This document shows positions 1 through 64,000 of a stretch of DNA of 64,000 nt, one piece after another. The position numbers and the translations under genes were made by a program. The DNA comes from Acidobacterium sp. S8 (GTDB lineage Bacteria > Acidobacteriota > Terriglobia > Terriglobales > Acidobacteriaceae): NCBI RefSeq assembly GCF_009765985.1, contig NZ_LMUM01000015.1:62001-126000 (forward strand), read 5' to 3'. The notes under the pieces are model-generated. The model had not been told where the DNA came from. It did not search any database and saw only the letters and a list, made by a program, of their open reading frames with translations. The first letter of the stretch is position 1. Every line of letters starts with the position of its first letter.

Positions 1-79
1 GTCACCCTTGAAGAGTATTTCCAACGGCAGTCTTGGCCTACTCTTGTAAAATCAACTTCGGGCGATATGGGAGTCCTCA

Positions 80-469
80 ATGGCCAATAGATACGGAGAA
101 GCAGCGCTCATGGCGGCCCGGCGAGAATCTTCTGCCAACACCGATCCGGTAGCTCGATGGGAGAGCGCGATGAAGACACTCTACCCGACCAGTCCGACGG
201 CGCGGAAGAAGAGCAGCCCACGTGGAGCTTTTCTCGGACTGTGCGAAGAGGGATTGGTTAAGGGCATTCCAGCGGGTAACTATGCAGCATCGAAGGACGA
301 TAAGGCCTATGCGGTGCGTGCTGCAGCATTACTAATCGAAGGAATGCAGCGCTGGTCCATAAGCGAATTGTGGCGGGCAGTCGCGAATGATACTGGAAAA
401 CCGCATAATAGCCAGATGGACATTGTCCTGGCGCTATGGAAGAACGGTCTCATCGTCCACAAATCATAA
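80..469 (+). CDS. DUF6979-like small protein
   Basis: A 129-residue cytoplasmic protein with no signal peptide or membrane segment. It opens with a MANRYGEAA stretch and has a central PRGAFLGLCEEGLVKGIP block, then a helical tail with NSQMDIVLALWKNGLI. I recall this pattern from the uncharacterised DUF6979 family of about 120 residues. No catalytic motif is visible and the function is unknown. It stands alone on the plus strand, facing the convergent VWA gene. The family call rests on memory of the conserved GLCEEGL block and is moderately sure. Confidence 0.6.
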   Translation: MANRYGEAALMAARRESSANTDPVARWESAMKTLYPTSPTARKKSSPRGAFLGLCEEGLVKGIPAGNYAASKDDKAYAVRAAALLIEGMQRWSISELWRAVANDTGKPHNSQMDIVLALWKNGLIVHKS

Positions 470-559
470 TCAACAATCAACCGCATTTTAGAGAGTCGGC
501 GACCGAGCTTTTTGGACTTTATCACCAATTGATAAAGGAATTGATTCGCCAGGACAGAA

Positions 560-1693
560 CTACTTATTGTTCGCTGTTTCGGCCTCCACCCAATATGCGT
601 TGCGAGCCCTCAACAGAAGCTCCGGTCTGTCCTTAAGACTTAATTTCAGAGCATGGAATCCAGAGTGTGGCAATTGTGGACGAAAGCTCAGGACATAGTA
701 GTTTGGTACGTCATGCGAGATAGCTACCAGGTGCCTATTGAGCGTGTTTGCGTCCTTGAAGGTGAAGTACTCGCCGCCCGTTAGTTGCGCGACGGATTCG
801 GGCACATTGCGCGCGAGTCCGTCCTTTGCGGCGATATACATCATCCGAGCCAGTCGCAACGGCGGGAGTAGATCACTGGCGCAGTCCAACGCCTGCACGC
901 TACGCTTTCCGTGGGCATCCGGATCGGCATCGGGGTCGTGGCTCATGCAACCACCCGGGGAATATGGCTCGTCCGAGTACGGACTTCCGCCCGGCCTGGG
1001 CAGCTCTGACGTCTGATGTTTCAGCGCCGATTTCGTACTAGAAAAGCCGAAACTATAGATCGAGGTATTTGTGTCGTCGACGGCGCGTATAGCGTTCTCG
1101 AAGCTCGTTTGGCTACCGATATCGATCGTCTCGCTGAATAACACAACGGCACGGCGATAGGCCGGCGGTTGCTTGGACAAAAGATTGATGCCGAAATTGA
1201 GCGCGTCAAGAATGGCTGCGCCCGGATCACCTTCGTGAAGGTTGGTAATCGTTTTGGCTGCCGCATCCGTATCGGCGATAAAATCCTGTTCGAGATGAGG
1301 CATGCTGTCGAAACTAACTACCGCAACACGATGTGGCACGTTGCCGATGATGGCATCGAGCACCGCCTCGAGATCGCGGTAGTCGTGCAGGTGTGACGCT
1401 CCCTGACCGCCGGTCTGTACGATGACCGCCAATGCCAGAGGTTGCGAGTCGGTATCGGACTCGAGTTGCAACGACTGCGGAACCCCGTCATCGGTGAGAA
1501 CGAAATCGTCGGCGTTGAGCGAGAAGACAATCTCGCCAGCCTTGGTCTTCACCAGGGCTGGCACCATTACTAAATTCGACCGCACGGTGATAGCCGGGAT
1601 TTCCATGCCAGCCAATGACTGTGCACTAGCCGTTGCAACGGCTAGTAAAATCATGCTCAACACAGGGGTTGCGATTGCGGAAAGCATATTCAT
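560..1693 (-). CDS. Exported VWA domain protein, acidobacterial type
   Basis: An exported protein with a von Willebrand factor A domain, of the VWFA-related family common in Acidobacteria (TIGR03436). A hydrophobic signal peptide (MNMLSAIATPVLSMILLAVA, then ATASAQ) is followed by the family hallmark: a beta-rich segment reading VPALVKTKAGEIVFSLNADD, then FVLTDDG. Next comes a VWA-like fold with VAVVSFDS, and the family's late YYVLSFRP motif. The frame stays open upstream to a TTG at 1735, but the ATG at 1693 gives a cleaner signal peptide; neither has a strong Shine-Dalgarno. The family's role is not established. Its classic MIDAS signature (DxSxS) is not evident here, so metal-dependent adhesion is doubtful. 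Confidence 0.8.
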   Translation of the reverse strand: MNMLSAIATPVLSMILLAVATASAQSLAGMEIPAITVRSNLVMVPALVKTKAGEIVFSLNADDFVLTDDGVPQSLQLESDTDSQPLALAVIVQTGGQGASHLHDYRDLEAVLDAIIGNVPHRVAVVSFDSMPHLEQDFIADTDAAAKTITNLHEGDPGAAILDALNFGINLLSKQPPAYRRAVVLFSETIDIGSQTSFENAIRAVDDTNTSIYSFGFSSTKSALKHQTSELPRPGGSPYSDEPYSPGGCMSHDPDADPDAHGKRSVQALDCASDLLPPLRLARMMYIAAKDGLARNVPESVAQLTGGEYFTFKDANTLNRHLVAISHDVPNYYVLSFRPQLPHSGFHALKLSLKDRPELLLRARNAYWVEAETANNK

Positions 1694-1912
1694 TAGACGC
1701 AGCACCGAGTCAATGCGGGCGACGGTCGAATCCAAATTTCCAACTTGTCATTGCTGGATGAGTTTCCGTACAGTGATCTACATCTGTAGAAATGAAGCAG
1801 CAAATCAGACAGAAGTTTTCTAACGTGAATGTTTTCGCGTCCCTGAGACGTACCAGATCACCCCAAGAAAAGCTGCTATTTTAATCCTGGAGTTTGACAC
1901 GAATCGTGCAAT

Positions 1913-3247
1913 TCACTTTTTCTCCGTAAGTGGCATGTACTGATCTCGCAGTTGCGTCTGGCGGCTTACCATGGGCACGGCTTCACCATCAATGAACACC
2001 TGCTTGACAGAAGTTCGGACATCCAGCGGGTCGCCATTTGCTACGACGACATTCGCAGTTTTACCCACATCAAGCGATCCCAGAGAGTCCGCTAACCCAA
2101 ACATCTCGGCCGGATTCAGAGTAATCGCCTTAAGCGCCTCATCATAGGGCAGTCCATAAGCGACCGCGTAACCCGCCGCATAAGGAAGATTGCGAACATC
2201 ACCCGATCCGCCCAGCGATGAGAATGCAATCTTCACGCCGCGCTTCCGTAATTCTGCCGGCAGTGAGTAAACGGCATCGTACCGTTCATCCGGTCGCGGA
2301 GCGTCATAGATCGGTCCAACAATGACTGGCACATGATAGGAAGCAATTTCATCCAATATGTCCTGCGCATGGGTGACATGATTGAGAATCACCTTCAGGT
2401 TGAACTCTTTCGCAATTCCCATGGCGACTTCCACTTCGTAGCTTTCGTATGCGCTCAACACCACAGGCTTCTCGCCCTTGATATACGGCAGTAACGCTTC
2501 GAGCTTTAGATCTCGCTTGGGTTGGGGTCCCTTGTGATCTGGTTTTGCCGCCCCTTCTTGCTCAACCGCATATGTTTGCGCATCCAAAAAGACCTGTCTG
2601 ATCTGTGCGGCGAGCCCCATGCGTGTCGTCGGAAATTTAGAGGGTCCTTCGTAGTTCGCCTTCCTGCGCACGCTTCCTTCGAAATTCATCGCCAGCGCAA
2701 TATCACGACCAAGCAGCATGGCGTCGCGGTCGCGTCCATAAAGCTGGATTGCTGCGTCCTGGCCGGCAACTGAGTCCTGCGATGCCGGCGCTATGATGGC
2801 ATTGGTGATGCCGTTGAGCCGGGCCACTGGAATGTGCACTGTCTCTGCGTGAAACGCATCGGATACATGCATGTGCGGCATGATCTCGTCGCTCGGCTCA
2901 GCCAGGTCATTGCTGTTCGCGTCCGAGGCGACTTCCGTGAGGCCCAGATGTGTCTCCGCATCGAAGAGTCCCGGATACACCGTCATCCCCTTCGCATCGA
3001 AAACCTGTGCGCCGGCGGGTACCTTCGTCGAGGCGGCCGCCCCAACCGCAACAATCTTGCCACCGGACATAACCACGACGCCGTTCTCGATCGTGCCATG
3101 CGTAATCGTCAGTAACTTGCCGCCGACAATGGCGATCGTCTTGGCCAGAGCCAGCGCAGTGTTATTGGGACCTGCCTGCGCTGCACAGATTCCAACCCAC
3201 GGCAGCCAAGAAAGCAAAAATCCTGTGACCACGAATCCCCGCTTCAT
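1913..3247 (-). CDS. Exported amidohydrolase-like protein with degenerate metal site
   Basis: A 444-residue protein with a signal peptide (cleavage near ICAAQA) and the amidohydrolase-superfamily fold of the imidazolonepropionase-like group. The N-terminal composite beta domain and the C-terminal NPAEMFGLADSLGSLDVGK motif are intact. The metal ligands are not: the usual HxH after strand 1 reads DAETHLG, the segment where its neighbour has IHC reads VVLSAYESYE, and the late Asp segment reads FSSLGG. Only the NHVTH histidine site remains. Its start overlaps the stop of the upstream paralogue by 4 bp (ATGA), so the two are translationally coupled. I infer a non-catalytic or altered partner subunit. 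Confidence 0.8.
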   Translation of the reverse strand: MKRGFVVTGFLLSWLPWVGICAAQAGPNNTALALAKTIAIVGGKLLTITHGTIENGVVVMSGGKIVAVGAAASTKVPAGAQVFDAKGMTVYPGLFDAETHLGLTEVASDANSNDLAEPSDEIMPHMHVSDAFHAETVHIPVARLNGITNAIIAPASQDSVAGQDAAIQLYGRDRDAMLLGRDIALAMNFEGSVRRKANYEGPSKFPTTRMGLAAQIRQVFLDAQTYAVEQEGAAKPDHKGPQPKRDLKLEALLPYIKGEKPVVLSAYESYEVEVAMGIAKEFNLKVILNHVTHAQDILDEIASYHVPVIVGPIYDAPRPDERYDAVYSLPAELRKRGVKIAFSSLGGSGDVRNLPYAAGYAVAYGLPYDEALKAITLNPAEMFGLADSLGSLDVGKTANVVVANGDPLDVRTSVKQVFIDGEAVPMVSRQTQLRDQYMPLTEKK

Positions 3248-4605
3248 TGGCCGTCTCCCTCTTCGTCATCCGAGCCACTGAAACCCGCCTCGTGCATCAC
3301 GCCATGAAAGTGCGTCGTTCCCAGACCCTGCAGTAAGCTGTCAAAGAAGAGATCGCCGTCGATATACACCTTCTCCGCACGCGCATAGGTCGAGAGTGGA
3401 TCAGTATTCCAGATGACGACATCCGCATCTTTGCCCGTATCGAGGGAACCGACGCGGTCATCGACACCAATAATCCACGCCGCATTGAGCGTGATCATCT
3501 TCAGCGCTTCTTCTTCCGTCGCGCCGCCGTAGTGAATCATCTTTCCCGCTTCCTGATTCAGCCGCCGCACATAATCGTTGGAGTCGCTCTTCAACGCCAC
3601 GCGCACGCCTTCGCGCATGCTCATCACCGCGTTCCACGGGATTGCGTCCCAAGCCTCATCCTTGAATCCCCACCAGTCGGCAAAGGTCGCAATGCCTGTG
3701 CCAGTCGGCGCGATCTTATCGCCCACCTTGTACATCTCCAGCGCGTGATGAAAAGCTCGAATCTTGTAGCCATATTCCTTCGCGATGGCTTCTTCGGTCA
3801 GAAATTCGTCGGCACGGTAGCAGTGAATCTGAACATACAACTTGCCGCGCAGCACATCGGCCAGCGCTTCAAGTTTCAGATCTTTCTTTGGCGCAACCGC
3901 GTCTTTATCGCCCTTCGCCACCTTGGCGTTGTACGCATCCCATGAAGCCATGTAGGCTTTCGCGTCTTCAAAGGCCTGCCTCATCACTTCGAAGTTGCCC
4001 ATGCGCGTCGAAGGCAATTCGTTGCGCCGTCCATAGACGCGTTTCGGATTCTCGCCGCTGGCAAACTTGATCGAGCGGGGCGCATTGGGAAAGAGCATCG
4101 CATCGCGCGAGAAGCCGAACTTGTTTTTGATGACTACAGCTTGCCCGCCAATCATGTTAGCCGAGCCATGCAGCAGTAGCTCCGTCGTCACCCCGCCTGC
4201 GAGCGCGTGATACAGCGCCATGTCGCTGTTATCGAAGGCGTCAATCATCATCATTGATGGCGTCACCGGGCTGGTCGCCTCGTTTACGTCGTCGCCCAGA
4301 GCGGAATGCGAATGCGGGTCGATGATTCCCGGTGTCACATATTTACCGGTCCCGTCAACCACTATGGCGCTTGTCGGAGCATCAACCGAAGTCCCTGTAC
4401 CGGCAATCTTGCCATTGTGCAGCCACACGCTTCCGTGCTCAATCGTCCCATGCGTTACCGTCATCACGGTCGCATTCTTGATGACGATGTCAGCGGGCGG
4501 AGCGCTTTCCGACATCTGCGCGAGAAGAAGGCTAAGAGGAGAAATCAGCGTCGAAGCTGCAATAAGCTTCCTACAGCCGCGTTGCACGGAGGCGATAGCA
4601 AACAT
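3244..4605 (-). CDS. Exported amidohydrolase, metal site intact
   Basis: A 453-residue member of the amidohydrolase superfamily (imidazolonepropionase-like). It shows DPHSHSALG (the HxH pair), YVQIHCYRADE and IRAFHHALEM (later His ligands) and LKSDSND (the metal Asp), so a binuclear metal site is plausible. The C-terminal TLNAAWIIGVDDRVGSLDTGKDADVV is typical. The ATG at 4605 was chosen because GGAG lies 10 nt upstream and it begins a signal peptide; the frame extends 17 codons further without such support. It is the first gene of a two-gene operon with the degenerate paralogue. The substrate is unknown; cyclic amides or peptides are usual for the family. Confidence 0.85.
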   Translation of the reverse strand: MFAIASVQRGCRKLIAASTLISPLSLLLAQMSESAPPADIVIKNATVMTVTHGTIEHGSVWLHNGKIAGTGTSVDAPTSAIVVDGTGKYVTPGIIDPHSHSALGDDVNEATSPVTPSMMMIDAFDNSDMALYHALAGGVTTELLLHGSANMIGGQAVVIKNKFGFSRDAMLFPNAPRSIKFASGENPKRVYGRRNELPSTRMGNFEVMRQAFEDAKAYMASWDAYNAKVAKGDKDAVAPKKDLKLEALADVLRGKLYVQIHCYRADEFLTEEAIAKEYGYKIRAFHHALEMYKVGDKIAPTGTGIATFADWWGFKDEAWDAIPWNAVMSMREGVRVALKSDSNDYVRRLNQEAGKMIHYGGATEEEALKMITLNAAWIIGVDDRVGSLDTGKDADVVIWNTDPLSTYARAEKVYIDGDLFFDSLLQGLGTTHFHGVMHEAGFSGSDDEEGDGQ

Positions 4606-4886
4606 TAGATTTTGTCTCCGGAGGAGCGTTTTAATAGATGTGCATGATCGTAGCATTAACCGGCCATTCCGGATGATGAATACAAGGCGCGGCCAGGCTT
4701 TTAATTCCTGACTACGCTCTCTTCGTCACGCACCAGCAGTGCGACGGAGCCGTCGGGATTCAAATTACCTCCCAATTCGGTATGCAGAGCCGAACGAGTG
4801 ATCGCTGGTTCTGATTCTTCGTTTTTCGAGGTTTCAATTTTCCTCAAACCAGGGAACGGCTTTCTCCTCTAAACTCACATATACGC

Positions 4887-6455
4887 ATGATCCAGCCTCT
4901 TCGCCGGTGGTCCGGTGTTCCACTCTTCCTGGCTCTCGCAGCGGGTCTTATCGCCTTCGTAGTGCAATCGGGCGAGTTAGGATCCGCCGACACACAACAT
5001 CGACTCCAATCCGCTCACTCCTTTTGGACTACGGAGCCGCCCGTATTTCAGCAGGAGTTTCCCGAGTTCGGCGTGCATGGACGCGGAGGCCGCCTGCAGA
5101 GCTGGTATGGTATCGGCCAGTCACTGCTCATGCTGCCTGCAGATGTAGTTGGTACGTACGTAGAGCGTCTTCCCGTATTCGCTGACTACACCGGAAACGA
5201 CCCTAGCGTACGCAACATCATCGTTAGTTACAGCACAAACATCCTTATCAGCATTCTGACCTCGCTGGTTTGTTTCCGATTCCTGCGACAACTGGGCTTT
5301 AAGGAAAAGCATGCAGCCGCGGGCGTTCTGGCCCTGCTGCTGTCTACCACGCACCTGCATTACACGCAGAACATGATGGAGAACAACTACATCTTTCTGT
5401 TGACGCTGACCGGCTTCTCTTATCAATACCTATGGTTACGCAGTGGTAGTCGACGCGCACTCCTGTTTGGTTCGGGCGCTTTTGGGCTCAATCTGCTGAC
5501 CCGGCTCACTACCGGGATGGACCTGTTGGCAGGAGCCCTTTTCCTGTTGCTTGTCTCGTGGTTCCAGGGAATTCGGGGACGAACGCTGTGGAGTCAATGT
5601 CGTACCTGTGTTGCAATCGCTCTGCCGGTTTATGCGTTTTTTGGATTGATCGATCGCTTACACCAGTACTATCGTTTTGGATCGTTCTTCAATACCTATG
5701 TGGCTGTGCTTGCTCGCGAAGCCCGGCAACGAAATCCATCTCTGCCTGCCAGCTATCCATTCGAAACCCCATTCCATATCGGTTTTTTGGGGCCGTTACT
5801 CGCGCCAGAGAAGTCAATTTTTCTCTTCGATCCTCTACTGATTCTCACAATTTTGCTCGCCGTCGTTGCCTGGAAACGGTTCAGTCCAGCCGTTAAGGCA
5901 TACCAAATCACACTTTGTATCCTGTTGTTTGCGTATATCAGCTTCTACGCTCGCTATACGGTGTGGAGCGGTGACTTTGCATGGGGCGATCGCTACGTCT
6001 CAACTACCATAGAGCTCGCGACCTTACTTGCGGTTCCGTTGCTGTTACGTTATCGCAAAGAAATTGGACGCACAGTTTGGGCAGCAGGAATCGCGCTCTT
6101 AGCGATCAGCACAGTGATTCAGATCGCATCGTTAGCCTTCTGGTTACCACTCGAAATTTACCAGATGGAGACGCTCGGTCACCCAACCTTTGTGATTGCC
6201 CTGCGCCTGCGGAACATCATTGCTTTCGCGTTCGGAAAAATGGATGCCTGGGGGCTGAGTAATCACGCCATGACTGAAGACCCATGGGACTACGTCCACA
6301 TCACCACGTGGAATTTTCTGCCGTTTCTCTTGAAGCGGGCAGGCGTGGCGCCTGCGAAGATTGTGCGCTTGGCATTCGTGGTATGGAGCGCAGGGCTGGC
6401 AGCGTTAGCGATCATTCTTTGGCGGCTCCGCCGAGAGACTGCGCAACTTGATTAG
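4887..6455 (+). CDS. GT-C-like polytopic membrane protein
   Basis: A 522-residue integral membrane protein with about ten hydrophobic helices. The first extracytoplasmic loop contains SADTQHRLQSAHSFW and later GRLQSWYGIGQSLLMLPADV, a layout that recalls GT-C glycosyltransferases and related uncharacterised acidobacterial membrane proteins. I see no diagnostic catalytic motif beyond the acidic residue in that loop, so glycosyl transfer from a lipid-linked donor is an inference. It is monocistronic, divergent from the amidohydrolase pair and convergent with the chitinase gene. It could instead be a membrane protein of another class with a similar layout. Confidence 0.6.
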   Translation: MIQPLRRWSGVPLFLALAAGLIAFVVQSGELGSADTQHRLQSAHSFWTTEPPVFQQEFPEFGVHGRGGRLQSWYGIGQSLLMLPADVVGTYVERLPVFADYTGNDPSVRNIIVSYSTNILISILTSLVCFRFLRQLGFKEKHAAAGVLALLLSTTHLHYTQNMMENNYIFLLTLTGFSYQYLWLRSGSRRALLFGSGAFGLNLLTRLTTGMDLLAGALFLLLVSWFQGIRGRTLWSQCRTCVAIALPVYAFFGLIDRLHQYYRFGSFFNTYVAVLAREARQRNPSLPASYPFETPFHIGFLGPLLAPEKSIFLFDPLLILTILLAVVAWKRFSPAVKAYQITLCILLFAYISFYARYTVWSGDFAWGDRYVSTTIELATLLAVPLLLRYRKEIGRTVWAAGIALLAISTVIQIASLAFWLPLEIYQMETLGHPTFVIALRLRNIIAFAFGKMDAWGLSNHAMTEDPWDYVHITTWNFLPFLLKRAGVAPAKIVRLAFVVWSAGLAALAIILWRLRRETAQLD

Positions 6456-6526
6456 TGCATTATCCTTTTGTTGATGGCTTAGGCGTGAAAGCCGCTCTCA
6501 TCGCCGGACAAGATGAAATCCGTTTC

Positions 6527-7828
6527 CTACCACGTCTGCAATCCCGCATAGACTGAGTGTAAGAGCGTCCCTTCTGTGTCGTCGCCCGTGACATCCCAGA
6601 ACATCGCGCCTCCCAGGTGCGCAGCGCGAATATATAGAGCTTTGGTAAACACGGTGACGTCGTCATCGTAGGAGTAAAACGTCTGCGTCGACGGGCTGTA
6701 GATCCAGTGCGCCATCCCGCTCAATGGATCGTAGTAGCTGTTGAAGCCTGTGAGCGTTTTGAGTACGTTATAGTTGGCCTGGTCGTCAGGCGCGCCTCCC
6801 GTTGCCGACTGATACAGTCCGTGGTTCTTCGCCGGAACGCCCACCCATCCATGTCCGTAGAAGGGAATACCGGCATTGATCTTTTGTGCCGGTACGCCGG
6901 CCTTCAAGTACGCGGTAACTGCGCCAGCCATGCTGTTCCCCTTATCTGCAGCAATCGGATCATTCGGTGCAGTGAATAGCGGTGCTGCGTGATCGGCGTA
7001 ATTATTCCACGCGCCATTCAGGTCATAGGTCATCAGGTTGACGAAGGTGAGCGACTTCTGAATCTCTCCCAGTTGAATCAGCGAATAGTCGTCTTGACCG
7101 GCGGGCGCGGCAATACTCAGGTCATACTGCTTATGAGTTACGGCAGTCATGGCGTCGAGTTGGCGGCGAAACTCCTGCATCAGCAGCGTAAAGTTTTCTG
7201 TATCGTTCGGGCTGTAAGAGCAGGTATTGCCGCAGGCGCCCGGATACTCCCAGTCGATGTCGATTCCGTCAAATACACCAGCCTGGGTGACGCTATAATC
7301 CAGCGGATCGCTGAAATTCCCGGCGATAAAAGTCTGAACGCAGGAAGACACAAAGGCTTTCCGCGAGGCATCGGTGCTTGCAGCAGCGGAAAACCCGGCT
7401 GACCACGACCATCCACCAATTGAAATCAGCACCCGCAGATTGGGATATTTTTTCTTCAGCTTGAGAAGCTGGTTGAAGTTGCCTTGTAGTCCATTCGTAT
7501 TGGGATCGGCTACACCGTCGACACTGTCTGCCGCGCTTACCGGCACTTCATAATCAGCCCACGGATCGCCCAGCTGACATGTGCCTGCCCCAGGTGAGTC
7601 CGGTGCGGGAAGGTTGGAGAACGCATAAAGGATGTGGGTGAGCTGTTTTGCCGATCCATTGACCGCCAGGTTTTTTGGATAGTAGCCGCTGTAAATCATC
7701 CATTCAGGCAGATAACCTACCATTCGAGGATGTTCAGGGCTGGAGGGCCGATGTTGTCCCTGCGAACTGACGGAAGCCAATGCGAAAAGGCTCAGGACAA
7801 AGATGACGGCGACTGGGGGCATTTTCAT
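6527..7828 (-). CDS. Exported GH18 chitinase
   Basis: A 433-residue glycoside hydrolase family 18 protein. A signal peptide (MKMPPVAVIFVLSLFALASV) is followed by MVGYLPEWMIYSGY (strand 1), the SIGGW motif at residues 136-140 and the catalytic DGIDIDWE motif at 187-194, with E194 as the proton donor. The later MTYDLNGAW and FWDVTGDD segments are also typical. The family hydrolyses chitin or chitooligosaccharides by substrate-assisted catalysis. An AGGTG Shine-Dalgarno lies 5 nt before the ATG. It is the last member of a minus-strand group with a CocE hydrolase, a PIG-L deacetylase and a TonB receptor, suggesting a role in extracellular glycan use. No separate chitin-binding module is seen. Confidence 0.93.
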   Translation of the reverse strand: MKMPPVAVIFVLSLFALASVSSQGQHRPSSPEHPRMVGYLPEWMIYSGYYPKNLAVNGSAKQLTHILYAFSNLPAPDSPGAGTCQLGDPWADYEVPVSAADSVDGVADPNTNGLQGNFNQLLKLKKKYPNLRVLISIGGWSWSAGFSAAASTDASRKAFVSSCVQTFIAGNFSDPLDYSVTQAGVFDGIDIDWEYPGACGNTCSYSPNDTENFTLLMQEFRRQLDAMTAVTHKQYDLSIAAPAGQDDYSLIQLGEIQKSLTFVNLMTYDLNGAWNNYADHAAPLFTAPNDPIAADKGNSMAGAVTAYLKAGVPAQKINAGIPFYGHGWVGVPAKNHGLYQSATGGAPDDQANYNVLKTLTGFNSYYDPLSGMAHWIYSPSTQTFYSYDDDVTVFTKALYIRAAHLGGAMFWDVTGDDTEGTLLHSVYAGLQTW

Positions 7829-8016
7829 GAATCACCTCGAAGCCATAGTCCGGATAAATTCCGCAGCCAATCTATTTGCGCTGTCAGCTCAAGTCAAGAA
7901 CATTCTCCTCAAGGCCGAATATCGGTCAGCTCGCACCTTAGGTGCGTTCGGATGTTTGAATGTCAAATCTGGCTCCGCTAGTAGTGATAACCGTTTGGAG
8001 AACTAAGCAATCTTCA

Positions 8017-9936
8017 TCACTTCCCAGGCGCGATATCCTGCCCTTGATCGCTGGATCCCTGCGGAATGACAGGCAGCGTGATCGCAGATGGATGCTCGCT
8101 GTCATGGATAATAGTCTGCCGCGCGGTATGCCATTTTGCGCTCGTGCCGAAGGGATCACCAGTATTTGGATTGGGGGCAAATTGAGGGAAGTCGCTCGAA
8201 GAAATCTCTAAGCGAATTTTGTGGCCACGCAGGAAGAGATTGCTGGTTGGCCATACATTAATTTTGTACTGGTAAATCTTGCCCGGCTCGATGGGCGATG
8301 CTTGCGACAGAGAGTCGCGAAAGCGGGTCGCTTGAATGCCGTCATTCAGGTTCACCGCTGTGCCGTCGGGAAAAACATCGACCAGCTTCGCTGTAAAGTC
8401 GGTGTCGGATGCAGAAGAACTTGCATACAGCGTGACGGTTATCGGTCCCGTTACCTCAAGAGGGGCAGCTAACGGCTGGCTCGAGTAAACAAGTATGTCG
8501 CTTCGCTGCTCTATCGCGGATTGATCGAACTGTCCTTGCGGGCCGGTTGTCCAGGAGCAGCAGGAGTGGCCGCCAACACTTGGGACCGGATTAGATGGGT
8601 CGTAGAGGAACTCATCAGATGCCGCGTTCGTTGTAACCGCTCCATTCAATTCTCCGCTGCTGCTGCTCGCTCCAGGAAGCGTCGTGCTCAACGCGCCATC
8701 GCCCATCACTGATGCGGCGTGCCCGCTACTCGTCAGATACCATTTCTGATATTGCGTACCTCGCAGTGGCCATTCTGTAGATGTATGCCATTTGTTCTCA
8801 CCCATCTCAAAGTAGTCCACGCGAGGACCGGTGCTCACGCCGTTGTCTTTGCCTTTGAGGAAATGGTCGAACCATGCGAGCATCAGCTCATTGACGGGGC
8901 TATTGGCGACAGGGCCAATCGCTTTGAGACGCGGACTCACAGGACTGTCTGGCCGTCCCCATCCGAGATGCTCCCAGGGCCCAATCACGATGCGCTGATT
9001 TGTCCGCGCCAACTCATTCGCGCCATGCTTGCGCATTCCGGTAAAGTTTCGCAGTGAACCGTTGAGAAACGCGTCGTACCATCCGTCGAAAGCGAGGACC
9101 GGCACATTGACTTTGTCGTATCTCGACTCTATGCTGAAAGCCCTCCAATAAGCGTCATTTGAAGGATGCTTGATTGCATCGAAGAAATAAGGGGCTACTG
9201 CGGGATCACCTGACTGAAACGGCGGGAATTGATCGTATGGCAGGAACTGCATCCACTTTGCGATATCTTTGCCGTCCTCGCGCAGCCTGGCGCTTAACTT
9301 TGCGTCTCCGCGATTAGCAGCTGCAGAACTGACAATGGTTTCCATCATCCAGTTCTCGATAAAGGCCAGGCGGAAGGCGCCATCCTCGTAAGTCCAACCG
9401 TCATAGTAGTCAGAAGCAGTATTGGAGGGGACAATCGTCTTCAGCGAAGGTGGCGTGGCCGTCGCCGCAAGCCACTGCGTCGCGCCTACATAGGAGGATC
9501 CATACATTCCAACCTTGCCGTTGGAACCCGGCAGGTGGGCTGCCCATTCCACTGAGTCATAGCCATCGTCGCGGTCGTTTGCGTACTCATAAAAAATTCC
9601 CTGGGACGCATACTGTCCGCGAATATCCTGAATCACGACTAAGTAGCAATGAGAAGCGAACCAGCTCGGCGTCTGAAAGCGCGATGGCTGTATCTGCGCC
9701 GCGGTTTTTCCATACTGAGTACGCATCAGGATTACCGGCACAAGCTCCTTCGTCGCGGGCCGATACACATCGGCCTTAAGAATGACCCCGTCCCGCATAC
9801 GCGCAGGCACATCTGCCTCTTTGGTGACGGCGCATGGTCCCTCGCCTCCAGAAGGCGGCCAGGAGGGAAGAGCGGCGGCGGAGCCAGTCAGTGCTACCGA
9901 TAGAAGCAGTGAGATGAAATACACTCTAATGCGCAT
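8017..9936 (-). CDS. Exported CocE/NonD (S15) hydrolase
   Basis: A 639-residue serine hydrolase of the CocE/NonD, X-Pro dipeptidyl-peptidase S15 type. It has a signal peptide (LLLSVALTGSAAALP), then an alpha/beta-hydrolase core with the nucleophile motif YGSSYVG (S148 by my count) and VIQDIRGQYAS before it, and a C-terminal jelly-roll domain (VTGPITVTLYASSSASDTDF; IRLEISSSDFPQF). The ATG at 9936 has AGGAAG 9 nt upstream, preferred over a start 19 codons earlier. Family members cleave acyl-ester or X-Pro peptide bonds; the substrate here is unknown. It sits between the chitinase and the PIG-L gene. Confidence 0.9.
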   Translation of the reverse strand: MRIRVYFISLLLSVALTGSAAALPSWPPSGGEGPCAVTKEADVPARMRDGVILKADVYRPATKELVPVILMRTQYGKTAAQIQPSRFQTPSWFASHCYLVVIQDIRGQYASQGIFYEYANDRDDGYDSVEWAAHLPGSNGKVGMYGSSYVGATQWLAATATPPSLKTIVPSNTASDYYDGWTYEDGAFRLAFIENWMMETIVSSAAANRGDAKLSARLREDGKDIAKWMQFLPYDQFPPFQSGDPAVAPYFFDAIKHPSNDAYWRAFSIESRYDKVNVPVLAFDGWYDAFLNGSLRNFTGMRKHGANELARTNQRIVIGPWEHLGWGRPDSPVSPRLKAIGPVANSPVNELMLAWFDHFLKGKDNGVSTGPRVDYFEMGENKWHTSTEWPLRGTQYQKWYLTSSGHAASVMGDGALSTTLPGASSSSGELNGAVTTNAASDEFLYDPSNPVPSVGGHSCCSWTTGPQGQFDQSAIEQRSDILVYSSQPLAAPLEVTGPITVTLYASSSASDTDFTAKLVDVFPDGTAVNLNDGIQATRFRDSLSQASPIEPGKIYQYKINVWPTSNLFLRGHKIRLEISSSDFPQFAPNPNTGDPFGTSAKWHTARQTIIHDSEHPSAITLPVIPQGSSDQGQDIAPGK

Positions 9937-10013
9937 GGTGATCGACTTCCTGTGTGACGATCTTGAAGCAGAATCTCGCGAGTGTTCCGACATCTATGCT
10001 CAGAGATATATCT

Positions 10014-12872
10014 CTATGGTTTGGATATCTTTGTAGTTGATCGTATCGCCGGGTTCGAGGGCAAGCTTATGAGATTCGAAAAAATCCGATAGGCGCCGGG
10101 CACTCCCAATGGAAGCTCCCGGTAAAACGCATACGCGGTATATACATAAGCGCCTGCCCCATATTTCGCGAAGAGCATGCCGCCCTTTTGCGGGTCCTGG
10201 CCCGGATCATGCGTCTCAAGAATAGCTGCGTAGTGCGAATCCCACGACTGCATAAATTTCGATCCGCGTTCTTCGATCCAACCTTCAAAGTCTGTGGCGG
10301 TGATCTTATTCGGCCACGAGAGGACTGGGCTGGATGGATCCAGGAGAGCGACAGTGGACTTCTCGTCGGTGACTTCTTCGGGATCAGACGTCATCGTATA
10401 GGGATAAGGCCCGAAGTTGTGATCGAACTCAGGTGTCTGATATTGCACGATTACGACACCGCCGTTTTTCACATATTCCAGCAGTCGTCCGTTGTAAGTC
10501 ACTAAATCGTTGCGCACGGCATATGCGCGAATGCCGACCACAATGACGTTGTACTTACCTAGGTCACCGCCTGCAAGGTCGTCTTGATTTAGAAAGCGTA
10601 CATGCACGCCTAGGTTCTCGAGCGACTTGGGCACATCATCGCCGCTTCCCTCGATATAACCGACTTGAAGATTGGGGGCGACCTTTACGTTGGTTCCCGT
10701 TGTTTTGTAATCAGCTGCGCGATAGAGAAAGTAGGGTCTCAGGCCCGAGTATCCTGTTTCAACATAGCCCTCTTTATAGTTGTGATTGTCATAGCTCGCT
10801 ACCGCCGTAAGCTTATAGGGTTGCTCTGCCAGATGGCTGGGAAACACACGAAACGTGACAATCTGTTCTTCTCCATCTTTCGCCAGAGTGAAATTGGATG
10901 TCGCCGGTTCCGATCGCCAGCCAGAAGGTATTTCCAGGTGAAGAGCTCCTTGCGCTGGTCCTTTCACATTGCTGTGAATTCTTACGCTTACTGGGAAAGA
11001 AGTCTTATCCAGAGGCACAATTCCGGCGCTTTGTAACATGGTTACTGAGATTGCCGGACCTACCGGCATTGGATGGAAGACGATCCCAGGTCCGACTTCA
11101 CGTTGAATGGTTTGCACCACTTCTCTAACGCGTATTTTCACACCCTGATAAGACACATTGACCCATGCCTCCAGCGGATATGGGGCGAGCGCCATGCCCC
11201 GATATTGCGGATCGCGCAGATCGTAATAAGGCTGCTCGATACTGGGGAGTTCGAAATACGGTCTCGTATACCCTGCGTCTTCCGGTACATGGACGTCGAA
11301 AACCGCGTCAAACGTGCTGTCGCCGCTGAGTGATGCGGATGTGGAACCTCTTGCTTGAAGTCCCCATCCCTGAGTGCCGGAGGATTTCAATTCGACGCCG
11401 TCGATCTTGATGGGCAGCGGACCGGATTCCGCAACATGTACCTTAACAGGGAAGTTCTGGCCCGGGATCGCCATGGCGAAGCTCGGGGGCTCGCCAAAAA
11501 AGCGCGCAAACATGCCCGTCGGGGGATGCGCAGGCGTGATATTTGCCGCCACGGAAAGACCGAGAGACAGTACGAGAGCATCATTAAATTGGTCTTGCTT
11601 TACCTTCAACTCATGCAGCACATCGTATTTCGCGCGCTCTGAGAGGCTGCTGTTCTTAACTGCCTCAGTAAGATCGTCTGTCGCCTTTAGTCCTTTGGCC
11701 AGCGTGTCTGCAATCTTGCCGGGATCATTGACCGAATAGGTGTTGATCGCTTCCTCAACCAGCCCATTGATCGCGTTGAGACCTTGCGTCAGGAATGCGT
11801 GATCTTCGCCCTGAGCCAAATCTCCGATTCCCGGCAGTGTTGTGTCTATGCCGTCGAAGAACGACTTCTCCTCATCTTTCGCGGAAATGCGCGATCCAAA
11901 GCGGTGGTAAGGTGAACTGTCTGGCCCCGCAGGTGGAATTGCAGCGCCTTCGTTCTGTGATTTCTGAAAGCCAAGACCTTCACGTGAGATCTGCAGATAG
12001 TTCAATCCGCTCGCGCTGCTGTAAGTGCCAGTCGGGATCTCTACCGTCGCGCTGACCGCTCCGGCCTCGAACTTGCCTGAAATATAGTTCTGTACGCCAG
12101 CAGGCTGCCAGCGATGAGTTGCATAGTCATAGAGACCTTTTGGCGAGAGCGTGTCCTTTTCAAGCGAGAAGGGAACGCGTGCATATTCTTTCAGCGGATT
12201 CCAGGGTTGGAGGCCGTCTTTAATCTGATCCGGAAAGACCGTCGGATCACCTGCAGCTTTGAAGACCTCCTGCGCAAAGAGACCTGCGGTTGCGTGGTTT
12301 CCGTGTCCGTCCGACGGACCGCCTACGAAGACAGACGTGATCACCAACGGGCGCTCAATGCGAACGGCACGCACAACGTCATAGAAGATACGATCGTGGC
12401 CCCACTTCTGTAGCGCCTCGTCGAGTGTCTTCGAGAAGCCGTAATCTGTCGCAATCGAAAAATACTGATCGACGCAATAGTAGCGGTCGGCCTGAAGCAA
12501 CTCCTCGGTGCGTACCAGTCCCAGCGCGTCCCATAGATCAGACGACATGACATTGGCGCCACCCTCACCTCGATTCAGTGTCACGAGCGAGACGCGCGCG
12601 CCTAATGAGCGCGAAGTATAAGCCAGCGTTCCACCATCTTCGTCGTCCGGATGAGCGGTCACCATCAACATGCTCGCGCGCGTATGAAGTTTTTGTAGCA
12701 CTTCCGAGAGTGCTGCAGCGCCACGATTCTCAGGGATTGGGCGATGATCCAGGCGTGCGCCGCCTTGTACCGGACACGGAACCTCAGCGAACGCGTTTTG
12801 AACCAGCAGACTGCATGCCACTGATACCGCCCAAAACATGAGAACGGGCCTGATTCTTCGGGTCATATCCAC
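10014..12872 (-). CDS. Large exported PIG-L/LmbE family deacetylase
   Basis: A 952-residue exported protein. The signal peptide is followed by a PIG-L (LmbE-like) domain with the zinc-binding AHPDDE motif at residues 73-78. The family typically removes N-acetyl groups from GlcNAc-type sugars using zinc. The long C-terminal part contains an immunoglobulin-like region and a class-I amidotransferase/ThuA-like segment (NVIVVGIRAYAVRNDL, then KNGGVVIVQYQTPEF), without an obvious catalytic triad. This architecture recurs in Acidobacteria and Bacteroidetes. The start is a GTG at 12872 (GGAAAAG upstream); an ATG two codons in is equally possible. Its place between a TonB receptor and a chitinase fits deacetylation of imported or surface amino-sugar glycans. 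Confidence 0.88.
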   Translation of the reverse strand: MDMTRRIRPVLMFWAVSVACSLLVQNAFAEVPCPVQGGARLDHRPIPENRGAAALSEVLQKLHTRASMLMVTAHPDDEDGGTLAYTSRSLGARVSLVTLNRGEGGANVMSSDLWDALGLVRTEELLQADRYYCVDQYFSIATDYGFSKTLDEALQKWGHDRIFYDVVRAVRIERPLVITSVFVGGPSDGHGNHATAGLFAQEVFKAAGDPTVFPDQIKDGLQPWNPLKEYARVPFSLEKDTLSPKGLYDYATHRWQPAGVQNYISGKFEAGAVSATVEIPTGTYSSASGLNYLQISREGLGFQKSQNEGAAIPPAGPDSSPYHRFGSRISAKDEEKSFFDGIDTTLPGIGDLAQGEDHAFLTQGLNAINGLVEEAINTYSVNDPGKIADTLAKGLKATDDLTEAVKNSSLSERAKYDVLHELKVKQDQFNDALVLSLGLSVAANITPAHPPTGMFARFFGEPPSFAMAIPGQNFPVKVHVAESGPLPIKIDGVELKSSGTQGWGLQARGSTSASLSGDSTFDAVFDVHVPEDAGYTRPYFELPSIEQPYYDLRDPQYRGMALAPYPLEAWVNVSYQGVKIRVREVVQTIQREVGPGIVFHPMPVGPAISVTMLQSAGIVPLDKTSFPVSVRIHSNVKGPAQGALHLEIPSGWRSEPATSNFTLAKDGEEQIVTFRVFPSHLAEQPYKLTAVASYDNHNYKEGYVETGYSGLRPYFLYRAADYKTTGTNVKVAPNLQVGYIEGSGDDVPKSLENLGVHVRFLNQDDLAGGDLGKYNVIVVGIRAYAVRNDLVTYNGRLLEYVKNGGVVIVQYQTPEFDHNFGPYPYTMTSDPEEVTDEKSTVALLDPSSPVLSWPNKITATDFEGWIEERGSKFMQSWDSHYAAILETHDPGQDPQKGGMLFAKYGAGAYVYTAYAFYRELPLGVPGAYRIFSNLISLPSNPAIRSTTKISKP

Positions 12873-12953
12873 CTATTTCTTTTCCGGCCCTCTCTATTCG
12901 CTGCCGCTTTACGACAAGGCCTGTATCAAAAACGCATCTCCACACTCGCGTTC

Positions 12954-15900
12954 TCAAAAGTAAAATTTTCCTGCCAATTGAACTTCACGCGGATCTGTCA
13001 CCGTCGCCGTGCTCTTGCCGAACGCTCCCGGTGAAGAGGTGCTTGCGGAAGGATTAGCGAAGTTGGGATGGTTGAACGTATTGAAGAACTCGCCGCGGAA
13101 TTCAAACCGCATACTTTCTCGAATTGGAAAGCTCTTGAATAAGCTCATATCCACATTTTGAATTCCAGGTCCGTGAAACATACGTGGACGGCAGGTGCCG
13201 AAGTTTCCGGGAGCCGGCTGAGTAAAGGCTGCAGGATTAATGAAGAATCCCGAGGAAAGACTTCCGGCGTAATCCTTTGGATTCGTGGAAGCTCCGGCAA
13301 AAGGATCGCCTGTGCAGTCCGGATAGGACTGATGACTGGGACCAGTGAAACTCGCATCCGGGGCGGTCACATCAAACGGGATACCGGTCTGGAAGCTCAC
13401 GATCGTATTGAACTGCCAGTGACCGAGAAGGCGCGAGGCGAGGCTGTCGTGATTCAACACCCAGCCTCCCTGACCAATAGGCAGTTCCCACATGGCATTT
13501 CCTACAAACCGGTTGCGAACATCCTGCGGTGAGTTGCTGAACTCGTGGCTGTAATCGTAGGCATTTTGCGGGAACGCGGTGCCGGTCAGGTTGTCTACAT
13601 AGTTCGCCAGATTATGCGACCACGTATAGCTGATCTGATACATCAGGCGATTTGTTAACTGGCGCTTCAAACTGACTTCGAGCGCTTCGAAGTCTGTGAT
13701 GCCGTCGTTGGTTCCGAGTTCCAGAAATGCGTGCTGGCCCGCTCCCTGTACCGACTGACTGATGGTGTTCAGGTTGGGGTAAGGGAACGTAATCACCGGT
13801 TGCGTGCCGCTATATCCGGTCAGCACGCCTTGGTTCGCATTCCGAAGACGATTCATCTTGCGTCCCCAGTTTCCAACCCACGTAAGGTTCAGGACCGTGT
13901 TGTTGCTCACCTGCAGTTGCGGTCCAAAACTTGCCTGCTCAATGTAACTTGTGCGCTCGTTCGGATCCTGCGCCCTGATCTGCAATTGCGGCAGGTCGAT
14001 GCCGAGTGCCTTCAATTGTTCGGACGGGAAGCCGTTCTTCAATTGAAAAACAGGTGTGGTGCTTCCAAGCTGTTGAGAGACAGCATCGTTAATCAAAAAA
14101 GGAGGATTCAGTTGCAGCATCGCCTCCGACCCGATTCGATTTACGAATTGATGGAAGATGCCGAATCCGCCGCGGAAAACCAGCGGTGGGGAAGCGTGAT
14201 AAGCGAAGCCGAAGCGAGGAGCAAAATTTAGATTGTCCGGGTGAATGAGCGTACGGCCATACACGCCGTTGTCTCCGTTTGCGGTAATGATCTGTCCGCC
14301 ATTGTCGGGGCTGAAGTTCGACGTTTCGTCCTTGCGATTTAACCAGAAGGGCGGGTACAACTCATACCGAAGACCATAATTGATAGTGAAGTTTGGTGTG
14401 ACGCGCCAGGTGTCCTGACCATACACCGAGTTGCCTCGGATGTAGTTGTTGACCTCCAGAGCGTTCTCGTAGATGGCCTCAGTTACGTCTCCCAGGAGAA
14501 AGTCGGCGGGCGCAAATCCTGGGGTATTTGTATAGATTCCTTCAGTAAGAATCGCGCCCTGAGGTGCTTCAAGGTCGAAAAAGTTCAGCGAGTTCTCGTG
14601 GTACTCATAGCCAAACTGCATGCTGTGGTTGCCCTTAAGAAGGTAGACGTCATCGACAAACTGCCACACCTGCGCGACCTGAAACTGTGGCCGGTAGATA
14701 GATGATCCAAGCGTCGTCAGGCCAAAAACATACATGGGGGGAAGGCCAGCGGTTTCGGGAGTGACTGGGATGCCAGTCAGGCCGAATTGCGGTGCTGCGG
14801 ATTCCCCAAGCGTCAGCCCGATCGGATCGCTATGCGAGTAATCGCGCAGAAATCCGAAGTGAGCCGAATTGACCAGCGCAGAAGAAGGCGTGTAGGTCCA
14901 GCCCAGTGCGACCGACTGGTCGTGGAGAATGTACTGGGTCGAAAAGTCGCCGTTTCCGGCCAGCGGATTTGCCGTCCAAAGCGGCGATTGATAGTTAGAC
15001 CAGTCATAGCTGTAGCGCCCGAAAATCGCGTTGTGCTTGTTCAGGGTGTGGTCGACACGCCCGGTCGCGATCTGGGTATTTGTCGGCACCGATGTCACAA
15101 ACTGGTAGTTGGGTGCTCCGGTATAAGCCGTCCCAATGTTCGGATCGGGATAAAGAGCAAAAAGCTGCGCTGCGACCGGATCGATGCAGCTTGGCTTGAT
15201 GACGTTATTCACGATGCAACCAGTCTGGCCATCGGCTACCGCTTGTAGATTGTAGGTTGCCGATAAGGCGCTGAAGTCACCCGATTTCATCGCCGGGGTG
15301 GGCACAGTCGAGTAGACGGTCTGGGCCTGGCTGCTGAGCAAACCCTGATAAGCCGCGAAAAAGAAGGTACGGTCATGAATGATCGGACCGCCAATTGTCG
15401 CGCCGAACTGATTCTGATCGAAATGACCCTTGGGTGTCGCCGTATAGTTGTTGAAGTAGGTATTCGCATCGAGTGAGCTGTTTCGCAGGTAGTCCCAGAC
15501 ATCACCGTGGAATTTATTGGTGCCCGACTTTGTCGAGGCATTGACTACCGCTCCGGCCGATGTGCCGAATTCAGTCGAATAGGTTCTTGTCTGTATGCGA
15601 AATTCCTGCAGCGCATCCGGTGGGGGCGCAACCGCCTGTACGGACTGCTCCTGCAGATTCTCTGATCCTGTATTGTTGTCAATGCCGTCAAGGGAGAAGT
15701 AGTTTTGCAGTTCCAGATTTCCGTTGGCGCTGAACCGTCCCTGGGCCGGATTGGCTACCTCCGCATCCGGGTTGTGATAAACGCCCGGTTCCAGGAGCGC
15801 GAGTTGATCGTAGTTGCGCCCATTCAGCGGTAAATCATTGATCTGCCTGCTGTCGATCACGCCTCCAACGTCCGCCGTCTGCGTCTGCAATCCCTGCACA

Positions 15901-16304
15901 GTGGCAACAACAACTAGCTCCTGCTGCAGATCGCCGACTTTCAGTGCAAAGTCAACCTGCGCCCGGGTCTGCACATTGATAGGCACGGCCTCCTGCACTT
16001 CGGATGAATAGCCGTTAGACGATGCTTTCACTCGATAGACGCCGGGGATAAGCGCGAGAGCCTGATAGGTGCCATCGGAATTCGTCAGCACGGAAGTAGT
16101 GACATTCGTCGCGTTATTGGTAATCTCGATCCGCGCGCCGACCACCACTCCACCACTTGCATCGCGGACTGTTCCCACAATCGAGCCCGTGTCGATCTGG
16201 CCGAATGCATGTGCTAAAAAGACGAGCGCAAATGCAATTCCGAAGAGCGTGCGCTTGCCATAGCTATGTGGATACGCCTCTGAGAATGCACCATTGGGTA
16301 GCAT
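12954..16304 (-). CDS. Oar-like TonB-dependent receptor
   Basis: A 1116-residue outer-membrane protein. After a signal peptide (LFGIAFALVFLAHAFGQ) come a carboxypeptidase-regulatory-like domain (GSIVGTVRDASGGVV onward, about residues 37-115), a plug domain (VIDSRQINDLPLNGRNYDQL) and a long beta-barrel ending in Phe (VQLAGKFYF), as expected for BAM substrates. The ATG has AGGAGG 7 nt upstream, a strong Shine-Dalgarno. Such receptors are expanded in Acidobacteria and are thought to import oligosaccharides or peptides with TonB-ExbBD energy. It is the first gene of the minus-strand glycan-use group, divergent from the APC-PfkB-GH4 cassette. No SusD-like partner is present. Confidence 0.93.
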   Translation of the reverse strand: MLPNGAFSEAYPHSYGKRTLFGIAFALVFLAHAFGQIDTGSIVGTVRDASGGVVVGARIEITNNATNVTTSVLTNSDGTYQALALIPGVYRVKASSNGYSSEVQEAVPINVQTRAQVDFALKVGDLQQELVVVATVQGLQTQTADVGGVIDSRQINDLPLNGRNYDQLALLEPGVYHNPDAEVANPAQGRFSANGNLELQNYFSLDGIDNNTGSENLQEQSVQAVAPPPDALQEFRIQTRTYSTEFGTSAGAVVNASTKSGTNKFHGDVWDYLRNSSLDANTYFNNYTATPKGHFDQNQFGATIGGPIIHDRTFFFAAYQGLLSSQAQTVYSTVPTPAMKSGDFSALSATYNLQAVADGQTGCIVNNVIKPSCIDPVAAQLFALYPDPNIGTAYTGAPNYQFVTSVPTNTQIATGRVDHTLNKHNAIFGRYSYDWSNYQSPLWTANPLAGNGDFSTQYILHDQSVALGWTYTPSSALVNSAHFGFLRDYSHSDPIGLTLGESAAPQFGLTGIPVTPETAGLPPMYVFGLTTLGSSIYRPQFQVAQVWQFVDDVYLLKGNHSMQFGYEYHENSLNFFDLEAPQGAILTEGIYTNTPGFAPADFLLGDVTEAIYENALEVNNYIRGNSVYGQDTWRVTPNFTINYGLRYELYPPFWLNRKDETSNFSPDNGGQIITANGDNGVYGRTLIHPDNLNFAPRFGFAYHASPPLVFRGGFGIFHQFVNRIGSEAMLQLNPPFLINDAVSQQLGSTTPVFQLKNGFPSEQLKALGIDLPQLQIRAQDPNERTSYIEQASFGPQLQVSNNTVLNLTWVGNWGRKMNRLRNANQGVLTGYSGTQPVITFPYPNLNTISQSVQGAGQHAFLELGTNDGITDFEALEVSLKRQLTNRLMYQISYTWSHNLANYVDNLTGTAFPQNAYDYSHEFSNSPQDVRNRFVGNAMWELPIGQGGWVLNHDSLASRLLGHWQFNTIVSFQTGIPFDVTAPDASFTGPSHQSYPDCTGDPFAGASTNPKDYAGSLSSGFFINPAAFTQPAPGNFGTCRPRMFHGPGIQNVDMSLFKSFPIRESMRFEFRGEFFNTFNHPNFANPSASTSSPGAFGKSTATVTDPREVQLAGKFYF

Positions 16305-16719
16305 TGAACTGCCTCCTGAAAATTTGGGCTTTCGTATCGTTTTTGGACGGACGTCTAAATGCCGTTAACGATTGAGGAACATCGCGAGACGATCTTGTCG
16401 AAGCACAACCATTCGGTTTGGCCGACCATACGCGGAACACTCCATGTTCTCTGGACTGCATGAAAGTGGTTGACCAGAAAGTTACGTTAGCATTTACGAA
16501 AGCGCAAGAACTTATTAGAGGCAAGCCGCATATTTTCAGTTGGAGTGACTCTGGGATGTAAATTGCATCAGCGCTCGAACGAGTTTCAGGCAAGTATGAT
16601 TAGCTGGAAGCGGGGAATGACATCTCCGATCCCATCTGTTTGAAGAGTAAAGTTGAAATTCAAACGTAAAGCACTATTCAGGCGTAAATGACCTTTATGG
16701 CGACTTGGAAGATACCACG
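16305..16719. other. Divergent intergenic region, glycan locus
   Basis: About 415 bp between the divergent TonB receptor and APC permease genes, presumably carrying both promoters. Both proximal Shine-Dalgarno sites are visible: AGGAGG for the receptor and GGAAG for the permease. I looked for a shared palindromic operator and found only a short CGTTAACG (about 16363), which is not convincing. Open frames here have no coding character that I recognise. Confidence 0.5.
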
Positions 16720-18108
16720 ATGAATGGCTCGCGGCTGCAACCGGTAGTGGCTGCCTCCACCCACCACGACCGGCTCCCACAACTGGAGCGGGGAGTCGGT
16801 CTCTGGGGTGCCATATCGGCAAATGTCCTGAACATGGTCGGTATCGGCCCATTCCTCACTATCCCTCTTGTGCTCGCCGCGATGGGTGGTCCGCAAGCCA
16901 TGCTGGGCTGGATTCTCGGCGCCCTGATTGCACTTTGCGATGGATTGGTTTGGGCTGAACTCGGCTCGGCCATGCCGCAATCCGGTGGACCGTACCACTA
17001 TCTGCTGGAAGCTTTTGGTCCGCGGAGCTTTGGCCGCATGCTCAGCTTTCTCTTTCTCTGGCAGACCATGCTGGTTGGACCGCTTTCGATCGCGTCCGGC
17101 GCAGTAGGGTTTACGCAGTATGCGAAATATCTCGTGCCGTCGATTCACGGATGGCAGTTTCCGGTACTTGCGGCTGTGGTGTGCTTGCTCAATACCGTCC
17201 TGCTTCTGCGCAGAATCCGTACGATTGGTGGACTCTCTGTCATCATCGCGGTCATTGTTTTAGGAACCGGTGGCTGGATTCTGCTGAGCGGCCTGTTACA
17301 TTTTCATGCCGCGCTTGCGTTCGACTTTCCCGCCCATGCGTTTGTACTCTCGCACGGTTTCTTCACCGGACTCGGCGCGGCCACGCTCATCGCGCTTTAC
17401 GACTACGGCGGCTATTTCAACGTCTGCCTGATCGGCGGAGAAGTGCGTGACCCGCGCAGGACAATCCCGCGCTCCATCCTTATCAGCATCGGCCTGGTAG
17501 CTGTGTTGTATCTCGCCATGAATGTTTCTATCCTGGGCGTCGTTCCCTGGCGCGAGGCGATGCATTCCGATGCGATCGTCGCCATGTTCATGGAGCGAAT
17601 CTATGGCGTGATGGGAGCCAGGCTGGTCTCTGTTCTGATTCTGATTGCGACCTTCGGCTCCGTTTTTGCCGTGCTCCTCGGATACTCCAGGGTTCCATAC
17701 GCAGCAGCCGTGGACGGGCGCTTCTTTTCAGTTTTCTCGCGGCTCCATGCAAAGGGGCAATATCCCATCATTGCCGTGTGGACGATGGGTCTGCTGTCGG
17801 CCGTGGCCTGCATCTTCAGCCTCGCCGATCTGATCAGCACGCTCATCGTCGTCCAAACTATGCTGCAGTTCATCGCGCAATGTGTTGCAGTATTTCTTCT
17901 GCGAAAACATTCCAGAAGCGACCCTTCGTCTTATCGCATGCCGTTCTTTCCGCTGCCTGCATTCGTGGCATTATTTGGCTGGATCTATATCGTTGTGACC
18001 AGCGGCGCGCGCTACATTGAAATAGGTGCGCTATTAATTGTGGTAGGTATCGCCGCATTTCTTCTGCGGTCGTACCGGGCACATGAATGGCCTTTCGGGG
18101 TTGCATGA
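16720..18108 (+). CDS. APC superfamily permease
   Basis: A 462-residue inner-membrane transporter of the amino acid-polyamine-organocation superfamily, with about 12 hydrophobic segments. The first helix carries the broken-helix motif NVLNMVGIGPFLTIPL typical of APC proteins, followed by ELGSAMPQSGGPYHYL, a conserved loop. ATG 16720 was chosen because GGAAG lies 8 nt upstream; a TTG five codons earlier lacks this. Its stop overlaps the start of the kinase gene (ATGA), so the pair is coupled. APC members usually carry amino acids; linkage to sugar enzymes suggests an amino sugar, a sugar-amino-acid conjugate or an atypical substrate. Confidence 0.88.
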   Translation: MNGSRLQPVVAASTHHDRLPQLERGVGLWGAISANVLNMVGIGPFLTIPLVLAAMGGPQAMLGWILGALIALCDGLVWAELGSAMPQSGGPYHYLLEAFGPRSFGRMLSFLFLWQTMLVGPLSIASGAVGFTQYAKYLVPSIHGWQFPVLAAVVCLLNTVLLLRRIRTIGGLSVIIAVIVLGTGGWILLSGLLHFHAALAFDFPAHAFVLSHGFFTGLGAATLIALYDYGGYFNVCLIGGEVRDPRRTIPRSILISIGLVAVLYLAMNVSILGVVPWREAMHSDAIVAMFMERIYGVMGARLVSVLILIATFGSVFAVLLGYSRVPYAAAVDGRFFSVFSRLHAKGQYPIIAVWTMGLLSAVACIFSLADLISTLIVVQTMLQFIAQCVAVFLLRKHSRSDPSSYRMPFFPLPAFVALFGWIYIVVTSGARYIEIGALLIVVGIAAFLLRSYRAHEWPFGVA

Positions 18109-19034
18109 AAAAACTGTGGGATGTTGCTGTGGCAGGCGAGATTTTCGCCGACCATGTGTTTGCTGGCTTCGAAAGATGGCCGCAGCCCGGCGAGGAACTT
18201 TTTACCGACTGTTATGTGCGCGAAGTAGGCGGGGGCGCTGCCATCACAGCGTGCGCACTTGCGCGCCTGGGACGCCAGGTTGCACTCTTTGCCGTGGGGG
18301 GTCGAGGAGATACGTGGATTGAGGATCGCCTGCGCAGCTTCGGCGTCATCGTCGAAGATCTTAGGCTGGTCGAAGAGGGAACGGCGGTCACCGTGAGCCT
18401 GTCTACCCGCGAGGATCGATCTTTCTTCACGTGGCCGGGCGCAAACCGGCAACTGGCGGAACACCTTCGAAATCCTGAAACGCAGGCCCGTATGGCTCAG
18501 TCCAGGCATGTGCATTTTGCCGTTGCTCTCGAGCGCGAACTGGCGCAGGAACTTTTCCCTCCGCTGAAACAAGCCGGTTGCACGATCTCCATCGATCCCG
18601 GCCATCATCCAAATTGGCTTAAAAATCCAGAAAACTGGCGCACATGCGGCGAAGTCGACTTCTTCCTGCCGAACGAAAAAGAAGGGCAGATCATGACAGG
18701 TCAAGAGTCCCCCGAGTCGATTCTTCGGGAACTGGCATCTGCGGATATTCGTGGAGTCGTCCTGAAACTCGGCAGTGACGGAGCGGCTGCCCTGGTGAAT
18801 GACCGGACGTTTCAAGCACGCCCCTTCGCGATTGAAGTCGTGGATACGACCGGCGCGGGAGATGCCTTCGATGCTGGCCTCATCGATGCTTTCCTCGATA
18901 GTCGCCCGTTGCCTTCAGCAATCGAGCAGGGCTGTCTCTGCGGATCTCTTTCTACGCGTCAGGCCGGCGCAATCAGCGCCCTTCCGAGGCGAGAGGAACT
19001 GGAACTCTATCATGACAAACTCAAGCAATCTTAA
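18105..19034 (+). CDS. PfkB family carbohydrate kinase
   Basis: A 309-residue ribokinase/PfkB-family kinase. The N-terminal part has VREVGGGAAITACALARLG (substrate-side GG motif). The C-terminal signature DTTGAGDAFDAG carries the catalytic Asp and the anion hole. The family phosphorylates sugars or nucleosides with ATP. ATG 18105 overlaps the permease stop by 4 bp, and its own 3' end overlaps the GH4 gene by 23 bp, so the three are almost certainly one transcript. The substrate cannot be read from sequence. With GH4 downstream, it probably makes a 6-phosphosugar or phosphoglycoside. Confidence 0.9.
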   Translation: MKKLWDVAVAGEIFADHVFAGFERWPQPGEELFTDCYVREVGGGAAITACALARLGRQVALFAVGGRGDTWIEDRLRSFGVIVEDLRLVEEGTAVTVSLSTREDRSFFTWPGANRQLAEHLRNPETQARMAQSRHVHFAVALERELAQELFPPLKQAGCTISIDPGHHPNWLKNPENWRTCGEVDFFLPNEKEGQIMTGQESPESILRELASADIRGVVLKLGSDGAAALVNDRTFQARPFAIEVVDTTGAGDAFDAGLIDAFLDSRPLPSAIEQGCLCGSLSTRQAGAISALPRREELELYHDKLKQS

Positions 19035-20424
19035 GCTCGCATTGATCGGCGGTGGAGGCGTACGCACGCCGCTCGTTATCTTTGGCATCAACGAGTCAGC
19101 GCGTCTCCTCGGAGCTGAAGAACTCGCGTTGTACGATCCCGATTCCGAACGGGTAAGCATCATGGCCGAGTTGGGCCGTGCGATTGTTGCCAAAGAGGGA
19201 GGCCGCCTGCGCATTCGCGTCGCCGCCTCGGCAGAAGATGCGGTAGCTGATGCCAGCTTTGTACTGAGCAGTATCCGCGTTGGCGGCATCGGCTCCCGCG
19301 CACAGGATGAGCGCACGGCGTTGACTCATGGATATCCCGGACAGGAAACTACCGGACCAGGCGGAGTGGCGATGGGACTACGCACCGTTGGACCTACGCT
19401 CGAATATGCGCGCCTGGTGGAAAAGCGAAGTCCGAATGCGTGGTTCATCAACTTTACAAATCCCGCTGGATTGATCACGCAGGCAATCTCTCACTACACC
19501 GGAGTTCGCGTCATCGGCATCTGCGACACTCCGGAAGAACTCTTTCATCGCATCGCAGGGGCGCTGGGCGTTTCTTCCAAACGCGTGCGTTGCGACTACC
19601 TCGGCCTCAATCATCTGGGCTGGGTGAGGCGCGTACTTCTCGACGGAGTGGATGTGCTGGGAGATCTCCTCGCTGATGACGCAGCACTCGATCAGCTTTA
19701 TCACGCGAGCCTCTTCGATCACGAATTGCTGCGCTGCCTTGGAATGCTCCCGACCGAATATCTCTACTTTTATTACTGCCGGAGCCGGGCATTGACCAAT
19801 CAGCGAGCAGCCGGAACCACGCGGGGTGAGGAGGTGAGCCGCCTGAATGACCAGCTCATTGCCGACCTTGCGAATCATCTGCAAGCCGGCAATCCAAATG
19901 AGGCTCTGTCTCTCTACACCAGCTATCTGAACCAGCGCTCCGGCTCCTATATGAAGCTGGAGGCGAGTGCGGGATCGGCATTTGATAAAAGCAACATGCT
20001 GGAAGAGGACCCATTTCGCGCCGCGACCGGTTACCACCGTATCGCGCTCGATGTGATGAAAGCCCTGCGTGGACTCGAGTCTCAAAGGCTCATCGTCAAT
20101 GTGCCGAACCACGGTGCGATCGCAGAAATCGCAGACGCGGACATCGTAGAGGTTCCGTGTACTATCGCCAACAATTCAATTCAGCCCGAGGCGTGCGGAA
20201 CGCTCCCCGAAGCTGTGCGCGGATTGGTGCTTGCAGTCAAGGCTTATGAGCGCGCGGCGATTGAGGCTGCCGTATCGGGATCGACCATGCTCGCACGCAA
20301 AGCCATGCTGCTCTATCCCCCGATCGGAGAATGGGAGCCCACGCAAGGCTTATTGAACGATATGATGCAGCACAACCCCAGCCTGCAGTATTTCCACGCC
20401 TGTTCGCACGATGAAACGACGTGA
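19012..20424 (+). CDS. GH4 NAD-dependent phosphoglycosidase
   Basis: A 470-residue family 4 glycoside hydrolase, which cleaves (phospho)glycosides by an NAD+- and Mn2+-dependent oxidation-elimination route. Visible elements are the dinucleotide motif ALIGGGGVRTP (residues 10-20), FTNPAGLITQA, the metal ligands C171 (GICDTPEE) and H201 (GLNHLGW), and TTGPGG. Sequence style resembles 6-phospho-beta-glucosidases. The start at 19012 was chosen because the family begins just before the GGGG motif; the frame runs open upstream inside the kinase gene. No PTS gene is near, which is unusual for a phosphoglycosidase; the coupled PfkB kinase may supply the phosphate. Confidence 0.92.
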   Translation: MTNSSNLKLALIGGGGVRTPLVIFGINESARLLGAEELALYDPDSERVSIMAELGRAIVAKEGGRLRIRVAASAEDAVADASFVLSSIRVGGIGSRAQDERTALTHGYPGQETTGPGGVAMGLRTVGPTLEYARLVEKRSPNAWFINFTNPAGLITQAISHYTGVRVIGICDTPEELFHRIAGALGVSSKRVRCDYLGLNHLGWVRRVLLDGVDVLGDLLADDAALDQLYHASLFDHELLRCLGMLPTEYLYFYYCRSRALTNQRAAGTTRGEEVSRLNDQLIADLANHLQAGNPNEALSLYTSYLNQRSGSYMKLEASAGSAFDKSNMLEEDPFRAATGYHRIALDVMKALRGLESQRLIVNVPNHGAIAEIADADIVEVPCTIANNSIQPEACGTLPEAVRGLVLAVKAYERAAIEAAVSGSTMLARKAMLLYPPIGEWEPTQGLLNDMMQHNPSLQYFHACSHDETT

Positions 20425-20445
20425 AGCACCAGGCGGACTTAAAGT

Positions 20446-21003
20446 CTAGTAGGTATTTGTTTTTTCCAATTCGTCGAGAGAATACGGCGAAGCGTTTTGC
20501 TGAAACCATTCCATAAGAGAAGCTTCATCCACAGATCCCCATTCTGCCAGAAGAACTGAGAGCTTTTCGATGAGCGGTCCATCTTTTTTGATCAGACGCG
20601 AAGCCAGCTTATAGCCTATCCGTGCGAATGCATTAGTCTCTTGAACTGACGCGACCAGATTCCACGCAACAGCGGTCTCGCGAGAATCTTCGGATGCCGC
20701 CATATCGGCCTTCATCTCTGCGCGGAGGTCATCAGTGATATTCTCAAGATGTTCTTGATCTATAAGACCTCCGACGTAAACAAGAGCAAAACTTCGATGG
20801 ATTAATTTTTCGTCGTCGCGATAGGCTTCTCTCGCTTGCTTCCAATCGCAAACTACGCCTCCGTGCGCATTCGAGATTGCGTCCAGCGCAATTCGTTCGA
20901 CACGGAAACCCGCGCGTAGCGCGACGATGGCGTGAGCAGCAAGATGTCTGGCTGTACGGGACCGTTGCTCTGATTCTTTAACGACATTTGGGGGAGACGT
21001 CAT
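20446..21003 (-). CDS. Degenerate M41-like protein
   Basis: A 185-residue soluble protein that I cannot name with certainty. Residues 17-40 read ARHLAAHAIVALRAGFRVER, which aligns by eye with the zinc-protease helix of FtsH-type M41 peptidases (HEAGHAVVA). Here HExxH has become HLAAH: the catalytic Glu is lost while both His remain. A later ALVYVGGLIDQEHL resembles the ALAGRAAEEL region of that fold. It overlaps the ogt stop by 4 bp (ATGA), so it is the last gene of the alkylation-repair operon. I infer a non-proteolytic M41-like fold of unknown role; the resemblance is short and could be chance. Confidence 0.6.
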   Translation of the reverse strand: MTSPPNVVKESEQRSRTARHLAAHAIVALRAGFRVERIALDAISNAHGGVVCDWKQAREAYRDDEKLIHRSFALVYVGGLIDQEHLENITDDLRAEMKADMAASEDSRETAVAWNLVASVQETNAFARIGYKLASRLIKKDGPLIEKLSVLLAEWGSVDEASLMEWFQQNASPYSLDELEKTNTY

Positions 21004-21512
21004 GTCGGAATCCTCTTGCTGAACAGGTTACAGTCTTTCTGCTCCAGATCGAGCAGATGCGCTTTCGTTTCGAGGCCACCTGCGAAGCCCGTAAGTTTTC
21101 CGGACGACCCAATCACGCGATGACAAGGCACGATAATTGATATTGGATTTCTTCCGTTCGCTGCTCCAACGGCCCGTGTCGCACGCGGGTTCCCGAGCTG
21201 TTTCGCAAGCTGTCCATAGCTTCTTGTCTCGCCGAATGGTATCGCGAGCAAAGCCTCCCATACATCTTTCTGAAATCGACTGCCTTGCATATCGAGAGCA
21301 ATGGAGAACTCTTTTCGTTTTCCAGCGAAGTATTCTCGCAGCTGGCCTTCTGTTTTAACAAGAATAGGATGTTGCTCGTCCTCAACCAGATCGTCGAGGC
21401 GCACACGGTGTGGCCGGTCGTTTTCCCATAAGATGGCGGCCAGACCTTTGTCGCTTGCGACGAGTTTCAGCTTTCCTACCGGCGATTCCATTATTTTCCA
21501 GGCGAGACTCAT
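21000..21512 (-). CDS. ogt: Methylated-DNA-protein-cysteine methyltransferase
   Basis: A 170-residue suicide alkyltransferase that moves the methyl group from O6-methylguanine to its own cysteine. The active-site PCHRV motif lies in ISIIVPCHRVIGSSGKLTGF, followed by the conserved FAGGLETK segment; the N-terminal ribonuclease-H-like part is present. ATG 21512 has AGGGG 8 nt upstream; the frame runs 33 codons further into the alkA 3' end without support. The gap to the alkA stop is 23 nt, and the next gene overlaps by 4 bp. It supplies the O6-alkylguanine activity that in E. coli Ada is fused to the methyl sensor. Confidence 0.93.
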   Translation of the reverse strand: MSLAWKIMESPVGKLKLVASDKGLAAILWENDRPHRVRLDDLVEDEQHPILVKTEGQLREYFAGKRKEFSIALDMQGSRFQKDVWEALLAIPFGETRSYGQLAKQLGNPRATRAVGAANGRNPISIIVPCHRVIGSSGKLTGFAGGLETKAHLLDLEQKDCNLFSKRIPT

Positions 21513-21535
21513 AGTCGTATCCCCTCTCGTTCGAA

Positions 21536-22426
21536 TTAACTTGGAACATACGGGCGGCTTCCGCCCGCAGCCCAAAGGTGCTGCGCCGCGTAGGCACGCC
21601 ATGGCCGCCATGATTCAGCGCGGCTCAAGAGATTTGCAGGCGTCGTTTTTTCTCCCTCTATAAAAGCCGCACCGCGGAGCAGTCCAATATCAGTGACCGG
21701 GAAAGCGTCCATCTCGCGGATAGCGCGCAGCGCAATATACTGTGCCGTCCATTCGCCGATACCGCGAATAGACCGCAACCGTGCAACTGTCTCTTCGATA
21801 TTGCCAAAGGGACGAAAGAGATTCGGATCGCCAAATGCCGCCTCAGCTACTGCCTTCAATGCCGACAAACGAGCAGCCGGCATGCCCACCCCAAGCGAGG
21901 CAGCCGAGGCCAGCCGCTTCGATGTAGGAAACACGTGTGACAAATCGTGATGGATGAGAAAAGACTTCGGAACAGCGCGGCCGTGGAGAGCGACAAGTTT
22001 ACCCGCCAATTGGCGTGCAGCGGCAACGCTGATTTGCTGGCCCAGGACTGCGCGTATTGCGGTTTCAAAACCATCCCAACCGCCGGGAGCTCGCAACCCG
22101 GGACGCTGCGCCACGAGCGGAGCAAGCACCGGATCGCCGGAGAGATGAGCGTCGATCGTTTCGATATCAGCTCCGAGATCGAAGACCCGTCGCACCCTGG
22201 TGACGATGGCTGGGAGCGACCTGACATCCGGAAAGCAGATCCTGACACCGAGACTTTGCCGATGCGGAAGATGCCTCACCTCGATGCTGCCGAATGTTCC
22301 GTCCACGTCAACAGTACGCAGATAACGCTCATCCTCCACAACTTCTAGGCCCGGAATCGCGCGCGCCCGCAGGAAGTCGAGCATACAGTCCCAGTCATAT
22401 GGCGGACGGTAGCGAAGTTGAAGCAC
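21536..22426 (-). CDS. alkA: DNA-3-methyladenine glycosylase II (AlkA)
   Basis: A 296-residue base-excision glycosylase. It has an N-terminal AlkA_N domain (LRYRPPYDWDCMLDFL), then FETAIRAVLGQQISVAAARQ and the helix-hairpin-helix LRSIRGIGEWTAQYIALRA, with the catalytic Asp in FPVTDIGLLRG. In many bacteria this domain directly follows an Ada_Zn/AraC module in one polypeptide. Here it starts at a GTG inside the 3' end of the Ada-AraC gene, in another frame, with AAGGA 6 nt upstream. So it may be a real translational restart or the result of a frameshift. It removes alkylated purines and is co-transcribed with ogt. Confidence 0.9.
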   Translation of the reverse strand: MLQLRYRPPYDWDCMLDFLRARAIPGLEVVEDERYLRTVDVDGTFGSIEVRHLPHRQSLGVRICFPDVRSLPAIVTRVRRVFDLGADIETIDAHLSGDPVLAPLVAQRPGLRAPGGWDGFETAIRAVLGQQISVAAARQLAGKLVALHGRAVPKSFLIHHDLSHVFPTSKRLASAASLGVGMPAARLSALKAVAEAAFGDPNLFRPFGNIEETVARLRSIRGIGEWTAQYIALRAIREMDAFPVTDIGLLRGAAFIEGEKTTPANLLSRAESWRPWRAYAAQHLWAAGGSRPYVPS

Positions 22427-23022
22427 ACCACATCCTTCTCCGCATCCTTTGCAGCGTTCTTCCTGCGCAAAGCGCTGGGAGCGCGATGGAACAGATCGCG
22501 AAATGTTTCGTTAAATCGTCGTAAGCTGCCGAATCCAGCGGCCATCGCAACCTCAGTCATCGGCATGCGGGTTTCATGAATAAGCTGCTTCGCGAAAAGC
22601 ACGCGGCGGGTCTGCGCAACCGAGATCGGAGACGCTCCCAGATGCTGCAGGAACAAGCGTCGTAATTGACGCTCGCCCAATCCCAAACGTCCGGCCAGTT
22701 TTTCAACGCCGTTTCCATCGCCATCCAGGGCGCCTTCTGCGATAAGCGCCAGCGCACGAGAAACCGTATTCGAAGTTCCACGCCATGAAGCCAGATCGGG
22801 AGCCGTCTCCGGTCGACAGCGAAGGCATGGTCGAAAACCTGCGTCCTGCGCAGCCGCAGCCGAGCCGAAAAAATTGCAGTTCTGAAACTTCGCTGTACGT
22901 GCCGGACATATAGGGCGACAGTAGATACCTGTCGATGTAACCCCGACGAAGATCAGGCCGTCAAAACGCGCGTCTCGGCTCTGCAAAGCGCGATAACCAA
23001 CTTCACGAGCGGGCAGTTCCAT
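22345..23022 (-). CDS. Ada methylphosphotriester sensor with AraC HTH
   Basis: A 225-residue protein with two domains. Residues 1-75 form an Ada zinc domain: TGIYCRPICPAR and FRPCLRCRPE supply the four zinc cysteines, one of which accepts the methyl group from phosphotriesters. Residues about 85-185 form an AraC-type helix-turn-helix pair (VEKLAGRLGLGERQLRRLF; MTEVAMAAGFGSLRRFNETF). The last 30 residues look like frame-shifted junk beyond the natural linker, because the alternative frame continues as AlkA. It is the first gene of the operon and probably its methyl-dependent activator. The organisation equals the usual Ada-AraC-AlkA fusion, broken at GTGGTGTG near 22426-22434. Confidence 0.88.
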   Translation of the reverse strand: MELPAREVGYRALQSRDARFDGLIFVGVTSTGIYCRPICPARTAKFQNCNFFGSAAAAQDAGFRPCLRCRPETAPDLASWRGTSNTVSRALALIAEGALDGDGNGVEKLAGRLGLGERQLRRLFLQHLGASPISVAQTRRVLFAKQLIHETRMPMTEVAMAAGFGSLRRFNETFRDLFHRAPSALRRKNAAKDAEKDVVCFNFATVRHMTGTVCSTSCGRARFRA

Positions 23023-23184
23023 GTTTCAATCTTCGCACTTGCTAAAAGATTAACTGGCGGTTTTCGGACATGAATGGTTGGTGCGCCATGCACCCGCCGA
23101 ATGAAATACCCGTCGATGTCGCCCTGACTTTAGATCTGGGCCACCGCCATCTGGACGATATAATTTGCTATCAATATCCCATCT

Positions 23185-24222
23185 GTGCTGATCGACAGGC
23201 CCAAAGCTGGTATGCGGACGAAACGTCTCTGGAGTAAGCCCCTCACTCTTTTCAATGCCGTCCTTGCTCGACGCCCTCGCACGGCAACCCCAATCGCCAT
23301 CACCAGTCACGCCCGATTCTTCGCCGCAGCCGAATGCGCTCTGGACGATTTCTACATCTTCGACGGCATCCCCGATACCTCCGGCACAATCCTCGACTTC
23401 ACCTTCAGCTACATCAACCCTAACGCCGAGCGTCGACTCGGCATGCCTCGGGAAACCCTCTACGGCAAAATCCTCACTGAAGTTCGGCCCTTCATGATCG
23501 AATCCGGCCTCATTCACAAATACCGTGAGGTCGTCCGCACCGGAACTCCCTACACCTGCGAAGTCTACATCGATGACGAAATGATCAAGGCCACCTGGCT
23601 CAACGTCCAGGTCGTCAGGCTCGGCAACAACAGCATCGCCGTCACCAGCCGCGACGTCACCGAGCACCGCCGCCGCTCCGATCACATCCACTATCTTGCC
23701 CATCACGACCATCTCACCGGCCTCGCCAATCGCATGCTGCTCCACGAGCGTCTCCGCCAGGCTGTCCTCCGCGCACAGAACCACGGCCAGAAGGTCGCAG
23801 TCCTCCTCATTGACATTGACCACTTCAAACAGATCAACGACTCACTCGGCCACGCCGACGGCGATGTCCTCCTCGCCACTGTAGGGCAGCGTCTGCTCTC
23901 CTCCGTGCGCGAGTCCGACACAGTAGCGCGCATGGGTGGAGACGAGTTTGTCATTATCATGCCCGAATTCCGCACCCTGCAGGACATCATGCACTGCGGC
24001 CAACAGATTATCCGCAACACCGTGCAGCCTGTTGAGATCAGCGGACGAAACATAAGCCTGATCCTCAGCGTCGGCGTCTCCGTCTTTCCCGAAGACGGCT
24101 GCACCGCCGAAGAGCTTCTCCGCAACGCCGACGCCGCCATGTACAACGTGAAAGACACAGGCCGCAATAACCTACAAACCTTCGACGAAAGACTTCTGCC
24201 CGCACGCCGCACAACCGCCTGA
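23185..24222 (+). CDS. PAS-GGDEF diguanylate cyclase
   Basis: A 345-residue protein predicted to make cyclic di-GMP. The PAS sensory domain covers about residues 45-150 (FSYINPNAERRLGMPRETLYG). The GGDEF domain covers about 175-335, with the intact active-site signature MGGDEFVIIMPEF. An RESD motif five residues before it matches the RxxD inhibitory I-site, so product feedback is expected. No signal peptide or membrane helix is seen, so sensing is cytoplasmic. The start is uncertain: GTG 23185 or ATG 23212, neither with a strong Shine-Dalgarno. It is divergent from the Ada operon with about 160 bp between. Confidence 0.92.
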   Translation: MLIDRPKAGMRTKRLWSKPLTLFNAVLARRPRTATPIAITSHARFFAAAECALDDFYIFDGIPDTSGTILDFTFSYINPNAERRLGMPRETLYGKILTEVRPFMIESGLIHKYREVVRTGTPYTCEVYIDDEMIKATWLNVQVVRLGNNSIAVTSRDVTEHRRRSDHIHYLAHHDHLTGLANRMLLHERLRQAVLRAQNHGQKVAVLLIDIDHFKQINDSLGHADGDVLLATVGQRLLSSVRESDTVARMGGDEFVIIMPEFRTLQDIMHCGQQIIRNTVQPVEISGRNISLILSVGVSVFPEDGCTAEELLRNADAAMYNVKDTGRNNLQTFDERLLPARRTTA

Positions 24223-24314
24223 GCTGCCCTCTATGCGGCGCTACGAGGCCGAATCTCCGATAGAGCCTGCGTCTTCGCCAACCTCAGGCCATAGTCATTC
24301 TGAAGCAGTTTGGA

Positions 24315-24430
24315 TAGAAGCATCATTAGGCAGAAAGCATTAGGAAGAAGCATTATGTAAAAGCATAAGGTAGAAGCACCGGGCTTCAGCCCGGTGAATA
24401 AGCGCAGAAATATATGGGGGCTTTAGCCCC
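24315..24430. repeat. REP-like palindrome pair with tandem flank
   Basis: Two palindromes lie side by side: CACCGGGCTTCAGCCCGGTG (24377-24396, 9-bp stem, TC loop) and GGGGCTTTAGCCCC (24417-24430). Upstream, 24315-24376 holds about five imperfect copies of an AGAAGCATTAGG-like unit, the last of which runs into the first palindrome as GTAGAAGCACC. The palindrome pair recurs at 27633-27687. This is the layout of REP-like or BIME-like intergenic elements. No transposase of the REP-associated type is present in the window. Confidence 0.8.
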
Positions 24431-24495
24431 GGCACACTTCAAACCTTTCGCTGCCGATCAGATCCCAAACCCAACGAAATCTCTTAAAGAGATTT

Positions 24496-24535
24496 GTCAT
24501 CCCGGCCGAAGCGGAGGGACCTGCAGTTTTCTTCC
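24496..24535. repeat. GTCAT...CTGCAGTTTTCTT intergenic repeat
   Basis: A roughly 40-bp segment starting GTCATCCCGGCCGAAGCGGA and ending GACCTGCAGTTTTCTT. A close relative begins GTCATCCTGAGCGCAGCGGA at 27555 and ends GACCTGCGGTTTTCTT. It is part of the same modular repeat family as the neighbouring palindromes but lies on the opposite side of them at the two loci. It carries no coding sequence. The rest of 24223-24884 shows no gene that I can support. Confidence 0.65.
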
Positions 24536-24884
24536 AGCCCAAAATATATGGGTACCCATGTCTCGCTTCTGAGACACGGGACTGCTCTATCCCACATCTT
24601 TACAATGTGAAGTCCCCAACGCAAAAACTGGGCCACCCGCCAGTTCTAATATCGCTGTCACACCTTATCCACATCACGATAAAACGCCGTCATTCTGACG
24701 ACCGAAGGTAGGAAGAATCTCAAGCCAAGCTGGGTCGCCGATTCTTTCGCCATGAGAAATAAACTTCTTTTAGAATTATTGTGGGACTAACTGATGAGAT
24801 GCTGAAACGAACGCATCCCGGAACGTCTTCGTGACGCTAAAAGTATTTGGCGTAAGGCCATATTAGACAGTATGAGGAAATTTG

Positions 24885-25796
24885 GTGGATCGTTTTCAGG
24901 CTCTCGTAATCTTGGCAGTGGTTTTTCTTTCAACAATTGGATCCGCAGCAAGCCAACCCCTTGATTCCGAATTGAATGCTCGACTGGTGGGAAAACCTCT
25001 GTATCTGCGAGGATTTTGGTCTGCCGACAGATTAGACTTCGATGGGACAGGAAAGCTTCTGAATAAATCGCCGGTTGGCCCAATTACGCTTAGCGGCGTG
25101 GACGTGAAAAGCGTAGCGCTTCAAGGCAATTCGCTCATTATTCATGGGAACCGAGTGACGCTCGTGGCAACGGAGGATGGAAAACAGGGATTAGAAAGAA
25201 AGATGATCTCCTCGACAACTCAGATCTGGCCGTCATTTCGACATGGCGACAAGAGCAATTTTCATGCCTCTGAGGAGGTCCAGATTACCGTGCAGAAAGA
25301 TTCTAGAGAAACTTTTGACACGGCTCTCGCTAACATTTTCGCAGATGGATTAGAGCAACTTGCAACATCGGTGCCGCCCTATTGGAAGTGTTATGCAGCG
25401 AATTACTTTGTGCCACCTGCGATCAGTGAAGATGCAGAAAAGAAAGTGAACCAGTGTGTCAACGTGATGGCCAACGGAAGTGACGAGGATGAGGATGCGC
25501 AACATGCCTACTCGGTTGGCGGTTCAGTGTTACCTCCGACAGCGACCGTTTACACGTCACCCAAATATTCAGGAATTGCTGGCGAATTAATGGTGAGTGG
25601 CTCCGTTGTAGTACATATGAGGATCGGCATCGATGGTATACCCGTAGGTTTGCAAGTGGTGCGAGCCATCGGCGCTGGTCTGGATGAGGAGGCATTATAT
25701 GCGGCTTCTCAAGATCGATTTAAACCGGCTACTCGGGACGGAATCGCAGTCCCAGTGAATATCAACATTGCCTTTCGTTTTGCATTACACCAATAA
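24885..25796 (+). CDS. Exported protein with TonB C-terminal domain
   Basis: A 303-residue protein with an N-terminal signal peptide (LVILAVVFLSTIGSAAS). A central domain of unknown type (about residues 30-205) contains four cysteines, and the C-terminal region (about 215-300) resembles TonB_C: GELMVSGSVVVHMRIGIDG, VRAIGAGLDEEAL and the final VNINIAFRF strand. A classical TonB would keep an uncleaved anchor and a Pro-rich linker, and neither is obvious here. So I read it as one of the many acidobacterial TonB_C-domain exported proteins rather than the energy transducer. GTG 24885 has GAGG 7 nt upstream; the TTG one codon earlier is too close. Confidence 0.72.
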   Translation: MDRFQALVILAVVFLSTIGSAASQPLDSELNARLVGKPLYLRGFWSADRLDFDGTGKLLNKSPVGPITLSGVDVKSVALQGNSLIIHGNRVTLVATEDGKQGLERKMISSTTQIWPSFRHGDKSNFHASEEVQITVQKDSRETFDTALANIFADGLEQLATSVPPYWKCYAANYFVPPAISEDAEKKVNQCVNVMANGSDEDEDAQHAYSVGGSVLPPTATVYTSPKYSGIAGELMVSGSVVVHMRIGIDGIPVGLQVVRAIGAGLDEEALYAASQDRFKPATRDGIAVPVNINIAFRFALHQ

Positions 25797-25928
25797 GCTC
25801 ATAGGATACGTTTGAGCTTGTATTGAAAACAGAGGGGTTGAGCTGTTGCTTAATAGTTTCGCGTGTAGAAAGTGAGAGCTACAGCGTTCGAACGTTCAGA
25901 TTATCGAAATGAAATAAGAGAATTTCTA

Positions 25929-26018
25929 TGGCGGAGAGAGTGGGATTCGAACCCACGTTAGAGTTTCCCCTAAACACGCTTTCCAAGCGTGCGCCTTCAG
26001 CCACTCGGCCATCTCTCC
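25929..26018 (-). tRNA. tRNA-Ser (anticodon GGA)
   Basis: Read on the minus strand from 26018, the sequence gives a 7-bp acceptor stem (GGAGAGA / TCTCTCC), a D arm (GCCGAGTGGCTGAAGGC), an anticodon stem CACGC/GCGTG with loop TTGGAAA (anticodon GGA), the long class-II variable arm expected for serine, a T arm GTGGG-TTCGAAT-CCCAC, discriminator G and an encoded CCA. All stems pair, so this is a functional tRNA decoding UCC/UCU. A decayed copy lies just upstream. Confidence 0.97.
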
Positions 26019-26077
26019 AGTAGGAAGGTTCTTACTAAAGTTAACACATTCGACCCGCTCGAATCTCTCACGCGCGC

Positions 26078-26159
26078 GGCGGAGAGAGAGTGGGATTCGA
26101 ACCGACGTTAAGAACTTCCCGAATACCCTTTTCTTCCGCCCGCTATTCACCATCTCACC
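26078..26159 (-). pseudogene. Decayed tandem tRNA-Ser copy
   Basis: About 60 bp upstream of the functional tRNA-Ser, the minus strand contains a full-length but degenerate relative. The 3' half is nearly intact (CGGTTCGAATCCCACTCTCT, then CTCCGCC). The 5' end keeps GTGAGATGG in place of GAGAGATGG. The anticodon arm is destroyed (GCGGAAGAAAAGGG) and the T stem has a mismatch. It cannot fold as a working tRNA. The copy spans the whole gene rather than only the 3' end, so it is a tandem-duplication relic and not an integration site. Confidence 0.8.
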
Positions 26160-26189
26160 CATCCACCCCGCATTCGCTACACTGGCAGG

Positions 26190-27548
26190 ATGCCCGTCCA
26201 CACTGAAAAAACACGATGGAAGAGCGAATTGCGTTCGCTGCTCGCGCTTGCCATCCCAGTCGTTTTCTCTGAGCTGGGATGGATGTCCATGTCCATCGTG
26301 GACACCATCATGGTGGGCCGTCTCAGCGCCGAAGCCATCGGCGCCGTCGGCATGGGCAACGCACTCTATTACGCGCCCGCGCTCTTCGGCATCGGCATTC
26401 TGCTCGGGCTCGATACGCTCGTCTCGCAGGCCTATGGACGCGGCGACTTAGACGAATGTCATCGCTGGCTCTCGCAGGGCGTCTACATCGCGCTCATCTT
26501 CACGCCCTTTCTCATGCTCTTTCTCTGGGCCGCGCCGCTGGTCTTCCCGTATCTCGGCACCAACCCCACTGTCAGCGCGCAGACCACGCAGTACCTGCGC
26601 ATGCTCAACTGGGGCACTTTACCGTTGCTCCTCTACGCCGCCTTCCGCCGCTATCTTCAAGGAGTCAAGCGCGTCGGTCCCGTCACCTTCGCGCTCATCT
26701 CCGCCAACCTTATCAACTGGGTAGGGAACTGGGCGCTCATTTACGGCCATCTCGGACTGCCGGCCATGGGCGTACGCGGATCGGCGCTTTCCACCTGCCT
26801 CGCCCGCGTCTACATGGCAGGCGTGCTCATCTTCGCTGCCTGGAAAAACGAAGCCGGACGCGGCCACTCGCTCTTCGAACACTGGCCAGGAATCGCCCTC
26901 GAGCGTATCCGCAGCCTGATGAAGCTCGGTGTTCCCGCCGCCGGACAGATCGTCATGGAAGTCGGAGCCTTCGGCGCAGCCACCGTCATGGCCGCGCGCC
27001 TTGCCCCGGCAGCGTTAGCCGCACATCAAATCGCGCTCAACTGCGCCGCATTTTCTTATATGGTCCCGCTGGGAACATCGGCAGCCGCAGCCGTCGCTGT
27101 CGGCCACGCCGTCGGTGCCGGAGACGGCCCATGCGCCCGCCGCGCCGGATGGCTCGCCCTGATGCTCGGCGTCAGCTTCATGGCCTGCTCCGCCGTCGTC
27201 TTCCTCGTCGCACCGCACGCTATCCTCATCATCTATACCAATCAGGCTGACGTAGTGCGCATGGGCATTCCGCTACTGGCAATGGCCGCCGCCTTCTCGA
27301 TCTTTGACGGCATCCAGACCATCTCCACCGGAGCGCTCCGCGGCCTCGGAGAAACCCGCGTGCCCATGCTGGCGAACTTCGCCGGCTACTGGATCTTCGG
27401 CCTCCCGCTCGGCTACGTCCTCTGCTTCTGGCACGGGAAGGGAATCATCGGCCTATGGACCGGCCTTACCTTGGCTCTCATCTTCATTTCCCTCGTACTT
27501 CTCTTCCAATGGTGGCGCGACTCCTCCAAGCTGCAATCGACTCTCTAA
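26190..27548 (+). CDS. MATE family efflux transporter
   Basis: A 452-residue multidrug and toxic compound extrusion protein with 12 predicted membrane helices in two pseudo-repeats. Family marks are SELGWMSMSIVDTIMVGRLS in helix 1-2, LDTLVSQAYGRGD and, in the second half, AAVAVGHAVGAGDG. It exports cationic compounds in exchange for Na+ or H+. The gene stands alone between the tRNA-Ser cluster and a REP-like repeat block. Codon use is strongly biased to C/G in third position, which gives long spurious frames on both strands. The specific substrate is unknown. Confidence 0.95.
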   Translation: MPVHTEKTRWKSELRSLLALAIPVVFSELGWMSMSIVDTIMVGRLSAEAIGAVGMGNALYYAPALFGIGILLGLDTLVSQAYGRGDLDECHRWLSQGVYIALIFTPFLMLFLWAAPLVFPYLGTNPTVSAQTTQYLRMLNWGTLPLLLYAAFRRYLQGVKRVGPVTFALISANLINWVGNWALIYGHLGLPAMGVRGSALSTCLARVYMAGVLIFAAWKNEAGRGHSLFEHWPGIALERIRSLMKLGVPAAGQIVMEVGAFGAATVMAARLAPAALAAHQIALNCAAFSYMVPLGTSAAAAVAVGHAVGAGDGPCARRAGWLALMLGVSFMACSAVVFLVAPHAILIIYTNQADVVRMGIPLLAMAAAFSIFDGIQTISTGALRGLGETRVPMLANFAGYWIFGLPLGYVLCFWHGKGIIGLWTGLTLALIFISLVLLFQWWRDSSKLQSTL

Positions 27549-27554
27549 CCGGCC

Positions 27555-27693
27555 GTCATCCTGAGCGCAGCGGAGTCGAAGCGACCTGCGGTTTTCTTTT
27601 ATAAAGCGTTGCAAAGCAACGCTGGGTAGAAGCACCGGCCTTCAGGCCGGTGAATAGAACAAGCCCGCAAAAAGGGGCTTTAGCCCCGGGCTT
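27555..27693. repeat. Composite REP-like block
   Basis: Four modules lie head to tail directly behind the MATE stop codon: the GTCATCC...TTTTCTTT unit (27555-27600), a perfect hairpin GCGTTGC-AAA-GCAACGC (27606-27622), the palindrome CACCGGCCTTCAGGCCGGTG (27633-27652) and GGGGCTTTAGCCCC (27674-27687), the last nested in AAGCCCG...CGGGCTT (27661-27693). The same modules occur in another order at 24377-24535. The hairpins could also act as a transcription terminator or mRNA 3'-end protector for the MATE gene. Confidence 0.8.
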
Positions 27694-27841
27694 GCCGAGA
27701 ACCTGTCAATAAATAATTTATATTTACCATCGTAAATAGCTGAAAAATAGATGCAATCGTGACAACGACAATTGGCAGAGAATTACCCCTGAAAAGGTTA
27801 AAATAAAACTATCAGAGCAAACATTCAGCGCTGAAGAGGAC

Positions 27842-27942
27842 CCCCTGCTAAGTGATTGAAAACCCTAGAACCGATCTAACCCAAGCAGAATCAATAGGAT
27901 AGCGGGGGATGATACCCCGCTAAGTCGTTGAAAACATTAGAA
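27842..27942. repeat. Two GCTAAGT-N2-TTGAAAAC repeats, one with hairpin
   Basis: Two direct copies of a roughly 28-bp motif: CCCCTGCTAAGTGATTGAAA (continuing to 27870) and CCCCGCTAAGTCGTTGAAAA (27915-27942). The second is preceded by a complementary arm, forming a perfect hairpin TAGCGGGG-7 nt-CCCCGCTA (27900-27922); the first lacks it. The motif lies downstream of the MFS gene, which ends at 27978 on the minus strand, so it may serve as its 3' structure. It has no coding content. Confidence 0.6.
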
Positions 27943-27977
27943 AAGAGAGACAATTGGGAGGGGGAGGGGGTATCCAC

Positions 27978-29207
27978 CTACCCGACGCTCCCAACCGCCT
28001 CGGGTTCCCGAACAGGAATGTCCTGATCCTTCTCCTTAAATGTGAAGAAGAAAGCCACCAGCACCACCGCCGAGCAGGCCCCGGCAACAAACCAGATCGA
28101 CCGCCAGTCATGCGTGGCAATTGCCGAAGTCGAAGGTAGCGTGTACCGGTCAACCACATATCCCGACAGCCACGATCCCACCAGCATGCCGGCTCCATAA
28201 GTAATGAGCGTAATCAACCCCTGGGCAGCCGCCCGCAACGCCAGCGGCGACTTGCGATCGACATAAATCTGCCCTGTGACAAAGAAAAAGTCATAGCAGA
28301 TGCCGTGCAGTAGAATTCCAAGCCACAACATCCACATGCCACTGCCTGCATTGCCGAAGGCAAACAACGCGTAGCGCAGCGCCCATGCCGACATGCCAGA
28401 AATCAGCATGTATTTGACGCCAAGCCGCCGGAAAAACCACGGAATAAGCAGCATGCAGAAGAGCTCGGACATCTGTCCACCCGTCATCTTGCCGGCAGCG
28501 TTATGCACTCCAGCCTCATTGAGGAAGAGATTGGTAAACGCGTAGTAGAACTGCAGCGGAATACAGATCAGGAACGAAGCCAGCGCGAAGATGGCAAACG
28601 AGCGGTCCTTAAAGAGCCGCATGGTCTCGACCGGAAAGATATCTTTCGCGGTAAACGCCGTCGACTTGGCCAGCGGCGGAGTATCCGGAAGCGTGAGGCT
28701 GTAAATAGCCATCAGAAGGGAAGCCGCAGCTGCGAGACGCATGGGCATCGACGTAGCCTCCAGCCGCAGGCTGCCGATTAGGAGTCCAGCGCAAATCCAG
28801 CCAGCCGTTCCCAGTACCCGGATCGGTCCGAACTCAATCTTAGGGTCGCGCATCTGGCGAAAGGCTAACGAATTGGTCAGAGCCATGGTAGGCATGTAGC
28901 ACAGGGCGTACAGCAGCACCAGGACATAGACCGGACCAAAAGTAGTCTGCGATGAGGCAAAGAATAGAAGGACCGCACCCAGAAGGTGAAGCGCCGCCAG
29001 AACCTTCTGGGCAGCAAAAAGCCGGTCGGCGATGAGCCCGACAAAGAAAGGAGAGACGACAGCCCCAACCGCGGTAGTCCCGGCTACCAGCCCGATCTCG
29101 CCACCGGAAAAATGCAGTGTGCGTCCCAGCCAGGTGCCGACGGTGACATACCAGCCGCCCCAGATAAAGTATTCAAGAAACATCATCAGGGCGAGCCGGA
29201 TTTTCAT
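27978..29207 (-). CDS. MFS nucleoside:H+ symporter-like transporter
   Basis: A 409-residue, roughly 12-helix major facilitator protein resembling the NupG/XapB nucleoside:proton symporter family: it begins MKIRLALMMFLEYFIWGGWY and has TNSLAFRQMRDP and GPIRVLGTAGWI, marks of that group. It would import nucleosides driven by the proton gradient. Start ATG 29207 matches the family's N-terminus; the frame extends 17 codons upstream without a good Shine-Dalgarno. It stands alone between two non-coding regions. Substrate range cannot be read from sequence. Confidence 0.87.
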   Translation of the reverse strand: MKIRLALMMFLEYFIWGGWYVTVGTWLGRTLHFSGGEIGLVAGTTAVGAVVSPFFVGLIADRLFAAQKVLAALHLLGAVLLFFASSQTTFGPVYVLVLLYALCYMPTMALTNSLAFRQMRDPKIEFGPIRVLGTAGWICAGLLIGSLRLEATSMPMRLAAAASLLMAIYSLTLPDTPPLAKSTAFTAKDIFPVETMRLFKDRSFAIFALASFLICIPLQFYYAFTNLFLNEAGVHNAAGKMTGGQMSELFCMLLIPWFFRRLGVKYMLISGMSAWALRYALFAFGNAGSGMWMLWLGILLHGICYDFFFVTGQIYVDRKSPLALRAAAQGLITLITYGAGMLVGSWLSGYVVDRYTLPSTSAIATHDWRSIWFVAGACSAVVLVAFFFTFKEKDQDIPVREPEAVGSVG

Positions 29208-29505
29208 GCAGGTGGCATCCTCGTGAAGCTGGAAATTTTCATCTCCGATCATACACAAGCAGGTGGACGCCTGAACGCGGTTTAAGCGCTTAGTGGAATA
29301 TCGGGCTTAACAGGTGTTTTTTCAAGGAGATCGCCTTAAGAAATTGAAGTATTCAATACAGAACGAATCGCTGGACACGAGTTTTTGTCAGGCAGAGTAG
29401 GATAGATCGCAAGAAAGACTCGATAAAGGTCGCCCCTCGCTTGCCCCCGGCCTCGCCCCCCGCTAGTTTACGTCCGATAACGGATATTCTGTTAAGTGAG
29501 GTAGC

Positions 29506-30443
29506 TTACCAGAATACCCTTCCATAGAGCTTATAGAGATACTTCTTGCTAATCATGTATCGCCGCATGTCAGACGGCGAGGAAACGATATACCTCAAGT
29601 GATAGATCCGCCGCAGCGCTCCATGCACTTTCCGCTGCGCCAGCATGTCTAAGCAAAGTTCGGCAACGCGGTGGAAGCGCACTTCTTCTGAGAACCATTT
29701 CTCCCATTCGGCGCGCGCCCGCTGACCCATTTCCGCCGCGCGAGGCTTCAACCGCTCCAGCAGTGCCGGTATTTCTGCGACATCCTTCTCGGGCACGAAA
29801 ACCGCGAAAGCATCCCAGTCGACGCCCTCGTTTGGGATCCATTCGTCAGCAAGAATGATGCAGGCCCGGCCCGTCTTCATGGAATCATAGAGCCGGATAC
29901 TTCCGGGTCCGCGTCCGCGCGGGCACAGGCTGAAATTCGGTAGCTTTCCTTTGCGCTATCCAATACATAAATATCTGGCCTTTGATAGCTACAAATCTGC
30001 TCACGAACGGGATGGGTATCGCTGGAACCAACGAAGCCCGCGAGATATTTTTCGTTTCCGTCTATTGGACGGTGATCGACCAGCGGATTTTCCGGGAGAA
30101 GATAAAAGCCAGTCCGTGTGTGTTCCGGCGAATAGTGTTTTTTGCGCAGCGACGCGAACACCCCCGGAATCGTGGGACGTAAATGATCCGCTGAATCGAA
30201 GAGAAAGCTCTTCTCTGGATATTTGCGATACAGAGGATGTGCACGAACTCTCTCCGAAAAGTCGCCACATGTCCCCATAGCGACGTAGAGGATGATGTCT
30301 GCCTCTTCGTAGTCGTTAGTCAGGGAGTGTATTTTGAAACGGTCCTGAGCCGCGCTGGCCCTTAGAGCACGGACGGCGAACTGCTTATTCTCATCGTATT
30401 CCAGTAGATCGTCATCGACCGACAAGATCGAGATTCTCGCCAT
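29506..30443 (-). pseudogene. Frameshifted exostosin-like glycosyltransferase
   Basis: The first 170 codons (start 30443, MARISILSVDDD) encode an N-terminal glycosyltransferase-like part. The frame then runs to a stop at 29877. The downstream frame contains the conserved exostosin (GT47-like) block NFSLCPRGRGPGSIRLYDSM, continuing as KTGRACIILADEW to a stop at 29506. The break lies at about 29933-29938, where CCGAATTTC replaces an expected CCGAAATTTC: a one-base loss. Restored, the protein is about 312 residues. The apparent ATGA junction at 29877-29880 is incidental. The gene is either inactivated or mis-assembled; an intact product would transfer a sugar in surface-glycan synthesis. Confidence 0.85.
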
Positions 30444-30485
30444 GCGTCGAAGTTAGCACAAGTATCCAGCTTGCCAAAACAATAA

Positions 30486-30503
30486 GGCCCACAAAAGCGG
30501 GCC
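30486..30503 (-). terminator. Rho-independent terminator of mdh
   Basis: On the minus strand, 12 nt past the mdh stop, GGCCC-GCTTTTGT-GGGCC forms a hairpin followed by TTATTGTTTT, a U-rich run. Placement and shape fit an intrinsic terminator. Confidence 0.75.
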
Positions 30504-30514
30504 ATATTAATCGA

Positions 30515-31453
<939 letters not shown>

Positions 31454-31475
31454 CTATGAACTATTGTCGCATTGA

Positions 31476-31503
31476 GCGCAGCGAAGGATACTGTTCGCTG
31501 CGC
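31476..31503. other. Perfect 10-bp hairpin between icd and mdh
   Basis: GCGCAGCGAA (31476-31485) and TTCGCTGCGC (31494-31503) form a perfect stem with an 8-nt loop in the 80-bp gap between icd and mdh. No U-run follows on the minus strand, so it is more likely an RNA-stabilising or attenuating structure, or a REP-like relic, than a full terminator. Confidence 0.6.
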
Positions 31504-31521
31504 CCCAGGGAGACTGCTTCC

Positions 31522-32922
31522 CTACATGTTCCCGATCATCCGAGTTGCAAATTCGCTGGTTTTGACTTTGGTTGCGCCCTGCATCTGGCGCTCGAAATCG
31601 TAGGTCACATACTTCTGCTGAATCGTCTTCTCCATAGACGACTCGATCAGCTTTGCAGCCTCATGCCAGCCAAGAAATTCAAAGAGCATCACACCGGAAA
31701 GAATCACCGAGCCGGGATTGATGACGTCCTTATCGGCGTATTTTGGAGCGGTACCGTGCGTAGCCTCGAAGACCGCAAAACCGTCGCCAATATTGGCTCC
31801 GGGTGCAATGCCGAGGCCGCCAACCTGCGCCGCGCAGGCGTCGGAGATGTAGTCGCCATTGAGGTTCGGGCAGGCCAGGACGCTATATTCGTCGGGCCGG
31901 ATGATGACCTGCTGGAAGATGGAGTCGGCGATGCGGTCGTTGATAAGAATCTTCTTCTTCCACTGACCACTGCCGTGCGACTTGCCGATCGAATCGAGCA
32001 CGCCCTTGATCTCGGCGTACAGTTCTTTGCGAAAGTCTTCAGAACCGAACTCCAGTCCCGGCTCGATGAGCGCAGCATTTTGCTCGACGGTGAGATTCGG
32101 ATTCGTTTCGTGGTTGCCGAGAATCCAACTCTCGCGTTCGGTCACGATTGCGTCGCGGAACTCATCGACTGCAACCTCATAGCCCCACTCCCGGAATGCG
32201 CCTTCCGTGAACTTCTGAATGTTGCCCTTATGCACGAGTGTGACTGACTTGCGGTTGTTCTCGATCGCGTGTTTGATCGCATAGCGCACAAGACGCTTGG
32301 TGCCGGTAATGGAGATGGGCTTGATGCCGACGCCTGAATCTTCGCGGACCTTCTTCTTGCCGCCCTTCAGCATGTCGTTATTCAGGAAGTCGATCAGTTT
32401 TTTCGCCTCGGCAGTTCCCTCTTTGAATTCAATGCCGGCGTACACGTCTTCAGTGTTTTCGCGGAAGATGACAACGTCGAGCTTTTCCGGATACTTCACC
32501 GGGCTGGGCACGCCCTGGTAATACTTCACCGGACGCACGCAGGAATAGAGATCAAGAATTTGACGTAGCGCCACGTTCAGCGAGCGGATACCTCCGCCGA
32601 CTGGCGTCGTCAGCGGCCCCTTGATCGAGACACGCAGATCACGCGCGGCGTTGACCGTATCGTCAGGCAGCCAGTTCTTGAATTCGCGGAATGCCTTTTC
32701 GCCCGCGTAAACCTCAAACCACTTGACCGAGCGCTTGCCGCCGTAAGCTTTCTCTACAGCAGCATCAAACACGCGTTGCGATGCACGCCAGATGTCGCGT
32801 CCGGTGCCGTCGCCCTCAATAAAAGGAATGATCGGGTGATCTGGCACGTCGTACTTCCCGTTTGCATACTGAATCGGCTCGCCATCGGTGGGCAGAGCTT
32901 TCCCGTTATACGTCGTCTGCAT
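31522..32922 (-). CDS. icd: NADP-dependent isocitrate dehydrogenase
   Basis: A 466-residue isocitrate dehydrogenase that converts isocitrate to 2-oxoglutarate and CO2 with NADP+. Recognisable segments are [14 protein letters not shown] near the N-terminus, the substrate-binding [13 protein letters not shown] with the phosphorylatable-type Ser, [15 protein letters not shown], and later [20 protein letters not shown] and [11 protein letters not shown]. The ATG at 32922 is the family start, with GGGAGA 11 nt upstream; the frame is open 23 codons further without support. The residues around the cofactor pocket suit NADP preference in this subgroup, but that was not tested. The gene precedes mdh. 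Confidence 0.95.
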
Positions 32923-33191
32923 GTGTCTGGATATCTCCCAGCTGGATAAGAAATGAGGACCGCAAGATTTAATTCCCTTTGAGGCTAACACCCGCTGAAG
33001 ACGAGTGGCAATTGAGCCTTCTATTTAGCAATATCGCGTGCGGCGCGGTGATGGCCATGCTTACGACAGAATTTTCAACGCACAGCGGTAAAGGCGTTTA
33101 GCAACAGCTTTTTTTGGGCGAAAATTTCGCTTTATTTGCGACAAAGTATTTCCCGGCGATTACAATTCCTCGTGGAATCGATACCACTTTT

Positions 33192-34319
33192 ATGACATCT
33201 ATGACATCGCTTAAAAAACTCGCCTTCCTGGTCGCCAGCTTTTTCATTCCAGCCGTCAGCTTTGCGCAGTCGCAGCCGGCGCCCCTGCGCGTTGCCATCT
33301 ACGGGCTCGAACATGGCCACATCGGAGGATTTTTTCATCAGTTTCCGAATCAACACGACGTGGAACTGGTGGGCATCGTCGAAGCAGACAAAGCTTTAGC
33401 TGATCGATATCAACAGCAGTTCCATCTTGATTCAAGCCTCTTCTACACGTCGCTCGATCAGATGGTAAGCGCCCGTCATCCTCAGGCACTCCTCGTCTAT
33501 ACCTCTGTAGGCGATCATCGCAAAGTGATCGAACAGGCAGCGCAGCATGGATTGAGCGTGATGGTGGAAAAGCCGCTGACCATCTCACTCGACGACGCGC
33601 TCGCCATCCGCCGCGCTGCGCGTGCGCACCATATTCAGGTGTTGGTGAATTATGAGACCACTTGGTATTCCAGCAATCGTGCGGTCTATGACCTCATTAA
33701 CCAGGGCAAGCTTGGAGATGTGCGAAAAGTCGTTGTGCACGATGGCCACGAGGGCCCGAAAGAGATCGGCGTGCAGCCTGAATTTCTAAAGTGGCTTACG
33801 GATCCGGCAACAAATGGTGCGGGAGCTCTCTATGATTTTGGCTGCTACGGCGCTGACCTGATGACCTGGTGGATGCATGGCAAAGCACCGATCAGCGTGA
33901 CAGCCGTCGCTCAAACGAATAAGCCTGAAACCTATCCGCGAGTAGATGACGACGCAACCATCATTCTCCAATATCCAGGAGCACAGGCTGTCCTCATGCC
34001 GTCATGGGACTGGAGCTTCGCCCGCAAGGATTCTGAAATCTACGGAAACAAAGGTTATGCCATCACCGTTGGACTCACAAAACTGCGTCTTCGTTTTGTT
34101 GGCGAGAAGCAGGATAGTGAAACCACTGCAGAACCTCTGACGGCCCCACAAGATACTTCCCTCCACTATCTGGCAGCCGTAATGCAGGGCACGTTGAAGC
34201 CCGACGGCGATCTCACCTCGCTGGATACAAACATGATCGTGATGCAGATTCTGGACGCGGCGCGCGAGTCGGTCCGCACCGGGCGGACCGTCAAGCTCAA
34301 GCCGTTACCGGAAAATTAA
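33192..34319 (+). CDS. Exported Gfo/Idh/MocA oxidoreductase-like protein
   Basis: A 375-residue protein with the Gfo/Idh/MocA fold. A Sec-type signal peptide (KKLAFLVASFFIPAVSFAQ) lacks twin arginines. The N-terminal Rossmann motif is unusual: VAIYGLEHGHIGGFF rather than GxGxxG. The family EKP motif is kept (VMVEKPLTISLDDAL), as is the mid-domain GGALYDFG-like GAGALYDFGCYGADL. The ATG at 33192 begins the signal peptide. Its stop shares a TTAA with the convergent YtxH gene. A Sec-exported NAD(P)-linked enzyme would need cofactor in the periplasm, so a non-redox or sugar-binding role is possible. Confidence 0.85.
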   Translation: MTSMTSLKKLAFLVASFFIPAVSFAQSQPAPLRVAIYGLEHGHIGGFFHQFPNQHDVELVGIVEADKALADRYQQQFHLDSSLFYTSLDQMVSARHPQALLVYTSVGDHRKVIEQAAQHGLSVMVEKPLTISLDDALAIRRAARAHHIQVLVNYETTWYSSNRAVYDLINQGKLGDVRKVVVHDGHEGPKEIGVQPEFLKWLTDPATNGAGALYDFGCYGADLMTWWMHGKAPISVTAVAQTNKPETYPRVDDDATIILQYPGAQAVLMPSWDWSFARKDSEIYGNKGYAITVGLTKLRLRFVGEKQDSETTAEPLTAPQDTSLHYLAAVMQGTLKPDGDLTSLDTNMIVMQILDAARESVRTGRTVKLKPLPEN

Positions 34320-34591
34320 ACGATCTGCTGGACACGCTTCGCAGCGGCATCATATACGCTGCTGGCCGTGTCAAACGCATCTTCGACCGCGCCCTTGCTG
34401 ACCTTATAGGCCTTATTGGCGCGGTCGCTGATCGTGTCAGCGGTGTCCTTAACGTAATCACCCGCATCTTCAAGCCTGCGGCGCACCTGTTTTCTGGTTT
34501 TTTCGCCTGCCTGCGGAGCGTATAAGAGCGCTACTGCTGCGCCTGCCACTACCCCAATGGTAAATACCGCCCAAAATTTCGCTGGATTCAT
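34316..34591 (-). CDS. YtxH domain protein
   Basis: A 91-residue protein with an N-terminal membrane helix (FWAVFTIGVVAGAAVALLYAP) followed by the YtxH hallmark QAGEKTRKQVRR and an amphipathic, Lys/Asp-rich helical tail. YtxH proteins are small membrane-tethered factors, often linked to general stress, whose action is unknown. It is monocistronic and convergent with the oxidoreductase gene, with overlapping stop codons. Confidence 0.88.
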   Translation of the reverse strand: MNPAKFWAVFTIGVVAGAAVALLYAPQAGEKTRKQVRRRLEDAGDYVKDTADTISDRANKAYKVSKGAVEDAFDTASSVYDAAAKRVQQIV

Positions 34592-34827
34592 GATTTCGCT
34601 CCTTGGAATGAGTCTACTTGCAATGAGATACGCGATCCGCCAAAGAGGTTGCTGGTAGACCGCCGGGGAGCGGTTCGCGTCTATTAAAATAAACTAGTTA
34701 GGACGCTATCCGCGCAAGAGCCGGAACTGGCAGTAAGCAGATCACGAATGACGAATTGTTTTTTCCCCCTTAGCACCAGCCCTTGTACTTCCCTCCATCT
34801 TCTCCCCTTCCTCACCGGATGCAGTCG

Positions 34828-36396
34828 ATGAACGAGAGACCGACCGCCCTCATTATCGGCGCGGGCCCCGCAGGTTTGACTGCTGCGCTCGAGTTTCTCC
34901 GTCGCTCGGATATTCGCCCTATCGTGCTTGAAGCAAGCCAGGAAATCGGCGGGATCTCGCGCACGGTGCGTTACAAGGGCAACCGCATGGATATCGGCGG
35001 CCACCGCTTCTTCTCTAAATCTGACCGCGTCATGAACTGGTGGACAGAGTTGATGCCGGTCAGTGCCGAAGAAAACGGTGATGGCGAGCATGCGATTCGT
35101 TATCAGAATAAGGAGCGCAAGGTCGCAACTGCCGAGGCTGGCTCCGACTCTGATCTCGTCATGCTGGTGCGACAACGCAAGAGCCGCATCTATTTTCTGC
35201 GTACATTTTTTGATTATCCGCTCAGCCTCAGCGGCAGGACGCTCCACCAGCTCGGCACGTGGCGCATGCTCAGGATCGGAACCAGCTACATTCGCGCAAG
35301 ACTGTTTCCCCGCAAGCAGGAGGTTACGCTCGAAGACTTCCTCATCAATCGCTTCGGCGAAGAGTTGTATCGTACCTTCTTCAAGTCCTATACGGAAAAG
35401 GTCTGGGGAGTTCCCTGTGATCACATCAGCGCCGAATGGGGAGCGCAACGCATTAAAGGTCTTTCGCTGCGCTCGGCCCTGGCGCACTTCTTTCAGAAGG
35501 CTTTCAGCCGCAAGCAGGCGTCAGATATTGCGCAGAAGGAAACTGAAACTTCCCTTATCGAAAAATTTCTCTACCCTAAATACGGCCCTGGCCAGCTTTG
35601 GGAGTATGTAGCTGAGTTAGTTACACAAAAGGGAGGCTGCGTTCAGCTTGGCTGGCGCGTCAATCGCCTGCATGTCGAGAATGATCGCGTGGTTGCAGTT
35701 GAAGCAGCGAATGCTGCTGGTGAGACGCGCCGCTTTGCCGCCGATTATGTCTTCTCGACGATGCCGATACGCGAGCTGATCCGCAGCCTTGATGTCTCCG
35801 TGCCAGAGGAAATTCAAGCCATCAGCGACGGCCTTGTCTATCGCGATTTTCTCACCGTCGGCTTATTGGTGAATAAGCTTTCCGTGACTGAGCCCGATGG
35901 CTCGCCGCTCAAAGACACCTGGATTTATATTCAGGAGCCTGACGTGCAGGTAGGAAGGCTGCAGATATTCAACAACTGGAGTCCATATCTTGTGGCCGAT
36001 CCGGACAAGATGTGGATCGGCCTTGAATACTTCTGCTATGACACAGATGAGCTATGGCACATGCGCGATGAAGAGATTAAGAAATTTGCCATCGCGGAAA
36101 TAGAAAAGATCGGAATTCTGAAATCGGAAGATGTGCTCGATGCTCACGTCGTTCGCGTGCCTAAGACCTACCCTGCTTATTTCGGAACCTACGACCGCTT
36201 CGATGAAATCATTCGTTATATGGATCGATTCGAGAACCTGTTCCTGGTAGGCCGCAATGGCATGCACAAGTACAACAATCAGGACCACTCCATGCTGACG
36301 GCAATGACTGCGGTGGACAACATTATTGCCGGAAACATGGATAAGCATGAACTGTGGGAGATCAACACTGAGCAGGAATATCACGAAGAAAAGTGA
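34828..36396 (+). CDS. FAD-dependent amine-oxidase/UGM-like oxidoreductase
   Basis: A 522-residue soluble flavoprotein. It begins [19 protein letters not shown] (FAD dinucleotide fold), with [16 protein letters not shown] and [13 protein letters not shown], motifs shared by UDP-galactopyranose mutase-like and protoporphyrinogen-oxidase-like proteins of the NAD(P)/FAD superfamily. The C-terminal [19 protein letters not shown] closes the FAD site. Homologues are often found near polysaccharide genes, but this one stands alone, so the substrate is unknown. ATG 34828 was taken as start; ATG 34819 is an alternative. Confidence 0.85.
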
Positions 36397-36466
36397 CCTG
36401 CCGTTTCTTGTTCCGGAAAAGAGAAGCTGTTCCCGCAGAAGGTACGCTTCTCTCCAGCTATAAAAG

Positions 36467-37264
36467 TCACTCTCCCAGTAGTAATCGCTGCGTACTGAAC
36501 GCACGCCCTGTAGATCCGTCACATTCGATAAGAGTAGCCGCCATTCTCGGATCGCCCTTGGCTGCTTCAAATTTCGCGGGCATGCCGGTAAGAAATCGCT
36601 GAAGTACCAGCTCTTTCTCAACGCCGATGATGCTGTCATACGGTCCGCTCATGCCCACATCTGTTTGGTACGCAGTGCCGCCGGGCAGCACACGATCGTC
36701 GGCAGTAGGCACATGCGTATGTGTTCCCAGTACAGCGGTCACGCGGCCATCCAGATACCATCCAAGCGCAGCCTTCTCCGAGGTCGCTTCGGCGTGAACA
36801 TCCACCAGAATTACCTTCGCAGTAATCTGTTTCAGCATCGCATCCACCACGCGAAATGGATCATCGCTCGACGCCATAAACACGCGTCCCTGCAGATTGA
36901 TGACCGCGTACTCCTGTCCTGAAGCGAGCTGGCCCTGATAAAAGCCATGCCCCGGCGTTCCGGCTACATAGTTCGCCGGCCGTATCACTCGACGCGGACG
37001 CTCGTGGCTGTCCGCAGGCACAGACTGCATGTATTCAATAATCTCGCGCTTGTCCCACACATGGTTGCCCGTGGTCAGCACATGCGCTCCCAGATCGAAC
37101 AGCTCCTCGGCGATCACAGGCGTAAGTCCAAAGCCGCCCGCTGCATTCTCGCCATTAATGATGACCAGATCAACTTCGCGCTGCTCGATCACATGGCGTA
37201 CGTGTTCCCGCACAATGCGCCGCCCGGCGCTTCCAAAAACGTCTCCTACAAAAAGAATCCGCAA
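36467..37264 (-). CDS. ymdB: YmdB-type metallophosphoesterase
   Basis: A 265-residue TIGR00282-family phosphoesterase. The metal-site motifs are intact: ILFVGDVFGSAGRR (Asp), VIINGENAAGGFGL, VLTTGNHVWDK and, near the C-terminus, ILVDVHAEATSEK and VLGTHTHVPTAD. B. subtilis YmdB hydrolyses 2',3'-cyclic nucleotides and affects biofilm versus motility gene expression. The gene is monocistronic and divergent from the Rrf2 regulator. Length is typical. Confidence 0.93.
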   Translation of the reverse strand: MRILFVGDVFGSAGRRIVREHVRHVIEQREVDLVIINGENAAGGFGLTPVIAEELFDLGAHVLTTGNHVWDKREIIEYMQSVPADSHERPRRVIRPANYVAGTPGHGFYQGQLASGQEYAVINLQGRVFMASSDDPFRVVDAMLKQITAKVILVDVHAEATSEKAALGWYLDGRVTAVLGTHTHVPTADDRVLPGGTAYQTDVGMSGPYDSIIGVEKELVLQRFLTGMPAKFEAAKGDPRMAATLIECDGSTGRAFSTQRLLLGE

Positions 37265-37390
37265 AACACCTTCCTCACTAGATAAGAAATTTTGATGCTA
37301 GCACGAGGCCAATGTGAATACGTGACTGTTGCAGGCGCAAATGCCTGTTTTGCGATTCGGATTCGAGAAAACCTATGGTAGCGTGGCAGT

Positions 37391-37807
37391 ATGGCCGTCA
37401 ATACCCGATTCGCAACCGGCGTCCACGCCTTGCTTCTGCTCGCTGCCGAACCGGATGTACTGCAGACCTCAGAAGATGTGGCACGCAAGCTCAACACAAA
37501 CCCGGTCGTCATCCGGCGTGTTTTTTCTTTGCTGCAACAGGCCGAGCTGGTGGAAAGCCAGAAGGGGCCAAGCGGTGGTTCGCGTCTTGCGCGTTCGGCC
37601 CGGGACATCACTCTGGCCGATATTTACCGCGCGCTCGATCCGGGAGATATTTTCCATACAGCATCGGCTTCCGCTACCTCTACTAATAAATTAAGCCATG
37701 CATTGCAGCAGGCGCTGAAAGACGCACAGAAAGCCCTTGAAAAAGAGCTTGATCAAACAAGCCTGAACCAGCTCGTCAAAAAGTCCGGCAAAAAAGACAA
37801 GCACTGA
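37391..37807 (+). CDS. Rrf2 family transcriptional regulator
   Basis: A 138-residue winged-helix regulator. The N-terminal MAVNTRFATGVHALLLLA, TSEDVARKLNTNPVVIRRVF (recognition helix) and GPSGGSRLARSARDITLADIYRAL follow the Rrf2 pattern. The three cysteines that bind an Fe-S cluster in IscR/NsrR are missing, which places it with the cysteine-free YwnA-like group. The C-terminus is a charged Lys-rich helix. It is divergent from ymdB and convergent with the VOC gene; either could be a target. Confidence 0.88.
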   Translation: MAVNTRFATGVHALLLLAAEPDVLQTSEDVARKLNTNPVVIRRVFSLLQQAELVESQKGPSGGSRLARSARDITLADIYRALDPGDIFHTASASATSTNKLSHALQQALKDAQKALEKELDQTSLNQLVKKSGKKDKH

Positions 37808-37828
37808 GCCACTTCCCTGCTTGCGCTT

Positions 37829-38200
37829 TTATAACTGAGCAATACTTAGCAGGTTGCCGTCCGGGTCCTGGAACCAGGCGATTTTCGCGCCTCCCGGAGC
37901 CTCCCACACGCCGTCGTCATCCTGTGACACGTGCGAATACTTCTCCGTGCGCACACCGGCAGCGGCCAGTGCGCGCACTGTCGCTGAAGCGTCCGCCACC
38001 TGCCAGCCCAGAACTGTATGCGGCTGCGGATTCACCTCTTTCACCGGCGTCACCCGCAGCATGATGCCGCCAACATCGAAAGCCAGCGCAAAGCCGTCTT
38101 CGTGCAGCAGGGTTAAACCCAGCGTGTCGCGATAAAAAGCGCGCGCTTTATCAGCATCGCTTACGCCCACAAACGCCATGATCTTTTCATGTCCCAGCAT
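37829..38200 (-). CDS. VOC (glyoxalase/bleomycin-resistance fold) protein
   Basis: A 123-residue single vicinal-oxygen-chelate domain protein: IMAFVGVSDADKARAFYRDT at the N-terminus and AWFQDPDGNLLSIAQL at the end are the standard beta-alpha-beta marks. Potential metal ligands include the early His/Glu and the late Asp. The ATG at 38200 gives the usual short N-terminus and has AGGAAAG upstream; the frame extends 14 codons further. Substrate and reaction are unknown. Confidence 0.87.
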   Translation of the reverse strand: MLGHEKIMAFVGVSDADKARAFYRDTLGLTLLHEDGFALAFDVGGIMLRVTPVKEVNPQPHTVLGWQVADASATVRALAAAGVRTEKYSHVSQDDDGVWEAPGGAKIAWFQDPDGNLLSIAQL

Positions 38201-38281
38201 GGTCACCCCAATCTTTCCTGGATGAGTGTAGACCAGAATCATAAAAGCGGCGTAGGCTGAAGAAATTCTGTTCAGACCCTC

Positions 38282-40327
38282 ATGGCTCTGCTCACCTTTC
38301 TCTACGCCTCGGTAGTGTTTCTGAGCGCGTTTCTACTTTTCCTCGTACAGCCCATCGTTGCCAGGCAGCTCTTACCGGTGCTCGGCGGATCGTCGGCGGT
38401 ATGGAGCACCTGCCTCGTCTTTTTTCAGACGGCTCTGCTGCTCGGCTATTTTTATGCGGATCGAGTCGCCACCCGGCTGCGCCCGCGGCATCAGGCAATC
38501 ACGCATGTCATCCTGCTCGCCGCTGCCCTGGCCTCGCTTGGAATGCATATACGCCCCAGCGCATGGGCGGCCACATGGCATCCCATGCTTACCGTTCTCG
38601 GTCTGTTGGGCCTGATTATCGGACTGCCATACTTTGCCCTCTCCGCAACCACCCCGCTTCTGCAGTCCTGGTATACCCGCAGCTTCCACGCGGACCGGCC
38701 CTACCGCCTTTTCTCGCTCTCGAACGCAGGCGCGCTGCTCGCCCTCCTGCTTTATCCGGTGTGGGTCGAGCCGCATCTTGCCCTCAGGATGCAGACACGC
38801 CTCTGGTCAAGCGGCTTTTTTCTCTTTGCCGTGCTCTGCGGCGGTATCGCCTGGAGCATCCGCCAGACACTGCCCGACCACCGCCTTCCACTGCCGGAGG
38901 CTGAACCTCCGAAGGAAGCGATTTCTCCGCAGCGCCGATTGCTCTGGCTTCTGCTGCCCGGATGCGCCTCACTCCTGCTCTGTGCCTTCACCAATCACCT
39001 CAGCCAGAATGTCGCCGCCATTCCCCTGCTTTGGATTCTGCCGCTCTCCGCCTATCTGCTCAGCTTCATCATCGCCTTCCACTCCCCGACCGCCTATCCG
39101 CGCTGGTTTATGCTGCGGCTTACAGCCTGCACCCTCGGCATCCTTGGCTATCTCGTGCACGACGTGCACGGAACCCTGCCAGTTCCAATTTCCGTTCCGC
39201 TCTATTGCTCATGCCTGTTCGTGCTCTGTTTCTTCTTTCATGGCGAGCTCTATCGCCTGCGCCCGGCAGCCGCCTCGGCGACTGATTTTTACCTTTCCCT
39301 CTCGCTCGGCTCCGCCCTGGGATCGCTCTTTGTCGGAATCCTTGCTCCGAACATCTTCCGCGCTAACTATGAGTTGGCCATCGGCCTCGTCCTTGCCGCT
39401 GTCCTGGCACTCGTTGTCAGCTGGAACTTCGGCTTTATGGCTCGGATATTCTGGAGCGCCGGAGCTATCGCATTGATCTGGGTGGGAATGGCGCAGGCGC
39501 GCGCCTGGCGACAGGACGCTCTTCTACAGCTGCGCAGCTTTTACGGAACGCTGCGCGTTACGCAAACCCATTGGCCGCCGGAAGCCGACACCACGCGCAC
39601 CCTTTACCACGGCACCATTCAGCATGGAGCCCAGTTCTTCGGCAATGGCATGCGCATGCAGCCGGCATCCTACTACGCGCCATTCTCCGGCGTCGGACTC
39701 GCGTTGCGCCTCTGCTGCGAAGGCAAGCCACGTCATGTCGGCATCGTCGGCCTGGGCGCGGGAGCATTAGCCTCCTACGGGCAGCCGGGCGACACCTTTC
39801 GTTTCTATGAGATCGACCCGCTCGTCGAGCGTATTGCGCGCAGCCTGTTCACTTACTTGCGTGAAACCCCGGCCCAGACCAGCGTCGTTCTCGGCGATGC
39901 CCGCTTTTCGATCAGCCGCGAGCAGGGTCCTCCGTTCGATGTACTGATCGTCGATGCCTTTTCCGGCGACGCCGTCCCCATACACCTGCTCACGCAGCAG
40001 GCTTTGCAGCTTTATCGCAGGCACCTTACGCCGGACGGCATCATTGCCTTCCACGCATCCAGCCAATATCTCAACCTGGAACCGGTCATCGCGCGCGAGG
40101 CGCAACAGGCAGGCATGCGCGCCATCATCGTCCATTCCAAAGCTGATCTGTATCACGGCATCTTCATTGCCGATTGGATCCTGCTGACCAACAACCAGCG
40201 ATTTCTCACTCAGCCTAAAGTCACGCAGGCCAGCCAGCCTCTGCTGCCCCGCCCCGGAATCGACCTCTGGACGGACGACTACTCGAGCGTCCTGCCGATC
40301 TTGAAATGGCAGCTGCTTCCCTACTGA
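38282..40327 (+). CDS. Fused MFS/spermidine-synthase-like membrane protein
   Basis: A 681-residue protein. Residues 1-420 form about 11-12 membrane helices (it opens ALLTFLYASVVFLSAFLLFL). Residues about 430-680 form a soluble spermidine-synthase-like domain with an S-adenosyl-type nucleotide motif VGIVGLGAGALASYG, the ligand Glu in FRFYEIDP and LVVDAFSGDAVP-like VLIVDAFSGDAVPIHLL. Such fusions are widespread, but polyamine transfer has not been shown for most. The 3' end overlaps the convergent Pro-rich protein gene by 7 bp. Confidence 0.9.
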   Translation: MALLTFLYASVVFLSAFLLFLVQPIVARQLLPVLGGSSAVWSTCLVFFQTALLLGYFYADRVATRLRPRHQAITHVILLAAALASLGMHIRPSAWAATWHPMLTVLGLLGLIIGLPYFALSATTPLLQSWYTRSFHADRPYRLFSLSNAGALLALLLYPVWVEPHLALRMQTRLWSSGFFLFAVLCGGIAWSIRQTLPDHRLPLPEAEPPKEAISPQRRLLWLLLPGCASLLLCAFTNHLSQNVAAIPLLWILPLSAYLLSFIIAFHSPTAYPRWFMLRLTACTLGILGYLVHDVHGTLPVPISVPLYCSCLFVLCFFFHGELYRLRPAAASATDFYLSLSLGSALGSLFVGILAPNIFRANYELAIGLVLAAVLALVVSWNFGFMARIFWSAGAIALIWVGMAQARAWRQDALLQLRSFYGTLRVTQTHWPPEADTTRTLYHGTIQHGAQFFGNGMRMQPASYYAPFSGVGLALRLCCEGKPRHVGIVGLGAGALASYGQPGDTFRFYEIDPLVERIARSLFTYLRETPAQTSVVLGDARFSISREQGPPFDVLIVDAFSGDAVPIHLLTQQALQLYRRHLTPDGIIAFHASSQYLNLEPVIAREAQQAGMRAIIVHSKADLYHGIFIADWILLTNNQRFLTQPKVTQASQPLLPRPGIDLWTDDYSSVLPILKWQLLPY

Positions 40328-41379
40328 GGCTGCGAATCAGGAATGACCGTCGGTGGAGGAGGCGCGGGAATCACCTTTACAGGCGGAGGCGGCGCATCCG
40401 GCATGATTCTCACTTCCGGCTCCTTCGCCACACGAATCTGCTTTGCCTGCGGTAGCGGCCTCGGCGCGATGGCCTTTGCCTCCGGCGGCGGCTGTGCCGG
40501 AATTGCCTGAAGCGCCGGGGTAGGAGATTGGGGAATCACGTCGGCCTGAGGATGAGAGGCAGGAATCACTTTCACCGGTGGCGGCGGCGCTGCAATGGGC
40601 GACCCCGTAGGCGGCGGAGTATCTGCTACCTCTACCGGAGGAGTAAAGGAATGGGTATCGGCCGAGGCGTTCACGATGCGGCCGGCCTTGTCGTAATTCA
40701 CGCTCCAGGCCGTATACTGCGTCGGAGAAATGGGCGCCGCGAAACGGACCTCCTCGCCTGCGCCGTCGAGTGTCGCGCGCAGCATGGGCGACGAAGTCGG
40801 AATCAGGCGCAAATCCACTTCGGGACGATTCGGTATCTGCGGCTGCGCTCCGGTCATTTCGGCGTAACAAACGGAAAGCAGAAGCCACTGCCCGCTTACC
40901 TGGCTGTTCGCCTGCGCCACGTCCGCAGGCACCATCTGGTTGAACAATTGAAAATTCCGGGGATTCTTAGCGGCAGGCGTAAATTGAGTCGCGCCATGCG
41001 TCAACACCGGCACGATGCGAACGCGCCCCGCGCTGCGCGGAACCAGCGCCACAAAAAGCGAGTCTGCCCCTGCCGCATCTTTGCTTGAATAGCGCAGCAT
41101 CAGCGAATCCGGCATCAGCGGGCACACTGACTGCTCATAGCTCCAGTCATTGCTCTTCATCTCATAGCCGTAGAATGTCGCCGCTGCCAGCAATTCCTGG
41201 TTGCGTGCGTTGAGAAGCGCCGCGTCCTCAGCCTTCATCTCTGCGGAAGAACGATGTTCCAGCAAAAGATACAGCAGCTTTTCCTGTGCCGGATCGCCAT
41301 ATACCGGAGTCACCTGCGCGGTCAGCGGCGAGCGCAAAAACAGGAAGGCTACAGCGAGTGCAAACCCGGCAAATCTCAT
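40321..41379 (-). CDS. Exported proline-rich protein of unknown function
   Basis: A 352-residue protein with a signal peptide (MRFAGFALAVAFLFLRSPL, cleaved near LTAQ). The folded part (about residues 22-235) has no family I recognise. The last 110 residues are Pro-rich with repeated PPPVKVIPA and related units, likely an extended periplasmic spacer or wall-spanning arm. It shares its strand with the TPR gene upstream, separated from it by a terminator, and overlaps the MFS/spermidine-synthase gene at the 3' end. Confidence 0.75.
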   Translation of the reverse strand: MRFAGFALAVAFLFLRSPLTAQVTPVYGDPAQEKLLYLLLEHRSSAEMKAEDAALLNARNQELLAAATFYGYEMKSNDWSYEQSVCPLMPDSLMLRYSSKDAAGADSLFVALVPRSAGRVRIVPVLTHGATQFTPAAKNPRNFQLFNQMVPADVAQANSQVSGQWLLLSVCYAEMTGAQPQIPNRPEVDLRLIPTSSPMLRATLDGAGEEVRFAAPISPTQYTAWSVNYDKAGRIVNASADTHSFTPPVEVADTPPPTGSPIAAPPPPVKVIPASHPQADVIPQSPTPALQAIPAQPPPEAKAIAPRPLPQAKQIRVAKEPEVRIMPDAPPPPVKVIPAPPPPTVIPDSQPQ

Positions 41380-41419
41380 CGGCTCCTCGTGATCACCCTT
41401 CTATCCTACAGACAACAAA

Positions 41420-41439
41420 GGCAGCCCGTGAAGGCTGCC
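41420..41439 (-). terminator. Rho-independent terminator of TPR gene
   Basis: On the minus strand, GGCAGCC-TTCACG-GGCTGCC forms a perfect 7-bp stem followed by TTTGTTGT, 27 nt beyond the TPR gene's stop codon. This separates it from the Pro-rich protein gene. Confidence 0.85.
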
Positions 41440-41466
41440 CTTGCTGTTTATAGGTTTGTCCAGCTG

Positions 41467-42783
41467 TTATCCCTGTGTGTGGTGATGCGTGGTGGTTGCC
41501 GGACGCTTCGCCGGGGTCTTCTTCGCGGGCGCCTCGCCATCCTTCAGGATGATCATAGCCGGGTTCTGCGTGTAGGAATCGAACGTGCCAACGTAGGTTG
41601 CGTTCGTGCCAGCAGTAGGAATGTCCTTGAGCGGGGTCTTCATATTGATCGTGAAGTCCGCTTTTTGCGACTGCTTGGCATCGTCGGAAACTGCAAGCTG
41701 CACGCTGTCGGCAGTTGCCGAAACCACAGTTCCCGGCACTTCCGCCGTCACGTCTTTCAGAACATCCCAGACTTTGCCCGCGTCTTCAGGCGTACCGTTG
41801 GCAAGGATGAATTCCTTGTCAGCCAGCGCCAGCGTCTTCAGGTCAGGAGTGCTCGTCACAGCCTGGTGTGCCAGATCCTGTGGCGAAGGCGGTGGCGGAG
41901 CTGCAACCGGCTTATAGGAATCCGGCGGGAAGAGATTAGCCTTGGCAAGCTGCTGAATGTCCGAATATCCGTCCGGATTTGCCATGCAGGTGGCATTCGT
42001 CGTTGCGCAGTGGTACTTCTTGTACCAGTACTCGGCGGCCTTTTCGATCTGGTCCTTGTAGCCTGCGGGAGCGAATTGCGCAGCGCGAGTCAGGAACCAG
42101 ACGCCGTTCACAAGATCCTTTGGATCTTGCTGTACATAGGCGTTACCGAGGTTATAAGTCGCCAGCAGGCCAGGGCCCGACTGGGTCTGCGTCGGATCGG
42201 TGTATGCCTTCAGCTCAGCCGTATAGGCATCGATTGCGGCCTTGTAATCCTTCTTGGAGTTTGCATCCGCAGCAATGGCGCCTTCAAAGATCGGCGTCGT
42301 CGCAGCCTTCAGCTTCTGGTAATCGGCATCGGAAAGCGCCGGAGGCTTGGGAGCAGCCAGGGCCTGCTTGGCCTTGGCAGAAGCGTCATCCAGCTTGGAG
42401 GGGTCTTTCTGCTCCATGTAAACCACGATGGTGAGAGCCCGCAGGCTGTTTGGATTCACCTGCAGCAGACGGTTCGCGGCATCGAGTTCCTTGTCGCCCT
42501 GCCCAGCTTGTTCGTAGGCCGCCATCAGCTGTTCCAGCATCTCTTCCTTCACCACGCTGTTCGGATACTGCTGGAGGAACTGCTCGACCGCCTGAGCCTT
42601 TGCCGCTGGAGAAGATTGCCCCACGGCGTTAGTGTAAGCGTTATATTCAGCCGGATCTTTAATCGTGATCTGGCCGGATTGTGCACCCTGAGTTTGGCCA
42701 TCATCCAACGCCAGGGCAGCAGGCAGACAAAATGCAGCGCCGGTGGCTACTGCCAACACGGAAGCAACGACGACTTTCTTCAT
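41467..42783 (-). CDS. Exported TPR repeat protein
   Basis: A 438-residue exported protein with a signal peptide (MKKVVVASVLAVATGAAFCL, cleaved near ALALDD). It contains tetratricopeptide-like helical repeats: AVEQFLQQYPNSVVKEEML, LDAANRLLQVNPNSL, LATYNLGNAYVQQD and others over about residues 40-260. A Pro-rich link (VAAPPPPSPQDL) follows, then a beta-rich C-terminal domain with no family I recognise, and a basic tail (KKTPAKRPATTTHHH). TPR proteins act as scaffolds, so a periplasmic assembly role is likely but unproven. A near-consensus promoter lies about 125 bp upstream. Confidence 0.8.
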   Translation of the reverse strand: MKKVVVASVLAVATGAAFCLPAALALDDGQTQGAQSGQITIKDPAEYNAYTNAVGQSSPAAKAQAVEQFLQQYPNSVVKEEMLEQLMAAYEQAGQGDKELDAANRLLQVNPNSLRALTIVVYMEQKDPSKLDDASAKAKQALAAPKPPALSDADYQKLKAATTPIFEGAIAADANSKKDYKAAIDAYTAELKAYTDPTQTQSGPGLLATYNLGNAYVQQDPKDLVNGVWFLTRAAQFAPAGYKDQIEKAAEYWYKKYHCATTNATCMANPDGYSDIQQLAKANLFPPDSYKPVAAPPPPSPQDLAHQAVTSTPDLKTLALADKEFILANGTPEDAGKVWDVLKDVTAEVPGTVVSATADSVQLAVSDDAKQSQKADFTINMKTPLKDIPTAGTNATYVGTFDSYTQNPAMIILKDGEAPAKKTPAKRPATTTHHHTQG

Positions 42784-42906
42784 TCAACGCTCCTAGGAAA
42801 ATTCCTGAATAATTGCTCGATGCGGATTGGAGGGTGCTCCAATCGCATTGAAACATACCAGACCGCTCTTCCGGAAATGTTCATCTGTTCAATGCGGTTG
42901 TGCTGA

Positions 42907-42936
42907 ATTATAGAAACCAGCAGCTATCAGTGACAA
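42907..42936 (-). promoter_or_regulatory. Sigma-70-type promoter of TPR gene
   Basis: On the minus strand, TTGTCA (42936-42931) is followed 18 nt later by a perfect TATAAT (42912-42907). The start would lie near 42900, leaving a 5' leader of about 115 nt before the TPR protein ATG at 42783. Confidence 0.75.
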
Positions 42937-43076
42937 GTAATCGGTTTTTACAATTCCGTCAATGCGAAAATGTGATGCCATAACCCACCAAACGGTTGAC
43001 CTCGTATTTTCTGTAGATATGAAGACACCGCACCCGCATCAAAAGTGCCTGAGAACGCAAAGGGAGAGAGAACACA

Positions 43077-43790
43077 ATGGAGCTTACAAGTCAGGTAGCA
43101 GTCGTTACCGGAGCCGCGCGCGGCATCGGCGAAGCCATCAGCAAACGCCTCGCCTCGATGGGAGCGACGGTCATTCTGGCGGCCCGCGATATCACCCGGC
43201 TTGAGCGTATACACAATGAAATTACGGCTTCTGGCGGTTCAGCGCAAATCGCCCAGCTCGACCTTCTCGATGAACAGTCCATCGCAAAACTCGGGGAGCT
43301 ATTGCAAACCGCCCATCATCGCTGCGACATCCTCGTCAATAACGCAGGCGTCGGCGTCCCCAGGAAACTCCTGCATGAGCTTCCTGTCAGCGAGTGGGAT
43401 CAGATCATAGGGACAAATCTGCGCGGCGCCTACCTCATGATCCGGGCCGTTGCCCCGCTCATGATTGACGCCAAATTCGGCCACATCATAAATATTTCCT
43501 CTCTCGCCGGACACGTTCCCCTGCCTAATGGAGCCGCCTATGCCGCCTCCAAGTGGGGCTTGAATGGGCTGACCTATTCCGTCGCGGAAGAACTGCGCCC
43601 ACACAACATACGCGTCTCCGTCATCGCACCAGGTTCTACGAATACGCACTTTGAAGGCCGCGGCGACAAGAAGGACCCCAACAAAAAAATTCAGCCCAAT
43701 GACGTTGCCCACGTAGTAGCCATGCTGGTCACACAGGCTCCGCAGTCCTTTGTCAGCGAGGTGCTACTGCGTCCCACGCAGAAACCCTGA
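43077..43790 (+). CDS. SDR family oxidoreductase
   Basis: A 237-residue short-chain dehydrogenase/reductase. The cofactor motif VTGAARGIGEAI, the structural NNAG (LVNNAGVGVP), the catalytic Ser in IINISSLAG and the YAASK catalytic pair are all present. Sequence style resembles 3-oxoacyl-ACP reductase (FabG-like) proteins, but that activity cannot be assigned. A strong GGGAGAGA stretch precedes the ATG. It is monocistronic and convergent with the ADOP permease. Confidence 0.92.
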   Translation: MELTSQVAVVTGAARGIGEAISKRLASMGATVILAARDITRLERIHNEITASGGSAQIAQLDLLDEQSIAKLGELLQTAHHRCDILVNNAGVGVPRKLLHELPVSEWDQIIGTNLRGAYLMIRAVAPLMIDAKFGHIINISSLAGHVPLPNGAAYAASKWGLNGLTYSVAEELRPHNIRVSVIAPGSTNTHFEGRGDKKDPNKKIQPNDVAHVVAMLVTQAPQSFVSEVLLRPTQKP

Positions 43791-43838
43791 TTGCGCCACC
43801 GAAGATATTCACGCCACCCAACGAAATTTAACTGGCCG

Positions 43839-46472
43839 TCATTCTGCCCTGAGTGCCTCGACCGGATTCACCGCCGCCGCTCTCCGCGCCGGAAGATAAC
43901 TGGCCAGCAGCGCCGCCACAGCCAGCACCACAGAGACGCCAATCAGCGTCGGCGCATCCCACGCACGCACGCCGAACAGCAGCTTCCGCATCAGCATCGT
44001 CACCGCCAGCGAAACAACCACGCCGCCGCCAATCCCAATCACGGTAAGCCGCCCCGCTTCCCACATCACCAGTCGATACACTGACCCGCGCTGCGCGCCC
44101 AACGCCATACGCACACCAATCTCACGCGTCCGCTGGCTCACCGAATACGCGATGACGCCATACAATCCCACCACGCCCAGCAGCAGCGCCAACGCAGCAA
44201 AGCCACCCGTCAGCCACGCCGCCGAGCGATGGAGATAAGCCGACGGAGAGTCATGGATGCGCTCCTGCATCGTCGCCGCGCCGAACGCCGCAATCGTCGG
44301 ATCGATCTGGTGAATGATCGAAGTCAGCGCAGGAAGAATCGACCGCTCATCCTGTGAAGTGCGCACCACGAGAGAGAAGAAGGTCGCAGGGCCCTGGTTA
44401 TACGGAACATACATGGCGCTGCGCGAAGCGGCGTCCAACTGCCCTTCCTGCAGATCCTTGACCACGCCAACAATTTCGACGTGCTGATCGCCATCGCCTA
44501 AGCTGATCGCCATGCCCACAGGATTCTCGCCACGAAAATACTGGGTTGCCATCGCCTCGTTGATGATGACAACTTCCGGTTTCGATTTATCCTCATCCTC
44601 TGCAAAGTAGCGCCCGCGCAACAGCTGCGCCTGCAGCGTTGAGAAATACCCGGAGCTCACCTTTCGGATGGCAACTTCCATATGCTCGCCGTGGGATGGG
44701 TGCCCTACTATCTGGAATCCGGTTGTCCCATCGCCATCCCCAATAGGCAAAGTGGTGGAAAGCCCCGCCGATTTCACTCCCGGCAACGCTGAGATCCGGC
44801 TGATCATCTGCCGCTCCAGCGCAATCCTCTGCTCATCTTTCTGGTAGGTGTTGGGTTGTGCGCCAACCGTCAGCATGGCTAGATGATCGGACTGTAACCC
44901 GATATCCACATGCAGCAGCCGGTAAAAGCTCTGCCCCAGCAGCCCGGCGCCTACCAGCAGCACCATCGCAGTCGTCAGCTCAATCACCACCAGGTTCGAG
45001 CCGAAGCGCCGCCACATCGTGCTCGCATGTCCACGTCCGCCCTCCGTCAACCCTTCGCGCATCTCAGCCCATGACAACTGCAGCGCCGGAGTCAGCGAGA
45101 ACAGCACCGCCGCCATCGCCGAAATGGCGAAAGCGAACAGCAGCACCCGCGCATTCAATCCAAGTCCCTGTAGATACGGCATAGTGGCCATCATGTCTTT
45201 CGGAATGTAGTGGGCAAAAAGATGCATTCCCCAGTACGCAGCCGTCAGGCCCAGCACGCTTCCCGTCGCCACCAGCACCAGCCCTTCGGTTACGAATTGA
45301 CGGATCAGCCGCATCCGCGACGCGCCAAGCGCTCCCCGCACAGCGATCTCGCGCCTCCGGCTCTCAGAGCGCACCAGCAGCAGGCTTGCCACATTCACCG
45401 TGGCAATCAACAGCAGCAGCGCTACGCCGCTCAGCAGCACCAGCAGAACCGGCCTGATGTCGCCAACAATTACCTCGCTCATCGGCAGCATGAATGCCTT
45501 CTGGTCGCGGTTTGAATCCGGATATTGCCGCGCCAGCTGATCGGCAATCCCTTTGATATTCGCAAAGGCTGCGTTAAAGGAAATCCCGTCCTTCAGCCGC
45601 GCCACTCCGAAAAATCCATGACAACCCCGGCAATCACTGATGAAATCCTGCAGGGTCGTCCAGTAGTCCGCAGGCTCCGCCGGAGCGAAATGAAAATCGC
45701 GCGGCAGCACGCCGATAATCGTGTTCGGCTTGCCGTCGAGAATCACCGTCTGCCCCAGAATATCTTTCCGTCCGCCATAGTGCCGCAGCCACGCGGAGTA
45801 GCTCAACAAAACAGCACGCGGCGAATTTTTCTGATCTTCGCCCTGACGAAAATCCCGGCCAAGCACCGGAACAACCCCGAGCGTGCGAAAGAATCCATCG
45901 CTCACACGCGCGCCAACCGCCTGTTCCGTTCCGGTTGAAGTGCTCCGCATGAAGCCATACGGCGCGTAAACATCCAGCGACTGGAACACCTTGTTCTCCC
46001 GCTTCCAGTCCACATAATCCGGATAGGAAAGATGAAAGCGCGGCCCCAGCGGTATGCTCTCAAACAGCACTACCAGCCGGTTCGGATTTTTGTACGGCAG
46101 CGGCTTAATCAGCGCCGCATCCACAAAACCGAAAATGGCAACGCTGGCCCCAATGCCAAGAGTAAGAATCAGAATCGCAGTAGCAGCGAAGCCCGGGTTC
46201 TTCCGCAGTTGCCGCAACGCAAAGCGAAAATCCTGCAGCGCTCCCTCAAACCAGAATCCGACCGTCTCATGAGCCTGATCCCGTAGCTGCGCATCATTCC
46301 CAAATCGCCGATTCGCTGCATGTCGGGCATCCTCAGCTTTCATGCCATCGGCTAGAAATTCTTTCTCCGCTTCCTCCCGGTGAAAGCTCATCTCTTCCTC
46401 CAGTTCACGGTTGAACTGTTCGCGACGAACGAGAACCATCAATTTCCGCAACTTCCGACTGGCCAGACTCAT
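43839..46472 (-). CDS. ADOP-type ABC permease
   Basis: An 877-residue permease of the acidobacterial duplicated orphan permease family. Residues 1-80 form the family's N-terminal soluble prefix domain (LEEEMSFHREEAEKEFLADG). Two MacB_PCD periplasmic domains with FtsX-type membrane regions follow (TAILILTLGIGASVAIFGFV; TREIGVRMALGAQRGSVYRL). No ATPase is encoded beside it, hence orphan; the family's partner and role are unresolved. It lies 97 bp downstream of padR on the same strand, and both have a similar CTATCTAT motif near their starts, so PadR probably represses both. Confidence 0.93.
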   Translation of the reverse strand: MSLASRKLRKLMVLVRREQFNRELEEEMSFHREEAEKEFLADGMKAEDARHAANRRFGNDAQLRDQAHETVGFWFEGALQDFRFALRQLRKNPGFAATAILILTLGIGASVAIFGFVDAALIKPLPYKNPNRLVVLFESIPLGPRFHLSYPDYVDWKRENKVFQSLDVYAPYGFMRSTSTGTEQAVGARVSDGFFRTLGVVPVLGRDFRQGEDQKNSPRAVLLSYSAWLRHYGGRKDILGQTVILDGKPNTIIGVLPRDFHFAPAEPADYWTTLQDFISDCRGCHGFFGVARLKDGISFNAAFANIKGIADQLARQYPDSNRDQKAFMLPMSEVIVGDIRPVLLVLLSGVALLLLIATVNVASLLLVRSESRRREIAVRGALGASRMRLIRQFVTEGLVLVATGSVLGLTAAYWGMHLFAHYIPKDMMATMPYLQGLGLNARVLLFAFAISAMAAVLFSLTPALQLSWAEMREGLTEGGRGHASTMWRRFGSNLVVIELTTAMVLLVGAGLLGQSFYRLLHVDIGLQSDHLAMLTVGAQPNTYQKDEQRIALERQMISRISALPGVKSAGLSTTLPIGDGDGTTGFQIVGHPSHGEHMEVAIRKVSSGYFSTLQAQLLRGRYFAEDEDKSKPEVVIINEAMATQYFRGENPVGMAISLGDGDQHVEIVGVVKDLQEGQLDAASRSAMYVPYNQGPATFFSLVVRTSQDERSILPALTSIIHQIDPTIAAFGAATMQERIHDSPSAYLHRSAAWLTGGFAALALLLGVVGLYGVIAYSVSQRTREIGVRMALGAQRGSVYRLVMWEAGRLTVIGIGGGVVVSLAVTMLMRKLLFGVRAWDAPTLIGVSVVLAVAALLASYLPARRAAAVNPVEALRAE

Positions 46473-46486
46473 GCCATTCCAACTTT

Positions 46487-46501
46487 CTATCTATCCGATA
46501 G
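46487..46501. promoter_or_regulatory. Candidate PadR operator at ADOP gene
   Basis: CTATCTATCCGATAG lies 14 nt upstream of the permease ATG. The arms CTATC/GATAG form an inverted repeat, and the motif matches the one upstream of padR (46915-46928) except for one inserted base. The position over the ribosome-binding region fits repression. Confidence 0.5.
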
Positions 46502-46533
46502 CCCGATAATTCCCCTACAAAAAGCCCGGGTGG

Positions 46534-46566
46534 CCCATCCTTTCGCGCCATTTGCGAAAGGGTGGG
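46534..46566. repeat. CCCATCCTTTCGC inverted repeat, copy 1
   Basis: CCCATCCTTTCGC, a 7-nt loop, then GCGAAAGGGTGGG: a 13-bp stem with one G-T wobble. An identical stem with a different 7-nt loop occurs at 62966-62998. This is a REP-like dispersed hairpin lying in the padR-permease gap. Confidence 0.8.
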
Positions 46567-46569
46567 AGC

Positions 46570-46899
46570 CTAAGCGTCCTGCAGTACCCGCCCAATTGCC
46601 GCAATCATCACTTCAAACTGCGAAAGCTCTTCGCCCAGCTGTTTCCGTCCTTCAGGAGTGAGCGTGTAATACCGCGCTCGCCGGTTCGTTTCGGTCTTCT
46701 TCCACTCCGCCTTCACCCATCCCTGCAGCAACAACCGCTGCAGCGCCGGATACAACGATCCTTCTTCCACCGTCAGCACATCTTCAGACAGCCGCTTGAT
46801 GGACTGCGCGATCCCATAGCCATGCAGCGGCGCCCGCGTCAGTGTTTTCAGGATCAGCATGTCCAGGGTTCCAGGAAGCAATTCAGATTTCTTAGGCAT
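46570..46899 (-). CDS. PadR family transcriptional regulator
   Basis: A 109-residue winged-helix repressor: it begins ELLPGTLDMLILKTLTRAPL and HGYGIAQSIK, with EEGSLYPALQRLLLQGWVKA (recognition helix and wing) and YYTLTPEGRKQL. It belongs to the short PadR class that is regularly found directly upstream of ADOP permeases in Acidobacteria. It probably represses itself and the permease through the CTATCTAT inverted repeats. The effector is unknown. Confidence 0.92.
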   Translation of the reverse strand: MPKKSELLPGTLDMLILKTLTRAPLHGYGIAQSIKRLSEDVLTVEEGSLYPALQRLLLQGWVKAEWKKTETNRRARYYTLTPEGRKQLGEELSQFEVMIAAIGRVLQDA

Positions 46900-46914
46900 G
46901 ACTAAATATATAGA

Positions 46915-46928
46915 CTATCTATGGATAG
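46915..46928. promoter_or_regulatory. Candidate PadR autoregulatory operator
   Basis: CTATCTATGGATAG lies 15-29 nt upstream of the padR start and contains the perfect inverted repeat ATCTAT-GG-ATAGAT (46917-46930). It resembles the site before the ADOP gene. The remaining gap to smc (to 47277) shows no gene that I can support. Confidence 0.5.
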
Positions 46929-47277
46929 ATCGTCAATGGTATTCCTGAGTGTGTGGTTGCGCCGAAGTGCGCTCAAAATGCACCTGAATCGACACGTAAG
47001 TAACCGAAATATGCCTTGTTTTCCGCTTCTCCGACGCTCACAATAAGAGATCTCTGGCAACATTCTCCGCGACAAATCCTCGTCTAACGAGAGCAGGTAA
47101 TCCTGCTTTTTGAGACAATGTCTGTGGAGCAGGTCTATTTGTGGAATTAAGGACGCCTTATCCACAAGATGTTGGGGTCGCAACGTTGATTCCGCTGCCC
47201 CCACAAGGCTAAAGTCTCAACTGAAGAAGCCTGTTCGCGCACCTCCCGATGTTTTTTTCAAAGGAGTAAAAACCCGC

Positions 47278-50200
47278 ATGCTGAAACTAAAAAAAATCCA
47301 GATCCTGGGCTTCAAATCCTTTTGCGACCGCACGGAGGTGGTCCTGCCCGGCGAGGGCATTGCCGTCGTCGTGGGACCGAACGGCTGCGGCAAGTCCAAC
47401 ATTCTGGATGGCGTGACCTGGGTGCTGGGCGAGCAGAGCGCGAAGAGCCTGCGCGGCGGCAAAATGGAGGACGTCATCTTTGCCGGAACTCGCGATCGCA
47501 AGCCTCTGGGCATGGCCGAGGTGTCGATCACACTTATTGATCCCGACGCCTATGCCGGGGGGCCTCTTTTGGACGAGCCGGAAATCGTCATCGAAAACGA
47601 GTTCGATACTGACTGGGATGAAGAAAAGCTGCGCGAGCAGCGCGCTGCTGAAGTCGAAGAAATTATTGCCGAATCGCAGCCGGGTCAGGTCATCGAAGGC
47701 GAAACGGCTGCTGTGCCTGAGACACAAACCGCGGAAAGCGAAGCAGGCGATGCGGCAGGCAACAACGTTGTTCTCAAGATTCGCCGCCGCAAGTTCCGCA
47801 AGACGCCGCAGCAGGGCGAAATCATCGTTACGCGCCGTCTCTTCCGCACCGGCGACAGTGAATACCTGCTGAACGGCAAGCTTTGCCGCCTGCGCGATAT
47901 TCAGGACATCTTCATGGGTACCGGCCTCGGCCCCGAGTCTTACGCCATCATCGGGCAGGAGCGCATCGGGCAACTTCTCAGCTCGAAGCCGCACGATCGC
48001 CGCGCCATCATCGAAGAGGCGGCTGGCATTACCCGCTTCAAGACCAAGAAGCGTCTCGCAGAACTGCGTCTTGAACAGGCGAAGCAGAACCTCGCCCGTG
48101 TCAATGACATCTTCGAGGAAGTCACCCGCCAGATGGCCTCGCTCAAGCGGCAGGCGGCCAAAGCCGAGCGCTATGCCGCCCTGCGTGACGAAATGCGCGC
48201 ACGCCTGCGCATTGTGCTGGCAAGCAAAATTTCGCTGATGGATGCCGAACACGCAAAGCACGAAGAGGAGATCGCTTACCTTACCCGGAAGATCGATGAA
48301 CATAGCGCACAGATAGAAACGCTCGATGCCGAACACACCGAGGGCATGCAGCGCGGCTATGAACTTGATGCCGCCGCAAAAGAATCTTCAACACGCGCCA
48401 GCCAGAGCGCCGTCGAATTGGAACGCGCCACTTCGCGCCAGAATGCGAACCAGGAGAGGATCGCTGAATTACAGGCGCGTGCAGAGGCCAGCACCACCGA
48501 ACTCGAACAGGCAAAGCAGCAATTCGAAGCGACTAAGGCCGAGCGCGAATCGAATAAAGCATTCCTCGAGAATGCCGCTGCCGAGGCGGAGAACTTTCGC
48601 CAGCAGGCGCAGGCAAAGCATCAGCAGGCGCGCGATGCCGTGCAGGCTGTAACCGCGGCGGAGCAGCGCACTGAGGCGGCGCGCCGCCAGGCAATGCAAC
48701 TGATGCAGCAGGTCAGCCAGACTCGCAACCAGACGACACAGGCGGAGGAATCGCTGGCCTCGCTTGATCGCGATGCCCAGCGTCTTGCCGGTGAAATGGA
48801 TTCGGTCAAGCGCGACCTTGAATCTCTGGGCGCCGAGCGTGGACAAGTCTCGATGAAATTCGAGTCTGTGACTGAAACTCTGAAGCGCCTTGAAGCAGAG
48901 ATTGGCACGCTCCGCAGCGAGATTTCGGCAAAGCGCACGGCAGAAGCGGAAGCGAAGAAGCGTGGCGATCAGCTGCGCGCCGAGCACGCCACGCTGACAG
49001 GCCGCCGTAATTCTCTCGATGGCCTCATCCGCGAGCACAGCTATTCCACTGATACTGTGCGTAAGCTTCTCCGCTCCAACTCGCTTGGTGGCGGCCTCGC
49101 ACCCGTCGGCACGCTCGCCGACTTTCTCGAAGTCACCGGCCAGCATGAAAATGTCGTCGACGAATTCCTGCGCGATGAGCTGAACTATATCGTGGTCAAG
49201 AGCTGGGACGCAGCACATGAAGGCATGCGCCTGCTCAAGGGGGATGTGAATGGCCGTGCGACATTCCTCGTCCACCCGGAAGATTCTCAGGCAAAATTTT
49301 CCTTCGCGGGCGATGGCATTGCCAATCACTATGAGCAGACACAAGGCGTGGTGCCGCTAAAGAACTGCATCCGCGTACTCGATGGCTTCGGCAAGTCGCT
49401 CGAGGTCATTTTGCCCAAGCTGCGCGATGGATATGTAACCCCGGATAACGAAACGGCACGTGGTCTTGCCCTCGAAAATCCGAATGCATTCTTCCTTGCT
49501 CCTTCAGGCGAGTGCTTCCACAATGTGACAGTCACCGGCGGCAAGCCCAGTGCAGCCGGTCCGCTGGCTCTGAAGCGCGACCTGCGCGAAACGCAGCAGA
49601 AGCTGGAAGCGGTAGAAAAAGAGTTAGGCCAGGCGGATATCGCCGCCGCTTCCCTTGCCCGTGATATCGCGGAGCTGAGCCGGCAGCTCGATATCCAAAC
49701 GGAAGAGCGTCGCAATGCCGAGCGCGAGAGCGCCAACCAGAGTGCTGCGTTGCGCCAGATGGATTCCGAAGTCCAGCGCCTGGAGCGCCGCCTGCAGGAA
49801 TGGAACCTGCAAAGCGAGCGCAACAAAGACCAGCGCAATGCGAAACAAGCATTCATCGAAGAGAAGCGCGAAGAGATCGAGCGCCGCGAATCTGAACGCA
49901 TCGCAGCGGAAAAATCTATCGAAGAGATTCAGAAGCAGGTCGAAGATCTGCGGCGCACACGTGAAGCCGCGCAACAGGAAGCAGCGCAGATGTCCGCTGA
50001 GCTTGCCGGGCTCGAAGAACGCAGGCGTGGGGCTGAAGCAGCATTTACGCGCATCGACCGCATGCACGGCGACTTGGAGCGGCGCGTCACCCAGCTTGAG
50101 CAGCAGCTGGCGGCAGCTATCAGCGAGCAGCAGCAGCGCGCGCAGGAAAACGAGCACCTGGCTGTGCGGCGCGAAGAGCTGGCGATGGTCCGCGAACAGG

Positions 50201-51126
50201 CGCAGCAGGAAGTATCCCGTTTGAGTGAAGAAGCAAAGGCGCTGCGTGCAACGCTCGCTGAAACCGAGCAAAAGCTGAAGATGCTGCGCGCCGAAACTGA
50301 CGCCATGCGCGAGACCCGCAGTCAGCATAGCTCGAGCGACGCCACTCTTACTGCCGACACCAAGCATCTCGAAGAAACCTGCGTGAATGACCTGGGCATA
50401 GAAGCCATCGCGCTGCGCGAAGACACCGAGATTGCGCGCATTGAAGGCGAAGTGCTTACTGAAGAGGACGAGGCCTGCCGCGGATTCAAACAGAAGCTGG
50501 AATCGATGGGGCCGGTTAACATGATGGCACTCGAAGAGTACAAGGAGACCGAGCAGCGTCATCAGTTCCTCGAAACGCAGCGCAAAGACTTATTGGATTC
50601 CATCGAAAATACGCAGGCTACGATCAAGGAAATCGACGAGATCTCGCGGACAAAGTTCGACGAAGCTTTCGTTCACATCAACGAAAACTTCAGCACAACC
50701 TTCTCGCGACTCTTTGGCGGCGGACAGGCATTTATGCGTCTTACCGATGAAGAGAACAGCGCCGACAGCGGCGTCGATATCGTGGCACAGCCGCCGGGCA
50801 AGAAACTGCAGAATGTCTTCCTGCTCTCGGGCGGCGAAAAAGCGCTGACAGCTCTCTCCCTGCTGATGGGCATCTTCCAATATCAGCCGAGCCCGTTCTG
50901 TGTACTCGATGAAGTCGATGCGCCACTTGACGAGACCAACGTAGGCCGCCTGGCAGATATGTTGCGCAGCATGGCCACCGATACGCAGTTCGTGATGGTG
51001 ACGCACTCGAAGCGCATGATGACAGCCGCCGATCTGATTTACGGCGTGACCATGCAGGAGCCCGGCGTCTCAAAGATCGTGAGCGTGCGGCTGGGTGGCC
51101 AGGAGCAGCGACGCGCCACCGCGTAA
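47278..51126 (+). CDS. smc: Chromosome segregation ATPase SMC
   Basis: A 1282-residue SMC protein, the ATPase arm of the condensin-like complex that loads on and compacts the chromosome. Walker A GPNGCGKSN lies at residues 33-41, the hinge at about 595-760 (GGGLAPVGTLADFLE), the signature LLSGGEKALTALSLL at about 1182 and Walker B FCVLDEVDAPLDE at about 1207, with long coiled coils between. Between AEVSITL (residue 80) and EIIVTRRLF (181) the head carries about 75 extra, mostly acidic residues compared with B. subtilis SMC. ATG 47278 begins the family N-terminus, with AGGAG 11 nt upstream; an open frame extends 56 codons upstream. ScpA/ScpB are not in the window. Confidence 0.96.
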   Translation: MLKLKKIQILGFKSFCDRTEVVLPGEGIAVVVGPNGCGKSNILDGVTWVLGEQSAKSLRGGKMEDVIFAGTRDRKPLGMAEVSITLIDPDAYAGGPLLDEPEIVIENEFDTDWDEEKLREQRAAEVEEIIAESQPGQVIEGETAAVPETQTAESEAGDAAGNNVVLKIRRRKFRKTPQQGEIIVTRRLFRTGDSEYLLNGKLCRLRDIQDIFMGTGLGPESYAIIGQERIGQLLSSKPHDRRAIIEEAAGITRFKTKKRLAELRLEQAKQNLARVNDIFEEVTRQMASLKRQAAKAERYAALRDEMRARLRIVLASKISLMDAEHAKHEEEIAYLTRKIDEHSAQIETLDAEHTEGMQRGYELDAAAKESSTRASQSAVELERATSRQNANQERIAELQARAEASTTELEQAKQQFEATKAERESNKAFLENAAAEAENFRQQAQAKHQQARDAVQAVTAAEQRTEAARRQAMQLMQQVSQTRNQTTQAEESLASLDRDAQRLAGEMDSVKRDLESLGAERGQVSMKFESVTETLKRLEAEIGTLRSEISAKRTAEAEAKKRGDQLRAEHATLTGRRNSLDGLIREHSYSTDTVRKLLRSNSLGGGLAPVGTLADFLEVTGQHENVVDEFLRDELNYIVVKSWDAAHEGMRLLKGDVNGRATFLVHPEDSQAKFSFAGDGIANHYEQTQGVVPLKNCIRVLDGFGKSLEVILPKLRDGYVTPDNETARGLALENPNAFFLAPSGECFHNVTVTGGKPSAAGPLALKRDLRETQQKLEAVEKELGQADIAAASLARDIAELSRQLDIQTEERRNAERESANQSAALRQMDSEVQRLERRLQEWNLQSERNKDQRNAKQAFIEEKREEIERRESERIAAEKSIEEIQKQVEDLRRTREAAQQEAAQMSAELAGLEERRRGAEAAFTRIDRMHGDLERRVTQLEQQLAAAISEQQQRAQENEHLAVRREELAMVREQAQQEVSRLSEEAKALRATLAETEQKLKMLRAETDAMRETRSQHSSSDATLTADTKHLEETCVNDLGIEAIALREDTEIARIEGEVLTEEDEACRGFKQKLESMGPVNMMALEEYKETEQRHQFLETQRKDLLDSIENTQATIKEIDEISRTKFDEAFVHINENFSTTFSRLFGGGQAFMRLTDEENSADSGVDIVAQPPGKKLQNVFLLSGGEKALTALSLLMGIFQYQPSPFCVLDEVDAPLDETNVGRLADMLRSMATDTQFVMVTHSKRMMTAADLIYGVTMQEPGVSKIVSVRLGGQEQRRATA

Positions 51127-51400
51127 TCGGCGACCGGCAACATGATTCCGAGCAGGCAAAACCTTCGCAACGTGAAGGTCGCTGAGAAATATTTTCCCGC
51201 TTCAGTCATCGACAGCAAAGCACCGAGAATTTGCTTTTCGTTACCTTTCGAAGAACTTTGTTTGAATAGGGCTCGATAACAAATTGTTTTGCGAACGATT
51301 TTTTCTTCAAGCGAACCGTTCTCTATTGACAGTCGCGCATGCGTCGTGACAGTACGTTACATCGTTACATTCTTCGATCCCACCGACGCGTTGACAAACG

Positions 51401-52348
51401 ATGCCAAGAGAAGCAGAATCAACTTTCAGCCTCTCTACGAAAGGTACGACCCCCTTGCCAGCTCTTCTCGAAACAGAATTCGGTGATCTTGTTTTGCACG
51501 CGCGCGGCAAGGTGCGCGACTTGTACTCAGTAGGCGAGTTTTTACTCTTAGTGGCGACTGACCGCATTTCTGCATTCGATCATGTGCTTGCCACGGGCAT
51601 TCCCGGCAAAGGGAAAGTCCTGACCCAGATTTCTCTTTTCTGGTTTGATTTTTTAAAGGACGTTGTTCCCAATCACCTGATCATCGCGGATGTGAATCTC
51701 TATCCCCGTGAACTGCGCGATCATGCCGACGATCTGCGCGACCGCTCCATGCTCGTGAAACGCGCGCAGATGTTCCCCGCAGAATGCGTGGTTCGCGGAT
51801 ACCTCTCCGGATCGGGCTGGAAGGACTATCAGGCCACCGGCGCAGTGTGCGGCATTGCTCTGCCGAAAGGCCTGCGCGAATCAGACAAATTGCCGGAGCC
51901 GATTTTTACGCCCGCCACCAAGAGTCTGCACGGCAAGCACGATGAAAATATTTCCTTCGATGAAATGGTCGCGCTCGTGGGCGCGAGGTCGGCGGAAACT
52001 CTCCGTGATTTAAGCCTGCAAATCTACAACAAAGCATCTGCTCATGCGGAAAGCTGCGGATTGATCCTCGCCGATACAAAATTTGAATTTGGTACAACGG
52101 CGGAAGGCATCATACTTGCCGATGAAGTGTTGACGCCCGACTCATCACGCTTCTGGCCGCGCGATGGATATGCACCTGGCGGAGCGCAGCCTTCGTTCGA
52201 TAAGCAGTTTGTGCGCGACTACCTTGAGAGCATTCACTGGAACAAGCAGGCCCCCGCTCCCGGCTTGCCGGAAGATGTAGTGAAAAAGACACAACAGAAA
52301 TATCTGCAGGCGTACGAGCTGCTCACTGGAAAATCGTTGTCGCTTTAG
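51401..52348 (+). CDS. purC: SAICAR synthetase (PurC)
   Basis: A 315-residue phosphoribosylaminoimidazole-succinocarboxamide synthase, joining CAIR and aspartate with ATP in purine biosynthesis. Motifs: [20 protein letters not shown] and [10 protein letters not shown] (ATP loop), then [16 protein letters not shown], and LADTKFEFG near the metal site, and [13 protein letters not shown]. The start is uncertain: ATG 51401 is used, but a TTG at about 51458, just before [11 protein letters not shown] with AAGG upstream, would fit the family start better. It precedes cvpA by 24 nt. The 274 bp before it show no gene. Confidence 0.95.
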
Positions 52349-52371
52349 AAGCAAGAGGTAGTGGACCGGGC

Positions 52372-52965
52372 ATGGCACTGATAGATTGGGCGATCGTCAT
52401 TATCCTGATCGTTACTGTACTGAGCGCGGCCAAGCATGGATTTTTTGTAGAGGCATTCTCGCTTGCGGGTGTGATTCTGGGCCTGATGCTGGCGAGCTGG
52501 AATTATCAAAAGGTTCTCCCCTGGCTGGATAGCTGGGTGCATTCGCCGGGAGTAGCGGAAGCAATCGCGTTCATCGCGATAGCAATTGCAGTAATGGTGC
52601 TGGCCGGGCTTGCAGGGCGGTTGATCCGCTGGTCAGTCCGGTCCATTGGTCTGGGATGGGCGGACCGCTTTTTCGGCGCTGTCTTCGGCCTGGTAAAAGG
52701 CTGTGTACTGGTAACGCTGGGGGTAATGGCGATTTCCGCATTTCTTCCCCACGTGACCTGGATGGAGCAATCAAAATTTGCGCCGTATTTTTTATCGGCG
52801 GCGCATGATGCGTCTGTGGTAACTCCCGCAGAACTCGGTGAACGCATACGGGAAGGTGTGAAAGTGATTCGCGATGCGCAGCCGGACTGGCTGAAACCGC
52901 ATGCGGTAGTTGACTTTGGGCCCTTGCAACAAATGAACATACAACCGGGAAAATACCCGGAATGA
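52372..52965 (+). CDS. cvpA: CvpA family membrane protein
   Basis: A 197-residue inner-membrane protein with four helices (LIDWAIVIILIVTVLSAAKH; AFSLAGVILGLMLASWNY; AIAFIAIAIAVMVLAGLAGR; FFGAVFGLVKGCVLVTLGVM) and a soluble C-terminal tail. CvpA is named for colicin V production and is often linked to purine genes, as here behind purC. The molecular role is unclear; envelope homeostasis has been proposed in E. coli. It is probably co-transcribed with purC and the HTH gene. Confidence 0.9.
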   Translation: MALIDWAIVIILIVTVLSAAKHGFFVEAFSLAGVILGLMLASWNYQKVLPWLDSWVHSPGVAEAIAFIAIAIAVMVLAGLAGRLIRWSVRSIGLGWADRFFGAVFGLVKGCVLVTLGVMAISAFLPHVTWMEQSKFAPYFLSAAHDASVVTPAELGERIREGVKVIRDAQPDWLKPHAVVDFGPLQQMNIQPGKYPE

Positions 52966-52978
52966 GAGAGAGGATTTT

Positions 52979-53257
52979 GTGAAACGCGAACTGGAAACCC
53001 TTGTGTCAGCAATGCATGCCGGCGGTATTACCTACAACGAAGCCGTCCGCGAATTCAAGCGCCGCTACCTGCTTGCCGTGCTTGCGCATCATAAGGGAAA
53101 TCAGTGTAAGGCCGCTAAAGAGCTGGGCATGCACCGCAATACGCTCAGCCGTACCATTGCCGAACTCGACATCGATCCTATGCAGGTCCGCCACGGACTG
53201 AAGCGCCCGCCCCGCAGTGAGCGCCCTGTTTTTGAAGTAAAACAAGCCGTGCGCTAA
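52979..53257 (+). CDS. Fis-type helix-turn-helix protein
   Basis: A 92-residue DNA-binding protein. The C-terminal half holds a Fis-like HTH (RYLLAVLAHHKGNQCKAAKE, then LGMHRNTLSRTIAEL), the same fold that ends NtrC-type activators, but without the AAA+ domain. Start GTG 52979 has GAGAGG 5 nt upstream. It lies 14 nt behind cvpA and 70 bp ahead of the HAD gene, with a strong hairpin in between. It may regulate its own neighbourhood; targets are not evident. Confidence 0.85.
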   Translation: MKRELETLVSAMHAGGITYNEAVREFKRRYLLAVLAHHKGNQCKAAKELGMHRNTLSRTIAELDIDPMQVRHGLKRPPRSERPVFEVKQAVR

Positions 53258-53280
53258 TGTCCACACTCGCAGGACTCGTG

Positions 53281-53308
53281 GTCGCTGCTTTATCCTTAAA
53301 GCAGCGAC
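53281..53308. other. Perfect 12-bp hairpin before HAD gene
   Basis: GTCGCTGCTTTA (53281-53292), loop TCCT, TAAAGCAGCGAC (53297-53308): a 12-bp perfect stem in the 70-bp gap between the Fis-type gene and the HAD gene. No U-run follows on either strand, so it is more likely an attenuation or RNA-processing signal, or an operator, than an intrinsic terminator. Confidence 0.65.
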
Positions 53309-53327
53309 TACCAAAGCGAGTGAATGA

Positions 53328-54080
53328 GTGAGTTCAATCTCCATTGAAACAGTTTTAGCGGAAGCTGCTGAAGGCACTCCGCGCATATATATTCGGGACG
53401 GCTTTCACTGGGATCAGCAGAAAGCCTATCTCTTCGACATTGACGGCACGCTGCTACGTAGCCGCGACCGCATCCACTACGAATCGTTCTTCGATGCGGT
53501 GCGTGATGTGATGGGCCGCGAGCTCGTGCTCGACGGCGTCACGCTCAGCGGCAACACCGATCCCGGCATCCTGTACGATGCCTTCCGTCTTGCCGAGCTC
53601 GATCCGGAACACTGGCAGCCGCGCCTCGAAGATATTCTGGAGCACATGCGCACGACGGTTGCAGCGCAACGCGACCGGATGAACCTCGTCAAGATGCCCG
53701 GCGTCGACGAGATGCTGGCATACCTGCATTCCAAAGGCGCGGCCCTCGGCGTAGGTACCGGCAATCTTGAATCGATTGGCTGGCTCAAGCTGGAGGTGCT
53801 TGGCGTGCGCCACTGGTTTAGCTTTGGCGGCTTCAGCGACCAATTCCCTCTTCGCGCGGATATGATCGCCGACACTATCAGGCAGGCGCGAGCGATTGCC
53901 GGTCCCGATGCGTCAGTCTGTGTGGTGGGTGATACTCCAGCAGACATTGCCGCGGCCAAGGCCAACGAATTGCCGACGATTGCCGTCGCGACCGGCCACT
54001 ATTCCTTCGACGATCTGATGGAGCACAAGCCGGAGGTCTGTGTCAGCAACATGGCTGCGTTGCTTGCACACGGCGTATGA
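53328..54080 (+). CDS. HAD family hydrolase
   Basis: A 250-residue haloacid-dehalogenase phosphatase, resembling phosphoglycolate phosphatase. The nucleophile motif LFDIDGTLLRSR has D37 and D39; a helical cap follows (about 50-130), then motif II in VGTGNLESIG (Thr) and motif IV VCVVGDTPADIAAAK. Residues 1-30 precede the fold and are unusual in length. The start is GTG 53328. Its stop overlaps the secretin start by 4 bp (ATGA), tying the two together in translation. The substrate is unknown. Confidence 0.88.
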   Translation: MSSISIETVLAEAAEGTPRIYIRDGFHWDQQKAYLFDIDGTLLRSRDRIHYESFFDAVRDVMGRELVLDGVTLSGNTDPGILYDAFRLAELDPEHWQPRLEDILEHMRTTVAAQRDRMNLVKMPGVDEMLAYLHSKGAALGVGTGNLESIGWLKLEVLGVRHWFSFGGFSDQFPLRADMIADTIRQARAIAGPDASVCVVGDTPADIAAAKANELPTIAVATGHYSFDDLMEHKPEVCVSNMAALLAHGV

Positions 54081-55981
54081 TCTGTCCTCGTGGCACTGCC
54101 GTCTTTCTAAGTGCTCTCCTCGCAGTTTCTCCTGGCCTTCAGGCGCAAACCGCAGCAGCAGCATCGCAGACACAGACGACGCCCCCTGAAGCTCACAAAC
54201 TCGCATCCGAGCACCAGAGAGATGAGGCGTCGAACGCATTTCTGGAAGGAGCGAAAGCTCTCGACAAGAATGATCTGCGCGAGGCGGAGAAGCAGTTCAA
54301 CCGCGCCGTCAAGCTGGATCCCGGCAATCCTCAATACTCAAATGCGCTGGCAATCACCAGGGAGCACCATCTAACCCAGCTCGTACAGGATGCCAGCAAG
54401 CAGCGCCTGCTTGGGCACGATGACGCTGCGCGAGCCATGCTGGCCGAGGCATACCTCATCGATCCTAAGAATCCAGTCGTGGAGCAGCACATCGATGAGT
54501 TGGCGCGTGATGCGGAACGGAACGAGAATGCGATCGTAATGCCGGCAACTGAAGATGCTGCGCCACCTGTGCGCCTTGCGCCTGCCACAGGCGGACAAAG
54601 TTTTCACCTTCGCAGTCCTGAGTCCGAGGTGTTGCGCCAGGTGCTAACCGCTTACGGCATATCTCCCATGTTCGATACATCGGTCAAAAGCCAGATGGTA
54701 CGCTTCGACGCCGACAATGTGGACTTCACCCAGGCCGCAGAAATGCTGAAGATGTCGACCGATACCTTCTTCGTGCCACTCGATGAGAAGCGAGTGCTGG
54801 TCGCTCTCGATACCAAGGATAACCGCGCCAAATATGAGCGGCAGGTGATGGAAACCATCTACCTGCCCGGTCTCAGCTCAACCGAGATGAGCGATATGGG
54901 CAACGTAGCGCGGAATGTCTTTGAGGCGCAACAGGCGACCATCCAGGCGGAAAGACACACGCTCACCATTCGCGCACCGCAGACTCGCATCGACGCGCTG
55001 AATCACACTCTTACTGATATGCTCAATGGCCGCAGTCAGGTGCTGCTCGAACTGCGTCTCTTTGAGCTTGCACAAACACGGACGACGAATATCGGCGCCC
55101 AGCTTCCGAATCAGACGACCATTTTCAACGTACCGACCGAAGTCAACCAGATCATCCAGAATAACCAGAGCGCGGTGCAGCAGATCATCGCCGCCGGCCT
55201 CGCAAACTCCGGAGATGACATCGCCATCGTAGCCATCCTCATTGCCTCCGGACTGGTCACTGGGACGGTGTTCAATGAACCGTTTGCGCTCTTCGGCGGC
55301 GGCATTACGGCAAGCGGCCTCACGCTCAATCAAGGCGCCACCGCCAATCTCAGCCTCAATTCTTCCGACACCCGTCTGCTCGATAATATTCAACTGCGCG
55401 TGCAGGATCAGGAAGACGCAATGATCCGCAGCGGATCGCGTTACCCGATTATCACTTCTACTTATTCCAATCTTGCGGGAACATCCCTGAGCATCCCGGG
55501 CGTCTCGCAGGCTGGCTTATCCAGCGAGCTTTCAAGCCTCGGCATTAGTTCCGCCGCGCTGCAAAGCTCCCTGAACCAGACCATACCGCAGGTGCAGTAT
55601 CAGGACCTCGGCTTAACGCTGAAAGCCACGCCTCATGTTCAGCAAAACAAAGATGTCGCGATAAAAATCGACTTCAAAATTGATGCGCTGAGCGGTCAGA
55701 CGGCGAATGGCAACCCCATCCTCGATACGCAGCAATATACCGGCACCGTAACGCTACCAAAGGGTGAGAGCGCCATGGTCGTCAGCAATCTCACCCGGCA
55801 ACAGACGGCAGCCGTCACTGGCATTCCCGGCTTGAGCGAGCTTCCCGGCTTCCAGTCAACTACCAACAAGGAAAGCGACGTGGATGTGTCGAAGCTCGTC
55901 ATTCTCATTACGCCGCATATCGTGAGACTGAGTCACACAAAACCGGCAAGCCAGCTGGTCATGCTGCCCGTACACCCCTGA
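54077..55981 (+). CDS. TPR-secretin outer-membrane channel protein
   Basis: A 634-residue secretin-family protein. After a signal peptide (FLSALLAVSPGLQAQ), residues about 45-145 form TPR-like helices (FLEGAKALDKNDLREAEKQF). A short N-domain (FHLRSPESEVLRQVLTAYGI) follows, and then the C-terminal secretin domain (YQDLGLTLKATPHV; GESAMVVSNLTRQ; VTGIPGLSELPGFQ; VSKLVILITPHIVR). Secretins form large outer-membrane pores for type II secretion or type IV pili. No GspE/F/G or Pil genes are near, so this is an orphan. A Gly/Ser/Ala-rich stretch at about 360-500 is low in complexity. Its ATG overlaps the HAD stop. Confidence 0.88.
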   Translation: MICPRGTAVFLSALLAVSPGLQAQTAAAASQTQTTPPEAHKLASEHQRDEASNAFLEGAKALDKNDLREAEKQFNRAVKLDPGNPQYSNALAITREHHLTQLVQDASKQRLLGHDDAARAMLAEAYLIDPKNPVVEQHIDELARDAERNENAIVMPATEDAAPPVRLAPATGGQSFHLRSPESEVLRQVLTAYGISPMFDTSVKSQMVRFDADNVDFTQAAEMLKMSTDTFFVPLDEKRVLVALDTKDNRAKYERQVMETIYLPGLSSTEMSDMGNVARNVFEAQQATIQAERHTLTIRAPQTRIDALNHTLTDMLNGRSQVLLELRLFELAQTRTTNIGAQLPNQTTIFNVPTEVNQIIQNNQSAVQQIIAAGLANSGDDIAIVAILIASGLVTGTVFNEPFALFGGGITASGLTLNQGATANLSLNSSDTRLLDNIQLRVQDQEDAMIRSGSRYPIITSTYSNLAGTSLSIPGVSQAGLSSELSSLGISSAALQSSLNQTIPQVQYQDLGLTLKATPHVQQNKDVAIKIDFKIDALSGQTANGNPILDTQQYTGTVTLPKGESAMVVSNLTRQQTAAVTGIPGLSELPGFQSTTNKESDVDVSKLVILITPHIVRLSHTKPASQLVMLPVHP

Positions 55982-55996
55982 CAGCGCTAAACAGCA

Positions 55997-56050
55997 AAGC
56001 CGTCATTCCGCATTGCAAGTGAAGAACAAATGCAATCAGAATGACGGCTT
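55997..56050. terminator. Bidirectional terminator-like long hairpin
   Basis: AAGCCGTCATTC (55997-56008) and GAATGACGGCTT (56039-56050) form a perfect 12-bp stem; inside, ATTGCA and TGCAAT pair again. It sits between the convergent secretin and DsbA-like genes and probably ends both transcripts, although the flanking T-runs are short. Confidence 0.65.
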
Positions 56051-56078
56051 CATTTAAGAGTTATTTCTTGAAGCTAAA

Positions 56079-57050
56079 TTACTTATCGTCCTGCGACTGG
56101 AACTGCACAATCGCCTTGAGCGTTTCATATGGTAGGCCACCGAGCGGAAGTCCGCGGCCATTCACATAAAGCGTCGGCGTCTCGTTCACGTTGAGGCTCT
56201 CGGCCAGCTTGATCGAAGCATCGACGCTCGCTTTTGCTTCCGCTGTCAAAGCGCATGCGCCGACTTTCGCCGCGTCCGCTCCCGCCTTTGTGGCCGCATC
56301 GTTCAAAGTTGCGTCTGAGGTCTGCGGAGTCAGCGCCTGCTGGTTATTGAACACCAGGTCCGCGAACTTGAAGAACGCATCGTTGCCATTCTGTTTCGCC
56401 ACGCACTCGCTGTAGAGCGCAGCCTTCAACGCCTCCGAGTGAATTGACGTCAGCGGCAGATTCTCAAAGACGTAATGCGCGTTGGGAAAGTCCTGCAGCA
56501 GCTGTTGGATCGTTGGCTGGGCTGCCTTGCAATGCGGACACTGGAAATCTGCAAACTCCACCAGCATCAGACCTTTCGAAGCTGGTCCGCGCGAAGGCCC
56601 ATTGGCTTCTGCCTGGAGCGTCTTATGCGCCGCGTCAAATGGACGTGGGCCGAACGGCATCACTTCCGTCGATATGAGATGCTGGCCATCGGGCGTGGTA
56701 AAAAACTGCAGCGATCCAATCTGCTGCGGATTCTTCTTCTGTGCTGCCAGAACCGTGACCTTATTCACGCCCGGTGCAGATGTCTTCTGAATCGCCTGTA
56801 TCTGCCATACGCGGTCCGTGTCATATCCCCATAGCTGATGCAGAAACGCATCGACCTCCTGTTTCGACGGTGTGCTTGCCGTGAAATTCTTCGGGTCTAC
56901 GGGCGGAAACTGCGGTATTCCCGGCACAGGAGCAGCTGCAGCACTGGGCGCTGACGGCACCTCTTCTGTTTGTGCATGTAGTAGTGAAGCGGCCATCGCT
57001 GTGAGAGCAACCGCAAAAAGAGTGTTACGAATTGAATTGCAAAAATGCAT
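56079..57050 (-). CDS. Periplasmic DsbA-like thioredoxin protein
   Basis: A 323-residue exported protein with a signal peptide (NTLFAVALTAMAASLLHAQ), an N-terminal region of about 120 residues and a C-terminal thioredoxin-fold domain with the active site FADFQCPHCKAAQP. The cis-Pro lies in NETPTLYVNG. This arrangement matches acidobacterial DSBA-type thioredoxin proteins, which form or shuffle disulfides in the periplasm. It is the last gene of the minus-strand series before the hairpin and lies 36 bp downstream of nadE. Confidence 0.88.
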   Translation of the reverse strand: MHFCNSIRNTLFAVALTAMAASLLHAQTEEVPSAPSAAAAPVPGIPQFPPVDPKNFTASTPSKQEVDAFLHQLWGYDTDRVWQIQAIQKTSAPGVNKVTVLAAQKKNPQQIGSLQFFTTPDGQHLISTEVMPFGPRPFDAAHKTLQAEANGPSRGPASKGLMLVEFADFQCPHCKAAQPTIQQLLQDFPNAHYVFENLPLTSIHSEALKAALYSECVAKQNGNDAFFKFADLVFNNQQALTPQTSDATLNDAATKAGADAAKVGACALTAEAKASVDASIKLAESLNVNETPTLYVNGRGLPLGGLPYETLKAIVQFQSQDDK

Positions 57051-57086
57051 CGAATTCCTTTCTGCCGAAGCAGTGAGTCTTGAAAT

Positions 57087-58733
57087 CTATACCTGAACTT
57101 TTACCGCGATAGGAAAGCGCCTGCCCGGTCCAAATGCTTTCATCGTTACCTTCAGCACCGGCGCTGCCTGCTGGCGCTTGTATTCGCTGCGTTCCACTAG
57201 TTTGACAACCTTACGCACCAGCTGGATATCTACCTTCTGCTTTGCGGCAATCTCTTCCGGCGTCTCGTAGCGCTCGACATACGCTTCCAGAATCGGATCA
57301 AGCACTTCATACGGAGGCAGTGAGTCGGTGTCCTTCTGGTTAGGCCGCAGCTCAGCCGATGGGGGCTTTTCGAGAATCGCAAAAGGAATACGCTCGCCCT
57401 CGCGATTGGCAAAGCGGCAGAGATCGTAGACCCGCGTCTTTACCAGGTCGCCGATTACTGCCAGTGCGCCGACCATATCGCCGTAGAGCGTGCAATAGCC
57501 AACCGACATCTCCGATTTATTGCCGGTTGTCAGCACCAGCGCATTGAATTTATTTGATAGCGCCATCAGCAGGTTGCCGCGAATGCGCGACTGGATATTT
57601 TCTTCCGTAATATCCGGTTTAAGCCCCGCAAAAAGCGGATCGAGCACCTTCCCGTACCCTGCGAATAAGTCGCTGATCGAAATCATTTCGAAGCGAATTC
57701 CGAGATTCTCTGCAAGATGGCGGCTGTCATCGACCGAACCCGTCGACGAATATGGGCTGGGCATTCCGACACCTGTCACGTTCTCCTTGCCCAGCGCATC
57801 TACGGCGATCGCTGCCGCCAGCGCCGAGTCGATACCGCCGCTCAAGCCGATCAGCACCTTCGAGAAGCCGCACTTGCGAACGTAGTCCCGCGTTCCCAGA
57901 ACCAGCGCGTTGTAGATGGCCTCATCCACATTCTCCGTCTGGTAATGGACATCGCCGGTGCGTGATGCAAAATCGCAAAAGATCAAATCCTCTTCAAACG
58001 ATTTCGCCTGTGCCAGTATCGACCCATCCGCATTGATCGCCAAACTCGATCCATCAAAGATCAGGCTGTCGTTACCACCCACCTGGTTCACCATCACCAC
58101 AGGCGTGCGGTGATGCCGCGCAATCGCCGCCAGCATTTCCTTGCGCGTTTTGCGCTTGCCCCGCCAGTAAGGCGATGCCGAAATGTTCAGGATGAGATCG
58201 CCGCCCTCGCGCATCAACTCCTCTACCGGGTCAACCCCATAGAGCCGCTTATGCCAGAAGTTCTTATCGTTCCATGCATCTTCGCAGATAGTGAGCGCCG
58301 CGCGTTTGCCGCAGAAGTGGACAAGATGCTGTTTCTCTGCCGGAGCAAAATATCGCTGCTCATCAAATACGTCATAGAAAGGCAGCAGCATCTTCGATTG
58401 AGCGAAGGCGATCTCGCCGCCACGCAGAAGCGCCGCCGAATTCATGACGCGCTTTCCCGTTCCCGCCGGCGCATGCGTTACATAGCCGACGATGCTGGCT
58501 ATGTTCAGGTCAGCCGTAGCCTGGGCAACTTCGGCAATCGCCTCTTCCGAGCGTGCAATAAATGACGGTTTATCGAGAAAATCGGCAGGAGGATATCCGC
58601 AGACGGCAAGTTCGGGAAAGAGCACCAGGTCGGCCTTCCCATCCGCCGCCCTGCGCGTGAAATCGAGAATCTTCTCTACATTTCCGGTGAAATCCCCGAT
58701 AGTGGGATTGATCTGAGCGAGCGCAATCTTCAC
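57087..58733 (-). CDS. nadE: Glutamine-dependent NAD+ synthetase
   Basis: A 548-residue two-domain enzyme that makes NAD+ from deamido-NAD+, ATP and glutamine. The N-terminal nitrilase-type amidase has the triad E41 (FPELAVCGY), K114 (QSKMLLP) and C150 (LTICEDAW). The C-terminal synthetase has the PP-loop LIGLSGGIDSALAAA and later TTGNKSEMSVGYCTLYGD. Length is normal for the glutamine-hydrolysing class without the large linker form. It shares its strand with the DsbA-like gene downstream and the lipocalin-like fragment upstream. Confidence 0.96.
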   Translation of the reverse strand: MKIALAQINPTIGDFTGNVEKILDFTRRAADGKADLVLFPELAVCGYPPADFLDKPSFIARSEEAIAEVAQATADLNIASIVGYVTHAPAGTGKRVMNSAALLRGGEIAFAQSKMLLPFYDVFDEQRYFAPAEKQHLVHFCGKRAALTICEDAWNDKNFWHKRLYGVDPVEELMREGGDLILNISASPYWRGKRKTRKEMLAAIARHHRTPVVMVNQVGGNDSLIFDGSSLAINADGSILAQAKSFEEDLIFCDFASRTGDVHYQTENVDEAIYNALVLGTRDYVRKCGFSKVLIGLSGGIDSALAAAIAVDALGKENVTGVGMPSPYSSTGSVDDSRHLAENLGIRFEMISISDLFAGYGKVLDPLFAGLKPDITEENIQSRIRGNLLMALSNKFNALVLTTGNKSEMSVGYCTLYGDMVGALAVIGDLVKTRVYDLCRFANREGERIPFAILEKPPSAELRPNQKDTDSLPPYEVLDPILEAYVERYETPEEIAAKQKVDIQLVRKVVKLVERSEYKRQQAAPVLKVTMKAFGPGRRFPIAVKVQV

Positions 58734-58751
58734 ACTTTTAGTGTAACAACC

Positions 58752-59208
58752 TTACCTGTTTACTTTCTCCCACGTAAGCTGCACAGCTACCACGCCCTTG
58801 CCTGACCGAATGGGCGGGGTGCGCAGCGTCATCTTATCGCCTTCGCGCGTGTGGTAGCGGAGCTGCGCCGTTCCCAGCCAGTTGGGGAACAGACTTACTT
58901 CCACATGATGCGTCACCGTGTCGCCCTCGACCGTGTAAGGTCCGGCATAAGCGATGTAATCCCGCTTCCGGCTTGTATTTTTTGCCCTCGGTTTTGTCGA
59001 CCTTATGTCTGCGCCCTGCCGGGCTGAGATTGCCGCTCATGTAGCCTTCAGCGGAATAGAGCAGATAGCCCACGACGTGGTCGCCCCATGGCTTTTCCAC
59101 CGTACCATTTTCATGCAGAAAGGAATAGTCGATCAGCTTCCAGGTGCCAATGAAATCAGCCGCTGTCGTATGCAAAACTTTTGTCGCTCCCTTTTTTGTC
59201 GCTTTCAT
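58752..59208 (-). pseudogene. Frameshifted lipocalin-like domain protein
   Basis: The first 75 codons (start 59208) encode a lipocalin-like domain: FIGTWKLIDYSFLHENGTVE, then PWGDHVVGYLLYSAEGYMS. The reading frame then changes. The other frame continues the same fold as DYIAYAGPYTVEGDTVTHHV and SLFPNWLGTAQLRY and stops at 58752. The break falls at the GGG run at 58961-58963; removing one G joins KYKPEA directly to DYIAYAG. Restored length is about 151 residues. It starts 2 nt after the stop of the ABC ATPase gene. Either a recent one-base insertion has killed the gene or the consensus is wrong here. Confidence 0.85.
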
Positions 59209-59210
59209 AG

Positions 59211-60014
59211 TTATGCTTCCGGCAAAACAAGGGCATCAAGTTCTAGAAACTGACGCACAATCTCATCGTCACACTTTTCCATCTCCTCCATGGTGCCGAA
59301 AAAGTGTGCCTTCGCTTGGTGAAGAAACAGGACGCGGTCTGCAAGCTTCTTGGCGAACCTCATGTCATGTGTCACAACAATGCTGGTGAGATGCAGCTGG
59401 TGCTTCAGCTTTTGAATCAGGTCGCCGAGCAGCCGCGCAATCAGCGGGTCGACCATCGTCGTCGGCTCGTCGTAAAGAATCGCATCAGGCTGCGCTGATA
59501 AAGCACGCGCAATGGCTACCGACCGTTTCATTCCCGTCGACAAGTCAGACGGCAGCAAGTCCTTCATGCCTGCAACGCCCACCATTTCCAGAAGGCCATT
59601 GACGATCTGCTGGATCTGATCCTCCATCAACTCGCCGCGCTCGCGCAAAGGAAAGGCCACATTCTCGCCGACGCTCAGTGAATCAAAGAGCGCCCCGTTC
59701 TGAAAGACCATCGTAACTTTTCGCCGGACGGCCTGCATCTGCTCCTCGGAATACCCGCAGATATTTTGCCCAGCGACCAGAATCTGGCCGGAATCCGGCT
59801 TCAAAAACCCCATGATCTGCTGTAGTGAAACCGACTTGCCAACGCCGCTGCGCCCAAGGATGCAGAGCGTCTCGCCTGGCAGCACAAAGAAGCTCACCTG
59901 ATCCAGCACAACCAGGTCGCCAAAGGATTTCGACACCTTTTCGAAGGCGATATATGGCTCTTGCTTCGACCCGTTTCTCTTCTCATCAACGACGATGATA
60001 GGTACTGTGCTCAA
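59211..60014 (-). CDS. MlaF-type ABC transporter ATPase
   Basis: A 267-residue ABC ATPase resembling MlaF/Ttg2A, the ATP-binding subunit of the retrograde phospholipid transporter at the inner membrane. Walker A is GRSGVGKSV, the Q-loop VFQNGALFDSLSVGENVAFP is typical of the Mla group, the signature reads LSTGMKRSVAIARAL (Thr in place of the usual first Gly) and Walker B is ILYDEPTTMVDP. A 30-residue N-terminal extension precedes the fold. No MlaE permease or MlaD is encoded nearby. Confidence 0.88.
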   Translation of the reverse strand: MSTVPIIVVDEKRNGSKQEPYIAFEKVSKSFGDLVVLDQVSFFVLPGETLCILGRSGVGKSVSLQQIMGFLKPDSGQILVAGQNICGYSEEQMQAVRRKVTMVFQNGALFDSLSVGENVAFPLRERGELMEDQIQQIVNGLLEMVGVAGMKDLLPSDLSTGMKRSVAIARALSAQPDAILYDEPTTMVDPLIARLLGDLIQKLKHQLHLTSIVVTHDMRFAKKLADRVLFLHQAKAHFFGTMEEMEKCDDEIVRQFLELDALVLPEA

Positions 60015-60044
60015 TGCTGGCGGAATCTCCTTCCCATCAGAGTA

Positions 60045-60644
60045 TCAGGCTCGCAGCCGGGCAAAATCCGCCGGCGTATTCACGTTTTGAAACCAGCGAT
60101 AAAGCGGAGATCGTACCGGCCAATCTGCACATGCAGCCACTGCCTCCACGCCGAAAACATCTATCTCCCGCGCACTGGCAGCCGTCTCAACAGTCCGCAT
60201 CACCTTGTAATCGCCACCCGCAATCGCACGGCGAATGCCTCCGAGCAGGCTTCGGCTATAAACCGCGCACAGTGGCTGCGGCCGGCCTGCGAACGAAGGA
60301 ATTGTAGCCTCCGCCGCAGTAATACCAACACGTTCCTTGAGATAACGCAGAAAAATAACCGGCAGCAGCGGCAGATCGACGGGTAGAAAAACATTCCACT
60401 CGCTGCCCGTCGCAGCGAGTGCAGCCTCCATGCCGCCCAGCGGACCGCAATCCGGATGCAGGTCCTCGATCACCGGCGCGTATGTGGCAAGATCGGCGCG
60501 CGTTCCTACGATATACGGCTCCAGTTCGGCCTCGCGCAACAGACCGACCGCATGTTCTACCAAGGGGCGCCCGTTGTAATGAAGCAGCGCCTTATCGCGG
60601 CCCATGCGGGTGCTGCGTCCGCCTGCCAGAACAAAACCGTTCAC
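60045..60644 (-). CDS. mobA: Molybdenum cofactor guanylyltransferase
   Basis: A 199-residue MobA-like nucleotidyltransferase that attaches GMP to molybdopterin to form the guanine dinucleotide cofactor. The family signature FVLAGGRSTRMGRDKALL is intact, with FLPVDLPLLP (metal Asp) and NVNTPADFARL at the end. Start GTG 60644 overlaps the M20 peptidase stop by 4 bp. No other moco gene is present. Related CTP- or NTP-transferases share the motif, but length and the C-terminus fit MobA. Confidence 0.9.
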   Translation of the reverse strand: MNGFVLAGGRSTRMGRDKALLHYNGRPLVEHAVGLLREAELEPYIVGTRADLATYAPVIEDLHPDCGPLGGMEAALAATGSEWNVFLPVDLPLLPVIFLRYLKERVGITAAEATIPSFAGRPQPLCAVYSRSLLGGIRRAIAGGDYKVMRTVETAASAREIDVFGVEAVAACADWPVRSPLYRWFQNVNTPADFARLRA

Positions 60645-62011
60645 TTCCCTACTTCTTCAAAGAAGGTAATGATCGATTCGATGCCGCGATAGAAATTCGC
60701 TAAATGAAATTTCTCGTTCGGCGCATGCAGGTTATCGTCAGGAAGACCGAAGCCCATCAGCACCGTCGGAATTTTGAGATGCCGCTCGAAATCTCCGACA
60801 ATAGGAATCGATCCGCCACCGCGAATGAAGACGGTCTCTTTGTTCCAGACCTGTTTCAAAGCCACCGTCGCAGCTCGGATATACGCATTGTCAGTACCCA
60901 CCACAATCGGATCGCCCGAATGGATGAGCCGCACATCGAGCTCAATCCCGGCAGGCTTCAGCGACTCCACATAGCTCTTGTACTGCGCAAAGGCTTCCTG
61001 CGGCTCCATGTCAGGCACCAGCCGCATGGAAACCTTCGCCACCGCCTTTGCCGGAATCACCGTCTTTGCGCCCGCTCCAGTAAAGCCGCCCGGCATGCCA
61101 TGCACATCGAGCGTTGGCCGCGCCCATGTGCGTTCAATCACTGAGTATCCTGGCTCGCCCGTCAGTTGCGTAGAACCAACTTCAGTGTTGCGGTAATACT
61201 CTTCGTCGAATGGAAGATTGCGCCAAGCTTTCAATTCATCCGGGCTCGGCTTCTGTACCCTGTCATAGAAGCCGGGAATCAGAATTTGCCCGTCCTTATC
61301 CTTGAGCTGCGCAATAATTTGCGCGAGCGCCACAAAAGGATTCGGCGCCGCCCCTCCATAAATCCCGGAATGCAGATCCGTCTTCGCTCCGCGCGCTTCA
61401 ATCTCCGTATAGATCATGCCGCGCAGACCCACACACACCGTCGGCAGCTCCGGCGCAAACATCTCCGTGTCTGAGACCAGCGCAAAATCGGCCTTCAGCT
61501 GCTCCGGATGCTCGCGCACAAATTTCGCGATCGACTCGCCGCCCACTTCCTCTTCGCCTTCCAGAATTACGCGAATATTCAGCGGCAGCTTGCCGTCATG
61601 CGCAGCAAAGAGCGACTCCAGCGCCTTCACATGCATATACATCTGGCCCTTATCGTCCACCGCTCCGCGCGCATAGATGTTGCCATCCCGCTCCGTCGGC
61701 TCAAACGGAGGCGACAACCATTCGTCGAGCGGATCGGGGGGCTGCACATCGTAATGCCCATAGCAAAGGCAGGTAGGCTTACCATCGGCATGCAGCCAAT
61801 CGCCGTAAACCAGCGGATGCCCCGCGCCTTCGATCAGCCGCACATTCTCCATACCGATGCGCTTCAATTCAGCCACCAGGGCTTCCGCAGCACGACGCAC
61901 ATCGCCCTTATGCTCCGGCAACGTCGAAACGGAAGGAATCCGCAAAAGCGTCTTCAGTTCTTCTACAAAGCGCGGATATTCCTTGCGCGCATATTCAACC
62001 GCAGTCGGCAT
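60641..62011 (-). CDS. M20 family dipeptidase
   Basis: A 456-residue metallopeptidase of the M20/ArgE/DapE family, dipeptidase type. Visible: TCLCYGHYDVQPPD (metal His and Asp), YARGAVDDKGQMYM (bridging Asp), ILEGEEEVGGES (catalytic Glu pair) and ALVSDTEM. No signal peptide when started at ATG 62011, which has GGAG 5 nt upstream; the frame runs 61 codons further with no coding signal. It cleaves dipeptides or N-acyl amino acids in the cytoplasm; which ones is unknown. It overlaps mobA by 4 bp. Confidence 0.93.
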   Translation of the reverse strand: MPTAVEYARKEYPRFVEELKTLLRIPSVSTLPEHKGDVRRAAEALVAELKRIGMENVRLIEGAGHPLVYGDWLHADGKPTCLCYGHYDVQPPDPLDEWLSPPFEPTERDGNIYARGAVDDKGQMYMHVKALESLFAAHDGKLPLNIRVILEGEEEVGGESIAKFVREHPEQLKADFALVSDTEMFAPELPTVCVGLRGMIYTEIEARGAKTDLHSGIYGGAAPNPFVALAQIIAQLKDKDGQILIPGFYDRVQKPSPDELKAWRNLPFDEEYYRNTEVGSTQLTGEPGYSVIERTWARPTLDVHGMPGGFTGAGAKTVIPAKAVAKVSMRLVPDMEPQEAFAQYKSYVESLKPAGIELDVRLIHSGDPIVVGTDNAYIRAATVALKQVWNKETVFIRGGGSIPIVGDFERHLKIPTVLMGFGLPDDNLHAPNEKFHLANFYRGIESIITFFEEVGK

Positions 62012-62046
62012 TATGACTCCTTGATTGCAAACACCGAAGTATATCT

Positions 62047-62535
62047 CTACGAATGGACCGCTCGCCGCGAACGCGTCCTCCACACAACCGTCAACACGGC
62101 CAAGAGCAATAGATGCGCCACCAGCGCACCTGCGAAATCGATGCCGACATCGGAAACTTTGCTCGTGCGCCCCGGCAGCAGCGACTGATGCCACTCATCC
62201 CAGGAAGCCAGCACCAGCGTGCACAGCAGTGCCAGTGAAGCCGCCATGGCAAAATGCTTTTGGGCGCTTCCTGCTTTCTCGGCAAGGGTCGCACGCCAGC
62301 CCTCGAAGAAACCCAGGCTTACCAGCCCGTAGCCCACAAAATGCCCGATCTTGCGAATCCAGTGGTGAATTACCGCCCAGTGCTCCGGGGTCACGGGGCC
62401 AAAGAGTTTTGTCCAGATCGGCAGCAGCCAGCGGCTCGTATTCGACGCTGACATCGTCCCCGTCGACTCGATCATTATCACGGCGATACCGATCAGCGCT
62501 GGTATCCAGTGCAGCAGCTTGCGTCTTTTTGTCAT
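62047..62535 (-). CDS. VanZ family membrane protein
   Basis: A 162-residue inner-membrane protein with four helices. The VanZ hallmarks are IRKIGHFVGYGLVSLGFFEG and ASWDEWHQSLLPGRTSKVSDVG, then IDFAGALVAHLLLL. VanZ proteins raise teicoplanin tolerance in enterococci by an unclear route and are otherwise uncharacterised. It lies 35 bp upstream of the M20 gene and 27 bp downstream of the rhodanese gene, so probably in one operon. Confidence 0.92.
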   Translation of the reverse strand: MTKRRKLLHWIPALIGIAVIMIESTGTMSASNTSRWLLPIWTKLFGPVTPEHWAVIHHWIRKIGHFVGYGLVSLGFFEGWRATLAEKAGSAQKHFAMAASLALLCTLVLASWDEWHQSLLPGRTSKVSDVGIDFAGALVAHLLLLAVLTVVWRTRSRRAVHS

Positions 62536-62562
62536 CTGTCTCGCTTTGGAATCGAAGTTGTG

Positions 62563-62895
62563 TCAGTACCGGGCCACACTGGGATCGACCGATGCAGCCC
62601 ACGCATCAATGCCGCCACGGAGGGATTGCGCCTGTTCAAATCCCTGGTTCCGCAGCCAGACGGCCACGTTCATGGATCGCACGCCATGATGGCAGATGGT
62701 CACGATATGCGCATCCGGGTCCAGTTCGTGGTTGGCGCGGCTGGGCACATCGCCCATGGGCATCAGCGTACTGCCTTCAATGCGGGCAATCGCAAATTCC
62801 CCCGGCTCTCGAACATCCAGCAACACAGTACGCTCCCGCTCCGGCCCCGCGATGATCGCGGCCAGCTGCGACGCAGTAATTTCATAATCAAGCAT
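62563..62895 (-). CDS. Single-domain rhodanese-like protein
   Basis: A 110-residue rhodanese domain. VLLDVREPGEFAIARIEGST is the N-terminal CH2A-type motif, the active-site cysteine is in IVTICHHGVRSMNVA and the C-terminal GGIDAWAASVDP is typical. It probably moves sulfane sulfur to a thiol acceptor; with mobA in the same run a role in cofactor sulfur supply is conceivable. ATG 62895 gives the standard domain start. Confidence 0.92.
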   Translation of the reverse strand: MLDYEITASQLAAIIAGPERERTVLLDVREPGEFAIARIEGSTLMPMGDVPSRANHELDPDAHIVTICHHGVRSMNVAVWLRNQGFEQAQSLRGGIDAWAASVDPSVARY

Positions 62896-62965
62896 GTTTT
62901 CAGAATATTGTATCGGACGTCGAGATCGCGCCGCTGAAGGTAGGGAGTAGTTGCGGGGCGCGTCC

Positions 62966-62998
62966 CCCATCCTTTCGCGTTCTCTGCGAAAGGGTGGG
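62966..62998. repeat. CCCATCCTTTCGC inverted repeat, copy 2
   Basis: Same stem as at 46534-46566 (CCCATCCTTTCGC / GCGAAAGGGTGGG) with a 7-nt loop of different sequence. It lies between the rhodanese gene and the Thr-rich protein gene, on the 3' side of the latter. Confidence 0.8.
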
Positions 62999-63026
62999 AG
63001 CGAATCATGTCAACGTAATCGGCGAT

Positions 63027-64000
63027 CTAGGAGTGCGGCGTAGAACCGCTCGCCACATATTGCTGGGGAGCCGATCCACTCGTCCCCTGTGGAGACGGAG
63101 ACGATGTAGTTGTAGTTGTAGTTGTAGTTGTAGTCGGCATCGGAGGCGCTGGCTTCTGCTGATCGGAATCCTTCCCCATGCCTGTCGGGAACTGCACCGG
63201 CTGCATCGTAGGACGGTCTTTCTGGTCATCCGTCGGCAGCGTTTCCCCGGGCTTCCGTAACGAAGGCGGAGCCTGCGGAGCCGTTTGCTTGGCCGCTTCC
63301 GCAGGATCTTCATCGCCCAGCTTCACGATGTGAACATTCGGATCGGCCACCGTATTCCAGTAGTTGCCCATTTCATTGTCTGCGCGAATTACCGGAGGCT
63401 TACCCACCTCAGCAGTCTCTACGCGGATCACGCGGTTACCGTTGATGCGCACAAATTCGACCGGCTTCGGAGCTTCGCCGTAGATCCATTCCTCAAACGG
63501 CATCTGCCCTTCCTGCTCGCGAACCTTCTGCTGCGGTGTTCCCATCGCATGGATCACCATCTCTGTGCTCATTCCCACCAGCACATGATGATCGAGAATG
63601 GCCTGCTTCAGCATTGGCGGCAACGTATCGGTATACGCCACAGTAGGAGATTTCACGCCGAATCCCAGCACCGGCGCCAGCAACGCCTCTACCTGCTGGC
63701 CGGAAACATCCGGCACGTCATGCGCAAAAACCAGCGTGATGCGTGAACCCACCGGTTCCTGCCCACTATCCTGCGCAATCGGCGTCGTGTAGTTTGGGTC
63801 GGTCCCCAGCGAGATATGCCGCATCCATTTGTGCTTATGATCCGGGCCGCCGTTCAACAGGAAAACAATCTTGTTTTCCTTGATGCTCACGTCCGTAATG
63901 ATGCAGCGGTCCCCCGGCTTTGCTGAAGTGCCATGTTCGTTCAATTCATTGATGTAATCAGAACCTGTCGGCTGCATATCGCCGTTTGCGTGCAGCGTCA
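63027..64000 (-). CDS. Thr-repeat protein, 5'-truncated by window edge
   Basis: At least 324 codons, open at the window end. The first ATG inside the window is at 63977, but the frame continues upstream without a stop, and the family start probably lies beyond 64000. No family is certain. The body has a RCIITDVSIKENKIVFLLNG strand region and a MSTEMVIHAMGTPQQKVREQ motif that resembles a SmpA/BamE-like small fold. The C-terminal 90 residues are Pro/Gln/Thr-rich with a run of ten threonines coded by a hexanucleotide repeat. Secretion is likely but the N-terminus is not visible. Confidence 0.6.
   Translation of the reverse strand, partial: TLHANGDMQPTGSDYINELNEHGTSAKPGDRCIITDVSIKENKIVFLLNGGPDHKHKWMRHISLGTDPNYTTPIAQDSGQEPVGSRITLVFAHDVPDVSGQQVEALLAPVLGFGVKSPTVAYTDTLPPMLKQAILDHHVLVGMSTEMVIHAMGTPQQKVREQEGQMPFEEWIYGEAPKPVEFVRINGNRVIRVETAEVGKPPVIRADNEMGNYWNTVADPNVHIVKLGDEDPAEAAKQTAPQAPPSLRKPGETLPTDDQKDRPTMQPVQFPTGMGKDSDQQKPAPPMPTTTTTTTTTTSSPSPQGTSGSAPQQYVASGSTPHS
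63105..63134. repeat. Five TGTAGT hexanucleotide repeats
   Basis: Five perfect tandem copies of TGTAGT, which code for ten consecutive threonines (ACT ACA on the minus strand) in the C-terminal linker of the gene at 63027. Unit changes would alter linker length without breaking the frame. Confidence 0.9.

Follow-up and report, generated by a model that had tools for sequence, protein, structure and literature searches.

An Ada–AlkA fusion gene read in two overlapping frames in an Acidobacterium assembly

Ada and AlkA domains are described as occurring in diverse combinations across prokaryotes (PMC3788762). Mycobacterium tuberculosis has an adaA-alkA fusion, with adaB/ogt as a gene apart (PMC5751216, PMC7179400), and an ada-alkA fusion is known from Xanthomonas (PMC518961). 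Here we analyse a stretch of 64,000 nt from Acidobacterium sp. S8 (contig NZ_LMUM01000015.1, positions 62,001 to 126,000; hereafter the window), in which such a sensor module and AlkA lie in two frames that overlap. We find that the gene is a single open frame in almost all relatives compared, and we favour, with moderate confidence, a recent and true short-indel mutation that would have split an ancestral fusion gene in this strain.

The upstream open reading frame (ORF; 22345–23022, minus strand, ATG start, 225 aa) encodes an Ada sensor followed by an AraC-type helix-turn-helix (HTH): Ada_Zn_binding (Pfam PF02805) scored 100.3 bits over residues 10–72 against a cut-off of 23, and HTH_18 (PF12833) scored 77.9 bits over residues 109–187, spanning profile positions 1–79 of 80. 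Its translation contains cysteines in GIYCRPICPAR and CLRCRP, which we take to be the metal ligands of the Ada_Zn_binding domain. The second ORF (21536–22426, minus strand, GTG start, 296 aa) corresponds to an AlkA-type 3-methyladenine DNA glycosylase, with an AlkA_N match (PF06029, 143.9 bits) that starts at residue 2 and covers profile positions 2–118 of 118, and an HhH-GPD region (PF00730) of 25.4 bits (E 1.8e-5), slightly below the cut-off of 26.2. Since it reached 181.8 bits against the NCBIfam AlkA equivalog NF007641, below the cut-off of 229, we classify the predicted product as an AlkA homologue and, by that cut-off, not as the equivalog.

Directly downstream lies ogt (21000–21512, minus strand; PF01035, 121.8 bits), encoding an O6-methylguanine-DNA methyltransferase, with its ATG at 21512 right past the alkA stop. 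This gene is a frequent, if not strictly defining, neighbour of Ada–AlkA fusions, and in 60 of the best 80 of 419 named loci it follows alkA by no more than 600 nt. From their spacing and order, Ada-AraC, AlkA and ogt are probably transcribed as one operon; a promoter scan found no promoter, and terminator-like sites numbered 2 versus 3.5 expected. After ogt comes a 185-aa ORF (20446–21003, minus strand) that shares 4 bp with the end of that gene and gave neither a Pfam or NCBIfam match at 0.001 nor a tblastn match in the best 80 of 419 named loci. On the other side, a divergent ORF (23185–24222, plus strand) carries an MGGDEF motif in its translation and presumably encodes a diguanylate cyclase.

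The two ORFs overlap by 82 nt (22345–22426, minus strand), with the frame change at the upstream end of the overlap, at GTGGTGTG (22424–22431, minus strand), and a frame offset of 2; an SD-like AAGGA (22433–22437, minus strand) precedes the AlkA GTG by 6 nt. In these respects (coordinates, overlap in different frames, GTG start and motif) the assembly reads as the earlier note had described it. The final ~28 codons of the sensor ORF are the start of alkA read in the wrong frame, and the AlkA frame in turn is open for 28 codons upstream of its GTG, so that both frames are open over 166 nt. Ada and AlkA do not share one frame in the window, whereas relatives run on in one frame at the site of the frame change. 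The break sits in a short linker and leaves the domains of both modules whole.

How unusual is this arrangement? In a scan of named genomes, from which the best 80 of 419 loci were taken, the nearest loci came from Acidobacteriaceae and other acidobacterial records, and Ada and AlkA shared one open frame in 76 of these 80, which, for the relatives compared, bears out the earlier statement that the two modules are usually one polypeptide. Among Acidobacteriaceae and kin, four uninterrupted loci (L034, L035, L038 from Paracidobacterium acidisoli, and L051 from KBS 89) have AlkA 78–84% and Ada 85–89% identical to the window and are likewise followed by ogt, yet each is one open frame of 517–550 aa where the window has two. 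A family sample of 398 genomes, the window's own included, gave a similar picture: of the 79 matches (from 78 genomes) with a score better than 1e-60, 72 had an open frame of at least 432 aa, frame length serving as a stand-in for fusion. The fused frame is thus, as judged from these sequences, the normal state of the gene among close relatives, and the split in the window is the exception.

The remaining loci are of mixed kinds. Of the four non-fused cases among the best 80 of 419, one is a draft acidobacterial genome (L055, 4000–4873) in which alkA is preceded by the tail of an HTH module alone, with no Ada domain; one (L066) is ended by a contig boundary; and one (L068) has Ada and AlkA in the same frame but contains a stop close to where Ada begins. 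In the fourth, Phenylobacterium aquaticum (L108, 3380–4900), AlkA is read in another frame than Ada; this break falls close to the junction, towards the end of the HTH module. The seven short frames among the 79 family matches comprise the window itself, G768 (the same record as L055; these two and L218 are one acidobacterial draft locus), and five others: G378 and G346:C28, where no Ada match was found in 3 kb of sequence; G297, with Ada in another frame than AlkA and an undetermined base at the break; G192, in frame and cut by a contig end; and G270, where the match begins at base 3 of the contig, judged by coordinates alone. Among six stretches with a short AlkA frame (five from a phylum search, plus G768), five read alkA then ogt with no Ada match upstream. 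Separate Ada and AlkA arrangements thus do occur in nature.

Neither half of the split gene shows signs of decay. In an alignment of the window with 32 of the 80 named loci (L033–L065 without L055; the Ada set also without the fragment L045), one of 63 otherwise invariant columns was changed in the Ada half of the window, compared to 0–3 in relatives (leave-one-out, 32 sequences), and none of 67 in the AlkA half, compared to 0–7 (leave-one-out, 33 sequences). The glycosylase hence retains every residue that is invariant in its close relatives, and we reject decay of either half. For a true mutation, this points to a recent event or to a split that is maintained; a base-call error is compatible with it as well.

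Is the AAGGA ahead of alkA a sign that the separate start has been selected? Four of the seven nearest uninterrupted relatives with AlkA at least 75% identical (L034, L036, L037 and L051) carry the motif at the same place in their fused gene, and in several uninterrupted relatives it forms part of Lys-Asp or Lys-Glu codons; since it is coding sequence there, it is probably older than the break. Across the 76 fused relatives from the best 80 of 419 loci, AAGGA occurs at this place in 6, and predicted pairing there is as strong as in the window in 18. Given its coding role in fused genes and this equal pairing, the motif does not count as a sign of such selection. In 37 of the same 76 (again from the best 80 of 419), the stretch from −6 to +3 codons around the junction holds a start codon; in 4 of the 76 an SD-like motif accompanies it, and in 2 such a motif goes with a start exactly at the position of the window's GTG; a conserved internal start in fused relatives is rejected on these counts.

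The site itself is nevertheless a good one. Predicted SD pairing of the AlkA GTG amounts to −6.6 kcal/mol; by the same measure, the ATG codons of Ada and ogt score −1.0 and −8.2, respectively. Pairing at least as strong was found for 41% of 194 long ORFs when scored by their best candidate start, an upper bound, and for 4.8% of 4440 internal start-like codons. The AlkA GTG thus pairs within the range of real starts. With pairing this strong for an internal start-like codon and no decay in either half, separate translation of AlkA from this GTG is possible, and some free AlkA is probably made, by chance rather than by design.

Relatives from the same genus provide a further view on the fate of the gene. 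One genome (G002) has a one-frame Ada–AlkA fusion copy elsewhere in the genome and a second ada-alkA copy (L164), in which the Ada part is open and alkA has an early TAG and is shortened; another (G001; L163) retains only a C-terminal remnant of alkA, beside an ogt-like gene on the opposite strand; and in a third (G003) no AlkA_N match was found. The damaged copies favour a real mutation in the window, although the damage could itself be an artefact, as both genomes are drafts of limited completeness (G001 77%, G002 59%). Elsewhere in the genome of strain S8, an Ada with a methyltransferase domain is encoded in one 392-aa frame, and the strain may therefore tolerate losing the fusion.

Could the break simply be an error of sequencing or assembly, the strain having an ordinary uninterrupted ada-alkA gene? 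We regard this as possible and less probable than a true mutation. The prevalence of uninterrupted genes in both relative sets and the lack of decay, which fits an error equally well, would be expected under it, and the break in ada-alkA is not the only one in the assembly. Two further genes were found split between frames such that both parts match one Pfam family: a Lipocalin_5 gene in the window (58755–59235, minus strand; break near 58958, with profile positions 1–69 in one ORF and 61–142 in the other) and an outer-membrane beta-barrel gene in the same genome (C19, L240:4328-5465; PF25183 positions 506–688, then 690–838). They came from a codon-usage scan of 424 kb of the assembly. Such scans are insensitive and yield candidates only: the known ada-alkA break was missed by one, ranked 34th of 44 candidates by a second, and was absent from the 13 pairs of the third; of these 13 pairs 8 were run against Pfam, the two named genes being the ones with a shared family. 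A further pair, in the window (36055–37297) and from the second scan, had no Pfam family in common. Such additional breaks count against a true mutation, in that an assembly prone to errors would explain them no less well than ordinary pseudogenes would. Against an error, however, speak the quality of the assembly (38 contigs, 99.99% complete, 0.34% contaminated), the lack of any run of five or more equal bases within the 166-nt double-open stretch and, with the reservation about drafts noted above, the damaged copies in genus mates.

If the mutation is true, the break might have been kept by selection, a separate sensor and glycosylase allowing another stoichiometry in the adaptive response; the earlier note had suggested that the split may be functional. 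The position of the break in a short linker between whole domains, the strong SD-like site ahead of the GTG and the second frame break near the junction in P. aquaticum would fit such a functional fission. We nonetheless consider it unlikely: AAGGA appears to predate the break as coding sequence and is matched in pairing strength by some of the fused relatives, few of which combine a start with an SD-like motif, and the split is seen in a single strain. The earlier note had named an uninterrupted gene in all relatives as what would speak against a functional split, and the 76 of the best 80 of 419 loci come close to that; its picture of an Ada-AraC/AlkA fusion broken between modules, with a usable-looking AlkA start, is upheld, and its functional reading is not. 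Programmed −1 frameshifting, producing a short sensor plus the full fusion, is highly improbable. The offset is of the −1 type and 166 nt are double-open, but this stretch contains no X XXY YYZ heptamer, just as it lacks runs of five or more equal bases, no unusually stable structure was predicted (z 1.31; 185 of 200 shuffled sequences gave an equal or better fold) and relatives use one frame. With neither slippery heptamer nor stimulatory structure, the locus was rejected as a programmed −1 frameshift gene.

What is observed is one frame in relatives, two in the window and intact domains; a true mutation in the strain is what we infer. The ancestral state would have been a fused ada(sensor-AraC)-alkA gene sharing an operon with ogt. 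A short indel where the linker joins the modules, in its simplest form a two-base duplication within GTGGTGTG, would have left the upstream ORF to encode a predicted sensor-regulator without the glycosylase. Free AlkA may still be made from the GTG at some level, since the Lys-Asp codons shortly before it spell AAGGA by chance. Three proteins, an AdaA-like regulator, AlkA of uncertain level and Ogt, would then come from the operon instead of two. On a more doubtful view, the locus could represent a very early gene fission, in which a linker indel gave two translated proteins in one step, the upstream coding sequence already working as a ribosome site.

Should the mutation be real and the two proteins indeed be made, the locus would offer a clean natural example of a fusion gene splitting with neither half lost, and the level of the glycosylase would be uncoupled from that of the sensor in the adaptive response. 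If the break is an error, it serves as a reminder to check reads before split genes are inferred. In either case the split locus looks ordinary, not a new kind of system. In Bacillus subtilis, AdaA, AdaB and AlkA are separate proteins, and the inferred outcome in the window would be the same, three products, although here its origin would be a shift of frame within a fused gene. In M. tuberculosis adaA-alkA and Xanthomonas ada-alkA, the sensor module is joined to AlkA, whereas in the window sensor and AlkA occupy two overlapping frames; ogt is a gene of its own in M. tuberculosis, as it is here.
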